A stretch of DNA of 48,698 bases, taken from positions 1-48,698 of the IMG/VR virus record IMGVR_UViG_3300044535_001635; one strand, 5' to 3'. This stretch comes from a virus. The notes beneath the pieces are model-generated. The model ran no database searches. It had not been told where the DNA came from and worked only from the letters and a program-made list of their open reading frames with translations. Shown piece after piece: positions 1-48,698 of the stretch (its first letter is position 1; the number at the start of each line of letters is the position of its first letter). Made by a program: the position numbers and the translations under genes.

Positions 1-2
1 TG

Positions 3-167
3 GATCCAGATGGAAGAGGACATAGAAACCTAATAAGAATGATGATGGACGACGGGTTCTTCAAATTTCTCCCAAAGGGTGACGAAGCTTGGGTAAATTT
101 TTTAAAACCATTTTTAAAACTATCAAGAAAAGAAAAAACAAATTTTAGAAACAAAACAAAAAAGTAA
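3..167 (+). CDS. C-terminal 54 residues of an unidentified phage protein (5' end outside window)
   Basis: An open frame runs from the window edge to a TAA at 165-167, giving 54 residues that begin DPDGRGHRNLIRMMMDDG and end in a Lys/Arg-rich tail (SRKEKTNFRNKTKK). The other two forward frames close within 35 bases, and the next gene starts four bases after this stop, so the frame looks genuine. The visible part shows an Asp/Gly loop, an aromatic stretch (FFKFLPKGDEAWVNF) and a basic end that could bind nucleic acid. I do not recognise the family. It sits just upstream of helicase and nucleotide-metabolism genes, which suggests but does not show a DNA-metabolism role. Confidence 0.6.
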   Translation, partial: DPDGRGHRNLIRMMMDDGFFKFLPKGDEAWVNFLKPFLKLSRKEKTNFRNKTKK

Positions 168-171
168 AAAA

Positions 172-621
172 ATGAAAGATCAAGACGTAACAAAAGTAGA
201 ATTTCTTCTTATGTGTAATGATAACATCGTTGTACAAAGATTCTTTAATGTTAAAGGATTTAATAAAAACGCACATAAGTCTGAACAATTTTACGACTAC
301 ATTAAATCATTTTGTAATGGATTACAATATGATTTAAAAATGAGATCAGTTGTTTATATGATGGAAAACCAGTATGAGATTATGGAAAATCCGGACGTAT
401 TAAACACCTCAATTACAGAAGGACAAGAAAATTTTAACCTTTATATTAAGGTTGAGAACATGACAATTTGTCAGAGGACATTTGACGCAAAAGTATACCC
501 ACCAAAGGTAAGATATACCGTAGACCTACGCCCAAGGCTGAAAAGCATATTATCTGAACTTACTGACATTTTTTCAGGTAGAAAATTTAATTATTTTTAT
601 CCACAATTTATTCAAAACTAA
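172..621 (+). CDS. hypothetical protein upstream of the replicative helicase
   Basis: This is a 149-residue protein with ATG start, four bases after the preceding stop. It has mixed alpha/beta composition, no signal peptide, no membrane segment and no metal-binding cluster. An N-terminal beta-like stretch (VEFLLMCNDNIVVQRFF) is followed by a helix-rich middle and a basic, aromatic C-terminus. I do not recognise a family. It lies directly before the gp41-like helicase gene in the same orientation, so a role in replication (for instance loader or accessory factor) is possible, but nothing in the sequence demonstrates it. Confidence 0.75.
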   Translation: MKDQDVTKVEFLLMCNDNIVVQRFFNVKGFNKNAHKSEQFYDYIKSFCNGLQYDLKMRSVVYMMENQYEIMENPDVLNTSITEGQENFNLYIKVENMTICQRTFDAKVYPPKVRYTVDLRPRLKSILSELTDIFSGRKFNYFYPQFIQN

Positions 622-624
622 TAG

Positions 625-632
625 TATTTATC
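625..632 (+). promoter_or_regulatory. TATTTAT-type motif (possible late or middle promoter)
   Basis: TATTTATC lies 22 bases before the helicase start codon. It shares the TATTTAT core found upstream of most structural genes in this window. An overlapping TATCTTTA (629-636) is one base away from the host-type TAnnTTTG element, so this gap could carry either promoter class. The assignment is inference from motif recurrence. Confidence 0.35.
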
Positions 633-654
633 TTTACTGATAAAAGAAAAAATT

Positions 655-2043
655 ATGGCGACAAACAAAAACTTTGAATATCTTGGTAACAATTTTCAAA
701 TACAATTACTTAATCAAATCATTGTAGACAAAGACTTTTCACATTCGATTATTGACGTAATAGAGAACAATTATTTTGAAAACAAGTATTTCAAAATCAT
801 CATTCAAATGATAAAAGAATACTATAAAAAGTATGACCATACACCATCATTTGACACATTAGAACAAGTCGCAAAATCCGAATTGCAACAAGAAACTGCC
901 GTTAAGGTTGTACTTGATACAGTTAAGAAAATCAAGTCTGCACCTATCGACGGAGTGGATTTCGTACAAGAAAAGGCACTTAAATTCTGTAAACAACAAG
1001 AGTTACAGAAGGTTATGAAAAAGGCTCAAAAGATTATAGACGGGGGTGAGTTTGAAAACTATGATACCCTAGAAGAATTGGTAAGAGACGCATTACTTGT
1101 TGGTTCAAAAGACACATCAATGTTAGATGTCTTTTCAAACCTAGACCAAGTCTTGGATGATGACTATAGACACCCAATTCCAATGGGAATACCAGGAATT
1201 GATAGACTATTGAAAGGAGGATTAGCGAAAGGAGAAATCGGTGTAATACTTGCACCAACTGGTGTAGGTAAATCAACCATTCTTACAAAGATTTCAAACC
1301 ACGCATTTAACCTAGGATTTAACGTTCTTCAAGTATTTTTTGAAGACAACCCAAAAGTGATACAGAGAAAACATTTTACTCTCTGGACAAAGATTCACCC
1401 TGACGAATTGTCAGAAAAAAAGGATGAGGTGATGACTAAGGTAAACGAAATCAAGGAAACAATGCCAAATGAGTTAATCTTAAAGAAACTACCGTCTGAT
1501 ACAAAGACTATGTTGCAAATTAAGAATGAAATTAGAAAGATGATTGCGGATGGTATTAAAATAGATATGGTTGTTTTAGATTACATTGATTGTGTTGTTC
1601 CAGATAAAAACCTAGGTGATGAATGGAAGAGTGAAGGTTCGGTAATGAGAGGATTTGAAGCTATGTGTCACGAATTAAACATTGCTGGTTGGACGGCAAC
1701 ACAGGGAAATAGAGCTTCTATTTCATCGGAAGTTGTTACAACAGACCAAATGGGTGGTTCGATTAAGAAAGCACAAGTAGGACACGTTATTATTTCAGTA
1801 GCAAAGACATTACAACAAAAAGAAATGAAATTAGCCACAATAGCAATTACCAAGTCTCGTATTGGAGATGATGGTGTGGTGTTTGAAAATTGTAAATTTG
1901 ATAATGCGATGATTGAAATAGACACAGAATCCACAACCACATTCTTAGGTTTAGAAGAACAAAAAGAAGAAAGACAAAGACAGAGAGTCAAAGAATTGTT
2001 GGAAAAAAGACAACAAAAAGAACAAGAAAAACAAAAATCTTAA
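655..2043 (+). CDS. replicative DNA helicase, DnaB/T4 gp41-like
   Basis: The 462-residue length fits the DnaB/gp41 family. It is the hexameric 5'-3' helicase that unwinds DNA at the phage fork and works with the primase encoded at 34449. Residues 1-120 are a helical N-terminal domain like that of DnaB (QIQLLNQIIVDKDFSHSII). The RecA-like motor has a Walker A at about 200-207 (APTGVGKS), Walker B ending in D309 (MVVLDYID), the conserved GNRAS / DQMGGSIKKAQVG segment of motif H3/H4, and a KSRIG arginine-finger region near the end. The C-terminus is a charged Gln/Glu/Lys helix. The RNR gene follows 24 bases downstream. Unlike T4, helicase and primase are about 32 kb apart. Confidence 0.93.
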   Translation: MATNKNFEYLGNNFQIQLLNQIIVDKDFSHSIIDVIENNYFENKYFKIIIQMIKEYYKKYDHTPSFDTLEQVAKSELQQETAVKVVLDTVKKIKSAPIDGVDFVQEKALKFCKQQELQKVMKKAQKIIDGGEFENYDTLEELVRDALLVGSKDTSMLDVFSNLDQVLDDDYRHPIPMGIPGIDRLLKGGLAKGEIGVILAPTGVGKSTILTKISNHAFNLGFNVLQVFFEDNPKVIQRKHFTLWTKIHPDELSEKKDEVMTKVNEIKETMPNELILKKLPSDTKTMLQIKNEIRKMIADGIKIDMVVLDYIDCVVPDKNLGDEWKSEGSVMRGFEAMCHELNIAGWTATQGNRASISSEVVTTDQMGGSIKKAQVGHVIISVAKTLQQKEMKLATIAITKSRIGDDGVVFENCKFDNAMIEIDTESTTTFLGLEEQKEERQRQRVKELLEKRQQKEQEKQKS

Positions 2044-2067
2044 ATAAAATAATTAAATTTGTAAAAA

Positions 2068-3927
2068 ATGAATATTTCACAAAAAATATTGAGCGATATT
2101 ACGGTGTATATGAAATACGCTAAATTTGTCCCTGAACTAAATAGAAGGGAAACTTGGGAAGAATTGGTGACAAGAAATAAAGAAATGCACCAAAAAAAAT
2201 ACCCAAACATTAAAGACCAGATAGAAGAAGTATATAAAATGGTATACGATAAAAAAATTCTTCCATCTATGAGATCATTACAATTTGGTGGTAAACCAAT
2301 TGAGATTTCACCAAACAGAGTTTATAACTGTGCTTATTTACCAATAGACCACACAGACGCATTTTCAGAAACAATGTTTTTGTTATTAGGTGGAACTGGA
2401 GTAGGGTTTTCAGTTCAAAGACATCACGTAGATAAACTACCAGAAATTAAAAAACCAAATCCAACAAGAACAAGAAGATACTTAATTGGTGATTCTATTG
2501 AAGGATGGGCTGACGCAATTAAAGTATTGATGGAGTCTTATTTTGGATACAAAGCATCAACACCAATATTTGATTTTTCAGATATTAGACAAAAAGGTGC
2601 AAACCTTGTAACGTCTGGTGGAAAAGCACCAGGACCTCAACCATTAAAAGATTGTATTCACCATATTACAAAAGTGTTGGAAAACAAAAACGATGGTGAT
2701 AAATTAACACCAATTGAAACTCACGACATTGTATGTCATATTGCTGACGCCGTATTAGCGGGTGGAATCAGAAGAGCAGCTCTTATTTCATTATTCTCGG
2801 CTGATGATGATGAAATGATTTCTTGTAAATCTGGAAATTGGTGGGAATCAAACCCACAAAGAGGTCGTGCAAATAATTCAGCAGTTCTATTAAGACATAA
2901 AATAACACAAGAATATTTTATGAGTCTTTGGAAAAGAATTGAGTTATCTGGAGCTGGTGAACCAGGGATTTATTTATCAAACGATAAAGATTGGGGAACA
3001 AATCCTTGTTGTGAAATCGGTTTACGTCCATACCAATTCTGTAATCTATGTGAGGTTAATGCCTCAGATATTGACTCACAAGAAGATTTTGAAAAAAGAG
3101 TTAAAGGGGCCGCATTCATCGGAACATTACAAGCTGGATATACAGACTTCCATTATTTGAGAGATGTGTGGAAAAGAACAACTGAAAAAGACGCACTTAT
3201 TGGTGTTGGAATGACTGGTATTGGTTCTGGTGTTGTATTAGGTTATGATATGAAAGCAGCGGCTGAAGCTGTTAAAGAAGAAAACGAAAGAGTTGCAAAT
3301 TTAATTGGGATTAATAAAGCTGCCCGTACAACAACCGTTAAACCATCTGGTACATCATCATTGGTTTTAGGTACATCATCTGGTATTCACGCTTGGCATA
3401 ATGACTATTATTTAAGAAGAATTAGAGTTGGAAAAAATGAAGCAATTTATTCATATCTTGCGATTAATCATCCAGAATTAGTTGAGGATGAGTATTTTAG
3501 ACCTCACGACACAGCAGTAATCACAATACCACAAATGTCACCAGAAGGATCAATTCTAAGGTATGAGTCTGTATTTCAAATGTTAGAACGAGTTAAAAAA
3601 GTATCTCAAGAGTGGATTAGACCTGGACATAGAGGTGGACAAAATTCACACAACGTTTCAGCAACAGTTTCAATTAAAGAAGATGAGTGGGACTTAGTAG
3701 GTGACTGGATGTGGAAAAACAGAAAATTCTATAATGGACTATCTGTTTTGCCTTTTAACGGAGGAACTTACACACAGGCACCATTTGAAGATTGTAAAAA
3801 AGAAGACTTTGAAAGATTATCGGCAACATTAAAGAACGTTGATCTTACAAAAGTAATTGAACTACAAGATAATACCGATTTAAGAGGCGAGGCCGCTTGT
3901 GCCGGAGGTGCTTGCGAAATTATATAA
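2068..3927 (+). CDS. adenosylcobalamin-dependent (class II) ribonucleoside-triphosphate reductase
   Basis: This 619-residue enzyme reduces ribonucleotides to deoxyribonucleotides with a B12-generated thiyl radical, supplying dNTPs for phage DNA synthesis without oxygen dependence. Visible landmarks match the Lactobacillus leichmannii RTPR: C88 (VYNCAYLP) and C325 as the active-site redox pair, C314 with E316 (NPCCEIGL) as thiyl-radical site, spaced 11 residues from C325 as in the model enzyme, the PSGTSS loop, and a C-terminal shuttle pair C611/C616 (CAGGAC) with the standard five-residue spacing. The C88-C314 distance is about 60 residues shorter than in the model enzyme, so an allosteric or dimer-mimic insertion may be reduced. 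No second subunit gene is adjacent, as expected for class II. Confidence 0.93.
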   Translation: MNISQKILSDITVYMKYAKFVPELNRRETWEELVTRNKEMHQKKYPNIKDQIEEVYKMVYDKKILPSMRSLQFGGKPIEISPNRVYNCAYLPIDHTDAFSETMFLLLGGTGVGFSVQRHHVDKLPEIKKPNPTRTRRYLIGDSIEGWADAIKVLMESYFGYKASTPIFDFSDIRQKGANLVTSGGKAPGPQPLKDCIHHITKVLENKNDGDKLTPIETHDIVCHIADAVLAGGIRRAALISLFSADDDEMISCKSGNWWESNPQRGRANNSAVLLRHKITQEYFMSLWKRIELSGAGEPGIYLSNDKDWGTNPCCEIGLRPYQFCNLCEVNASDIDSQEDFEKRVKGAAFIGTLQAGYTDFHYLRDVWKRTTEKDALIGVGMTGIGSGVVLGYDMKAAAEAVKEENERVANLIGINKAARTTTVKPSGTSSLVLGTSSGIHAWHNDYYLRRIRVGKNEAIYSYLAINHPELVEDEYFRPHDTAVITIPQMSPEGSILRYESVFQMLERVKKVSQEWIRPGHRGGQNSHNVSATVSIKEDEWDLVGDWMWKNRKFYNGLSVLPFNGGTYTQAPFEDCKKEDFERLSATLKNVDLTKVIELQDNTDLRGEAACAGGACEII

Positions 3928-3930
3928 GTT

Positions 3931-4158
3931 ATGACGGTAAACGCATCAAAAGATTGGGTACAACAGTTATATGTTCAGGAGACAACTAAAAAAGCTCCTG
4001 AACCTGACTTTTATAAGGATAAAAATGGTAATATAGTTATGACAGAATCTTTCCATATGAAACGAGGTAAATGTTGTGGAAATAATTGTAAGCACTGCCC
4101 ATACGAACCACTTTACGAAAAAGGTAATACAAACTTAAAAGAATCACTAAGAAATTAG
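3931..4158 (+). CDS. small Cys-rich protein, DUF5522-like
   Basis: This is a 75-residue protein whose ATG follows the RNR stop by three bases, so the two are probably co-translated. The core (FHMKRGKCCGNNCKHCPYEPL, residues about 41-61) carries four Cys and two His in a CCGxxCxHCPY pattern. To my knowledge this is the signature of the DUF5522 family common in Bacteroidetes genomes. The Cys/His cluster suggests metal or Fe-S binding or thiol redox chemistry. Coupling to a B12-dependent reductase, whose C-terminal Cys pair must be re-reduced, makes a redox role attractive, but that is inference. A factor-independent terminator overlaps its end. Confidence 0.8.
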   Translation: MTVNASKDWVQQLYVQETTKKAPEPDFYKDKNGNIVMTESFHMKRGKCCGNNCKHCPYEPLYEKGNTNLKESLRN

Positions 4159-4171
4159 TGATTTTTTTTTA
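4142..4171 (+). terminator. intrinsic terminator after the RNR operon
   Basis: The sequence AATCACTAA-GAA-ATTAGTGATT forms an 8-9 bp stem with a tight loop, followed by a run of T. It overlaps the stop codon of the DUF5522-like gene and separates the helicase/RNR genes from the late structural block. Confidence 0.8.
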
Positions 4172-4177
4172 TCACCA

Positions 4178-4185
4178 TATTTATA
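4178..4185 (+). promoter_or_regulatory. TATTTATA motif, candidate late promoter
   Basis: TATTTATAAAATA starts here, right after the terminator and 13 bases before the start codon at 4199. The same extended core occurs at 28726, and close variants precede at least six other structural genes. Promoter function is inferred from recurrence and position. Confidence 0.5.
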
Positions 4186-4198
4186 AAATAAAAGCATT

Positions 4199-4975
4199 AT
4201 GAAAATCAAAATAACTGAAAGTCAATTAAAAAGAATTATTGAAAGATATACAGATAATGGTACATTAAATGAAGCTTGGTATGACGACGCTTTAGATTTT
4301 GTTAAATCTTCATATGAAACTGTTAAAGGTAAAACCAAAGAAGTTTTTAAAGACCTAACGGGTGTTGATTTTGATAAAAAAGATGATATTAAGATTGATG
4401 AAGTACCAACAGGTAAGGAAATTAAAAATAAAATCGAAGATATTAAAAAAGACGTAAAAATCGGTAAAGATAAAGAAGAAAAAGATACTAAAGAAAAAAA
4501 AGACGAAAAGAAAACAAAAACAGAAAGCGGTGGTACGACAGTAGTTATTGGTGGTATAAGTTATGCAACAGGTAATTGGATGAAATCACAATGGGAAAAT
4601 GCCGGATTATCAACAAAAAATGTTGAATTTATAAACTACAATGAAGGTTCAAAATTAGAAAAACTTAAAGATACTAAAAACGTAACAAAAATTATGGGAT
4701 TTTCAGCTGGAGGAAGATTGGTCTGGAAAGAAATAGATAATAATATAAAAGACTATGATTTTATTGGTCTTATTGATCCATCTTCATCAAAAGTATACAC
4801 AAAGTTACCATCTAATGTTTATTCGTTATCAAATAGTGGAAATTGGGGTACCTATCCATCTATTAAATCAGTACTTACTGCTATGGAAAAAAATGGAGTT
4901 TTAACTAAAACAAGTAAACTACACGAAAATATTCCACTAGAATTTTTTAAAAAATACAAAGATAAGTTAGAATAA
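4199..4975 (+). CDS. alpha/beta-hydrolase-like protein with possible capsid-targeting N-terminus
   Basis: This is a 258-residue protein in three parts. Residues 1-26 (MKIKITESQLKRIIER, then TLNEA) resemble the N-terminus of the protein encoded at 32142; L-N-E followed by A matches the (L/I)-x-E cleavage pattern of T4-type prohead protease. Residues about 30-110 are a Lys/Glu/Asp-rich linker. Residues about 115-258 look like a compact alpha/beta domain with VVIGG, a GFSAGG nucleophile elbow (S169) and a possible acid in LIDPSSS. This suggests a serine esterase or lipase-like enzyme, perhaps packaged in the head. There is no signal peptide. Substrate is unknown; a non-catalytic role cannot be excluded. 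Confidence 0.65.
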   Translation: MKIKITESQLKRIIERYTDNGTLNEAWYDDALDFVKSSYETVKGKTKEVFKDLTGVDFDKKDDIKIDEVPTGKEIKNKIEDIKKDVKIGKDKEEKDTKEKKDEKKTKTESGGTTVVIGGISYATGNWMKSQWENAGLSTKNVEFINYNEGSKLEKLKDTKNVTKIMGFSAGGRLVWKEIDNNIKDYDFIGLIDPSSSKVYTKLPSNVYSLSNSGNWGTYPSIKSVLTAMEKNGVLTKTSKLHENIPLEFFKKYKDKLE

Positions 4976-4978
4976 CAC

Positions 4979-4997
4979 AAATCTTATTTAAGATTTT
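4979..4997 (+). terminator. weak hairpin, possible terminator
   Basis: AAATCTT-ATTT-AAGATTT forms a 7 bp stem followed by a few T, three bases after the stop of the hydrolase-like gene. The stem is AT-rich and the U tract short, so termination would be partial at best. Confidence 0.4.
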
Positions 4998-5026
4998 AAT
5001 TATTTATTCAAAATTACTATAATGTA

Positions 5027-5034
5027 TATTTATG
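5027..5034 (+). promoter_or_regulatory. TATTTATG motif, candidate late promoter for the baseplate genes
   Basis: TATATTTATG ends only four bases before the gp25-like start codon. If transcription begins six to seven bases beyond the motif, as in T4 late promoters, the transcript would start at or inside the start codon, so the motif might instead mark the initiation region. A second TTATTTATT lies near 5000. Confidence 0.4.
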
Positions 5035-5038
5035 TTAT

Positions 5039-5500
5039 ATGGCATACGGTACAACATATGGTTTAGCATTTCCTTTTGAACAATCATCACTTGGTAAGTA
5101 TCTTGGTGTTACACCAACTGCTGATGATGAAATAAGAAGTAATTTAATACACCTACTTTTAACAAGGAAAGGAACTAGATACTTTTTACCCGATTTTGGG
5201 ACAAGATTATATGAATTTATTTTTGAACCATTAGATGGTCCTACTTTTTCTGATGTTGAATCTGAAATTAGAGAAAGTGTTGGAAGATATATGCCAGGAG
5301 TACTGGTTACAAATATTGAAATAAAAGAAGCAACAGCTGATTTAGAGGACCCAGGAGCAACATATATTAACTCAGAAGGACAAAGAGAATATCGTGTACC
5401 CGGATTATCACAAAAAGAATATACAGCAAGAGTAAAAATTGATTATAAAGTTACAAATAGTGCTTTTGAATCAAGTGATTTTGTAATACTTAATATTTAA
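5039..5500 (+). CDS. baseplate wedge protein, gp25-like (lysozyme-like fold)
   Basis: The 153-residue protein fits the gp25/W family of contractile tail baseplates, which links wedge to tube and sheath start. The family core is clear: a helix with LIHLLLTRKGTRYFLPDFG, the loop TRLYEFIFEP, and a helix SDVESEIRESVGRYMPGV leading into the VTNIEI strand. T4 gp25 is 132 residues; the extra length here is a loop with DLEDPGATYINSEGQ. It is followed five bases later by the gp6-like gene, the usual partner in these clusters. Despite the fold name, no enzymatic activity is expected. Confidence 0.9.
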   Translation: MAYGTTYGLAFPFEQSSLGKYLGVTPTADDEIRSNLIHLLLTRKGTRYFLPDFGTRLYEFIFEPLDGPTFSDVESEIRESVGRYMPGVLVTNIEIKEATADLEDPGATYINSEGQREYRVPGLSQKEYTARVKIDYKVTNSAFESSDFVILNI

Positions 5501-5505
5501 AAAAA

Positions 5506-7344
5506 ATGGCAGAAAAGAAAATATCGTACACAACAAGGGACTTTCAAGGAATAAGAACCGAACTTATTAATTTTACTAGACAGTATTATCCAGACCTTGT
5601 ACAAAACTTTAACGATGCCGGTATTTTTTCGGTATTTTTGGATTTAAATGCTGCGGTTACAGACAACCTACAATTTCATATTGATAGAAGTATTCAAGAA
5701 ACTGTTTTACAATATGCTCAACAAAGATCTTCAGTTTTTAATATCGCAAGAACTTATGGGTTAAAAATTCCAGGACAAAGACCTTCAGTCTCTTTAGTAG
5801 ATTTCTCAATTACAGTACCAGCCTTTGGTGATAAAGAAAATTTAAGTTATTGTGGTATATTAAGAAGAGGTGCTCAAGTTCTTGGTGCCGGACAACCATT
5901 TGAAACTGTTTATGATATTGATTTTTCAGCGGCAGTAAACGCCGAAGGTTCACCAAATAGATTAAAAATACCTAATTTCGATTCAAACGGAAAAATAATA
6001 AACTACACAATTATTAAACGTGAAGTTGTTGTTAATGGTGTTACAAAAGTATTTAAAAAAGTTGTTACACCTAATGATGTTAGACCTTTTTATGAATTAT
6101 TCTTACCAGAAAAAAATGTATTAGGTATAACAAGTGTACTAATAAAAGAAGGAACACAATATGTAACAATACCACCCACCCAAGAATTTCTCGGTCAAAG
6201 TAATAGATGGTATGAAGTTCAAGCCTTAATGGAAGATAGAGTTTTTATTGAAGACCCAACAAAAACATCTGATAGTCCAGGTATTAAAGTTGGAAAATAT
6301 GTTACAACAACAGATAAGTTTATAACCGAATATACACCAGAAGGATTCTTTAAAATGACGTTTGGTGGTGGTAATACCTCAGCTGAAGACCAGTTAAGAG
6401 AATTTGCAAGAGATGGTCTTTCGTTTGACCTTTCAAAATATACAAACAACCTAACATTAGGCAGTGCATTAAAACCTAACACAACAATGTTTATACAATA
6501 TAGAGTTGGTGGTGGTAGTAATACAAATTTAGGTATAAATGTAATAAGTCAAATTGGAACTGTTAATTTTGCTGTTAATGGTCCATCAGATAATGTTAAT
6601 AGAAGTGTTATTAATTCTTTACGATGTAATAACGTTACAGCGGCAATTGGTGGTGCAGACAATCCATCAACAGAAGAAGTTAGACAAATGGTTTCATTTA
6701 ACTTTTCAGCACAAAATAGAGCTGTTACAATCAATGACTACGAATCAATAATTAGAACAATGCCATCACAATTTGGTGCACCCGCTAAAGTTACAATCAC
6801 AGAAGAAAATAATAAAATTAAGATTAAATTATTATCTTATGATAGTGATGGAAAATTAACTGAAATAACATCCAACACACTAAAACAGAATATTGCTAAT
6901 TACTTATCAAATTACAGAATGATTAACGATTATATTTCTGTTGAAAGTGCTAATGTTATTGATTTAAGCACAAATGTTGATGTTGTTTTAGATGCAAGCC
7001 AAAATCAAGGAACAATTGTTACACAAATTATAGATATAATAACACAATATTTTTCACCAGCTAATAGACAAATGGGTGAAAATGTGTATATTTCTGAAAT
7101 TAGAAAACGAATCCAAAATTTAGATGGTGTTATTAGTATATCTGATGTACAATTCTTTAATAAAGTTGGTGGTCAGTACTCGTCATCACAAACATCACAA
7201 AGATATGTTGACCCAGCAACAAGACAAATAGAATTAATTGCCGATACCATATTTGCAGAACCAACCCAAATGTACCAAATTAGGTTCCCAAATAAGGATA
7301 TTAATGTAAGAGTTCTTAACTTTAAGGGTATTAACTTTTCTTGA
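5506..7344 (+). CDS. baseplate wedge protein, gp6/baseplate J-like
   Basis: This 612-residue protein is close in length to T4 gp6 (660). The N-terminus contains the typical YTTRDFQGIRTELINFT and DLNAAVTDNLQFHIDRS segments, followed by a helix-rich region, beta domains and the conserved VTINDYESIIRTMPSQFG stretch near residue 410-425 seen in gp6/baseplate J proteins. gp6 dimers hold the wedges together into an inner ring and contact gp25, whose homologue is the preceding gene. The C-terminus carries the IRKRIQNLDGV motif expected in the last helical-beta domain. The assignment is strong from sequence features and synteny. Confidence 0.9.
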   Translation: MAEKKISYTTRDFQGIRTELINFTRQYYPDLVQNFNDAGIFSVFLDLNAAVTDNLQFHIDRSIQETVLQYAQQRSSVFNIARTYGLKIPGQRPSVSLVDFSITVPAFGDKENLSYCGILRRGAQVLGAGQPFETVYDIDFSAAVNAEGSPNRLKIPNFDSNGKIINYTIIKREVVVNGVTKVFKKVVTPNDVRPFYELFLPEKNVLGITSVLIKEGTQYVTIPPTQEFLGQSNRWYEVQALMEDRVFIEDPTKTSDSPGIKVGKYVTTTDKFITEYTPEGFFKMTFGGGNTSAEDQLREFARDGLSFDLSKYTNNLTLGSALKPNTTMFIQYRVGGGSNTNLGINVISQIGTVNFAVNGPSDNVNRSVINSLRCNNVTAAIGGADNPSTEEVRQMVSFNFSAQNRAVTINDYESIIRTMPSQFGAPAKVTITEENNKIKIKLLSYDSDGKLTEITSNTLKQNIANYLSNYRMINDYISVESANVIDLSTNVDVVLDASQNQGTIVTQIIDIITQYFSPANRQMGENVYISEIRKRIQNLDGVISISDVQFFNKVGGQYSSSQTSQRYVDPATRQIELIADTIFAEPTQMYQIRFPNKDINVRVLNFKGINFS

Positions 7345-7394
7345 TAATTTATTTTTTTTATAAAAGGATTATTTTTTGAAAATAGGAAATAAAC

Positions 7395-7402
7395 TATTTA
7401 TC
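7395..7402 (+). promoter_or_regulatory. TATTTATC motif, candidate late promoter
   Basis: TATTTATC sits 17 bases before the start of the 1878-residue structural gene, in a 75-base AT-rich gap. The Gly/Ala-type AAAAAAGAAGAAA stretch between motif and ATG may serve translation initiation. Confidence 0.4.
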
Positions 7403-7419
7403 AAAAAAGAAGAAATTTA

Positions 7420-10400
7420 ATGCCAAAATCATATAGAATAAGAACCCAGGTTGGGGTCGACAAATCAGTTAAAATTAATCTGGACCAAGATTTTGACCAA
7501 ATTAACATACTTTCTCTTAAAATATTACAGAGTGAGGTTTATAGCAGACAATGTTCTGACTATGGTGTTATTGTTGGTCGTGTATTTGTTAATGGTGGTT
7601 TTGGATTACCAAATGCAAGGGTTTCTATTTTCATACCGTTACAACCAGAAGATGAAAATAACCCTGTAATAACTGAATTATACCCTTACCAAAGTTTATC
7701 TGATGTAAGTGACGACGGTTATAGATATAATCTATTACCTAAACTACCTTCATATGAAGGTCACGCAGCAACTGGAACTTTTCCAACAAAAGAAGAAGTT
7801 TTATTAGACCAATCTTATATTGAGGTATACGACAAATATTATAAGTTCACAACTAAAACAAATGAAAGTGGTGACTATATGATTTTTGGGATTCCTTTAG
7901 GAACCCAGACTGTATTTTTGGACGTTGATTTGTCGGATATTGGTTGTTTTTCACTAACACCACAAGACTTAATCCAGAATGGAATTGCCACAGAAAATCA
8001 AGTTGATGGAAATACATTTAAGTCTTCTACAAATTTAAATGAACTTCCACAGATAAAAACATTAAATAAAATTATTGATATTTCACCATTATGGGGTGAT
8101 ACAGACGTTTGCCAATTAGGTATTACAAGAGTTGACTTTGATTTAAGTGAAGCAAATATAAGTATTGAACCAAAAGCAGTCTTTCTTGGTTCTATAATAT
8201 CAACAACTGATGACGATGCGTTAAGAGTAAGTTGTAAACCAAAAAATAATACAGGAAATCTTTGTGAATTAATTGCAGGGCCAGGACAAATATTATCAAT
8301 AAGACAAACAATAAATGTTGACCAGTTAGGACTTCCAATACTTGAAGAATTTAAATTACCAAATGACGGAAAAGTAATAGATGGTGATGGTTCATATTTG
8401 GTTAATTTACCAATGAACTTAGATTATGTTTATACAAATGAATTTGGTGAATCTGCAATTTCAAATGACCCAAAAGTTGGTATTCCAACAAAAGCAAGAT
8501 ATAGGTTTAAATTTAAGTGGGAAAACGAAGGTGGACTACAAAACGAGTTTCAAAGAGCAAACTTTTTTGTTCCAAATGTAAAAGAACACGGATGGACAGC
8601 ATCAACATACAATAGTGATCCACTTAAAAACGGTACTGTACAATTAATTACCGGAACAATACAACCCGGACAAGGAACAAATATTATATTTGGTCCACTT
8701 GGAAATAGTGGTTTAGTTTTTAAAGAAGTTGTAAACGTATCAAGTTATTCTGTTGAAGTAGGACCAAGTATTGGTGGACCTTGGACACCATATTATGGTG
8801 ACACACAAGTGATATCAACACAAACACCAAATGATTTTATAAATGTAACTTTGGTTCCAGAGGACCCAAATCAACCATCAGACATTGTTTATAAGTTTTT
8901 TAATCAAGAATATTTTGATTTACTAAAATCATATTCATTTAGTTTAGATTGGGACGACTACGCAGATTCACAAGCAGCAATAAATTGTGAAGATACTTTT
9001 TATGAATTTCACTATAATAAAGTATATACTACAGCAATGTTTCTTGATCGTTATAAAAGAGGTCTTGGAAGAGCAAAACATTTAGGGATAAAAGAAATTG
9101 ATAGTAGAACTTGTAAGTCTGAAACAAACACATTTCCAGTAAATGATATTGTAAGGAATTTTGATTTCTTATTTTTTGTTTTTAATCTTTTTCTTTCAAT
9201 ATTAACACCTCTTGTTTTTATACCATTATTGTTTATCGCACATTTAATTGCGTTTATATGGCCAGTACTTAAATACTTGTTAGTATTTTTGGGTGGATAC
9301 ATAACATATCTTGGTGTTGATTCGGCAATTGATTTATATTACTACATAGCATCAATAGGTGATGCAAACTTAGGTGGTCCAGTAATTTCTGTTGCAACAA
9401 TTTTACAAATTATAAAACAAGGTGTGAAAGTCATATTTATGGTTGCAGCCGGACTTGCTTTTATTGCTTTTACTTTAAAATATTTGATAAATATTGATAA
9501 CTTCCCAAGACTTGGGTTACCAATGTTATCATATCCAGACTGTTCATCTTGTGACTGTGAATGTGGTAATGCTGATTTTTCAGAAGCAAATAATATAACT
9601 GAGTCTAGTGTTAATCAAGGAATATCTGATGCTCAATCACAAGTTGACGGTTCAAATTTACCAGAAGGAATACCAACAACAGCAATAACGGATAATTCTT
9701 TTATTGCACCAATTAATCTACCATCTTCATACCCAACACTCTCACATCCAAACGTAAGTCAAAATGACCCACAAGATGAACCAACTGGTGGGTTTTACTA
9801 TTATAATGGTCTTAGTTGTACAGTCCCACCATTTAATTGTAATTCATCGTTAGCTTGGAATATACCCTTTTGTGGCCACAAATCCTTAAGTTATTCAATC
9901 GGAGAACAATGGATAGACACAAATGTTATTATTGCCGCAACTCTTGGGTATCAAAGATTATTAAGCGGTAGTGAATCACTTGATGTTGGAAATGATTATT
10001 ATGGTGTTCCAGATAAAACATTTCTACATGCACCAAATCATTTCTTATTATCGGCACAAGAATATAGTGGCAACGCTTGGAGATTTTTTGCAAAACCATA
10101 TACAGAAACATATTCACAAAAATTAAATGAATTTAATTTAAGACAAAAGTATTTTGACGGTGTAAACCAAATTGAAGCTACCTTTAACACAACAAGCACA
10201 AACAATCAAAATACAAAACATAATGACCAAGTATTGGTAATACTAGCAAAAGCTGGAACTGCAAGTCAAATCGGTAACGGTAAATTATTTACATTCCAAG
10301 ACGGAGTAATTTCATTATGTAATCCAAATTTAAGTGGTGCTACTTTTCACGATGGTAATAATTTTGGTGAAAATCAATTTGGAAATAATGCCGTTACCGG

Positions 10401-13056
10401 TTTTACATCAACTGGTATTAGTATTACAAATTTAAGTTATGCAAACCCAACAACACCAACCAACTCCCAATCAGTACAATATGAACTATTCTATTCTGGT
10501 GAAAGTGAAAATTATTTACAGTACAACATAGATTTAGAATACTTCCAGTTAATTTCCGGATATACATACAATCAATTTAATTCACTTGCAAGTTTTACAA
10601 ACGCAAATTACTTCCCAAGTAAATATCTAAAACACGATGCTGTTTTTGTTTATCAAAACGGTAATTGTAATTTAACACAAGCACCACCACCAGCAAATAA
10701 TTACCAGTATTCTACTTTTAACAACATTGTTGAAGATATTCCCCAATTTGGTAATTTAGAAGTTTTAATCATTACTAGAGGTGTTGACCCACATTCACCA
10801 AAACAAAAAAATAAATACGATTTATCTAAAATTTTTGGTAAATCATTTGGACAAGGACCAATTGTTGAGGGTGAATATTATTTGAACATACCAATACAAG
10901 CAACAGGTGTTAAACCGATATCACACTTAATAACACAAAATGATTTACCATCTAATAATTTATTTTTTGAACCGTTTAATTTTAGAATTGGTGAAACTTA
11001 TATTGTAAGTGGTGTTACTTGTAACGAATTTACTGGTTTTACGTCAACTTTACCTTTTTATTATTTATGTCCAGATGAGTCAATAGCTAGTGGTTACAAA
11101 CCATCACCATTGGCGACTTTCCAAACAATATCTTTGTTAAGTCCAAACCAAGATGTAATACTAAGCAATTCAACCGGGAGAGCATTGGTTTTACCAACAA
11201 TATTTGACGCAACAAATACACCAAATCACGTAACTTTATTACAATCTACTTTAAATTATTATTTTGCTGGTGGTTCTTTTACGGCATCTAATTCATCTGC
11301 CGGTTGGATATATCAAGCTATGACTCAAACTTTTCCTAATAATAACGACCAATATTCTGTAGGACTTACAAAATATGCAGTATATTCACCTGCTTACTAT
11401 AAGTACAATCCGGCACCAATACAATTTACTGTTGACCAAACACCTGGACAACCACAATACCTTGTTATGAGAAGTGATAGATTACCAACCTCAACTAGAA
11501 CCGAAGAAAATTATGGAGAAACAAGTTATGCACTACATCAAAATACTAATTTCCAATATTTTGGTGCACAAGGTCAATCATCACCAACAATAGCTTTAGC
11601 TCCAGACCCATCGGCTGGTCAAGCTGTCTATGATGAGTCAGAATTTGTACAAGGTTTAACATCAACATTAAGTTGTGAAAATATGAGACCTTTAGAATGT
11701 TACCAAGGTAGCGGAACTAACATAAGTATTAATCCTAATTGTGAAATACCAGCAGATAGGATGATAAGAGGTTGTTATTGTCTTTTAAATAAAAACGAAG
11801 ATGGTCTTTTCTTATTAAAATTCCCAGAAGATGGTAGATTATTACTTGAATGGAAAACAAGATTTACATTGAATTTTGCAGCTTGTAGAGGCGTATTTTC
11901 TCAAACATTTCAGAATAACTGGGTTAATGGTGTTTTATATATGTTTACATTTAATAAGGCAACCAAATTTAATTTAGCACAACCTGATGAACCACAATAT
12001 AAGTACTGTCAAGACACTATAGTTTATAACGAATTAACTAATGGTTTTTATTATAGATCTTCACCTTGGAATGGTAATAATTTTATCGGTGTTGAATCAC
12101 CACCAGCAAGTCAGTTTTGGCCACCACAATTAATAAATGATTTCCCAGGTTTAGGATATAATGCAAAAAGAATTCAATTCCCAACAACAGTAATGGATAT
12201 GGGACCTAGAGATAAGTTTATTAGTCAAATATGTAATGATTCAGATTTTAACGGATATCTTGTTGACCAAGTAAAATCAACGTCTTACCAAGATAATTCT
12301 GATTTATTACAAATGAGTTTCATTTCAAGACTACTTAATGCCTCAGTTTGGGACCAAATTATACCAGTCGGAAGTCCAAGTGGTGGATCATCAGAAGGTA
12401 AAGGTATTGTACAATTTTTTAATAGTTCTAGAAAAGCGGAAAGAATTGATGGTGATATAGCACAAGCATTATCAATAAATTCTGAATGGAGAGTTAGTCC
12501 ATACATTGAAGAAAATTACCCAAATAATTTCTTATACATTGGTTCAGATGCAACACCAGACGCAAAACCTGTATTTGGTATTTTCTTTTCATCATCTACT
12601 GAAGATTATAGTTATAGAAGAAAATTATCACCTGGTATTGAAGCTTTAAGTTATAATTGTGGTGGTGTTTATAGTTATTATGGTTATCCTCACGACCAAA
12701 ATGTACCACATTATTTATGGAGGATAACAGGACCAACAAATAGTATTTTTGGGACAGAAGATAATAACTGGAATACACAAGTTTTATCAAATGGTGGATT
12801 TTTTAGTAAGACTTATCAAGATTTAGATTTTAATACAGACCCATATTTTAGGAAATCAAATAACCTTGAAAATTTTGGATTTATAACAAACTTTGATTCT
12901 AATGATAATCCAGAAATTTTACCAAACGGTGTTGTAAATGGATTACCAAATCAAAGCGTTATCGTTGGAGCACCGTACCATTTTTATTTTGGACTTTCAA
13001 ATGGGAATACGGCAATTGATAAATTCATAAAAATTTACATCAACACCGAAGGATAA
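7420..13056 (+). CDS. giant baseplate/tail structural protein with central hydrophobic segment
   Basis: At 1878 residues this is the longest gene here. Order and position after gp25 and gp6 suggest a gp7-like wedge role, but I see no sequence match to gp7. Residues about 50-165 look like a beta-sandwich of the carboxypeptidase-regulatory type (VGRVFVNGGFGLPNARVSIF, then ESGDYMIFGIPLGTQTVFLDV). Residues about 580-690 are strongly hydrophobic with three to five potential membrane helices (for example FFVFNLFLSILTPLVFIPLL and VIFMVAAGLAFIAFTLKYL). A Cys cluster follows at C708, C711, C713 and C715. The remaining about 1150 residues are Asn/Tyr/Ser/Thr-rich beta structure typical of phage appendages. 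The stop overlaps the next start (TAATG). Confidence 0.8.
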   Translation: MPKSYRIRTQVGVDKSVKINLDQDFDQINILSLKILQSEVYSRQCSDYGVIVGRVFVNGGFGLPNARVSIFIPLQPEDENNPVITELYPYQSLSDVSDDGYRYNLLPKLPSYEGHAATGTFPTKEEVLLDQSYIEVYDKYYKFTTKTNESGDYMIFGIPLGTQTVFLDVDLSDIGCFSLTPQDLIQNGIATENQVDGNTFKSSTNLNELPQIKTLNKIIDISPLWGDTDVCQLGITRVDFDLSEANISIEPKAVFLGSIISTTDDDALRVSCKPKNNTGNLCELIAGPGQILSIRQTINVDQLGLPILEEFKLPNDGKVIDGDGSYLVNLPMNLDYVYTNEFGESAISNDPKVGIPTKARYRFKFKWENEGGLQNEFQRANFFVPNVKEHGWTASTYNSDPLKNGTVQLITGTIQPGQGTNIIFGPLGNSGLVFKEVVNVSSYSVEVGPSIGGPWTPYYGDTQVISTQTPNDFINVTLVPEDPNQPSDIVYKFFNQEYFDLLKSYSFSLDWDDYADSQAAINCEDTFYEFHYNKVYTTAMFLDRYKRGLGRAKHLGIKEIDSRTCKSETNTFPVNDIVRNFDFLFFVFNLFLSILTPLVFIPLLFIAHLIAFIWPVLKYLLVFLGGYITYLGVDSAIDLYYYIASIGDANLGGPVISVATILQIIKQGVKVIFMVAAGLAFIAFTLKYLINIDNFPRLGLPMLSYPDCSSCDCECGNADFSEANNITESSVNQGISDAQSQVDGSNLPEGIPTTAITDNSFIAPINLPSSYPTLSHPNVSQNDPQDEPTGGFYYYNGLSCTVPPFNCNSSLAWNIPFCGHKSLSYSIGEQWIDTNVIIAATLGYQRLLSGSESLDVGNDYYGVPDKTFLHAPNHFLLSAQEYSGNAWRFFAKPYTETYSQKLNEFNLRQKYFDGVNQIEATFNTTSTNNQNTKHNDQVLVILAKAGTASQIGNGKLFTFQDGVISLCNPNLSGATFHDGNNFGENQFGNNAVTGFTSTGISITNLSYANPTTPTNSQSVQYELFYSGESENYLQYNIDLEYFQLISGYTYNQFNSLASFTNANYFPSKYLKHDAVFVYQNGNCNLTQAPPPANNYQYSTFNNIVEDIPQFGNLEVLIITRGVDPHSPKQKNKYDLSKIFGKSFGQGPIVEGEYYLNIPIQATGVKPISHLITQNDLPSNNLFFEPFNFRIGETYIVSGVTCNEFTGFTSTLPFYYLCPDESIASGYKPSPLATFQTISLLSPNQDVILSNSTGRALVLPTIFDATNTPNHVTLLQSTLNYYFAGGSFTASNSSAGWIYQAMTQTFPNNNDQYSVGLTKYAVYSPAYYKYNPAPIQFTVDQTPGQPQYLVMRSDRLPTSTRTEENYGETSYALHQNTNFQYFGAQGQSSPTIALAPDPSAGQAVYDESEFVQGLTSTLSCENMRPLECYQGSGTNISINPNCEIPADRMIRGCYCLLNKNEDGLFLLKFPEDGRLLLEWKTRFTLNFAACRGVFSQTFQNNWVNGVLYMFTFNKATKFNLAQPDEPQYKYCQDTIVYNELTNGFYYRSSPWNGNNFIGVESPPASQFWPPQLINDFPGLGYNAKRIQFPTTVMDMGPRDKFISQICNDSDFNGYLVDQVKSTSYQDNSDLLQMSFISRLLNASVWDQIIPVGSPSGGSSEGKGIVQFFNSSRKAERIDGDIAQALSINSEWRVSPYIEENYPNNFLYIGSDATPDAKPVFGIFFSSSTEDYSYRRKLSPGIEALSYNCGGVYSYYGYPHDQNVPHYLWRITGPTNSIFGTEDNNWNTQVLSNGGFFSKTYQDLDFNTDPYFRKSNNLENFGFITNFDSNDNPEILPNGVVNGLPNQSVIVGAPYHFYFGLSNGNTAIDKFIKIYINTEG

Positions 13057-14804
13057 TGCCAATAGATAACCCAACTGTAATAGTACAAAGTAACAAAAGA
13101 TACCAGGGTGCACCAGTACTTGATGGTCAACAAAAAATTGTTCTTGAACAAACATCACACGAACAAGTTGAATATGAGAGATATATAGACGTTAACCTTG
13201 AAGAAACTTTTGTTAATGAAAGAGAATCGTCTAATGTTTTTAGACCAAGTACAAAATATAATCTAATAATAAAAAACAAATATTCTGGAAGTACTACTTA
13301 CCAACCATATGTTGATTACCTCGCATATACAAATGTTACTCAAACAACTGAAAAAATTGCTTGCGGTTTTACACCAGTCGAGTGGTACGGTTTCCCACAA
13401 TACTCTGAATTTGATTTTATAAGAACCGATAATAACCAAGTTGGTTACACTTCAGGTGTTAATAACCATCAAATTTTTATAAACAAAAGTGCGTCAACCT
13501 ATAATTGGACACACTATATGACTTACCCATATTCAAATGACTACACAAAAACATTATATGTTCACGACCCACAAACAATTGCAACTTGGACTTTCCAAGC
13601 CCAAGACGGTATACCGTACTTAATCACATCAAGAATTAATAATTTAATTACGTTTAGATGTCCAATGAAACACGGATTAAGTACAAGACAATATGTCCAA
13701 CTACCATTCAGTTATAATGGAACAGACTTATTTGAAGTTGATTCTGTTGGTGATGGTGGTTCTGGTAGTGAAGAATATATTTTTAACATATTTGATATTG
13801 GTTATTTAACAACAAATTTTGACCCAGGAAATACTGGTAATTTAAAGAAAGTTTTGGATCCAGTAAATTCTGCCGAAACAATGTCGAAATATTATGTTAA
13901 GGTTAATAAGATTTTGACTGAAGTTGGTGATGCAATTTTAACAAAATCTGGATTTGAAGAAAACATTTTTAATTTAAAAACACAATTTGAAAAAGTTTTA
14001 TCTGGTGGAACACCACTTCAAATTTTAACACCACCAACTTGTCCAAGAACATCAATAGTTGAAGGTTCACAATGTTATACACTATCATTTAATCGAGACA
14101 TTGATATTAGTAAAATACGAGATAATCAAAATAGACCAATAAACGAACTATACTTTACAAGTGTTTGGAAAGGATATTGGGGTTGGACAAATAAATTAAG
14201 AGAAGGATATGAATTTAATATGCCTTTACAGAATAATGCACCATCCATTTATTGGGATTTAAATAATGGTCTATCAAATACTAATATTGCAAATATTTCA
14301 TATACATCTAATGTAGGTTCTGGACCTTTTTACTATAATAGTGATTTAAAAAAAGATGATTTATTATATGGTGATTTTTGTGAGTGGAATGACTTTACAC
14401 AAGAAGAAAGGATTGTTTCACGTAAAGTTCATAAATTTACATTTAATCAAAATTGGTTTACACAATATGATTTATTTTCATTAACTAACCAACTTGGTTA
14501 TTACTATTACCCACACAATCCAGTAACAATTAGAGTTTTTTCTGAATACGTTGAAGAAGGTGATGCAAATGTTGTGACCGGAATACCAGATTGGGCATTT
14601 TATTCAAATAGTTCAAATGGTTTTAGATGGAGAGATATATATCCTTATGGTTATGTGGATTCTTCTGGATTAGGTGTTGACTATCCATTCACAAATGGAA
14701 AACATTATCCTTTTAATACAACAATTTTTAGATTATTCTATGAAGGTATAAGTCAACCAGATATAACACAAATACAAGAACCAACCGAAGATGAGTGTGA
14801 ATAA
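13056..14804 (+). CDS. putative baseplate/tail structural protein
   Basis: This 582-residue protein has its start overlapping the stop of the 1878-residue gene. It is rich in Tyr, Asn, Thr and Phe with alternating beta-strand patterns, as in the rest of the late block. The N-terminus (VNLEETFVNERESSNVFRPSTKYNL) recalls regions in which wedge proteins describe attachment interfaces, but no family can be named with confidence. By synteny with T4 (genes 6, 7, 8) it could occupy a gp8-like place. No membrane segment or signal peptide is seen. The acidic C-terminus (EPTEDECE) overlaps the next gene by 14 bases. Confidence 0.75.
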   Translation: MPIDNPTVIVQSNKRYQGAPVLDGQQKIVLEQTSHEQVEYERYIDVNLEETFVNERESSNVFRPSTKYNLIIKNKYSGSTTYQPYVDYLAYTNVTQTTEKIACGFTPVEWYGFPQYSEFDFIRTDNNQVGYTSGVNNHQIFINKSASTYNWTHYMTYPYSNDYTKTLYVHDPQTIATWTFQAQDGIPYLITSRINNLITFRCPMKHGLSTRQYVQLPFSYNGTDLFEVDSVGDGGSGSEEYIFNIFDIGYLTTNFDPGNTGNLKKVLDPVNSAETMSKYYVKVNKILTEVGDAILTKSGFEENIFNLKTQFEKVLSGGTPLQILTPPTCPRTSIVEGSQCYTLSFNRDIDISKIRDNQNRPINELYFTSVWKGYWGWTNKLREGYEFNMPLQNNAPSIYWDLNNGLSNTNIANISYTSNVGSGPFYYNSDLKKDDLLYGDFCEWNDFTQEERIVSRKVHKFTFNQNWFTQYDLFSLTNQLGYYYYPHNPVTIRVFSEYVEEGDANVVTGIPDWAFYSNSSNGFRWRDIYPYGYVDSSGLGVDYPFTNGKHYPFNTTIFRLFYEGISQPDITQIQEPTEDECE

Positions 14805-15609
14805 ATATAAAATAGTGAAATCAGCAATTGGTAAACAAATAGATTTACCAATCGAAATGAAATGGGATTTTTCAGAAAGAGACCAAGCCATTGATACCTA
14901 CCAAGGTGAGGTGCTTGATGAACTCATTGGATTGCCAAACGACTTTGAACTTTCAAGATTTTCACATAGTCAGTATGTTGCAACAAATAATGTGGACATA
15001 CTAACAAAAATAAATTACGAATTTTATTTCTTTGATACCGGAGATACAATAAACAATTCAACATCTTGGCACAACAGTTATTTGTATGAAGATTTTACAA
15101 AACAAGACGTTTATTACTTTTCAAAACCTTTTACGAAGTCATTTTTTAAATTAAATTTTTATGATACACCAAATGAATCTAACCAAAAAAACTATTTTTC
15201 TATAATACTACCAGTACAACAAGGTGATTTTGAAACAGTAACAATTTCAACTTTTTTACAGAACGTACAAATTAGAAAACCAAAAATGGGATTAGATTTT
15301 GTTGGGGATAAAGAAGGATTTTTCATTTATTGGTTACGTGAGAATTTTTATATAAACATAAATGAATTTTATATGTCTGCTAAATTTTTTAATGCAAGAC
15401 GAGGAATTTTTGTTAATATGATGAATCGACCCCAATCAATATTTTCAGCGTCAGGTAATTATTATACATTTAATAAAGCAAATTATTTTTACTATAAAGT
15501 TAGTTTAAATTACCCGTCAAAAACATATGAGGTTTATGATACAATAACTGGACTTAGAGTTGGAACAGATGTTTCGTCGATAAACTGGTATGAATATTTA
15601 AACCCATAA
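14791..15609 (+). CDS. putative baseplate/tail structural protein
   Basis: This 272-residue protein overlaps the preceding gene by 14 bases and stops one base before the next ATG, so it is translated as part of a tightly coupled structural operon. It starts with a short basic segment (MSVNKYKIVKSAIGKQIDLP) and continues with aromatic, beta-rich sequence. No family is recognised. Stoichiometric coupling with its neighbours implies a virion component. Confidence 0.7.
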   Translation: MSVNKYKIVKSAIGKQIDLPIEMKWDFSERDQAIDTYQGEVLDELIGLPNDFELSRFSHSQYVATNNVDILTKINYEFYFFDTGDTINNSTSWHNSYLYEDFTKQDVYYFSKPFTKSFFKLNFYDTPNESNQKNYFSIILPVQQGDFETVTISTFLQNVQIRKPKMGLDFVGDKEGFFIYWLRENFYININEFYMSAKFFNARRGIFVNMMNRPQSIFSASGNYYTFNKANYFYYKVSLNYPSKTYEVYDTITGLRVGTDVSSINWYEYLNP

Positions 15610-15610
15610 T

Positions 15611-16783
15611 ATGGAAGAGCAAAAGTATTATTTTAAAATTTCTAGAGAAAACATATTAGGTGATATTGTACAAGTACCATACACTGGTGAAACCGATATT
15701 ACGGTTTCAATAGACCCTTGTTGTCCTATAACATCAACAACTGTAAACAATATAACAGGAACAACTGGTTATTATTTACCAATGAACTACTTGTTATCTG
15801 GTGGAACAAACGGTGATTCATTATTAACTTGTTTAACAGTACCACTTCTTTTCACACAAACAGCAATAGATATTGGATATTACACACCTTTTGATGGTGC
15901 CGTATTACAAAAAGATGTTATTATTAATTTTTTATGGTCAGCAGATACAAGTTCACCTTATACTGTAACTTTTTTTAATACTTCAGAAAAAGAACTTAAA
16001 AAATTCTTAACACTAAGTAAATACACATTAGATTGGGGTGATAATTCACCTTTAATAACATTAACAAGTAGTTCACCAATAACGCATACTTATGTTAATT
16101 CACCACAAGATTATGTTATTAAATTGAAGTCTGAATCACCTTGGGGTATATCTAACGTAGAAAAACCAATTAAATTACCATATACTGGTTTAACAATCGA
16201 TAATCCACAAGGCACGGCATATTTCACACCAGCAGGTTGTACCTGGACTGGAACACCAGTTAGTTATGACTACATATTTACTGGTGACTCAAATACAAAC
16301 ATTCTCGATTATGATAGTAGTAATTATACAACAGTTCCTTTTTTAATTACTGGTTTTACACAAAGTAGTGTAAACGATCTTGCTGTTTATGGACCAAAAT
16401 TTAATTTATTTGGTGGAAAGTTTAAACTTAATATACCAATAACTGGAAACTCTGGAACACAGGGTGTTTATTTAGGTCCAGACCCAACAAATAGTTATAC
16501 CGCATATACAATAGACGATATTTTATATTGGGATTTGTCCGATGGTACTACAATTTATTTTATTTCTTCTTATGGTATAGATGTAGATTTATTCACATTA
16601 TCAGCAATAACAAAAAACGAGGCATTACTCAATGTTATTGATGAACCAGCGATTGAATCGGAGTTATTTATAGAACGTGGCAAGGTTTCGGGACTAGAAA
16701 CAATGCAGAGACTTGGTGAAATAGATAACTTGGGAGATATAACCAAGTATGGTTATGGATTTTTTAGAGTCAAAAAATTCTAA
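15611..16783 (+). CDS. putative baseplate protein with PKD-like domain
   Basis: This 390-residue structural protein starts one base after the previous stop. Residues about 95-185 contain a PKD-like beta-sandwich, marked by LDWGDNSPL (141-144 DWGD) and ITHTYVNSPQDYVIKL, the WGDG and HTY motifs of that fold, which is common in extracellular Bacteroidetes proteins. The C-terminal 40 residues (ERGKVSGLETMQRLGEID, then KYGYGFFRV) are charged and unlike the rest, suggesting a docking segment to the baseplate core. The Cys pair near residue 38 and the Thr/Asn bias match other proteins of this block. Confidence 0.7.
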   Translation: MEEQKYYFKISRENILGDIVQVPYTGETDITVSIDPCCPITSTTVNNITGTTGYYLPMNYLLSGGTNGDSLLTCLTVPLLFTQTAIDIGYYTPFDGAVLQKDVIINFLWSADTSSPYTVTFFNTSEKELKKFLTLSKYTLDWGDNSPLITLTSSSPITHTYVNSPQDYVIKLKSESPWGISNVEKPIKLPYTGLTIDNPQGTAYFTPAGCTWTGTPVSYDYIFTGDSNTNILDYDSSNYTTVPFLITGFTQSSVNDLAVYGPKFNLFGGKFKLNIPITGNSGTQGVYLGPDPTNSYTAYTIDDILYWDLSDGTTIYFISSYGIDVDLFTLSAITKNEALLNVIDEPAIESELFIERGKVSGLETMQRLGEIDNLGDITKYGYGFFRVKKF

Positions 16784-16790
16784 AAGGTCG

Positions 16791-16819
16791 TATTTATTAA
16801 AAGATAAACATTATAAATA
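16791..16819 (+). promoter_or_regulatory. paired TATTTAT / TATAAATA motifs, candidate late promoter
   Basis: TATTTATT at 16791-16798 is followed by TATAAATA at 16812-16819, the exact T4 late-promoter octamer, eight bases before a GTG start codon. The two motifs are reverse complements of each other in their cores. This is the only site where the T4 orientation stands alone before a gene. Confidence 0.45.
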
Positions 16820-16826
16820 ATTAAAA

Positions 16827-17735
16827 GTGGCAACAGGAAATTACGGAACCATAAGACCAGCAGATGTTAGTCCAGAAGATGTTGAAATTATATTAAATTA
16901 CACACCTTCAAGAGACGACACTGATAATTTTTTACTTACAAAATTAGATGCTAGGGCGGTTCTAAAACCATATTTTCATAATATTAATACTGGTGGAAAC
17001 GCTAATGTAGAGATTTTGGGTGGACTTTACAATCTTAAATTACCAGCTGACCAATTTAATAAATTAGGGATATATACACTCTATATAAGACCGGCGGAAA
17101 TCAGAACAAAAATAACAGATTGTGGTGTACTATCATCATTACCAAACGTTCAAGGAATTGTTATTGATATTAATAACGTACCGAGTACATTTAGAAATAA
17201 ATTTGTTAATCAAGGTTTAATTGGTTTTAGAGTTGAATATTTGAACGATAATGGAACAAAAATTCCTAACTTTTTTAGACTTATAACATCTTCGTTTTAT
17301 TGTGAACCAGTTTATGTTAACTTAACAAATACATCACAAAAAGCTGTAAGATATAGATACGTTGAGGGTGTTACAAATTTACTTTTTTGTACTCTTTCAC
17401 CATCATCGTCACCAACAAACAAACCAAACGCTATTCCATTTATTGGTCAACCAAACCAAAATATAATAATAACAAATACATTTTTTAATCCAATAACAAC
17501 TGAAATTGAAATTGTTGAACACGATGTCTCAACACTTGCAATTGCCCTTTATGGTAATCAAACCAAATCTATTGATGATGGTGTTTATACAATTTACGAT
17601 AGTCAAAATAACATTTATAAACAATACAATCTATATGAAATTCGTGACCAATTTAATGAATTATTATTTGAAGTTAGACAAGATAGAGGAACAAATATAG
17701 ACTTTAGTAAAGCATTCAATAACATAACAGGATAA
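16827..17735 (+). CDS. putative baseplate/tail structural protein (GTG start)
   Basis: This 302-residue protein uses GTG, chosen because no in-frame ATG lies near it, the encoded start (ATGNYGTIRPADVSPEDV) is sensible and the candidate promoter is just upstream. Helix-like residues 12-45 are followed by mainly beta sequence. The ending (LLFEVRQDRGTNIDFSKAFN) is charged. No family is recognised. Its stop overlaps the start of the 1001-residue gene (TAATG), so the two are translationally coupled and probably assemble together. Confidence 0.7.
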   Translation: MATGNYGTIRPADVSPEDVEIILNYTPSRDDTDNFLLTKLDARAVLKPYFHNINTGGNANVEILGGLYNLKLPADQFNKLGIYTLYIRPAEIRTKITDCGVLSSLPNVQGIVIDINNVPSTFRNKFVNQGLIGFRVEYLNDNGTKIPNFFRLITSSFYCEPVYVNLTNTSQKAVRYRYVEGVTNLLFCTLSPSSSPTNKPNAIPFIGQPNQNIIITNTFFNPITTEIEIVEHDVSTLAIALYGNQTKSIDDGVYTIYDSQNNIYKQYNLYEIRDQFNELLFEVRQDRGTNIDFSKAFNNITG

Positions 17736-20700
17736 TGGCAATAAATAAGTTTACATGCCCACCACAAGCATCCGGTCAAGGATCCTTTTCTGACAATCTA
17801 GTTGGTTTACAATTAGTTGACGGTGGTGGACTTACCCAAGCAAATTTTGCCTTCACAACTAATATTACAGAAAAACAAGATAGGAATTTTGAGATTGGTT
17901 CGTTTTCAGACCCAATTTCACTCGACACTATGAATATATCTAATGTCGAAGAATCAAAAATGATTATTGCAAATAATTTCCAGGTATATCCAAATTACGA
18001 TTTATCTCAAGTTACAAACTTTACATTATATGGTTCTTTGGTTCTAAGATTTTCAGCTTCGATTAAAAAGATAATTAATTTTTTTCCAGCAGCTCTTGAA
18101 GTTACAAACCCAAGAATAAATTACTTAACTGGAACAACAGCAATAAACATTGTTTACAATTCTGTTGAAAACGAAACAAAACTTGAATTAGAATTAGAAA
18201 ATATTAATAATCCATTTGGAATTGATTTTACGGTTAATGCTGAAAAAAACTTTCAAGCAACTGAGTTGTCCATTTCAACTTTAAGAAATTTAAAAACTAA
18301 CTATTCAAAATATGTCGTTATTGTTGATGATAAACATTATCCAATAAATGAAATTGTGCCAGTAACAAATGGAGACCAGGTCTTAACAATTTATGTTGAA
18401 GGGAACGCATTTTCTGGTAATTCGGTTAGTTACGACAATATAATAGTTAGACCTAGTGATTTTTATGTTAATAAAGTTTTTAACGAAGATTTTGATGAGG
18501 TAGAAAATTTCTTATTAAATAGAAATAACACACCAATCTATACATCTTATTTTTCAGTACCAATTGAAAATGAGGATGGTACTTTTACGTTCAGTTATAA
18601 AGCATTAAGATTTCCAAAAAACGGTCCTTGGAATTTAGATTTACAAACTAGGTCATTTGATAATTATTTGTCCGAACTTAACAGTTTTGCAACAAGTCTT
18701 GATTTATATAAAACAAATTTAATTTCTAGGTTTTTAACAACTGCATCCATAAAAGAATTTGATACTGTTGATAAAAAAGTTGAAAAAGTACTACAAATTT
18801 ACGGAAGAAGTTTTGATGAAACTAAAACATTTATTGATGCTTTATCAACAATGAACTCAGTTAGGTATAATGTTAAAAATGATATACCATCACAATTACT
18901 TAAGAATTTAGCAGAAACATTGGGTTGGAAAATGAATATGTCGCCAATCACTGAAGATAATTTCTTAAACTCTGTTTTTAGTACAAGTGAAAGTGGTTTT
19001 AGTGGTGTACCAGTAGGTAAGACACCAGATGAAATAAACTATCAGTACTTTAGAAATTTAATTTTAAATTCGGCATTTCTTTTCAAATCAAAAGGAACTA
19101 GAAAATCAATAGAAATACTTTTAAGATTGGTTGGAGCACCAGAATTTCTAGTTGACTTCAACGAGTACATTTATATTGCGGACCAAAGAATTAATATAAA
19201 CGAATTTGATTCTAAATTTAGTATTGTTGCAACAGGAACATATGTTGAATCAATACCAGTTTTGGACCCAACAGATGTTTATTCTGTTATGGGTGTACAA
19301 TATACCGGGGTTACAACTTCAAGTAAAATAATCGACATTTCTTTAACTAGAGAAGATTACCCAATAGATAGCTTTGGTTGTCCAAGTACACCAGTAGATA
19401 GTGAAAATTATTATTTCCAAATAGGTGGTGGATGGTTTGAATCAACACCACAACATAGAATGCCAGAAAAAATAGATTTAACAACATCTGTTTTTACTGG
19501 TACAAATCCTAGTTATCAAACTCAACTATTACCATTTAATTATGGTGAAGAATACCTACAAAGATATCGGAAGTTTCCATATATGGATTTAGGTTTTAGA
19601 CTTAGAAGAGTTATAGATAACAAAAAAAGTTGGTACGATAATGAAAGTGATTTGAGAAAAAGTTCTGATGGTAATTTTAATGCTTATTATTATGCTTCAG
19701 ATGACTGCCTTGTTTTGAATGTTAAAAATGTTGATGTTATGCTGAACCCAAGTTTTGGTTTAGTATATGATGTTTGGAGTATGTCAAGACAATATAATTT
19801 CCCAATTCCAAACGAAGGGTTAAATTACGTACAACCAACTTATTGTAATCCAAATCCAAACACACCTTATCCAAAAAGAGGCGGTATAGATTGGACTGAA
19901 ATTGTACCAAAACCAAAAGAAAAAACTTTCTTTGAGTTTGCACAAACTTTCTGGCGAAATATGATTAACGTTAGAAATAGACAATTTATTACAGATGGTA
20001 AGACTGGTGGTTACCCAACACTATCGTCAATATATTGGAAATATTTAGAGTCACAACAATTAGCTGGAATTAAAAATGATAATTTTAATTATCAAACAAT
20101 GTTGGACTACATTAATGGTATTGGTGATTACTGGATTAGACTAGTAGAACAAATGGTTCCAGCAACAACAATTTGGAACACTGGGGTTAGATTAGAAAAT
20201 TCAATATTCCACAGACAAAAATTTGTGTGGAGAAGACAATTTGGTTGTAAAATTGTACCAATTCCTTGTAAGCCTTGTTCATTAGTGACACAGTTATTTG
20301 CATACGATTGCCCAACACAATTCCTTAGATGTGGATTATATCCTTGGACATACAACCCTATCGGTGGTAGATTTGGTGTTTTACTAACAACCGCATTAAA
20401 CTCTTACTTAGAAAGTCAAGGACTATCTAATTTAGACCAGTGCCAACTTAATACCCTATATACTCAATGGTATGTAATATCAAAATTAAATGGCGTAACA
20501 TTATCAAGTGATTTATTTAGTGAAACTTACGGATACCAAAATTACCCAACTGATTCGGAATGGATTACTGGTGTTGAAACAATACTAACAGAAATTGAAA
20601 ACGATGGATACACGTATGATATTAATATTGATAATGAAACACTTACTATTTATAATGTTAATTGTACACCTTTCGACGATGAAGATATCTTTACACTTGA

Positions 20701-20740
20701 GCTAGGTATAAACTTTACTATACTTTGTTCAGAACAATGA
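17735..20740 (+). CDS. large baseplate-periphery/tail protein with P2 gpI-like segment
   Basis: This protein has 1001 residues. The N-terminal third is beta-rich. The middle (about 325-475) is helical and contains LFKSKGTRKSIEILLRLVGA, resembling the KGTxxAIxxLLRxxG helix of P2 gpI-type tail proteins that connect baseplate to fibres. Residues 700-870 include several Cys (for example IVPIPCKPCSLVTQLFAYDC). The last about 65 residues (DSEWITGVETILTEIENDG to NFTILCSEQ) resemble the C-terminus of the next gene product. It overlaps the adhesin gene by 16 bases. I infer a role in attaching fibres or adhesins to the baseplate. Confidence 0.7.
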   Translation: MAINKFTCPPQASGQGSFSDNLVGLQLVDGGGLTQANFAFTTNITEKQDRNFEIGSFSDPISLDTMNISNVEESKMIIANNFQVYPNYDLSQVTNFTLYGSLVLRFSASIKKIINFFPAALEVTNPRINYLTGTTAINIVYNSVENETKLELELENINNPFGIDFTVNAEKNFQATELSISTLRNLKTNYSKYVVIVDDKHYPINEIVPVTNGDQVLTIYVEGNAFSGNSVSYDNIIVRPSDFYVNKVFNEDFDEVENFLLNRNNTPIYTSYFSVPIENEDGTFTFSYKALRFPKNGPWNLDLQTRSFDNYLSELNSFATSLDLYKTNLISRFLTTASIKEFDTVDKKVEKVLQIYGRSFDETKTFIDALSTMNSVRYNVKNDIPSQLLKNLAETLGWKMNMSPITEDNFLNSVFSTSESGFSGVPVGKTPDEINYQYFRNLILNSAFLFKSKGTRKSIEILLRLVGAPEFLVDFNEYIYIADQRININEFDSKFSIVATGTYVESIPVLDPTDVYSVMGVQYTGVTTSSKIIDISLTREDYPIDSFGCPSTPVDSENYYFQIGGGWFESTPQHRMPEKIDLTTSVFTGTNPSYQTQLLPFNYGEEYLQRYRKFPYMDLGFRLRRVIDNKKSWYDNESDLRKSSDGNFNAYYYASDDCLVLNVKNVDVMLNPSFGLVYDVWSMSRQYNFPIPNEGLNYVQPTYCNPNPNTPYPKRGGIDWTEIVPKPKEKTFFEFAQTFWRNMINVRNRQFITDGKTGGYPTLSSIYWKYLESQQLAGIKNDNFNYQTMLDYINGIGDYWIRLVEQMVPATTIWNTGVRLENSIFHRQKFVWRRQFGCKIVPIPCKPCSLVTQLFAYDCPTQFLRCGLYPWTYNPIGGRFGVLLTTALNSYLESQGLSNLDQCQLNTLYTQWYVISKLNGVTLSSDLFSETYGYQNYPTDSEWITGVETILTEIENDGYTYDINIDNETLTIYNVNCTPFDDEDIFTLELGINFTILCSEQ

Positions 20741-22935
20741 GTTTTATAGCATTTCCATCAATATTAATAACAGGCGATTGTAGTAATACCTCTTCTGGTG
20801 TTCTACAATTTGAAATAGTTGGGGGTAGTCCTGATTGGATTGTATATGAAGGCCCTAGTATTAGTGGTTTATTACCAACCTCAGCGGTTACATCTTTAGA
20901 CCCATATTATTATGTTAATAATTTACCAGTTGGGAATTATAATCTAACAATTCAGGACTCGGATTTACCACCAACAATACAATACCTATCTTTTACAATT
21001 TCATCTGGTGTAACAGTTTCACTTACTTGTGAAGGAACAACTTGTAATCTTAATAACGGCTCTATAACGGCAACTACTGAAACATATGTTAATGGAACCG
21101 AAATATATTTATACGACATTTTAAATAATTACATTGATAGTGGTACCACATCGACATTACAAAACTATGTTGTTTTTAACAACCTTTCACCAGATTCTTA
21201 TTACGTTGACGCGTTTGATTATGGTGGTTGTTCTGGTACTTCAGAATCTTGTGTGATTAGGTCTTCTACAAATTTTACATTTGGGTATTATAAGGTAAAT
21301 TCAGCTGGGTGTGTACCAGGAATTAATAATGGAAAAATATACATTACCGGCCTTACAAGCCCAACAAGTGCTTATACAATAAATTGGTTAGCCAATGTTA
21401 ATGGACAAACTGGAACTACTGTAACGGGTTTAACACAAGGTCTTTACCCAGTTGAGATTACAAATTCCGAAGGGTGCACAAATGTTGATTACATACAAAT
21501 AGATGAGGTACAACCTATTCAAATTATAAGTGTTATAACACAACAACCAACTTGTTTACAACCAGATGGTGAATTAAGTGTTGTGATAGATGGTGGAACA
21601 GCACCATATTATTATAGTGGATCAAACAATGATGTTTCAGTAACTTTTGACACAAACTATACATTTACTGGTTTATCTTCTGGTCAATTTTCATTCTCCG
21701 TTACAGATTCGGCACTATGTACCGTAACTGGTCAGTACACACTTTCACCACCAAATTCATTTGCTTCGGTTGATTTAATAACAACAAACTCAAATTGTAA
21801 TGCAAATAATGGTATTTTAGATGTTTATATTAATAATGGTATTGGAAGTGGAAACTATACATTCACATTATCTGGTGCAAATGGAACATATATATCAAAC
21901 ATAGTTGGTGGGGTCTACAAACAATTCGCCTCACTAGGTAATGGTTCATATACTTTATTTATTGATAACAATTTAGGTTGTGTTTACACCGGGACAACAA
22001 GTATTTCATCTGTTGATAAATTTGTAATTTCGGCATCAACAACTGGAACAACTTGTGGACTCTCAAATGGAAAATTCAGTGTCTCTGTTTCAAGTGGTGC
22101 AACATTTCCAATAGTTTATAGTTTAACTGGACCTACAAATATACCTTTTCAGTTTAATGGTAATTTTAATGGTCTTCCATCTGGAAACTATACATTATCG
22201 GTAACAGATAGCACTGGATGTGTTCAGTACAAACCAATATTTATAGCACCATCAAGTAGTGTTTATTTTGACTTTGTAACCTTTAATCCTGTGTTTGGAA
22301 ATGATGGTGAAATAGATGTTCTAATTACAAGTGGAACACCACCATTTACATTTAATTGGACGGGAAATGTGGGATTACAAACTGGTCTTACTATCACCGG
22401 TCTAACATCTGGGGTTTATTCTTGTACCGTAATTGATTTTAATGGATGCTCATTTACAAGAACTGCAAAATTAAAAGGTACTGAAATTTTAGGAACGTAT
22501 ACAACTTTTGAAATCTGTGAAGGTAATTTTCAAAATTCTGGGATAATTGGAAAAAGAGGAATCAAACAAATGTTTAATGAAGGGTTCTATGATTTAACTT
22601 CTGGTGACACAAACTGTATTGTAAATGACGCTAAATTTAGTGTCCAGGTTACAGTTGGTTCAGAAACAAAACAAGACATATTTTATATTTCAACCGGACT
22701 TAATGATTTTCCAAACGACCAAGATTGGGGACTTGCATTAAAAAACATTTTAGAAACATTTGTTGGTATTGGTGAAGTGATAATAGATTATACAAATAAT
22801 AAAATCACTATAACAAATGATTGCAGTGAAATCGAAAAAAATTGTAGAAGGGAAACATATAATTTATTAAATGATACAAAAATCATTTCAAATCTAATAA
22901 TAGAATATAATATATCTTGTGTTTCTTGTGATTGA
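20725..22935 (+). CDS. adhesin-like tail protein with SprB-type repeats
   Basis: This 736-residue protein is made of about six to seven beta modules of 75-90 residues, each ending in a pattern like GNYTLSVTDSTGC, with preceding C-x-x-x-x-G and GGxxPY/F elements (QPTCLQPDGELSVVIDGG). This is the SprB-repeat pattern known from gliding-motility adhesins and gingipain-type surface proteins of Bacteroidetes. The last about 135 residues form a different domain whose end (PNDQDWGLALKNILETF, then NKITITNDC) parallels the C-terminus of the preceding gene. The modular adhesin on a tail suggests host-surface binding. No signal peptide is present, so it is a cytoplasmically assembled virion protein. Confidence 0.8.
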   Translation: MFRTMSFIAFPSILITGDCSNTSSGVLQFEIVGGSPDWIVYEGPSISGLLPTSAVTSLDPYYYVNNLPVGNYNLTIQDSDLPPTIQYLSFTISSGVTVSLTCEGTTCNLNNGSITATTETYVNGTEIYLYDILNNYIDSGTTSTLQNYVVFNNLSPDSYYVDAFDYGGCSGTSESCVIRSSTNFTFGYYKVNSAGCVPGINNGKIYITGLTSPTSAYTINWLANVNGQTGTTVTGLTQGLYPVEITNSEGCTNVDYIQIDEVQPIQIISVITQQPTCLQPDGELSVVIDGGTAPYYYSGSNNDVSVTFDTNYTFTGLSSGQFSFSVTDSALCTVTGQYTLSPPNSFASVDLITTNSNCNANNGILDVYINNGIGSGNYTFTLSGANGTYISNIVGGVYKQFASLGNGSYTLFIDNNLGCVYTGTTSISSVDKFVISASTTGTTCGLSNGKFSVSVSSGATFPIVYSLTGPTNIPFQFNGNFNGLPSGNYTLSVTDSTGCVQYKPIFIAPSSSVYFDFVTFNPVFGNDGEIDVLITSGTPPFTFNWTGNVGLQTGLTITGLTSGVYSCTVIDFNGCSFTRTAKLKGTEILGTYTTFEICEGNFQNSGIIGKRGIKQMFNEGFYDLTSGDTNCIVNDAKFSVQVTVGSETKQDIFYISTGLNDFPNDQDWGLALKNILETFVGIGEVIIDYTNNKITITNDCSEIEKNCRRETYNLLNDTKIISNLIIEYNISCVSCD

Positions 22936-22937
22936 TT

Positions 22938-23234
22938 ATGACAAATTTAACTATAAATTCAATAACTGGTTTAGTACCACCATTTAGTGGTTACGCTTGT
23001 GATGTTTATGGTAATCAATGTGTTTATATTGGTCAAATAATAACAACACCAATTACAATAACATTACCACCACAATTTGATACAGCACCAGCCATAGGTT
23101 TAAAACTGATTGATTCTACTGGTTGTGAAAAATTAATAACACTTATTTGTATTGAAGCTGAACCAGTTGAAAAACAATATCAAGATGGTGACGACTTCTT
23201 CTTTATGGATTATCAAATTTATCAGTTCCAATAA
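22938..23234 (+). CDS. small Cys-containing structural protein, paralogue of the 33585-33806 gene
   Basis: This protein has 98 residues from the ATG at 22938; a TTG six bases upstream would add two residues but the ATG matches its paralogue start. The sequence TNLTINSITGLVPPF, Cys at VYGNQCVYIGQI, then a Pro/Phe strand and LKLIDSTGCEKLI aligns along its length with the minus-strand protein (DITINDISGQTPFDVYVC, CVYSATIT, LRIIDDNDCQINEI). The product adds an acidic, aromatic tail (DGDDFFFMDYQIYQF). It is probably a small beta-sandwich accessory or cap protein of the adhesin encoded upstream. Confidence 0.7.
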   Translation: MTNLTINSITGLVPPFSGYACDVYGNQCVYIGQIITTPITITLPPQFDTAPAIGLKLIDSTGCEKLITLICIEAEPVEKQYQDGDDFFFMDYQIYQFQ

Positions 23235-23246
23235 TAAAACTTAATG

Positions 23247-23254
23247 TATTTATA
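23247..23254 (+). promoter_or_regulatory. TATTTATAAATA motif, candidate late promoter for the tail fibre
   Basis: TATTTATAAATA (23247-23258) contains both TATTTATA and its complement TATAAATA. It lies 13 bases before the fibre start, the same spacing as at 4178-4199 and, within one base, 32122-32142. Confidence 0.5.
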
Positions 23255-23267
23255 AATAAAACTATAG

Positions 23268-25610
23268 ATGGCATTTCTTACCGACAGAACATTAGCAACA
23301 GGAGTTACATTACAAGATTTAATACATATTGTAATAACTGGTGATACATCACAAAATCCGGCTGGTTCATCATATAAAGCAACAATACAACAAGTATCTG
23401 ATGCAATATTAGATGGATTTACTGGTTCTACAGATTATTATGTTACCGGAGGAACATATTCTGGTGGAACATTAGTTCTTGATAGACAGAATGGTTCTGT
23501 AACAATAACTGGATTTACGACTGGTTCTACACAACTATATGAAGTTGGTTCTGGAACTAACTCAACACAAAGAATAGGTGTTAGCTCTAATACTAGTGGT
23601 AACTATTCAGTTGTAAGTGGTGGGATACAAAACACAGCAAGTTGTAATTATTCATTTGTTGGAGGTGGTTCTGGAAATACCGCATCTAATTTATATTCTT
23701 TTGTTGGTGGTGGTCAAACTAACTATGGTGCAGAACCTTACAGTGTTATTACTGGTGGTAAAAACAATCAAACTGGTAGTTCCTATTCTGTTATTGGTGG
23801 TGGATGTAATAATACAGTCGCTTCAATAACAACATCTGGATGTTATAGTATTTTTGGTTCGTCAATTGGTGGAGGATCTTGTAATACAATATCATCATAC
23901 AGTGGAAACTATTATAGTTACGGTAATACAATTGCCGGTGGAACTTGTAATACTACTGTTTCATCAAATTATAACGGTCAAACAATAGGTGGTGGATTTA
24001 AAAATGTAACAAAATGTGGGTTTGCAACCGTAAGTGGTGGATATTGTAACACAGCAAGCGGTTATTACTCAACCGTAAGTGGTGGTGGTGGTAACACATC
24101 AAGTGGGTGTTACTCAACCGTAAGTGGTGGACAATTTAACACGTCAAGTGGATATTGCTCAACCGTAAGTGGTGGATATCAAAACACATCAAGTGGAGGG
24201 TTTTCAACCGTAAGTGGTGGTGGTTGTAACACATCAAGTGGAAACAAATCAACAGTAAGTGGTGGTTATAAAAATACAATTGGTTCAATAACAACAACTG
24301 GACCTGGTTGTGTTGTTTTTGGTTCTGTGATTGGTGGTGGACACGCTAATACAATAGTAAGTGGCACAACAACGTTAAGTTCATATGGTAATACTATTGG
24401 TGGTGGGGCTTGTAATACAAATTTATTTTCTTGTAGGAATGGGCAAACAATAAGTGGTGGGGTTTGTAACACATCAAGCGGAGATTATTCAACAATAAGT
24501 GGTGGACAAACAAATACCACAACTGGAAATAGCTCAACCGTAAGTGGTGGTAGATGTAATACAATAAGTGCTAATTGTTCAACCGTAAGTGGTGGTAGAC
24601 GTAACACAATAAGTGGTATGTATTCAACTATTGTTGGTGGTAATCTGAATATAGTAAATCACGAACGCTCATTTATTGGTGGAGGTCAAGAAAATACATC
24701 AAATTGTAATTACACAACTATATCTGGTGGGTTACAAAATTCTGTTAATTGTAATTATGCAACAATTAGTGGTGGTAGACTTAATTTAGTAAATAATAAC
24801 CACTCAACAATAAGTGGTGGTTATCAAAACACAGCAAGTGGAAGTGTTTCATTTGTTGGTGGTGGAAGAAAAAATACAACTTCTAGTACCTATTCTGTTA
24901 TTGGTGGTGGATACTGTAACACGGCGTCATGTAGTTACTCATCAATTTTAGGAGGATCTGGAAACACAGTAACACATCAATATTCAAGTACCGTTGGTAA
25001 AGATGTTAAATCCGTTTCAGCTTGTACGTTACACGTAAATTATTTAGCCTTACAGGATACACCAGCAAGCGATTCAACAAACAATAATGTTTTAGTGAGG
25101 GACGTGTCAACCGGAGTTGTTAAACAAAGAGATATTACAAGTACTTTAAATAAAAATTACGCATCTTTTTATGACACTGGTGATCAAACAGGTCTTGCAG
25201 GTACAGAATTAACTATGTCGGCAAACACATCAGATTCTTGGAATACTGGAATTACTTTAAGTGCAAATACAAGATTTGTAATACAAAATCCTGGTGTCTA
25301 TAGTTTAGCATTTAGCGCTCAAATGGTAAAAACTGGTGGTAATACTGCTACGCACGCACACATATGGCTTTACCAAAATGGTCTTGATGTACCAAATAGT
25401 GCTAGTCAGATTGGGTTTCCTTCAAATTCTGTATATGTTGTTCCTGCTTGGAATTTCTTTTTTAGTACTACAACACCAAATGAATATGTTGAATTAAAAT
25501 GGGAAATAAATAGTAATGTAGATAACCAATTGTTATTAAAGCATCAACCAGCGACTGGAAATGTACCGGTAATCCCATCTCTTATTGTTACTATTAACCA
25601 AGTAAATTAA
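23268..25610 (+). CDS. tail fibre with 15-residue beta-solenoid repeats and C1q/TNF-like tip
   Basis: The 780-residue fibre has an N-terminal attachment region (about 1-110), then about 28 repeats of a 15-residue unit of the type STVSGGxxNTSSGxY (about 112-575), a connecting segment (LHVNYLALQDTPASDSTNNN, then VSTGVVKQRDI) and a C-terminal jelly roll (about 640-780) with the C1q/TNF pattern FVIQNPGVYSLAFSAQM and ending in LIVTINQVN. The repeats resemble head repeats of trimeric autotransporter adhesins and SGG/NTASG repeats of Bacteroidetes proteins, so a trimeric fibre with receptor-binding tip is likely. Longer inserts (SITTSG...YGN) interrupt the solenoid twice, probably as loops or branches. 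Many repeats carry Cys, unusual for a fibre. Confidence 0.85.
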   Translation: MAFLTDRTLATGVTLQDLIHIVITGDTSQNPAGSSYKATIQQVSDAILDGFTGSTDYYVTGGTYSGGTLVLDRQNGSVTITGFTTGSTQLYEVGSGTNSTQRIGVSSNTSGNYSVVSGGIQNTASCNYSFVGGGSGNTASNLYSFVGGGQTNYGAEPYSVITGGKNNQTGSSYSVIGGGCNNTVASITTSGCYSIFGSSIGGGSCNTISSYSGNYYSYGNTIAGGTCNTTVSSNYNGQTIGGGFKNVTKCGFATVSGGYCNTASGYYSTVSGGGGNTSSGCYSTVSGGQFNTSSGYCSTVSGGYQNTSSGGFSTVSGGGCNTSSGNKSTVSGGYKNTIGSITTTGPGCVVFGSVIGGGHANTIVSGTTTLSSYGNTIGGGACNTNLFSCRNGQTISGGVCNTSSGDYSTISGGQTNTTTGNSSTVSGGRCNTISANCSTVSGGRRNTISGMYSTIVGGNLNIVNHERSFIGGGQENTSNCNYTTISGGLQNSVNCNYATISGGRLNLVNNNHSTISGGYQNTASGSVSFVGGGRKNTTSSTYSVIGGGYCNTASCSYSSILGGSGNTVTHQYSSTVGKDVKSVSACTLHVNYLALQDTPASDSTNNNVLVRDVSTGVVKQRDITSTLNKNYASFYDTGDQTGLAGTELTMSANTSDSWNTGITLSANTRFVIQNPGVYSLAFSAQMVKTGGNTATHAHIWLYQNGLDVPNSASQIGFPSNSVYVVPAWNFFFSTTTPNEYVELKWEINSNVDNQLLLKHQPATGNVPVIPSLIVTINQVN
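23604..24992 (+). repeat. 45-bp tandem repeats within the tail fibre gene
   Basis: Units of 45 bp encode the 15-residue fibre repeat. The DNA core CAACCGTAAGTGGTGG recurs almost unchanged, most densely between about 24027 and 24260 and again near 24535-24600. A larger duplication is visible: the block around 23775-24000 is echoed at about 24240-24470, with shared TCAATAACAACA and TATGGTAATAC words. Near-identical tandem units favour expansion or contraction by recombination. Confidence 0.85.
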
Positions 25611-25644
25611 TTCACTTTAAAGATTTTAACAATATATTTTCAAT

Positions 25645-26625
25645 ATGAAAGATATTGTTTTTGTAACAGCACAACCAGACGTTCCGTATTTTCATTGGCA
25701 AATTAAACTATATGTTCATAATTTTATAGAAAAAGGTATCAAACCAAAACAGATACACGTTTTATTAGCACTTGTTCACGGAATTAAAGAACCAAGTAAA
25801 GGTGCTTTAGAATTAAAGGAATTAGGTGTTAATATACATTTTTATGAAGATAATAGAGATGTAAAATCTTACATACCCAGTATAAAACCGTATCTTGTTT
25901 CACAATGGCTAGAAGAGTTCCCAAAACTGGGTAAAAAAATATTTTTACACGATGCTGATATTATTTTCAGAACACTACCAGACTTTAAAAATCTAGTTAA
26001 AGATGATATAAGTTATTTGTCCGACACAATTGGATATATTGGTTATGATTATATTATGTATTGTTGTAACAACTACGAAACTAGACACCCAAATTCAGAA
26101 AAAGGACAACTAATAAAAGAAATGGCCAGCGTTGTAGGAATAGATGTTGATGTAATAAAAGAAAATCAAAAAAATTCTGGTGGCGGTCAATATCTTATAA
26201 AAAATACAAATTCAGAGTTTTGGAAAAAAGTTTATGATGACTGTACACCACTATATAATCAAATGTTAGACTACCAAAGAAGATTTCCAATCAATCCTGG
26301 TCAGATACAATTTTGGACAGCTGAAATGTGGTCATTACTTTGGAATTTATGGTTATTTGATTACAAAACTGAAATTACAAATGAACTTGATTTTTCTTGG
26401 GCAACAGACAACATAGAAAAATATGAAAAAATGCCTATTCTTCATATGGCAGGTGTAACCGACACTCTTAAATCCACAAAATTTTATAAAGGTGATTATA
26501 TAAATGTTGACCCAATTGAAAAACTACGTGAAAATGAAAATCACTTCAATTACATAGATTCTAATAGTACAACAATAAAATATATTGATGTTATGAAATC
26601 TTATATTGAAAAAACAAAAAACTAA
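25645..26625 (+). CDS. GT-A type glycosyltransferase within the tail-fibre region
   Basis: This 326-residue protein begins with a Rossmann-like segment (MKDIVFVTAQPDVPYFHWQI) and carries a DxD-type motif, LHDADIIF (D103, D105), the metal/nucleotide-sugar site of GT-A enzymes. Further typical elements are NSGGGQYLIKNTNSEFW, where a GG loop precedes an acceptor-side strand, and PILHMAGV with a His near the C-terminus. The pattern recalls peptidyl hydroxyproline/serine glycosyltransferases, a resemblance I hold only loosely. It is a cytoplasmic enzyme without membrane segments. Its position between fibre and Thr-rich adhesin genes suggests it modifies virion proteins rather than DNA or host glycans. 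Confidence 0.8.
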   Translation: MKDIVFVTAQPDVPYFHWQIKLYVHNFIEKGIKPKQIHVLLALVHGIKEPSKGALELKELGVNIHFYEDNRDVKSYIPSIKPYLVSQWLEEFPKLGKKIFLHDADIIFRTLPDFKNLVKDDISYLSDTIGYIGYDYIMYCCNNYETRHPNSEKGQLIKEMASVVGIDVDVIKENQKNSGGGQYLIKNTNSEFWKKVYDDCTPLYNQMLDYQRRFPINPGQIQFWTAEMWSLLWNLWLFDYKTEITNELDFSWATDNIEKYEKMPILHMAGVTDTLKSTKFYKGDYINVDPIEKLRENENHFNYIDSNSTTIKYIDVMKSYIEKTKN

Positions 26626-26626
26626 T

Positions 26627-26634
26627 TATTTATT
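26627..26634 (+). promoter_or_regulatory. TATTTATT motif, candidate late promoter
   Basis: TTATTTATTAGT lies between the glycosyltransferase stop and the next ATG at 26638, in a gap of 12 bases. With only three bases between motif and ATG, the motif may be part of the translation start region instead of a promoter. Confidence 0.3.
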
Positions 26635-26637
26635 AGT

Positions 26638-28701
26638 ATGGCTAAAATCCAATTCTCACCATTAGTTCTAAATTGTTTTACAACTTGTAGAGTAACTGGT
26701 ATTGTTAATACTGGAACAACAACAGAAACATTAACGTTTATTGATTGTTCTGGAAATACTGTTTCTGAAAGTTTTGAACCACAAGAAAGTGCTATAGTAA
26801 ATTTTTGTTCTTTATTTCCAATAACTGGAAACACAATTAATTTTGAACGTGATGAAGTTGTAAGACCAAACTCAATTTATTTTTTAAGTTCTTGTTGTAT
26901 TGATAACCAATACATAACAATTTTTGCAAATGATGATTATTTGAATCTTGACGATTCTGTGTATTGTGATAGTTATGTTCCATCATCATCTAGTGGTGAA
27001 ACATATGATGGATGTTTTTATGTTTACGATAAAAAATCAATAAAATTTGGTCTACAACCAAATTATTACCCAATTTTTAAAAACCAAATAAGATATAAAG
27101 ATTTAGGTTGTGAAAGTTGTGTTGAAAAAAACCCTTGTGATACAGATTGTTATGAAATATCTTCTTGTGACGGAACAGTACCGACATTTACTAGTGCAAA
27201 TCCAGTTTTCTCTGGATATGTAAATAATTCATTATTAATTACTATAACAGACCCTTTACCAATACCAGAAAAATGCTACGAAGTAAAATATATCGGAGTA
27301 CAAAGTTGTGTTGAAACTTATGGGTTTGAGATTAACCAAGAAGAAGTATGTTCTTGTTCTGTACCAATTACAATAGAACCAAGAAATGAATGTGATGTAT
27401 TAACAATATTTCCAATGGAAGTTGAATGTTTAGTAACACATCCGTCAACTTATAATTCATTTGATGGTGCTGCAACATTAATAATAACTGGTGGAACATC
27501 ACCGTATACGATAATTTGGAGTACTGGAAGTATTACACCATTAATTTACAATCTTAACGCTGGAAATTATAACGCAACTGTTATTGATTTTTATGGTGAT
27601 TTTACAGCCAACACAACTTGTGTTCTAACGGCTGAAACACCAACTACAACAACCACTACAACAACAAAACCAATTCCAGTATATGGTGATTTATGTATGA
27701 CCATTAGAAAAAAAGGTTCTTCAAAATTACAATCTGTGATTTTTGAACAAATACAATTTGAACCATATAATATTACAAATGGAACCCAAAGTTGGTTATC
27801 AGATAATAATATATACTTTATGTATTTTAATACTGGAACGACAAATCAGTGGGTTGTTTCGGGAAGTTCTGTATTTGGTAGTATTATAAATAACAACCCA
27901 ACACCACCACCTTTAATTGGTTGGCAAGGACTTGGTGATCCTAGTATTATAGATATTACGGTAACTACTGGTTCTTGTTTAAGTTACAAAGAAATAACAG
28001 CAAACATAACAAAAAATGATTTAATTTGTGAAACAAAAGGAAGTATAACAATACAAGGTTTTGGAGGTGCTCCACCATATTATTATTCAATAAATAACGG
28101 AACAACATTTAGTACATTATCAACTTTTTCTAACCTAAATGCTGGAAGTTATATTGTTATTGTAAAAGATAGTTTAGGTAATCAATCAACACCTTCTTTA
28201 GTTACTCTAACACAAACAAATCCAGAAAATTTTGTTTTAACACTAACGTTAGATGATGATTTAAATACATTCCAAATACAACCATCTAATAATCTTGCAC
28301 CAAATCAGACTATTACTTTTTCTATTGAACAATATTCTCAACTTAATTACTACCCAGTAAATATTACACCAGTTCCAACATTAGATAATGTGGTTACATT
28401 TAATGGTGGTTTAGGAGATATGGGCGTACCAACAATAACAAATAGTCAACCCGCATTAAATATCAATTGTATAATACCAATACTAATACAAAATCAACAA
28501 ATTAAAGTTTATACAAAACAATTAACAATAAGTGGTGGACAAACAATAACAGGCTCGTATACTGATATTATAAATAACTTACCTGTAGGTTTATGTCGTA
28601 GTGCAAATAGAACGTTTAATTTATATATTGTTGGAAAACCAACGGTTAATAATTGTGAATGTTGTGATGTACAAGTTGTAAACCCAATTAAACCAAATTA
28701 A
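26638..28701 (+). CDS. Cys-rich modular adhesin with SprB-like modules and a poly-Thr linker
   Basis: This is a 687-residue structural protein. Residues 1-90 hold a Cys module (CFTTCRVTG, then FIDCSGNTVSESF and IVNFCS) that recurs in the minus-strand protein encoded at 32515. A Cys-rich region follows (about 155-260). One SprB-like module (GGTSPYTIIWSTGSI, LNAGNYNATVIDFYG) ends in a poly-Thr linker (PTTTTTTTTKPIP, about 335-347). A second SprB-like module (GGAPPYYYSINNG, LNAGSYIVIVKDSLGN) lies near 480-520, and the end carries a CECCDV cluster. The architecture suggests a surface-binding tail appendage. The poly-Thr linker is a plausible O-glycosylation site for the adjacent enzyme. Confidence 0.75.
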   Translation: MAKIQFSPLVLNCFTTCRVTGIVNTGTTTETLTFIDCSGNTVSESFEPQESAIVNFCSLFPITGNTINFERDEVVRPNSIYFLSSCCIDNQYITIFANDDYLNLDDSVYCDSYVPSSSSGETYDGCFYVYDKKSIKFGLQPNYYPIFKNQIRYKDLGCESCVEKNPCDTDCYEISSCDGTVPTFTSANPVFSGYVNNSLLITITDPLPIPEKCYEVKYIGVQSCVETYGFEINQEEVCSCSVPITIEPRNECDVLTIFPMEVECLVTHPSTYNSFDGAATLIITGGTSPYTIIWSTGSITPLIYNLNAGNYNATVIDFYGDFTANTTCVLTAETPTTTTTTTTKPIPVYGDLCMTIRKKGSSKLQSVIFEQIQFEPYNITNGTQSWLSDNNIYFMYFNTGTTNQWVVSGSSVFGSIINNNPTPPPLIGWQGLGDPSIIDITVTTGSCLSYKEITANITKNDLICETKGSITIQGFGGAPPYYYSINNGTTFSTLSTFSNLNAGSYIVIVKDSLGNQSTPSLVTLTQTNPENFVLTLTLDDDLNTFQIQPSNNLAPNQTITFSIEQYSQLNYYPVNITPVPTLDNVVTFNGGLGDMGVPTITNSQPALNINCIIPILIQNQQIKVYTKQLTISGGQTITGSYTDIINNLPVGLCRSANRTFNLYIVGKPTVNNCECCDVQVVNPIKPN
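27637..27669 (+). repeat. ACN microsatellite encoding a poly-Thr linker
   Basis: Eight to nine consecutive Thr codons, mixed ACA/ACT/ACC, encode the linker between two modules of the adhesin at 26638. The same low-complexity DNA occurs in the genes at 28740 and 32515. Confidence 0.75.
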
Positions 28702-28725
28702 AATTTTAAATTTAATTGTTATAAA

Positions 28726-28733
28726 TATTTATA
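28726..28733 (+). promoter_or_regulatory. TATTTATAAAATA motif, candidate late promoter
   Basis: The extended TATTTATAAAATA is identical to that at 4178-4190. It sits six bases before the start codon of the 901-residue gene and is preceded by ATAA, making ATAAATATTTAT, partly self-complementary. Confidence 0.5.
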
Positions 28734-28739
28734 AAATAG

Positions 28740-31445
28740 ATGGCATACATAATTAAAAATACATCAGGTCTAGTAAACACAAGAATTACAGACGTAGGAA
28801 GACAAAAATTATCACAGGGTAATTTCAAAATATCTTATTTCCAAGTTGGAGATAGTGAAGTATCGTATGATAAATTACCCCAAACCTACAACCAATCTAA
28901 TAGTTTTGTGTTAGAACCTGGATTTAACAGTCAAAATACTGTTGGTGTTCCACAATCAAATAGACAGTATGTTAAATATCCTTATTATGCCGATACTAAC
29001 CAAAGAAACACTTATGGTATTCCATTTATGGATTCTGTTATTGACCCTGTTTTTAATAGAGCACCACTGAGAGGATTTTTTGGTGGAATTACAACGGCAT
29101 CTACAATAAATTGGGAAGTTTTAACTGGTAACCAATATGCTTTAAGTGGTAATTATGTTGTTGATATGTCGACATTAGACGGCTCAAATCAAATTACACT
29201 TATTTATTCTGGATGTAATACTCCAAATACGGTAAAACCACAAATTGGTGATATTATAACAATTTTTTATGACGGACAAGCAGATTGTAATTGTCTATGT
29301 ATAAATTTACCAACACCGACACCAACACCTACTGGGACAACTACAACAACATCGACTACAACAACTACAACACTTATACCTTGTTTATCACCAACCCCAA
29401 CACCTACACCGTCAAAGACTCCGTGTTTAACACCAACACCTAGTCCACAATGTCCATTACCTCCACCACCACAATGTTTTATGCCAGTACAAAGTTGTAC
29501 AATTATGTTAACTTACAAAATTGTTGATGTTTGTTTGGATACAATCACAGTTGATAGAAACGTACCAAATTATACTTGTTATCCTGTAAATTGTTATTCT
29601 AGAGCAATTTTATATCCATCTAGTATGACTCAATTATATGATAGTATAACACCTATGCCACATTGGAGTGAACAAGTTATTGATTTTGAATCTATTTGTG
29701 ATACAGACCAATTTGATGTTAAAGTATGGAATATGAACATTCCTTGGACAGAAAACCCAGCAGGGTTGGTACCAAGCCAATTCAAAGACTACACACAATT
29801 CGGTTCAATAGATTATATAGGTAGTAAAGAATATTTTGGTTATAATTCTAGTCTAGGACAAACAGACACAAGTTATACCTTTTATTATAATTCTTTTGGT
29901 GAAATTGTACAAGTAAAACCAGAAGAACAAAAAGCAATTGCAATAATTCATTATACAAATCAAACAATTGATTTCTTTTATGGTGAAAAATTTGCATTAG
30001 AACCATATGACTCAACCAATCCAGATGATACAACTGGACAAGCAAGAAACTTTAAGTTACATATTCCTTGGTTAATGTGGCATAAAAATCCAAATTGTTG
30101 TAATGGTCAAACTTTCTGGGTAGATCCTCCAGGATTTGAAGGTAAAGAATTATTTACACCGTATTATATTCAGTCCACAAAAAATGAAGGAATGAATCAA
30201 CCTGGTATTAGGTATTATCATTTGTGGGACACAAACCCTAATTCGGATGGATTACCAAATAGAATTGGTAAGGTATTTCCAGATAGTAAGTTAGTTATTA
30301 TTGATGATGAAGAAATTATTGCAGCAATGTCGTATAAGTCAAATAGAAACTGGACATTACCGGCACCACAAGTTTCTTTGATAACACCAAATACTTGTGA
30401 TACAACAACATCATCACAAGGTATATTAACTGGTGATTCACAAACTTTATTTGTGACATATAGAATAAATAACACTTTCTGTTTTACAAATTCATTACAT
30501 TGTAATTATTATTCATCGATTAAAGGTAATAATAACGAGTGTAGCCCAGACGTTTCAAAAAATGTTGCGGTAAGATTTGGTGGTGACTTTAATTGTTTAA
30601 TACAACCATATAGTTTACAACCTATTACTACGACAACAACAACTAATCAATTCTGTGGTAGATATCAAATTACAAATACAGAACTTACCGGAAGTACAAA
30701 TGTAATATTTACACCTTGTTGTGATGAAACAAAAACATCACCACTCACATTACCAGGAAATACTGGAACTGTTGTTTGTTCAAGTTCTGGTATCCAATCA
30801 AAAGGTGATTTAATCATTGATCTGGTTGATGATTGTAGTGGATGCACAACAACAACTACAACAATATTTCCAATAACAACAACTACAACTACAAATTATT
30901 TACCAAATTGTTCACCTTGTATTACACCAAACGGTTTCTTTGGTGATGAATTTGAAATTCTTGTTCAAAAAGTACAAACAGGACAAAGACCGAATCCTGC
31001 AATGTGGAAAAAAATAGATTTTACAACACAAATCCAAAATAGTTTTATAGATGGTTTTATTACTCAAAGTTCATTAACTGGAACAACGTTTATTATTTCT
31101 CCAGATAACTACGATTCAGCACCATACTATAACTTAAATGACTACATTAATCTAACACCAGTTGGATATACTGGACAATCATTAAATTTTGGTGATGAGT
31201 ATTATTTCTATGGTGCATTTGAAACAGACATAATGGCCACAATTTATGAAATGAAATATAAGATAAATTTAAGTTCTAGTGAGTTTCAAGTATCAACAAA
31301 TCCATCTTGGACTCAAGGTACAAAATCATACGTAACTGAAATAGCATTACTTGACGATAACAAGGATATTCTTGTAATGTCTAAACTACAATCACCAACG
31401 TTAAGACAGGGTATTCAGCAGTACGTGATTAAGATAGACATCTAA
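28740..31445 (+). CDS. large tail appendage protein with Thr/Pro-rich linkers
   Basis: This 901-residue structural protein opens with a globular region (AYIIKNTSGLVNTRITDVG RQKL) typical of a phage attachment domain. At about 185-245 a Cys and Thr/Pro-rich linker appears (PTPTPTPTGTTTTTS, TPTPTPSKTPC). The middle (about 245-560) is a large domain with many Trp and Tyr (NIPWTENPAGLVPSQFKDY). Two further poly-Thr stretches (about 628-634 and 702-720) flank a Cys module (FCGRYQITNTELTGS, FTPCCDE, VVCSSSG). The last about 180 residues are a beta domain ending in QYVIKIDI. It is likely a receptor-binding or decoration protein; linkers suggest flexible, perhaps glycosylated hinges. No family is recognised. 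Confidence 0.75.
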   Translation: MAYIIKNTSGLVNTRITDVGRQKLSQGNFKISYFQVGDSEVSYDKLPQTYNQSNSFVLEPGFNSQNTVGVPQSNRQYVKYPYYADTNQRNTYGIPFMDSVIDPVFNRAPLRGFFGGITTASTINWEVLTGNQYALSGNYVVDMSTLDGSNQITLIYSGCNTPNTVKPQIGDIITIFYDGQADCNCLCINLPTPTPTPTGTTTTTSTTTTTTLIPCLSPTPTPTPSKTPCLTPTPSPQCPLPPPPQCFMPVQSCTIMLTYKIVDVCLDTITVDRNVPNYTCYPVNCYSRAILYPSSMTQLYDSITPMPHWSEQVIDFESICDTDQFDVKVWNMNIPWTENPAGLVPSQFKDYTQFGSIDYIGSKEYFGYNSSLGQTDTSYTFYYNSFGEIVQVKPEEQKAIAIIHYTNQTIDFFYGEKFALEPYDSTNPDDTTGQARNFKLHIPWLMWHKNPNCCNGQTFWVDPPGFEGKELFTPYYIQSTKNEGMNQPGIRYYHLWDTNPNSDGLPNRIGKVFPDSKLVIIDDEEIIAAMSYKSNRNWTLPAPQVSLITPNTCDTTTSSQGILTGDSQTLFVTYRINNTFCFTNSLHCNYYSSIKGNNNECSPDVSKNVAVRFGGDFNCLIQPYSLQPITTTTTTNQFCGRYQITNTELTGSTNVIFTPCCDETKTSPLTLPGNTGTVVCSSSGIQSKGDLIIDLVDDCSGCTTTTTTIFPITTTTTTNYLPNCSPCITPNGFFGDEFEILVQKVQTGQRPNPAMWKKIDFTTQIQNSFIDGFITQSSLTGTTFIISPDNYDSAPYYNLNDYINLTPVGYTGQSLNFGDEYYFYGAFETDIMATIYEMKYKINLSSSEFQVSTNPSWTQGTKSYVTEIALLDDNKDILVMSKLQSPTLRQGIQQYVIKIDI
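29337..29373 (+). repeat. ACN microsatellite encoding a poly-Thr linker
   Basis: A run of Thr codons with one Ser (TCG) encodes the TTTTTSTTTTTT hinge, flanked by ACACC-rich Thr-Pro codons from about 29310 to 29435. Related runs lie at about 30625-30650 and 30845-30897 in the same gene. Confidence 0.7.
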
Positions 31446-31471
31446 TTATTTAGTTTTATACCTTTTAAGTT

Positions 31472-31493
31472 ATAATCTTAATAAAAAGATTAT
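31472..31493 (+). promoter_or_regulatory. hairpin directly before the resolvase start codon
   Basis: ATAATCTT (31472-31479) and AAGATTAT (31486-31493) form an 8 bp stem with a six-base loop that ends one base before the ATG at 31495. No T tract follows, so it is not a classic terminator; it could limit ribosome access or form part of an operator. Confidence 0.45.
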
Positions 31494-31494
31494 T

Positions 31495-32103
31495 ATGGGA
31501 AAACAAATTAAAAATTCACCAAAAGTCCTTGGTTTAGATATATCAACCAAAACAATTGGGTGGGCTTTATTTGAAGTCCAAAGTCAAGAATTATTGGAGT
31601 TAACACACATTTCACCAAGACCAAAGATGGTTAAAGGTGATGATGATAAGTTAAAAGAGTTAATTTTAAAATCAGAAATTTTTGCTGAAAAATTAAAACA
31701 ATATGTTAATTTGGGAATTGTTAAAGTAATAATCGAAGAACCACTACTAAATTCAAATAACGTATATACCATCCAAACCTTATTAAGATTTAATAGTTTT
31801 GTTTTTAAAGAAATATATAATATTTTAGGTATTATTCCAGAATTTGTATCAACATACAACTCAAGGAAATATGCTTGGCCAGAACTAGTACAAGAAAACG
31901 ATAAAGGTAAATTTGTATTATTTGGTGGTCTACCAAAAGACATTGATAAAAAAATGTTAATCTGGGAAAAGGTTGCAAAACGTGAACCACAAATAACTTG
32001 GGGTTATACAAAAAACAATACACTTAAAAAAGAAAATTTTGACCAGACAGATGCGTACACTTGTGTGTTAGGATATATGCGATTAAAAGAAATTTGGAAG
32101 TAA
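31495..32103 (+). CDS. RuvC-like Holliday junction resolvase (RNase H fold)
   Basis: The 202-residue length fits the RuvC/poxvirus-resolvase group. The acidic metal-binding residues of the fold are in place: D15 in VLGLDISTKTIGWALFE, E81/E82 in KVIIEEPLL, and D183/D186 in FDQTDAYTCVLGYM near the end. Such enzymes cut branched DNA arising from recombination-dependent replication so that it can be packaged; in T4 this job belongs to the unrelated endonuclease VII. The gene lies at the end of the late block rather than with the recombination genes gp46/gp47, consistent with late expression for packaging. The stop is the first base of an inverted repeat that reaches the next start codon. Confidence 0.85.
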   Translation: MGKQIKNSPKVLGLDISTKTIGWALFEVQSQELLELTHISPRPKMVKGDDDKLKELILKSEIFAEKLKQYVNLGIVKVIIEEPLLNSNNVYTIQTLLRFNSFVFKEIYNILGIIPEFVSTYNSRKYAWPELVQENDKGKFVLFGGLPKDIDKKMLIWEKVAKREPQITWGYTKNNTLKKENFDQTDAYTCVLGYMRLKEIWK

Positions 32104-32142
32104 CTTTTTTAAATATTGATATATTTATAATAAAAAAAGTTA
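32101..32142 (+). promoter_or_regulatory. 10-bp inverted repeat enclosing a promoter motif and ending at a start codon
   Basis: TAACTTTTTT (32101-32110) is perfectly complementary to AAAAAAGTTA (32133-32142), whose last base is the first base of the ATG at 32142. The loop holds the TATTTATA motif at 32122-32129. Read-through RNA could fold and hide the start, while RNA begun within the loop would lack the left arm and stay open. Confidence 0.5.
32122..32129 (+). promoter_or_regulatory. TATTTATA motif, candidate late promoter
   Basis: ATATTTATAATAAAA precedes the start codon at 32142 by 12 bases, the same spacing class as at 4178 and 23247. It lies in the loop of the inverted repeat 32101-32142. 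Confidence 0.5.
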
Positions 32143-32459
32143 TGAAAAAAATAGTTAGGTTAACAGAAAGAGATTTATCAAGAATAATTAAAAGAACCAT
32201 TTTTGAAATGGAAGATGAAAAAATGGAACAAAGAAGTGCTATGGACTTTGTAAGAAGTTTTTTAGAAGAAAGAGGTGGTACATTGGGTGCAAGAACACCA
32301 GATGAAATTATGTCTGACTTAAAAGAATTAGAATTTGCAATTAGAAGTGAAAGAAATGATATGGATGCTGCAAATCAAAGACCAAACCAAAATTGGGGTC
32401 AAGATAGGGTGGATTCAGAACAAATGACAGAATCAAGATATTTTAGAAGAAGAAGATAA
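32142..32459 (+). CDS. small charged protein with possible capsid-targeting N-terminus
   Basis: This protein has 105 residues from the ATG at 32142. An upstream in-frame start at 32061 would overlap the resolvase gene and place promoter-like sequence inside the protein, so it is rejected. The N-terminus (MKKIVRLTERDLSRIIKR) matches that of the hydrolase-like protein at 4199 in the pattern K-I-x-x-T-E-x-x-L-x-R-I-I-x-R, followed by I-F-E-M, near the (L/I)-x-E rule for T4-type prohead cleavage. The rest is helical and charged and ends in a basic RYFRRRR. A packaged internal head protein binding DNA is a reasonable hypothesis. A strong terminator follows. Confidence 0.7.
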   Translation: MKKIVRLTERDLSRIIKRTIFEMEDEKMEQRSAMDFVRSFLEERGGTLGARTPDEIMSDLKELEFAIRSERNDMDAANQRPNQNWGQDRVDSEQMTESRYFRRRR

Positions 32460-32484
32460 CATCGTTTAAAATATCGATAGTTTT

Positions 32485-32516
32485 AAATATCGTCTTTTTA
32501 GACGATATTTTTTTTT
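32485..32516 (+). terminator. strong intrinsic terminator between convergent genes
   Basis: AAATATCGTCT-TTTT-AGACGATATTT gives an 11 bp perfect stem followed by a run of T on the plus strand. It ends at the stop codon of the minus-strand gene (32515). On the minus strand the stem is followed by TTTAAAACT, so it may also slow transcription from that side. Confidence 0.85.
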
Positions 32517-33585
32517 AACAAATTGTTGCGGAATTACAAAAAGTTTGTGGTGTAACTGGATATACCAATACATTAGAATTAGGTAAAACAGTTGGTGGAG
32601 TACTTGAACATATATTCCTCGTTCCATACCCCGAAACAATACAATTTATAGTATTTCCATCACAATCATAATATTTAAATTCTTGAACAAGAAGTCCATT
32701 ATTTTGTACAATATATTGAATTATTTGGCAACCAACAGTTGTAGTTGTAGTCGTAGTTGGTGCCGCGGTAGTTGTGGTCGTAGTTGTTTGGTCCGGAACA
32801 CACTCTAAACAAGCACCTTGTAATTCGGAACCCAAAGTTTCATTTATTACAACTAAATCGGAACCACTAATATTATCAACTAGACCTGCAAATGTAACAC
32901 AAGTAGAAACACCATTTATTGTTGATTTATAAACCCAATTTTGAATTAAAGTATCACCAGATTCGTTAAACACTAAATCATTTGAAAAATACTCTATACC
33001 CGTTAAACAATCCCTAAATTTCTTACTATTACCACATCTCATATATTCATCAAATGTATTAAATGTCACAATACCATCAAAATTACAAGGTCTTTCTATT
33101 TCTGTTGTAGTTGTGGTTGTAACTGGAATTGTTGTCGTTGTAGTTGTATAAGCAGTTATTGAAGCATTTACCGACACTCCAGTACAAGGATCAAAAGGAA
33201 GTGTAGTTGTTGTAGTTGTTGTTGGAGCTAACGTAGTCGTTGTAGTTGTTGTTGGGACCAAACAATCAAAAATTGCCTCAAAATTAAAAACATCACAAGG
33301 TGAGGTTGTTGTTGTGGTTGTAATACAAACACCAGTTATAAAAAAACTTTCATCAAAATCTGGACAATCACTACCAATACCAACTGGACCAAACTGTGAA
33401 CAAGAACCACCCAAACTTGTTGATAAACACCATCTGTCTTGAGTTAATGAATAGTAAATAAAAAATGGTACACTATCACCAGTATAAGAAGTAAAACCAT
33501 TATATGTGTTAGTATCTGTGGTATATTGACCATCATAAAGGTTACCACCAGAATCTACACAAAAATTTATTTCAGTACAAGCCAT
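32515..33585 (-). CDS. Thr/Cys-rich modular structural protein on the opposite strand
   Basis: The 356-residue protein consists of short Cys-containing modules joined by poly-Thr hinges (CITTTTTTSPC, PTTTTTTTLAPTTTTTTTLP, DQTTTTTTTAAPTTTTTTTV). The C-terminal module (CQIIQYIVQNNGLLVQEF, YYDCDGNTINC, RNICSS) resembles the N-terminal module of the adhesin at 26638 (FIDCSGNTVSESF, IVNFCS). The N-terminal 85 residues look like a small domain with FFIYYSLTQDRWC. It belongs with the virion appendage proteins although it is transcribed against them. It is encoded downstream of and overlaps by one base (TAATG) the small gene at 33585-33806. Likely decoration or adhesin protein. Confidence 0.75.
   Translation of the reverse strand: MACTEINFCVDSGGNLYDGQYTTDTNTYNGFTSYTGDSVPFFIYYSLTQDRWCLSTSLGGSCSQFGPVGIGSDCPDFDESFFITGVCITTTTTTSPCDVFNFEAIFDCLVPTTTTTTTLAPTTTTTTTLPFDPCTGVSVNASITAYTTTTTTIPVTTTTTTEIERPCNFDGIVTFNTFDEYMRCGNSKKFRDCLTGIEYFSNDLVFNESGDTLIQNWVYKSTINGVSTCVTFAGLVDNISGSDLVVINETLGSELQGACLECVPDQTTTTTTTAAPTTTTTTTVGCQIIQYIVQNNGLLVQEFKYYDCDGNTINCIVSGYGTRNICSSTPPTVLPNSNVLVYPVTPQTFCNSATIC
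32735..33325 (-). repeat. scattered ACN/GTN repeats encoding poly-Thr hinges
   Basis: At least four GTN-rich tracts on the plus strand (about 32735-32790, 33105-33150, 33200-33255, 33303-33322) are Thr-codon runs read on the minus strand. They match the ACN tracts in the plus-strand genes at 26638 and 28740 and could mediate inversion or exchange among these genes. Confidence 0.7.
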
Positions 33586-33806
33586 TATATTATTAGTATT
33601 TCATTTATTTGGCAGTCATTATCATCAATAATTCTTAAATTAACACCTTCAGAGTTCAAAAAAGGAATCGGAACTTCAAAAGTATAAGGTAAGTCACCAG
33701 ATGTTATTGTTGCCGAATACACACAATATGTCTGTCCGGTGTTACATACGTAAACATCAAATGGTGTTTGACCAGAAATATCGTTAATTGTTATGTCTAT
33801 AGGCAT
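33585..33806 (-). CDS. small structural protein, paralogue of the 22938-23234 gene
   Basis: This protein has 73 residues from the minus-strand ATG at 33806. A start at 33830 would add MIIYIYIY, which is simply translated promoter-like TATATTTATAT sequence, and the paralogue begins at the equivalent of 33806. It aligns with the 98-residue protein: ITINDISGQTPF, Cys in VYVCNTGQTYCVY, and LRIIDDNDCQI. It lacks the acidic C-terminal tail of that protein. Its stop overlaps the start of the Thr-rich gene that follows on the same strand, so both form a two-gene unit. Confidence 0.7.
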   Translation of the reverse strand: MPIDITINDISGQTPFDVYVCNTGQTYCVYSATITSGDLPYTFEVPIPFLNSEGVNLRIIDDNDCQINEILII

Positions 33807-33811
33807 ATAGA

Positions 33812-33819
33812 TATAAATA
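33812..33819 (-). promoter_or_regulatory. TATTTATA motif on the minus strand, candidate late promoter
   Basis: Read on the minus strand the sequence is CTATATTTATATCTAT, ending just before the ATG at 33806. It is the same motif as upstream of the plus-strand structural genes, now serving the inverted structural unit, which strengthens the case that the motif is directional with late genes. Confidence 0.5.
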
Positions 33820-33844
33820 TAGATAATCAAAAAATCTTGTGTAG

Positions 33845-33875
33845 TTGTCTAATTAAAATATTTTACTTATCTTTG
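33845..33875 (+). promoter_or_regulatory. Bacteroidetes-type promoter for the replication operon
   Basis: TTG at 33845-33847 and TATCTTTG at 33868-33875 are separated by 20 bases, matching the Bacteroidetes consensus TTTG-N19-21-TAnnTTTG. The predicted start lies about 6 bases downstream, leaving a leader of about 15 bases before the ATG at 33896. It would be read by the host primary sigma factor early in infection. Confidence 0.75.
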
Positions 33876-33895
33876 TAGAATAATATAATTTCAGT

Positions 33896-34420
33896 ATGGG
33901 TATAGACGTAAAAAAATATTTCAATGAGTTCAGAAGAGACCACTATTGGAATGAAAATAAAGAAAAATACCAAAGGTATTTCTACAGAAAACTAATAGAT
34001 TTAAAAAACGCAATAAATTTAAATACGCCAGAAGCTGATTTAAAACTTGATTCATACCGTGGTTTAGGCTATATGGGTATTGGAACACAAGGTGGTCTTA
34101 GTCTTGCAATTAGAACCGAAAAATCTATTGAAAAAAGAGAAAAACTTGGTGACCACGTAATTGGAACTGTGGAAATTGGAAGACATATCCATAAAGAATG
34201 TGAAAAAAATAATTGGGATTATGATTATATGGTTAATACCTGGTTATATGAAAATTTATGGGTTTGGTCCACAATCCAGGTCTCAAAGTGTGAACACAAA
34301 GATGAAAATATTAAAATTGATGCAAATTCAATTGAAGAAAAAAGATTTCTAAAACACTATATCAATGTTTCTGATTTATATGAATCAAAAAGAAACGGAA
34401 AAAAATTAATATTTGATTAA
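33896..34420 (+). CDS. hypothetical protein, first gene of the replication operon
   Basis: This 174-residue protein is the first gene behind the host-type promoter. It is rich in charged and aromatic residues (FNEFRRDHYWNENKEKYQRY; RGLGYMGIGTQGGLSLAIR; MVNTWLYENLWVWSTIQV). A His/Cys set (GRHIHKECEKN, then CEHKDE) could bind a metal, but no known nuclease or zinc-finger pattern is complete. No membrane segment or signal peptide is present. Its promoter-proximal place suggests immediate-early expression, perhaps a host-takeover or replication accessory factor; function unknown. Confidence 0.75.
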   Translation: MGIDVKKYFNEFRRDHYWNENKEKYQRYFYRKLIDLKNAINLNTPEADLKLDSYRGLGYMGIGTQGGLSLAIRTEKSIEKREKLGDHVIGTVEIGRHIHKECEKNNWDYDYMVNTWLYENLWVWSTIQVSKCEHKDENIKIDANSIEEKRFLKHYINVSDLYESKRNGKKLIFD

Positions 34421-34428
34421 GTTAAAAA

Positions 34429-34450
34429 ATTCACTTATATTATAGTGAAT
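34429..34450 (+). promoter_or_regulatory. inverted repeat overlapping the primase start codon
   Basis: ATTCACT (34429-34435) pairs with AGTGAAT (34444-34450), and the last two bases are the first two of the ATG at 34449. A 7 bp hairpin would partly hide the start codon. Expression of primase could be tuned by this fold; the stem is short, so the effect may be modest. Confidence 0.35.
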
Positions 34451-35351
34451 GGATGAACAAGAAGCAATCGTAGAATTATTGGAAGAAGTTTTGGGTGACC
34501 ACGGATTACACTATCCTAATCGTGGCCAAATTTCTTTTAATTGTCCTGTTTGTGATGATGATAGAAATAAACATAATCTTGAAGTAAATTACTTTGATGG
34601 TGTTTATAAATGTTGGGCTTGTGGTGATAGTGAAGGAACCCACGGTAATTTAGGAAAACTTTTTGATAAGTTTGGCAATAGAAAGTTAAAAAAACTTTAT
34701 AATATTTTAAGACCAGATGAAACTGAAAAAGTTGTAAAAGTAAAAAAACCAAAAGTTGTACTTCCTGATAGTTTTACATTATTCAAAGATTCACACCCAA
34801 TATATCCAGTAAGAAAACAAGCCTATAACTATCTTAAAAATCGTGGAATAACCGATGAAATAATTGAAAGGTTTGGAATTGGTTTTTGTGATAAAGGAAG
34901 TCATATGGGTAGAATTATTATACCATCATACAACACAAAAGGTGATTTAAACTATTATGTTGGTAGAAGCTGGGACCCAAACAGTAGAGCAAAATACAGA
35001 AATCCGGAAGCAGAAAAAGAACAGATTATATTTTGGGAAAATCTAATTGATTGGAATAAAGACATCTACCTTGTTGAAGGTGCTTTTGATGGAATGTTTT
35101 TAGATAACCCAGTTGTGATGCTTGGAAAACATATGTCAGAACTTCTTTTTGAAACAATCTACAATAACGCAAAAGGTGATGTTATAATTTGTTTGGATGG
35201 TGATGCTTGGAATAATGCTGTTAGATTGTATCACGAATTAAATGGTGGTGAATTGTGGGGTAGGGTTAAAATTGTAAGATTACCAGACGATAGAGATGTC
35301 TGCGATTTAAAGGGACAAATAAATGAATATTATATTGAAATAAGAGACTAA
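34449..35351 (+). CDS. DNA primase, DnaG/T4 gp61-type
   Basis: The 300-residue length is close to T4 gp61 (342). A zinc-binding domain is visible at residues 32-58 (CPVC ... CWAC), followed by a connecting domain containing YLKNRGITDEIIERFGIGF, typical of DnaG-like proteins, and a TOPRIM domain with YLVEGAFDGMF (E210) and ICLDGDAW (D250, D252). It makes RNA primers for the lagging strand and should act with the helicase encoded at 655. The gene overlaps the following nuclease gene by one base (TAATG). The ATG at 34449 was preferred to the out-of-frame ATG at 34453. Confidence 0.92.
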   Translation: MDEQEAIVELLEEVLGDHGLHYPNRGQISFNCPVCDDDRNKHNLEVNYFDGVYKCWACGDSEGTHGNLGKLFDKFGNRKLKKLYNILRPDETEKVVKVKKPKVVLPDSFTLFKDSHPIYPVRKQAYNYLKNRGITDEIIERFGIGFCDKGSHMGRIIIPSYNTKGDLNYYVGRSWDPNSRAKYRNPEAEKEQIIFWENLIDWNKDIYLVEGAFDGMFLDNPVVMLGKHMSELLFETIYNNAKGDVIICLDGDAWNNAVRLYHELNGGELWGRVKIVRLPDDRDVCDLKGQINEYYIEIRD

Positions 35352-36214
35352 TGGATTTATATAAAGTAGCACAAGAAATAAGAGATATCTTATCTAAAAG
35401 ACAAAAAGAGTTCCAATTAACTTTTGAAGAAGATACACACAAATACACAATGCTTGATTTGGACGGTAATTTACATTCCAAATTTCCTTCTGTATCAAAG
35501 GTAATGAAACTTTTTTATGATGAATTTCCATCAGAAAAAAAAGCATTTGAAATGTCTGGAGGAGACCCAGATGAAACAGAAAAGTTACTTGCCGAATGGG
35601 CCGAAAAAGGGACAAGATCAACAAATATGGGGTCCAGAGTTCATTACTTTTTGGAGGAACATACACTAAAAGAATTTAACGTAATAAAACAGGTTAGACA
35701 ACCAATCTTTGAGTGTGATGCCGAACAAATAACAACGAGTGATGCAATGATTGTTGCTGGTAAAAACTACGTTGAATTATTAAAAAAAAGAGGTTGTGTT
35801 TTAATTGATACTGAAATTGTTTTGGGACATCCAGAACTTGGATATACCGGACAACCAGATAAGGTGTGGTTAGTTATCGGAACAAGTGGTGAAATTGGAT
35901 TATTAATAACAGACTGGAAAAGCAACAAAGAGAAAAACTTTATAATACAAAAGTATATTAAACCAATGAAACCACCATTTGAATACCTACCAAACAACGC
36001 TTTAGGTCATTACAAGACACAATTACCTTTATATGGTAAATTAATTCTTAAAATGCTTGAGGGGTCAAAATATGAAAACATAAAATTGTTGGGTTGTATT
36101 ATTGTAAGACTAACAGATGACCGTGAATATGTGGAATACAGAGTTGATAAATCCACAATAAATACTATACTTGATATGAATATAAAACCAATGTTGAATA
36201 AACTTAAAAAATAA
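35351..36214 (+). CDS. PD-(D/E)XK family nuclease (RecB-like exonuclease fold)
   Basis: The 287-residue protein shows the RecB/lambda-exonuclease-type active site: a helix near FPSVSKVMKLF, MGSRVHYFLEEH (an early conserved His), GYTGQPDKVWLV (D of PD), LLITDWKSNK (D-x-K strand) and HYKTQLPLYGKLI (the downstream Q-x-x-x-Y helix). Such phage enzymes trim ends during recombination or degrade host DNA. Position between primase and gp46/47-type genes suggests a role in DNA replication and recombination. It starts on the primase stop codon and ends seven bases before a zinc-ribbon gene. Confidence 0.8.
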   Translation: MDLYKVAQEIRDILSKRQKEFQLTFEEDTHKYTMLDLDGNLHSKFPSVSKVMKLFYDEFPSEKKAFEMSGGDPDETEKLLAEWAEKGTRSTNMGSRVHYFLEEHTLKEFNVIKQVRQPIFECDAEQITTSDAMIVAGKNYVELLKKRGCVLIDTEIVLGHPELGYTGQPDKVWLVIGTSGEIGLLITDWKSNKEKNFIIQKYIKPMKPPFEYLPNNALGHYKTQLPLYGKLILKMLEGSKYENIKLLGCIIVRLTDDREYVEYRVDKSTINTILDMNIKPMLNKLKK

Positions 36215-36220
36215 TATAAA

Positions 36221-36436
36221 ATGGAAGACATTATTAAACCAAGAATTGATTTAAAACAACAGGAAACTGTTAAATGTGAAAAGTGTGAATCAAAATTCTT
36301 TAAAGAAGTTACGATGATTAAAAAAGTACCAAAACTTTTGACTGGTAGTTCTGAAGATACAATTGTACCGTTCCCAACTTATATGTGTAATGATTGCGGA
36401 CACGTAAATAAGGACTTTGAACTTTTTATTGATTAA
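36221..36436 (+). CDS. small zinc-ribbon protein
   Basis: A 71-residue protein with two Cys pairs, VKCEKCESKF (near residues 19-22) and MCNDCGHVNKD (near 59-62), forming a rubredoxin-like zinc ribbon separated by about 36 residues with hydrophobic strands between. Such small ribbons often mediate nucleic-acid or protein contacts in replication and transcription complexes. No enzyme domain is present. It lies between the nuclease gene and a 48-residue gene in the replication operon, so it may be an accessory subunit of these machines; the exact role is unknown. Confidence 0.8.
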   Translation: MEDIIKPRIDLKQQETVKCEKCESKFFKEVTMIKKVPKLLTGSSEDTIVPFPTYMCNDCGHVNKDFELFID

Positions 36437-36437
36437 A

Positions 36438-36584
36438 ATGGAAATAGGAAAAATGACTATAAGTGAGGCTTATCCACATCTTAAAACTGTGGCACTTGCT
36501 TATGGGTTAAAATTAAATAAAGCAAAAGATTTTAGATTCGCAAGAATTATTTTAGTAAATCTTTATAATCGTGAATTAGTATAA
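36438..36584 (+). CDS. 48-residue hypothetical protein
   Basis: A short frame starts with ATG one base after the zinc-ribbon stop and ends with TAA at 36582-36584, six bases before the methyltransferase gene, filling the gap neatly. The product (MEIGKMTISEAYPHLKTVAL, then helical KAKDFRFARIILVNLYNREL) is predicted to be two or three helices. Gene-tight packing and sensible composition support its reality; no family is recognised. It is shorter than the usual cut-off for gene callers and could be missed. Confidence 0.6.
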   Translation: MEIGKMTISEAYPHLKTVALAYGLKLNKAKDFRFARIILVNLYNRELV

Positions 36585-36590
36585 ATAAAA

Positions 36591-37208
36591 ATGGTAGAAT
36601 TAAAAGAAGTTTTTACAAACATATACGAAAGTAATTTATGGACTAGTGAAGAAAGCAGATCCGGTCTTGGGTCAGAATTAAAAAGTACCGAAGTTATAAG
36701 GAGAGAATTACCAGAACTGTTCAAGAAATTTAAAATAGAAAGTGTTTTAGATATCCCATGTGGTGATTTTAACTGGATGCAACACGTTGATATGGATAAT
36801 GTTAATTACATTGGGGCTGATATTGTCGATAAAATGATTGAGTCAAATAATATCACTTTTCCTAATATGGATTTTAGAGTCTTAGATTTAACCGAAAGTG
36901 AATTACCAAAAGTTGATTTAATTTTTGTTAGAGATTTATTAGGACATTTTAATTATCAAAATGTAAATAAAGCATTACAAAACATAATAAGAAGTGGTAG
37001 CAAATATCTACTTACAACATCATTTACCAGATGGCATTACAATGTAGATATTGAAAATGGAGGTTGGAGACCTATTAATTTAATGCTACAACCGTTCAGT
37101 TTAAAACCTATCTACTTAATAAATGAAGATTGTTTTGAAGGTGATGGACAATATAATGATAAATGTTTACTCTTATTTGAAATAAAAAGATTGTTCTGTG
37201 GAATTTAA
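36591..37208 (+). CDS. class I SAM-dependent methyltransferase
   Basis: This 205-residue protein has motif I as VLDIPCGDFNWM (about 51-62), then a second strand YIGADIVDKMIE, an acidic strand end DFRVLDL and motif IV-like VDLIFVRDLLGHF. It resembles small stand-alone methyltransferases whose glycine motif reads PCGDxxWM and that are often found near phage or capsule genes. No DNA-methylase NPPY or PCQ motif is present, so the substrate is unlikely to be a DNA base; a small molecule, protein or tRNA is possible. It lies within the replication operon, and no specific role can be inferred. Confidence 0.8.
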   Translation: MVELKEVFTNIYESNLWTSEESRSGLGSELKSTEVIRRELPELFKKFKIESVLDIPCGDFNWMQHVDMDNVNYIGADIVDKMIESNNITFPNMDFRVLDLTESELPKVDLIFVRDLLGHFNYQNVNKALQNIIRSGSKYLLTTSFTRWHYNVDIENGGWRPINLMLQPFSLKPIYLINEDCFEGDGQYNDKCLLLFEIKRLFCGI

Positions 37209-37235
37209 ATTAGTATAAACAAAAAATATAATAAA

Positions 37236-37436
37236 ATGGGAAAAAAATTAGTATGGTTTGAGTCGTATACAACAATTTGTAAATACTCAACAGAATTGAC
37301 AGATGAAGAAGCAAAACTTTTTGAAGAAGATGAAGAAAAGTTTTATGAAAAAGTTGATTTCAGAGGAGATCAAGAATTGGAGTGGGACAAAATCCAAAAT
37401 GAAGATGAATATGATTTTAGTATAGAGGAGGATTAG
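37236..37436 (+). CDS. small acidic hypothetical protein
   Basis: A 66-residue protein (MGKKLVWFESYTTICKYSTE start, FSIEED end) with strong net negative charge (many Glu/Asp between residues 20 and 66). It follows the methyltransferase by 27 bases and precedes the next gene by two bases. Small acidic phage proteins often mimic DNA or inhibit host factors, but nothing specific is visible here. Confidence 0.7.
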   Translation: MGKKLVWFESYTTICKYSTELTDEEAKLFEEDEEKFYEKVDFRGDQELEWDKIQNEDEYDFSIEED

Positions 37437-37438
37437 TT

Positions 37439-37690
37439 ATGACACATAAAGAATTTTATTTCTGGCTTGAAGGTTATTTACATAGTAAGAATAATCTATC
37501 TTATGATGAACTAGCAGTTTTTATTGATACTGTTAAAGATAAGATGAAAAAAGTTAAAGATAATGACTCCCTCTTTCCAAATCCATCAACAATAGTTCCA
37601 CATAGATTTGAACCAGTACCAGTACCATCAAATCCATTTAAAGATGATGGATATGATGATTTAGGTGCACCACCAAAAATTGTAATGTAA
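37439..37690 (+). CDS. small hypothetical protein with Pro-rich tail
   Basis: An 83-residue protein with a helical N-terminal half (MTHKEFYFWLEGYLHSKNN, then a helix containing VFIDTVKDKMKKV) and a Pro-rich, likely disordered C-terminal half (EPVPVPSNPF). The N-terminal HKEFYFWLEGYL pattern is reminiscent of short host-interaction proteins seen in many phages, but I cannot name a family. Its stop overlaps the start of the gp47-like gene (TAATG), suggesting coupled translation. Confidence 0.7.
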   Translation: MTHKEFYFWLEGYLHSKNNLSYDELAVFIDTVKDKMKKVKDNDSLFPNPSTIVPHRFEPVPVPSNPFKDDGYDDLGAPPKIVM

Positions 37691-38469
37691 TGATAAAAAA
37701 ACTAGTACACTTTTCTGATTTACACATCAGATTATTTAAAGACCACGACCTTTATAGGTCAATTATGGAAGATGCAATTAATCAATGGAAAGAAATTAAA
37801 CCAGATAGAATCGTATTCACTGGAGATTTAGTCCATTCAAAAAATCAAATGACACCAGAACTTATTGAGATGGTAAGTTGGATTTTAAAAGAATGTTCTT
37901 ATATTGCAAAAACAATTATCATTCCTGGTAATCACGACTTTCTTGTGAATAATACAGATAGGTTAGACGCTTTATCTCCGATTATCGATTCATTAAATAA
38001 CAAAAACATTGTTTATTATAAAGACCGTGGTGTTTATGAGGACGATAATGTTAGTTGGTGTGTTTATTCGCAATACCAAGGAAATATCCCACCAGATTTA
38101 AACGTCGCAACAGGCATTAAAGTTGGATTATTTCACGGACCAATCCAAGGAATGAAAACAGATCTTGGGTTTGACTTTGGTGAAGAAGCCTATGACGTAG
38201 AAAAATTCAACGGACTTGATATTGTATTATGTGGTGATATTCACAAAAGACAAGAGTTCAAATTTAAAACCGGTAAAGGATATATGATTGGATCACCAAT
38301 TCAACAGAACATTGGAGAGAGTATCAGAAACCACGGTTTCGGAACTTATGATTTCGGAACTAAAGAATATACATATACAGACCTTGAAAACCCAAAACCG
38401 TTTTTGAAGTTCTCAATAAAATCTTTTGAAGATATTGAAAATGGAACCGAAGTACTCAAAAATTTTTAA
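37690..38469 (+). CDS. recombination nuclease subunit, SbcD/Mre11 (T4 gp47)-like
   Basis: A 259-residue calcineurin-like phosphoesterase with all metal-binding signatures: HFSDLHIR (D10, H12), FTGDLVHSKN (D46), PGNHDF (N81-H82-D83), GLFHGPIQG and LCGDIHKRQEF. It forms the nuclease part of the gp46/gp47 (Rad50/Mre11) complex that processes ends for recombination-dependent replication and in T4 also helps degrade host DNA. T4 gp47 is about 340 residues; this one lacks most of the C-terminal capping domain, since it ends shortly after ENPKPFLKFSIKSFEDIENG. The partner gp46 is encoded three genes later. The coiled-coil gene starts inside its 3' end. Confidence 0.92.
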   Translation: MIKKLVHFSDLHIRLFKDHDLYRSIMEDAINQWKEIKPDRIVFTGDLVHSKNQMTPELIEMVSWILKECSYIAKTIIIPGNHDFLVNNTDRLDALSPIIDSLNNKNIVYYKDRGVYEDDNVSWCVYSQYQGNIPPDLNVATGIKVGLFHGPIQGMKTDLGFDFGEEAYDVEKFNGLDIVLCGDIHKRQEFKFKTGKGYMIGSPIQQNIGESIRNHGFGTYDFGTKEYTYTDLENPKPFLKFSIKSFEDIENGTEVLKNF

Positions 38470-39121
38470 TAATAAACTTTTAGATTCTATAACATCTTAT
38501 TGTAATGCAAACAAAATTGAAGATGTTGATGGTTTTATTAAAAAATGTTTTGAATCTGGATATAATATAGAGAAGTACGGATTATTGGAAAAAACACTTA
38601 ATGGGGATGAAAAAGACTTAAAAACGGGTATTGTTGGTGAAAAACAGGTAGAAATTGAGGTAATCCGTGAAATACGGGTGGAAGTACCGGTTGAGGTTAT
38701 CAAGGAGGTAGAAGTAATTAAGGAAGTTATCGTTGAAAAAGAAGTAATAAAAGAAGTTGAAAAAATTGTAACAATAACCAATAATGAAGAACTTGAAGAA
38801 AAAATTTTCCAGTTAAACAGTGATTTGGAGTCAGAACGGAAAATTTTTTCCACTAAGACCGAAGAAATGGAAAATTCTTTCCAAAAAGAAATGTCTAAAA
38901 AGGATGAAGAATTAGATGAACTTAGACGTAATTTAGACGAAAAGTTAGACGACACAAACCAAAAAATGCTTCAGGAAACACTCCAGAAGTTAAGAAAAGA
39001 AATTTCAGATAAAAATGAAAAAATAAAAAATTTAGAAAAAATAAACCAGGACCTCCAAAATACAAAAAATCCATTAAAAGCAATTTTTATGAGGGGGTCA
39101 AATTTAAATGATAGAATATGA
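38441..39121 (+). CDS. coiled-coil protein between gp47 and gp46, with Glu-Val repeat
   Basis: A 226-residue protein from the ATG at 38441 (a TTG at 38426 would lengthen it by five residues). Residues 1-65 are a small helical domain. Residues about 69-110 alternate charged and Val/Ile residues (EVPVEVIKEVEVIKEV), which could form long amphipathic strands or a stalk. Residues about 115-215 are a classical Glu/Lys/Leu coiled coil. A short tail (KAIFMRGSNLNDRI) follows. It overlaps gp47 by 29 bases and shares ATGA with the next gene. Position suggests a structural partner of the gp46/gp47 complex or a membrane-neighbouring tether; unproven. Confidence 0.75.
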   Translation: MEPKYSKIFNNKLLDSITSYCNANKIEDVDGFIKKCFESGYNIEKYGLLEKTLNGDEKDLKTGIVGEKQVEIEVIREIRVEVPVEVIKEVEVIKEVIVEKEVIKEVEKIVTITNNEELEEKIFQLNSDLESERKIFSTKTEEMENSFQKEMSKKDEELDELRRNLDEKLDDTNQKMLQETLQKLRKEISDKNEKIKNLEKINQDLQNTKNPLKAIFMRGSNLNDRI

Positions 39122-39513
39122 TACAATTAGTAATTTTTATGTTAGTGGCATATGGTATGACTACCATATTAGTTTATGGATCCATATTTAATGGATTAAG
39201 AAATGCAATCCATATTGCAGGGAGTGACGATAGCTCTATTTTAATAAGACCAGTGTTTAAATTCATTTCGGAACTAATAAAATGTATGTTATGTACCTCA
39301 ACCTGGGTTGGGTTCTTTTTATCATTAACAATGTTTTCACCGATTCACAATTTAATTGGACTTAACGAATATTTTTCAGTATTCTTTGATGGTATGTTAT
39401 CCGCCGGTTCAGTATGGGCAATTAATGCAATAGTTGAATGGTTTGAAGAAAATAGATTATCAAATCAAAAAGTTGAGACAACATATATTATTCCACAGGA
39501 TGATGAAGAGTAA
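39118..39513 (+). CDS. small integral membrane protein, DUF1360-like
   Basis: A 131-residue protein with about three hydrophobic helices: residues 3-22 (LVIFMLVAYGMTTILVYG), about 60-76 and about 84-106. The second is preceded by CMLCTSTWVGFF (C56, C59), resembling the C-x-x-C-xx-W-V/G pattern of DUF1360 membrane proteins found in Bacillus and phages. The C-terminus is cytoplasmic-like and acidic (PQDDEE). It overlaps the coiled-coil gene by four bases (ATGA). A role in lysis as holin is possible but the location in a replication operon argues instead for membrane anchoring or host-envelope modification. Confidence 0.7.
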   Translation: MIQLVIFMLVAYGMTTILVYGSIFNGLRNAIHIAGSDDSSILIRPVFKFISELIKCMLCTSTWVGFFLSLTMFSPIHNLIGLNEYFSVFFDGMLSAGSVWAINAIVEWFEENRLSNQKVETTYIIPQDDEE

Positions 39514-39539
39514 ATTTTAAACGATTAATATAAATAAAA

Positions 39540-39863
39540 ATGGGAAAGAAAGCTAAAGAGCACCGAGCAAAGGTTGCACAAAGAAACAAAAGAATTGCAC
39601 AAGAAAAATATGCAATGCAAAACGCACTTAACAAATTAATGAAACAAATGGCCGAACAACAAGAAGCTGAAAGTATTAATGTTTCAGTCGGAGAACAAGA
39701 AGTTCCATTTAGCGTTGTTAACGACGTAGAATTAAATTCTATTGTTGAGTTCAAAGAGGAAAACGGACAAATGTTTGAACCAGAATTTGATAGTACTGGG
39801 TTCTCTATTGAAGATAGAGAAGAACCGCAAGTTGAAGACCAAATTTCAGAATTAGAAAAATAA
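39540..39863 (+). CDS. hypothetical protein with basic N-terminus and acidic C-terminus
   Basis: A 107-residue protein. Residues 1-40 are a Lys/Arg/Ala/Gln-rich helix (KAKEHRAKVAQRNKRIAQEK) and the rest is acidic and likely disordered (EDREEPQVEDQISELEK). Such charge segregation is common in proteins that bind DNA or RNA with one end and a protein partner with the other. It lies 26 bases after the membrane protein gene and three bases before the gp46-like gene, so it is probably expressed with the recombination complex. No family is recognised. Confidence 0.7.
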   Translation: MGKKAKEHRAKVAQRNKRIAQEKYAMQNALNKLMKQMAEQQEAESINVSVGEQEVPFSVVNDVELNSIVEFKEENGQMFEPEFDSTGFSIEDREEPQVEDQISELEK

Positions 39864-39866
39864 AAA

Positions 39867-42242
39867 ATGGATTTATTTAATCCACCAAAATTATACAATT
39901 ACAATATTATGATAAAAGACTTGGATTTCTCAAAGTTTGAAAACCCATCTATCCAGGTGGTGTGGGAAGACCTACAAGAAAATTTCACACAAGACAAGAT
40001 GAAGAGTGTTAAACATTACTTCCAAAAGAAGTATAACACTACAAACGTTAATGTTGTTACAAAAGTAAAAAATGTTGATACTGAAACTATGCAAACAGTT
40101 GACGTGTCGATGAATATTACAGACGTTAACTATCAACTTGACTTACTTAAAAAATTCTTGGAATCCAAAGGGTATGGAGAACATCTTACAAGTATTCTTG
40201 AACTGAATAAAACAGTTGAGAATAAAATGAAAGAAGACGATTCTGAAACAACGCAATTCAAAAAGTGGTATATTAGAAACATCGAGTTCTCCAACTTTTT
40301 ATCATATGGTGAAAACCAAAGATTAAACTTTGATAAGTTAAACGGTATTGTTGTTGTTGAGTCAGATCCACCAAACTTTGGAGGAAAGACAGTACTTACG
40401 GTGGATTTACTTATGTTTTTATTTTTTAATGAAACAACAAAGACATCAAAAGCTGAAGAAGTGTTTAACCGATTTACCGATAAAGACTCGGTAGTTGTAA
40501 AAGGTGAAATCACAATAGATGGTGAAGATTACATTATTGTAAGAAACATTGAAAGGAAAAAATCAAAGAAAGGTGAATGGAATGTTAAAACAGAACTAGA
40601 CTTTTTTAAGAAACTACACGATGGTTCATTACAAAATTTTACTGGTGAACAAAGAAGGGAGACTGAAGCATTCATTAAAAACTCTATTGGGACCAAAGAG
40701 GATTTCTTAATGACGATTCTTACAACAGCAACAAACCTAGAAGAACTATTGGAATCAAAACCAACAGCCAGAGGACAAGTCCTTTCAAGATTTATGGGTT
40801 TAGAGTTTTTGAAAAAGAAAGAAGAAGTCGCAAAAGAAATTTATTCATCATTTAGTAAATCAAAATTATCAAATATCTATAATTCTGAAGAGTTAAAACA
40901 AGATATTGAATCATTTGAAAATAAAATTACCGAATTAGAAGGACAAATTGAAACTTTTAAAGATGAAGTAAAAGAAATTGAAGACGGTATTGCAAAAGGA
41001 AAAGATTATCGAGATTCAATGTTGAAAAAGAAACATTCTGACATTGATAAAGAGATTGCTTTACTTAATCCAGAAAAGACAAAAGAACAAATCGAAACTT
41101 TAAATAAAGAAAAACAATCTTACGTTGACCTACTTTCGACATTAAAGGTTGTTGAACCAAAACAATTCTATGAAGAAGACAAACACGATAAAGTAAAAGA
41201 AGATTACAAAAATAAATTTCAATCAAAAATTGAACTTGAAACTAAAATTTCTGAAATAGAAAAATTAAAGTCAGAAGTTGATGGTGGTATTAAATGTGAA
41301 CACTGTGGTATTGAACTTATGAATGCCGCAATTACACAACAAAAAATATCTGAACTTGATGGATTTACACAACAAAAAAAGGTTATTGAAAAGTTAATGA
41401 CGGGTTTATCTAACAAAGAAAAAGAATTTGTTGAAACGAAAAGACAATTTGATGAATATGAGAAGAACAAACTTATAAAAGAAAAATATGAGTTGAGTAT
41501 TGAAAGTTGTGATTTAAAAATTTCTGGTCTGGAAGATAAATTAAAAAGGTGGGGTGATGTTCAGGATAAAATTAAGACCAATGACCAGATTGATTCAATG
41601 CTAATCAAAGCAGATTTAAAACTTGAAAGTTATGACAGACTTTTAAAAGAAAAGAATAACCAGATTAGTTCAAATGAGTATAACATTAAATCAAACCAGG
41701 AAAAGATTACCAATAACAAGAACTTGATTGTAAAATTTAAAGAAGAAGAAAGTAAGGATAAGATTTATAAGATGTATCTTGAAAGTTACGGTAAGAACGG
41801 TGTTAGTAAAATCATTATGAAGACTATGATGCCATTAATTAATTCTGAATTACAAAGATTGATGGAGGATTCCTGTTATTTTAGATTGGATATTAGAATT
41901 AATGATAAAAATGAAGTTGATTTTGTACAAATAGACAACAACACCGGTATTGAAAAATTGATGAACTCTGGGTCTGGATTTGAAAGGTCAGTAGCATCAC
42001 TTGCTTTAAGATCTGTATTGAGTAAAATATGTAGTCTACCATCTCCAGGAATAATTGTGTTTGATGAGGTATTTGGTAAAATTAGTAATGATAACTTAGA
42101 TATGATTTATGAATTTTTTACTAAAATTAAGGATTATTTTGATAAAATTTTTATAATAAGTCATTCGACAACAGTGAATTCCTGGCAGGAAAACAACATA
42201 AAAATTATTAAAGAAAATAATATTTCAAAAGTTTTTCAGTAA
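39867..42242 (+). CDS. recombination ATPase subunit, SbcC/Rad50 (T4 gp46)-like
   Basis: A 791-residue ABC-type ATPase with long coiled coils, partner of the gp47-like nuclease. The domain start is at about residue 132 (WYIRNIEFSNFLSYG). The P-loop is unusual: SDPPNFGGKTVL (G172-G173-K174-T175) has Pro where Rad50 has the first Gly. Coiled coils span about 330-660 and meet at a zinc hook (C477-E-H-C480, KCEHCG). The ABC signature is SGSGFERSVASLALR, Walker B is IIVFDEV (D733, E734) and the switch His is in IISHST. The first about 130 residues are an extra domain not expected in T4 gp46; an internal ATG at 39909 would shorten it only slightly. Confidence 0.93.
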   Translation: MDLFNPPKLYNYNIMIKDLDFSKFENPSIQVVWEDLQENFTQDKMKSVKHYFQKKYNTTNVNVVTKVKNVDTETMQTVDVSMNITDVNYQLDLLKKFLESKGYGEHLTSILELNKTVENKMKEDDSETTQFKKWYIRNIEFSNFLSYGENQRLNFDKLNGIVVVESDPPNFGGKTVLTVDLLMFLFFNETTKTSKAEEVFNRFTDKDSVVVKGEITIDGEDYIIVRNIERKKSKKGEWNVKTELDFFKKLHDGSLQNFTGEQRRETEAFIKNSIGTKEDFLMTILTTATNLEELLESKPTARGQVLSRFMGLEFLKKKEEVAKEIYSSFSKSKLSNIYNSEELKQDIESFENKITELEGQIETFKDEVKEIEDGIAKGKDYRDSMLKKKHSDIDKEIALLNPEKTKEQIETLNKEKQSYVDLLSTLKVVEPKQFYEEDKHDKVKEDYKNKFQSKIELETKISEIEKLKSEVDGGIKCEHCGIELMNAAITQQKISELDGFTQQKKVIEKLMTGLSNKEKEFVETKRQFDEYEKNKLIKEKYELSIESCDLKISGLEDKLKRWGDVQDKIKTNDQIDSMLIKADLKLESYDRLLKEKNNQISSNEYNIKSNQEKITNNKNLIVKFKEEESKDKIYKMYLESYGKNGVSKIIMKTMMPLINSELQRLMEDSCYFRLDIRINDKNEVDFVQIDNNTGIEKLMNSGSGFERSVASLALRSVLSKICSLPSPGIIVFDEVFGKISNDNLDMIYEFFTKIKDYFDKIFIISHSTTVNSWQENNIKIIKENNISKVFQ

Positions 42243-42269
42243 TTTTTTTATTTATTTGTTTTTTATTAC

Positions 42270-42277
42270 TATCTTTG
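42270..42277 (+). promoter_or_regulatory. Bacteroidetes-type -7 element before the accessory cassette
   Basis: TATCTTTG is preceded by TTAC and followed by TC, the same 14 bases as at 46212-46225. It lies five bases before the ATG at 42283, so the transcript would start at or next to the start codon (leaderless). A TTTG at 42255 is too close (11 bases) to act as -33 element, so the upstream box is weak. Confidence 0.6.
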
Positions 42278-42282
42278 TCTTT

Positions 42283-43227
42283 ATGAAAAGGAAATTATAT
42301 ATTTATACCACAAATACTTATCGAGAAAAAGGTTGGTACAAGTTTGGTGAAACAAAAAGAGAAGTAGAACTAAGAGTTAAAGAACAAGACAACGCATCAA
42401 ATCCAGAAGATTTAGAGATTATTTTCGAAATAGAAAGTACTTTGAGCGACGAACAAATTCACAATTTACTTAGATTAAAGGGTTATTCAAAGACTAGATA
42501 TAAAAAAAAGAATGAATGGTATAAAGTTTTTGAAAATGATGATCACGCAATACTGACAATAAATAAAATATTGTCAGAACAAAATGAAGACAACAGAAAA
42601 GAATATAAACCTAGAGTTTTTCAAACATACACAAAGTTACTTTTTTTAGAAAAACTAAAAAATAACACAAAAAATTTAATTAATTTTATTTTAAACTTTG
42701 CTCCAAGATTCGGTAAAACAATATGGTCAATAGATTTGTTAAAAGATTTATATGATGATTTTAACTATAAAATTTGTGTATTACCTTCATATTACCTAAC
42801 ATCACTAACATCATTTGAAAATGACTTTTATAAATTCAAAGGATATAGTGAAGAAATGATTTTAATTGATTTATCTGATGAAGATTTACATGAATTGGTA
42901 GAAGAAAATTATGGAAAAAAATTGATAATTGTTAAAGCATCTTTACATACCGAAGATTTTGAAAAAAAACTATCTTTTTTAAAAGAAATTCCTTCTAATG
43001 AAAAAATTACATTAATAGATGAGGCAGATTTTGGTACACACACTGATAATTGTCAAAAAAAGATTAACTTTATAGGTGCAAAATTAAATTTATATATGAC
43101 AGGTACTGGTATTGAAAAACTTGTCAATAAATTAGAAAACTTAGATGACAACATTATTTCTTGGTCAATAAATGATATGTTAATGACTAAGAAAGGAGAA
43201 CACCCGATTCAAAAATTTATGAAATAA
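42283..43227 (+). CDS. GIY-YIG (T5orf172-like) nuclease domain fused to SF2 helicase N-terminal half
   Basis: This protein has 314 residues from the ATG at 42283; an upstream start at 42256 would translate the promoter. Residues 1-85 match the T5orf172/MUG113 branch of GIY-YIG nucleases: KLYIYTTNT, GWYKFGETKREVELRVKEQ, a D-E-x-x-H helix and KKNEWYKVF. Residues about 105-300 are the first RecA lobe of a superfamily 2 helicase: FAPRFGKTI (Walker A, G144-K145-T146), LIDEADFG (DEAD at 246-249) and LYMTGTG (motif III-like). The protein stops where the second lobe would begin, and that lobe is the next gene. With the methylase genes it looks like a dispersed restriction-modification or genome-remodelling system. 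Confidence 0.8.
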   Translation: MKRKLYIYTTNTYREKGWYKFGETKREVELRVKEQDNASNPEDLEIIFEIESTLSDEQIHNLLRLKGYSKTRYKKKNEWYKVFENDDHAILTINKILSEQNEDNRKEYKPRVFQTYTKLLFLEKLKNNTKNLINFILNFAPRFGKTIWSIDLLKDLYDDFNYKICVLPSYYLTSLTSFENDFYKFKGYSEEMILIDLSDEDLHELVEENYGKKLIIVKASLHTEDFEKKLSFLKEIPSNEKITLIDEADFGTHTDNCQKKINFIGAKLNLYMTGTGIEKLVNKLENLDDNIISWSINDMLMTKKGEHPIQKFMK

Positions 43228-43232
43228 ATAAT

Positions 43233-44558
43233 ATGATTGAAGAAATTTTAAAAAAACTAGCTAAAGAACACACATTAAAAGAATCGATGATATCTGTAAA
43301 AGATGTTGTTGAACCGGTCTTTTTAAGACTTCGTTTAGATAATATCGTCGAAAGATTCAATCAAATACCTGACAGTTATAAAACTGATTGGAATAAATTA
43401 CTTTCAGACGTAAAATTATCTAAAGGTATTATTTCTAATTTAATAAAGGGTTTATTTGGTACATATGGCGGTAATCAAACATTTCTTTATGATTTGAATA
43501 CTAATCAACATTCACCAAAAGATGTTTCTATGATTTTTGCCAGTACACCAAATAGACAACAACAAAGATTGTTGGCAAATGTAATTAGAGAATCACTAGG
43601 TCCTCAATATACTGTTGTTATAGTTAATAGTGATGAAACTAGTAATAAAGAAGCGGAAGAATATGTGAAAATAGAAGTTGCAAGAGCTAAATTAGAAGGT
43701 AAAAAATTAGTTATTTTAAGTAATAATATGGCTTCTCGTAGTTTTTCTGTATCGGAAATTGATACTGTTTTTTTAATGTTCGATAGAGGATCTTATTCTG
43801 CAGTATCACAAAAAGTCTCAAGAGTTTTAACACCGGGACTAACATTCGATGAACAAGTAAAAAAATATGGATATATAGTATCAGTTTCATTAGATTGTAA
43901 TAGAGAGGAAATATCACCAATTGATGAATATATTATTTATGAATCAGAAAAAGTCGAAGTTGATGAACTATCTGATGGTATAAGAAGAACACTTAACTCT
44001 ATTAATATTTTCACAAATGGAGAAAGTGGGTTATTAGAACCAATAGAAATTGACGAATATTCAAAAAAACTTTTAAATTCTAGTTCACTAATAAGTTTAG
44101 GAAAATCCTCCTCAAACCCTGAAAGAATTATTAATGATGAAAATTTGGTTAAACTATTAACCGGTATTAAAATTAACAACACAAGACCTGAAGAAGAAAA
44201 ACTTTTAAGTATTGATTCATCACTGATTGAAAGAACTATAGGTAAAAAAGAATCAAAAAAACAAAAATTAGAAAAAGATAAAGTTTTTTTATTAAAAGAA
44301 AAATTAAAAAAACATCTTGAAAATATTGTTGAAAACATTGTTGAGGTTTCAGAAATAAATAATTGTGAATCTGACGACATATTAGAATGTTTAGATATGA
44401 TTATTGAAAAAGGTTATGACGATGAAGTTATTTTTGAATTAGATTTTAATTCACTAACTTTAAAAAGTATAATTAAAAGTGGTGCGGTTTCTCACAAATT
44501 ATTAAATACTATTATTACAAATTATAATAAAAACGAAAATGAGCTTAACTATAATTAA
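43233..44558 (+). CDS. SF2 helicase C-terminal half
   Basis: A 441-residue protein beginning five bases after the nuclease-helicase stop, in another frame. Residues about 100-215 form a second RecA lobe: VSMIFASTPNRQQQRLLANV (motif IV region), VILSNNMASRSFSVSEID (motif V) and SQKVSRVLTPG (motif VI, with the arginine finger R). No Walker A is present, so it cannot hydrolyse ATP alone and must pair with the upstream protein. The C-terminal 200 residues are charged and helical, without a known fold. It overlaps the methylase gene by 20 bases. The split may be natural or may reflect a frameshift around 43190-43225. Confidence 0.75.
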   Translation: MIEEILKKLAKEHTLKESMISVKDVVEPVFLRLRLDNIVERFNQIPDSYKTDWNKLLSDVKLSKGIISNLIKGLFGTYGGNQTFLYDLNTNQHSPKDVSMIFASTPNRQQQRLLANVIRESLGPQYTVVIVNSDETSNKEAEEYVKIEVARAKLEGKKLVILSNNMASRSFSVSEIDTVFLMFDRGSYSAVSQKVSRVLTPGLTFDEQVKKYGYIVSVSLDCNREEISPIDEYIIYESEKVEVDELSDGIRRTLNSINIFTNGESGLLEPIEIDEYSKKLLNSSSLISLGKSSSNPERIINDENLVKLLTGIKINNTRPEEEKLLSIDSSLIERTIGKKESKKQKLEKDKVFLLKEKLKKHLENIVENIVEVSEINNCESDDILECLDMIIEKGYDDEVIFELDFNSLTLKSIIKSGAVSHKLLNTIITNYNKNENELNYN

Positions 44559-45777
44559 AAAAACTGAAATCTCTAAATTAGATACTTTTAATAAGTGGAA
44601 ACAAAATCCAGGTAAAGGAGAGGTTTTCACACCAAATGGACTGGTTAATGAAATTTTAGATCAAATACCTACTGAAATTTGGGAAGACCCTAAATCAACT
44701 TTTTGTGATTTATCGATGGGTAAAGGAACGTTTTTAATTGAAATAGTTAATCGTCTTGTTTATATTTATAATTATACGGAGGAAGACGCAAAATCCCGTG
44801 TTTTCGGTTATGATATTCGTGTTAAATATATTAATTATTTAAAACGTAGAGGGTATAAAAATGTCTTTCATAAAGACAGTTTAACAGAAAAATTTAATAT
44901 GGAATTTGATGTTGTATTAGGAAACCCACCTTATCAGGAAGTTACTGGTGCCTCTAATGCTAAAGCAATATGGCCTAAATTTGTCCAAAAATCATTTGAT
45001 ATATGTAAAGAAGACGGTTACGTAAGTTTAATACACCCAAGTGGTTGGAGAGACGTTAAAGGTAATTTTTCACATATAAAAGATTTATTAAAGTCTAAAA
45101 ATATTAAATATTTGAATGTTAATGACTTTAATAAAGGGAAAGAAGTTTTTGGTGTCGGTACTAATTTTGATTGGTATGTTGTTGAAAATTGTAACAATAA
45201 GTGTGGTTTGACTAAAATAAATACAACAAATAATGTTGACGTTGAATATTGTTTAGATAATATGGAAGTAATACCTAACCACTCATACGATTTAATAAAT
45301 CCACTAATATATACTGGTATCGGTGAGAAAATTAATTTATTAAATTCAGAATCAACATATGCGCATAGAAAACAACATATGTCAAAAGAACAAACCGAAG
45401 ACTATGTTTATCCTTGCGTGTATACCATAACACAAAAAGATGGTATTAATTTTTGGTATTCTAAAGTTAATAATGGGCACATAGGGCAACCAAAAGTTAT
45501 TTGGTCAAACGGATTAGGTACGTACCCTATTTTAGATTTAGAAGGTCATTACGGATTAATGGAATATTCTTTTGCAATAATTGACGAACCTCAAAATTTA
45601 CCATTAATTAAAAAGGTTATGGAGAGCGATATTTTTACTAAATTAATGGATAGTGTTAGGTTTATTAATCATAGATTTCAATGGAAAACCATATCGACAT
45701 TTAGAAAAGACTTCTGGAAAGATTTTTTAGATGAAAATAACAATGTAATAGAACCTAACTATAAAAATGCTGAATGA
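44539..45777 (+). CDS. N6-adenine DNA methyltransferase (type II gamma-class, N-6_Mtase-like)
   Basis: A 412-residue enzyme. The entry motif GEVFTPNGLVNEILDQIP and the SAM loop FCDLSMGKGTFLIE (motif I, residues 55-66), the acidic end of strand 2 (VFGYDIRV) and motif IV VVLGNPPYQEV (N129-P130-P131-Y132) define an adenine-N6 methylase. The remaining 260 residues contain a target-recognition-like region (for example SLIHPSGWRDVKGNFSHIKD). It overlaps the helicase gene by 20 bases and the next gene by 11, indicating one operon. As methylase of the cassette it could protect phage DNA from the associated nuclease. Confidence 0.88.
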   Translation: MSLTIIKKTEISKLDTFNKWKQNPGKGEVFTPNGLVNEILDQIPTEIWEDPKSTFCDLSMGKGTFLIEIVNRLVYIYNYTEEDAKSRVFGYDIRVKYINYLKRRGYKNVFHKDSLTEKFNMEFDVVLGNPPYQEVTGASNAKAIWPKFVQKSFDICKEDGYVSLIHPSGWRDVKGNFSHIKDLLKSKNIKYLNVNDFNKGKEVFGVGTNFDWYVVENCNNKCGLTKINTTNNVDVEYCLDNMEVIPNHSYDLINPLIYTGIGEKINLLNSESTYAHRKQHMSKEQTEDYVYPCVYTITQKDGINFWYSKVNNGHIGQPKVIWSNGLGTYPILDLEGHYGLMEYSFAIIDEPQNLPLIKKVMESDIFTKLMDSVRFINHRFQWKTISTFRKDFWKDFLDENNNVIEPNYKNAE

Positions 45778-46186
45778 TTATAAAAACCACATAAGAAATA
45801 GAGTTTACATGTCAGGAATTGATAGAGATAAACTCAGAATAAAAAAAACTGCTGAGGTTTTTACACCACAGCATTTGGTAATCGAAATGTTAGATAAGTT
45901 AGAACAGGAAAATCCTGAATTGTTCACGGACCCAACAAAAACCTTTATAGATAACAGTTGTGGTGATGGTGAATTTTTAGGTGAAATAGTTATTAGAAAA
46001 ATGGAAAGAAGTGGATGTAGTTTAGAACAGGCGTTATCCACAACATATGGTGTTGACTTAATGGAAGACAATGTTGAAGAATGTAAAAAAAGACTTGCAG
46101 GACCAAACCCAACTGAAGAAATATTAGAAATTTTGAATAAAAATATTATTTGTGCCGATGGTTTAACTTTTGATTATAATTTTTAA
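45767..46186 (+). CDS. truncated N6-methylase-like protein (SAM domain without NPPY)
   Basis: A 139-residue protein resembling the N-terminal part of a DNA methylase: TAEVFTPQHLVIEMLDKL, motif I FIDNSCGDGEFLGE (D62 to L71), the strand-2 region TYGVDLMEDNVEECKKR and a third strand IICADGLTFDYNF, directly after which the protein ends. The catalytic NPPY motif expected about 15-20 residues later is absent. It could be a decayed methylase, a SAM-binding regulator or a partner of the complete methylase whose gene it overlaps by 11 bases. A later ATG at 45809 would remove only the basic start. Confidence 0.75.
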   Translation: MLNDYKNHIRNRVYMSGIDRDKLRIKKTAEVFTPQHLVIEMLDKLEQENPELFTDPTKTFIDNSCGDGEFLGEIVIRKMERSGCSLEQALSTTYGVDLMEDNVEECKKRLAGPNPTEEILEILNKNIICADGLTFDYNF

Positions 46187-46215
46187 AAAAATTAGTTTAG
46201 AAAACAAAATTTTAC

Positions 46216-46223
46216 TATCTTTG
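46216..46223 (+). promoter_or_regulatory. Bacteroidetes-type promoter before the sigma/methyltransferase operon
   Basis: TATCTTTG within TTACTATCTTTGTC (46212-46225) matches the TAnnTTTG consensus. A possible -33 element TTAG lies at 46197-46200, with a shorter than usual spacing of 15 bases. A leader of about 15 bases would precede the ATG at 46244. Confidence 0.65.
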
Positions 46224-46243
46224 TCAAACCAAATTAAAAATCT

Positions 46244-46780
46244 ATGAAATACTTACTATTCGTCTATCCCTGTAATGAAACGTGGGATAAAAAAGAAACC
46301 AACCTTAAAATAGCAGAAGAACTATCAACAATTTCAAAAGCCGATGATATTACTTTTGTTTATGGAGACAATCACACCATATTCCATTTTGATTCTGATA
46401 TGTGCCAACCAGAACTTACAATCTATATTGATTTAATATATGATGAATCACCAGATTTTATGTACGTACTTGTCCAGACCTCAAAGACAATCACATCGAA
46501 TATGCCTCCAGAACATTTGGAACATCTGAAGAAATTAAATAAGAAAGGAAGGAAACCAAAAACACAAAATCGCGTTAAAGAAATATTTATAGATAAAACC
46601 CCAGCTTTCGATATCAAGAAATTTATGGAAGAACACAACGCTCGTGTTGAAGAATTTGTAAAAAATCAAATATGTGATTTGACTCTTGACGAAATTTTAG
46701 ATAAGATTTCAAGTCAGGGTATGGAATCACTCACAAGAGCTGAAAAAGACAAATTAGATGAATACTCAAAACAAATATAA
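46244..46780 (+). CDS. hypothetical protein with DUF6576-like C-terminal tail
   Basis: A 178-residue protein preceding the sigma gene by one base. The N-terminal 90 residues are alpha/beta (MKYLLFVYPCNETWDKKE; ELTIYIDLIYDESPDFMYVL), followed by a basic linker (KKLNKKGRKPKTQNRVK). The last about 30 residues (LDEILDKISSQGMESLTRAE, then KDKLDEYSK) closely resemble the short C-terminal motif, DUF6576, that I know from Bacteroidetes rhomboid-family and other proteins. The tight coupling to the sigma gene suggests a co-regulator, but this is inference. The start is the ATG behind the promoter at 46216. Confidence 0.75.
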   Translation: MKYLLFVYPCNETWDKKETNLKIAEELSTISKADDITFVYGDNHTIFHFDSDMCQPELTIYIDLIYDESPDFMYVLVQTSKTITSNMPPEHLEHLKKLNKKGRKPKTQNRVKEIFIDKTPAFDIKKFMEEHNARVEEFVKNQICDLTLDEILDKISSQGMESLTRAEKDKLDEYSKQI

Positions 46781-46781
46781 T

Positions 46782-47582
46782 ATGAAGGAAAAAAACCAAG
46801 GAGCACCTATTAACCAAGACGAAATTTATCACTATCTTAAAGATATCAGAAAGATTAAGGTTATGACACCTGATCGTGAAAAACAATTGGCATTAAAAAT
46901 GAAATCAGATGAAATTTCTGATAGAGAAAGAAGAAAAATAGAAGAAGAACTATTAGAAGGTAATTTACGATTTGTAATTACTGTTGCTAAACAATACCAA
47001 AACCAAGGTCTTGATTTACCAGACCTTATTGCTGAAGGAAACTTAGGTCTTATGAAAGCAATTAAAAACTTTGATTGGAACAAAGATTTGAGATTTATTT
47101 CTTATGCTGTGTGGTGGGTTAAACAATCAATTATCCAATCATTAAATGATAATGCAAGAACAATTAGACTACCAGTTAATGTTGTCCAGGATTTACATAA
47201 AGCAAAAAAAGAAGTTGAGCAGACAGGTAAAAAACTTGATGATAAATTTGCCGGGTTACCATCTATTATAAATCTTGATATGAATATCAACGAAGACGGT
47301 GATACTCTTATTGACTTAATTGAAAACCACGATGCTGTTGCACCAGACGCTGGATTTAACACCAAAGACATTCTAAAGGACAAGTTATTATCGTTACTTA
47401 ACGTATTAGATGACCGTGAAAAATCTATCATCGGAGACTACTTTGGTCTTACGGGCACACCAAGAACATTAGAAGATATTGGTTCTGACTTTAACCTTAC
47501 AAAAGAAAGGGTAAGACAGATAAAAGAGAAAGCTCTTCGTAGACTTCGTAATGAATCATCTGAATTATTTGACTATCTATGA
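46782..47582 (+). CDS. sigma-70 family RNA polymerase sigma factor (RpoD-like, lacking sigma-3)
   Basis: A 266-residue sigma factor from the ATG at 46782, preferred because it follows the upstream stop by one base; the ATG at 46758 lies inside the preceding gene. It has region 1.2 (DEIYHYLKDIRKIKVMTPDR), region 2 (LRFVITVAKQYQNQGLDLPD, LIAEGNLGLMKAIKNFDW, FISYAVWWVKQSIIQSL), the region 3.2 finger (NINEDGDTLIDLIENHDA) and region 4 with the HTH TLEDIGSDFNLTKERVRQIK. Between RLPVNV and the finger only about 55 residues remain, and the usual sigma-3 helix-turn-helix is not evident. It most resembles short primary sigma factors of Bacteroidetes. It likely redirects host polymerase to phage promoters, the functional counterpart of T4 gp55. 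Confidence 0.92.
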   Translation: MKEKNQGAPINQDEIYHYLKDIRKIKVMTPDREKQLALKMKSDEISDRERRKIEEELLEGNLRFVITVAKQYQNQGLDLPDLIAEGNLGLMKAIKNFDWNKDLRFISYAVWWVKQSIIQSLNDNARTIRLPVNVVQDLHKAKKEVEQTGKKLDDKFAGLPSIINLDMNINEDGDTLIDLIENHDAVAPDAGFNTKDILKDKLLSLLNVLDDREKSIIGDYFGLTGTPRTLEDIGSDFNLTKERVRQIKEKALRRLRNESSELFDYL

Positions 47583-48397
47583 TGAATGTACTAAGTCTTT
47601 TCGATGGGATGTCCTGTGGACAAATTGCACTTAACAAAGCTGGTATTAAGTATGATAAATATTTTTCATCTGAAATAGATAAGTTTGCAATACAAGTAAC
47701 CCAACATAATTATCCGGAAACAATCCAGATTGGTGATGTAACACAAGTAAAGGGTTCTGACCTACCACAAATAGATTTACTTATTGGTGGTAGTCCGTGT
47801 CAGGGATTTTCATTTGCCGGTAAACAATTAAATTTTGATGATGAACGAAGTAAATTGTTTTTTGAGTTTGTAAGGTTAATGGAAGAATGTAAACCAAAGT
47901 ACTTTTTACTTGAAAATGTTGTAATGAAAAAAGAATATGAGGATGTTATAACAGAACATATGGGTGTAAAACCGATTCTTATAAATAGTAATCTTGTATC
48001 AGCACAAAATAGGAAAAGACTTTACTGGACCAACATACCAAACATAGAACAACCTAAAGATTCAAACATAACAATGTCTAACATACTTTTAAGTGGACAA
48101 CACATAATTGTTTCAAAACAAAAAAAGGAACATAAACCTGGTGGTGATAAGTCAGCAACATTACTTGCAAGAGACTACAAAGGATTTGGTAATCAACAAA
48201 TGAGTGGTGTTATGGATAATGGTAATATTAGAATGTTAACACCAGTAGAATATGAAAGATTACAAAATGTTCCAGATAATTATTCATCCACTGCTTCAAA
48301 CACCCAAAGGTATAAAATGTTAGGAAATGGGTGGACTGTAGGTGTTATAGAACATATCTTTAAAAATATGGAATATGAATGTATTGAGTCTATTTGA
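47579..48397 (+). CDS. C5-cytosine DNA methyltransferase
   Basis: A 272-residue enzyme with a complete motif set: I (VLSLFDGMSCGQIAL), IV (GGSPCQGFSFAG, catalytic C74), VI (FLLENVVM), VIII (QNRKRLYW), IX (LTPVEYERLQNVPD) and X (GNGWTVGVIEHIF). The target-recognition region between VIII and IX is short (about 60 residues), suggesting a simple target. The start overlaps the sigma stop (ATGA); the ATG at 47582 gives the same start (MNVLSLFDG) as the following paralogue and may be the true one. No partner restriction enzyme is adjacent, so it probably protects phage DNA from host restriction. Confidence 0.93.
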   Translation: MMNVLSLFDGMSCGQIALNKAGIKYDKYFSSEIDKFAIQVTQHNYPETIQIGDVTQVKGSDLPQIDLLIGGSPCQGFSFAGKQLNFDDERSKLFFEFVRLMEECKPKYFLLENVVMKKEYEDVITEHMGVKPILINSNLVSAQNRKRLYWTNIPNIEQPKDSNITMSNILLSGQHIIVSKQKKEHKPGGDKSATLLARDYKGFGNQQMSGVMDNGNIRMLTPVEYERLQNVPDNYSSTASNTQRYKMLGNGWTVGVIEHIFKNMEYECIESI

Positions 48398-48698
48398 TGG
48401 GGTTTCCTGTGGCCAACTGGCATTACAAAGAGCTGGTGTTGAAGTAGAAAACTATTTTGCGTCAGAAATTGATAAACACGCAATTAGTGTAGCACAGCAC
48501 CATTTCCCAAACACAGTTCAGTTAGGAAGTGTAGTTGGTTTAGATACATCAAGATTACCAAAAATAGATTTATTAATTGGAGGTTCACCTTGTCAGTCTT
48601 TTAGTAGATCTGGAGATAATACTGGTTTTGATGGTAAGAGTGGTTTATTTTGGGAATATGTTAGAATATTAAATGAAGTTAAACCAACCTATTTTTTA
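48375..48698 (+). CDS. second C5-cytosine DNA methyltransferase (3' end outside window)
   Basis: The first 108 residues of a paralogue of the preceding enzyme, starting with ATG inside its 3' end (23-base overlap). It repeats the motif I MNVLSLFDGVSCGQLALQRA, the acidic residue in ASEIDKHA and motif IV IGGSPCQSFSRSG (catalytic C73, the same position as in the neighbour counted from 47582). The two N-terminal halves are highly alike, pointing to tandem duplication. The differing stretch after PCQ (DNTGFDGKSGLFWEYVR) and the unseen recognition region could give a different target. The gene runs off the window edge. Confidence 0.9.
   Translation, partial: MNVLSLFDGVSCGQLALQRAGVEVENYFASEIDKHAISVAQHHFPNTVQLGSVVGLDTSRLPKIDLLIGGSPCQSFSRSGDNTGFDGKSGLFWEYVRILNEVKPTYFL

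What the first reader, a model, noticed from the sequence alone, without database searches (positions are those of the whole stretch)
42283..46186. Phage-borne nuclease-helicase-methylase cassette of unusual composition
Four overlapping or adjacent genes behind one promoter encode a GIY-YIG (T5orf172-like) nuclease fused to a helicase half, the other helicase half, a full N6-adenine methylase and a methylase lacking NPPY. The parts are those of a type ISP/type I-like restriction-modification machine, but with a GIY-YIG nuclease and spread over four proteins, inserted between gp46 and the sigma gene. It could exclude competing phages, degrade host DNA while phage DNA is methylated, or modify phage DNA. 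This is the best candidate here for an undescribed system.
Basis: partly seen in the sequence, partly recalled or inferred. Interest (0 to 1): 0.85.

Follow-up and report, generated by a model that had tools for sequence, protein, structure and literature searches.

The report
Phage-borne split restriction-modification machine
A bacterial virus carries a four-gene kit that looks like a DNA-cutting and DNA-marking machine of the DrdVI kind known from bacteria, with its motor and its marking enzyme divided over separate proteins; dozens of related virus sequences carry the same kit, so a defence tool of bacteria seems to have become common virus equipment.

Summary
Four genes at 42283-46186 encode (g1) a GIY-YIG nuclease plus RecA1 of an SF2 motor, (g2) RecA2 plus a helical tail, (g3) a gamma-type N6-adenine methylase, and (g4) a methylase N-half that stops before NPPY. 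They are not debris: the order recurs in dozens of distinct phage sequences as 4, 3 or 2 genes, sometimes with g1-g3 as one ~1,150-1,270-aa chain whose model best matches the type ISP enzyme LlaBIII. The nearest named system is bacterial DrdVI (M1, M2 and a GIY-YIG 'fused translocase and REase'; GCAGCC, 6mA), so this is a phage variant of a known kind, with reversed gene order and a split motor. New here: g4 looks like a separate AdoMet-binding half (74 of 76 g4 keep motif I, one has an xPPY; 40 of 64 partner methylases have a degenerate or missing AdoMet half); the g3-g4 pair stands with either a GIY-YIG motor or an Mrr-type nuclease plus helicase; and one locus has four g3 copies with a shared N-part and different recognition parts. 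Most likely use: methylate phage DNA and cut unmethylated host or rival DNA. No activity has been shown.

The parts
42267..42279 (+). promoter-like motif TACTATCTTTGTC upstream of g1; the same 13 bases lie at 46213-46225, upstream of the gene after g4
   Evidence: exact pattern search: 2 matches, none in 100 shuffles; function inferred from resemblance to the Bacteroidota TAnnTTTG box, which by itself is not enriched
42283..43227 (+). g1: GIY-YIG (MUG113) nuclease domain (about 42283-42570) followed by RecA1 of an SF2 motor (RFGKT at 42706-42720, DEAD at 43018-43029)
   Evidence: PF13455 E 1.8e-5; conserved G22, R31, H60, E78, RxGKT, DE; hhalign to DrdVI-type R E 1e-14
43233..44558 (+). g2: RecA2 of the same motor (Q..SR motif at 43809-43823) and a helical C-terminal part
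   Evidence: phrog_16 DNA helicase E 3e-4, Helicase_C 0.039; fused to g1 in L033 and L046
44539..45777 (+). g3: N6-adenine methylase with motif X, motif I (DLSMGKGTF), NPPY at 44923-44934 and a variable C-terminal part, presumed target recognition
   Evidence: PF07669 E 3e-14, PF02384 E 4e-6; hhalign to M2.DrdVI E 3e-17; C-terminal part 25% identical where g4 is 82%
45767..46186 (+). g4: N-half of a methylase: motif X (EVFTP, 45854-45868) and motif I (DNSCGDGEF, 45950-45976), ending before motif IV; presumed separate AdoMet-binding subunit
   Evidence: phrog_11371 E 3e-18; hhalign to M1.DrdVI E 6e-24; motif counts over 76 relatives

Best explanation
A phage-borne, ATP-dependent restriction-modification machine of the DrdVI kind, divided over four proteins. 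g3 plus g4 form the methylase and target-recognition unit: g3 gives the NPPY catalytic half and the recognition part, and g4 gives (in this window perhaps doubles) the AdoMet-binding half. g1 plus g2 assemble into one SF2 double-strand DNA translocase with a GIY-YIG nuclease at its N-terminus. At an unmethylated asymmetric site the recognition unit would start the motor and the GIY-YIG domain would cut; at methylated sites it would not. The phage's own DNA would arrive methylated from the previous cell, so the targets would be the host chromosome and competing phages. Shown here: the four genes, their conserved motifs, recurrence, natural fusions, and homology to DrdVI for g1, g3 and g4. Inferred: subunit assembly, AdoMet binding by g4, site-specific methylation, cleavage, and the role in infection.
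For: Same order in dozens of distinct phage loci with four gene partitions, including g1+g2+g3 in one chain. GIY-YIG glycine 42/42, acidic residue 41/42 (E), Walker RxGK 42/42 over diverse relatives. Model of fused relative L046: top Foldseek match LlaBIII, type ISP, E 8e-16. g4 vs M1.DrdVI E 6e-24, g3 vs M2.DrdVI 3e-17, g1 vs DrdVI-type R 1e-14; DrdVI methylates GCAGCC (6mA) and its R is a GIY-YIG translocase-nuclease. The g3-g4 pair occurs with either GIY-YIG motor (46 of 82 loci) or Mrr-type nuclease plus helicase (11), never both. g3 recognition parts are exchanged while g4 and the g3 N-part are conserved. g4 keeps motif I in 74 of 76 while 40 of 64 partners have a degenerate or no AdoMet half.
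Against: No activity data. In this window g3 has its own intact-looking AdoMet half, so g4 may be redundant or regulatory here. g2 alone matches the DrdVI motor only weakly (hhalign E 0.011). A lytic phage gains only if its DNA is already methylated on entry, which is not shown. The L046 model is poor over the methylase.
Confidence: 0.72

Rival explanations
1. Modification only: the phage uses g3 (and g4) to methylate its DNA against host restriction, and the nuclease-motor part no longer cuts or only regulates methylation.
For: Anti-restriction methylation is the usual explanation for phage methylases (jumbo-phage review); some relatives have g3-g4 without an identified nuclease within the sequence held.
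Against: GIY-YIG and Walker residues are conserved across diverse relatives; loss of the GIY-YIG module goes with gain of an Mrr-type nuclease and helicase in 11 loci.
Confidence: 0.13
2. g3 is a complete methylase by itself and g4 is a second, degenerate or regulatory methylase-like protein, not a half of the enzyme.
For: In the window, L001, L028, L033 and L046 g3 has motif X, motif I and NPPY.
Against: g4 is the most conserved part (median 82%) and keeps motif I in 74 of 76, while 35 of 64 partners have a degenerate and 5 no AdoMet half; NPPY-half and g4-type half occur as overlapping genes in P-SSM2 and as one permuted protein in Aeh1; DrdVI M1 and M2 are assigned one motif with a single adenine.
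Confidence: 0.25
3. g1-g2 is a recombination or repair nuclease-helicase (the jumbo-phage review proposes such a role for phage T5orf172 proteins) that merely lies next to a methylase.
For: It lies beside gp46/gp47 recombination genes here and in L001; the RecA core resembles RadD (Z 20); proposal in PMC7824862.
Against: Fusion of g1-g2 with g3 in one chain and constant adjacency to g3-g4 in loci away from gp46 such as S-CAM7.
Confidence: 0.07
4. A single type IIG/ISP-like gene broken by frameshifts (real decay or assembly errors), so that the four ORFs are fragments.
For: One-chain forms of g1-g3 exist (L003, L005, L046), and the break lies between two domains.
Against: The same split, with its own start codon and varying spacing, is seen in relative L001 and in an isolated cyanophage, S-CAM7 MT586120; g2 of window, L001 and L028 starts with residues absent from the fused forms; all motifs are intact.
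Confidence: 0.03

Closest known systems
DrdVI restriction-modification system (Deinococcus wulumuqiensis 479 plasmid pDrdVI; REBASE type IIG; M1-2.DrdVI, GCAGCC, 6mA)
   Same: Small M1 with motif X and I (g4-like), Eco57I-type M2 (g3-like), GIY-YIG plus SF2 translocase R (g1+g2-like), adjacent genes
   Different: Bacterial plasmid; order M1-M2-R (phage R-M2-M1); R is one 851-aa chain (here two proteins); M1 212 aa (here 139)
Type ISP enzymes LlaBIII and LlaGI
   Same: Order nuclease - SF2 translocase - N6-adenine gamma-methylase - recognition part in the fused relatives; top Foldseek match of the L046 model
   Different: Nuclease is GIY-YIG, not Mrr/PD-(D/E)XK; extra subunit g4; split over four proteins in this window
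Synechococcus phage S-CAM7 genes annotated 'type II restriction-modification system restriction subunit' and 'DNA methyltransferase'
   Same: Same cassette in phages: four-gene form in MT586120, three-gene form in NC_031927
   Different: Database annotation only; the g4 gene is called hypothetical; no study was found
Chlorovirus-encoded restriction-modification systems
   Same: Virus-encoded methylase with companion nuclease, held to degrade host DNA (PMC7019647)
   Different: Unrelated simple type II enzymes in viruses of algae; no translocase

Membership tests
DrdVI-type restriction-modification | GIY-YIG nuclease joined to an SF2 translocase | tested here: met
   g1: PF13455 E 1.8e-5, catalytic and Walker residues conserved; hhalign to DrdVI-type R E 1e-14
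DrdVI-type restriction-modification | motor's second half homologous to the DrdVI motor | tested here: inconclusive
   g2: hhalign E 0.011, probability 4%, colinear over 311 columns; fused to g1 in relatives
DrdVI-type restriction-modification | M2: Eco57I-type methylase with NPPY | tested here: met
   g3, hhalign to M2.DrdVI E 3e-17
DrdVI-type restriction-modification | M1: small methylase-like partner with motifs X and I | tested here: met
   g4, hhalign to M1.DrdVI E 6e-24
DrdVI-type restriction-modification | gene order M1-M2-R with R as one chain | tested here: not met
   order is R-M2-M1 and R is split in the window; gene order and gene partition vary among relatives, so treated as non-essential
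DrdVI-type restriction-modification | 6mA at a defined asymmetric motif; methylation-sensitive cleavage | not testable with these tools
   needs a methylome and an enzyme assay
Type ISP | N-terminal Mrr-type nuclease | tested here: not met
   GIY-YIG instead; definition from PMC3874165
Type ISP | single polypeptide nuclease-translocase-methylase-TRD | tested here: not met
   four proteins in the window; g1-g3 are one chain in L003, L005 and L046
Type ISP | LlaBIII-like overall fold | tested here: inconclusive
   top Foldseek match 4xqk, E 8e-16; VIA Z 18.8 but rmsd 22 over 535 residues; model pLDDT 58, methylase part low

The most novel reading that the evidence does not exclude
A combinatorial phage restriction-modification machine in which one separate, nearly invariant AdoMet-binding subunit (g4) serves interchangeable NPPY/target-recognition subunits (up to four g3 copies at one locus) and is paired with interchangeable cutting modules (GIY-YIG motor or Mrr-type nuclease plus helicase), the motor itself working as two separate RecA halves.
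Probability: 0.35. Interest if true: 0.78.

Novelty: new variant of a known kind. Interest (0 to 1): 0.57.

Why it matters
Restriction-modification is thought of as a bacterial weapon against phages. This cassette, found through a g4 family with 420 confirmed relatives in uncultivated virus contigs and present in cultured cyanophages, suggests that large phages widely carry an ATP-dependent version of their own, much as chloroviruses do in algae. It offers a testable split N6-adenine methylase with a separable AdoMet half, a natural two-piece SF2 motor, and exchangeable recognition and nuclease modules, all useful for understanding how type I, ISP and IIG enzymes are assembled and evolve. It also gives a likely role to genes now called hypothetical, notably g4 (phrog_4376, phrog_11371).

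Tried and rejected
Frameshifted or misassembled single gene: rejected, as split and intact forms recur with proper starts. Stand-alone repair GIY-YIG-helicase: unlikely because of fusion with the methylase. A model of the permuted Aeh1p090 fusion, meant to show g3-g4 complementation, failed (pLDDT 48, four sequences). The g1 profile A3 was too diverse for a collection scan and A1 too diverse for the bacterial scan, so a narrower g4 alignment was used. A query with one L085 g3 found no further tandem arrays (patterns of a single protein find close relatives only), so the array is one example. TAnnTTTG boxes alone are not enriched. Pfam does not recognise the N-terminal domains of L059 and L062, the small neighbour in L051, or several Mrr-like neighbours. 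Phmmer of g4 alone against solved structures gave nothing; profiles hit adenine methylases such as BseCI and CamA-like 7lni. Literature searches for the phage cassette, PDC-S57, cyanophage restriction subunits and split methylases found no description; the library lacks most subscription papers, so this does not prove absence.
Full report
WHAT IS THERE. Four same-strand genes lie at 42283-46186 between gp46 and a DUF6576/sigma pair. g1 (314 aa) has a GIY-YIG domain (PF13455, E 1.8e-5) followed by RecA1 of an SF2 ATPase; g2 (441 aa) has RecA2 and a helical tail; g3 (412 aa) is an Eco57I-type N6-adenine methylase with motifs X, I and NPPY; g4 (139 aa) has motifs X and I and stops before NPPY. 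A 13-base promoter-like motif occurs exactly twice in the window, just before g1 and just after g4.

IT IS A CONSERVED CASSETTE. A scan of IMG/VR with the g4 profile gave 420 confirmed relatives, of which the best 80 were kept. Profile searches over the fetched loci showed the order g1-g2-g3-g4 again and again, partitioned as g1|g2|g3|g4, g1+g2|g3|g4, g1|g2+g3|g4 or g1+g2+g3|g4. The small g4 stays a separate gene 3' of g3 in these cassettes, though the loci were drawn by g4, which may favour stand-alone copies. L001 has the cassette at the same place, between gp46 and sigma; cultured Synechococcus phages S-CAM7 have it in another setting, one isolate in four genes, another in three; L003 and L005 have g1-g3 as one chain of 1267-1274 aa. 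On a tree of the motor the window groups with L028, L001, L033 and L046 (SH-aLRT 100), which with it show four different gene partitions; split versus fused needs at least 8 changes over 46 rows (quick method, some long branches). A scan of 84,980 bacterial and archaeal species genomes with the phage-type g4 gave only four hits, all in metagenome-assembled genomes; the more distant DrdVI-type M1 would not be caught by that pattern.

THE ENZYME PARTS LOOK ALIVE. Over 42 diverse g1 N-termini the YIG glycine is 42/42, the glutamate of the EW/EV motif 41/42, Walker RxGK 42/42 and the Q-motif glutamine 42/42. The AlphaFold model of the fused relative L046 is good for about residues 1-590 and poor beyond (mean pLDDT 58); its best Foldseek match is LlaBIII, a type ISP enzyme (E 8e-16, 1101 columns). 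VIA-align gives RadD Z 20 on the RecA core and LlaBIII Z 18.8 (535 residues, rmsd 22, so the domains are placed differently).

g4 AS A SEPARATE AdoMet HALF. Of 76 distinct g4 proteins 75 keep motif X, 74 motif I and one has an xPPY. Of 64 adjoining g3 partners 59 have a recognised NPP[YF]; 19 also have a recognisable motif I, 35 have a degenerate one and 5 start near NPPY with no AdoMet half (regular-expression classes, so approximate). P-SSM2 has an NPPY half and a g4-type half as overlapping genes, and Aeromonas phages Aeh1 and 65 carry them as one permuted protein, NPPY first, X-I last. So in many phages the pair, not g3 alone, makes a full methylase. In this window g3 still has its own AdoMet half, so here g4's part is less certain. 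An attempt to model the permuted fusion failed.

EXCHANGE OF RECOGNITION AND NUCLEASE PARTS. Among the window and four close relatives, median identity is 82% for g4, 71% for g3 up to NPPY, 58% for g2 and 25% for the g3 C-terminal part; L028 also has a different GIY-YIG subtype. L085 has four g3 genes whose 110 residues up to NPPY are 65-87% identical while the rest is 23-27% identical, with one g4. In 11 loci the g3-g4 pair stands with an Mrr-type PD-(D/E)XK nuclease (PF13156 E 2.4e-6 in L063) and a separate helicase instead of g1-g2; none of 57 loci has both. Exchange of recognition parts and of unrelated nucleases around one methylase is what restriction-modification systems do.

NEAREST KNOWN SYSTEM. 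On plasmid pDrdVI of Deinococcus wulumuqiensis 479 and on a Rhizobium plasmid the genes are a small methylase-like protein, an Eco57I methylase and a GIY-YIG/helicase protein. A Pediococcus plasmid has the last two as one 1417-aa chain. The published system is M1-2.DrdVI, GCAGCC, 6mA, type IIG (PMC6430315), and DrdVI is called 'a fused translocase and REase' (PMC4996451). g4, g3 and g1 match M1, M2 and R with hhalign E-values 6e-24, 3e-17 and 1e-14; g2 only weakly. GCAGCC has one adenine in both strands together, so M1 and M2 make a single mark, as expected if they are two halves of one enzyme; this is inference, as the need for M1 was not reported. The phage form differs by reversed order, the split motor and a shorter M1. 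Therefore: a new variant of a known kind, not an undescribed system.

MECHANISM AND ROLE. Best reading: g3-g4 recognise an asymmetric site and methylate adenine; at unmethylated sites g1-g2 translocate and cut. If the phage genome arrives methylated, the victims would be host and rival DNA. Chloroviruses give a precedent: viral restriction enzymes are held to degrade host DNA and were not responsible for exclusion of other viruses (PMC7019647). Which role applies here is open; host degradation is slightly favoured, by that analogy only.

LIMITS. No biochemistry; host unknown (the promoter motif suggests Bacteroidota, from general knowledge); the survey used the 80 best of 420 loci plus named phages; several contigs end inside the cassette; the paper library is partial.

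Noticed in passing
window 47579-48397: A C5-cytosine methylase gene (PF00145, E 9e-49) directly after the sigma gene: the phage may modify its DNA in a second way.
   Followed up: no
L085 680-6989 (same contig as L111): Four intact g3 copies, three of them between g1 and g2, with near-identical N-parts and unrelated C-parts: looks like an array of recognition specificities sharing one g4.
   Followed up: partly
L063, L067, L089, L091, L096, L097, L040, L044, L070, L015, L025: Alternative cassette: DEAD helicase, Mrr-type nuclease of about 190 aa, g3 with degenerate AdoMet half, and g4, in place of the GIY-YIG motor.
   Followed up: partly
L022 2660-7414 (Prevotella phage Lak-B2, read with TAG=Q): A helicase, a nuclease-like protein, an NPPY methylase half and a g4-type gene with one recoded TAG codon; a second NPPY-half fragment lies on the opposite strand in between.
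   Followed up: no
L051 5418-5996: Next to gp46 a small protein that by eye resembles a stand-alone GIY-YIG nuclease (no Pfam match), followed by an NPPY half and g4.
   Followed up: no
L108 7947-8534 (Magnetospirillum MAG): A phage-type g4 in a bacterial contig beside an integrase-like gene and, on the other strand, a restriction helicase-like fragment.
   Followed up: no
window 46244-46780: Gene after the cassette has a C-terminal DUF6576 match (PF20216, E 1.3e-11), function unknown, kept next to sigma in L001.
   Followed up: no
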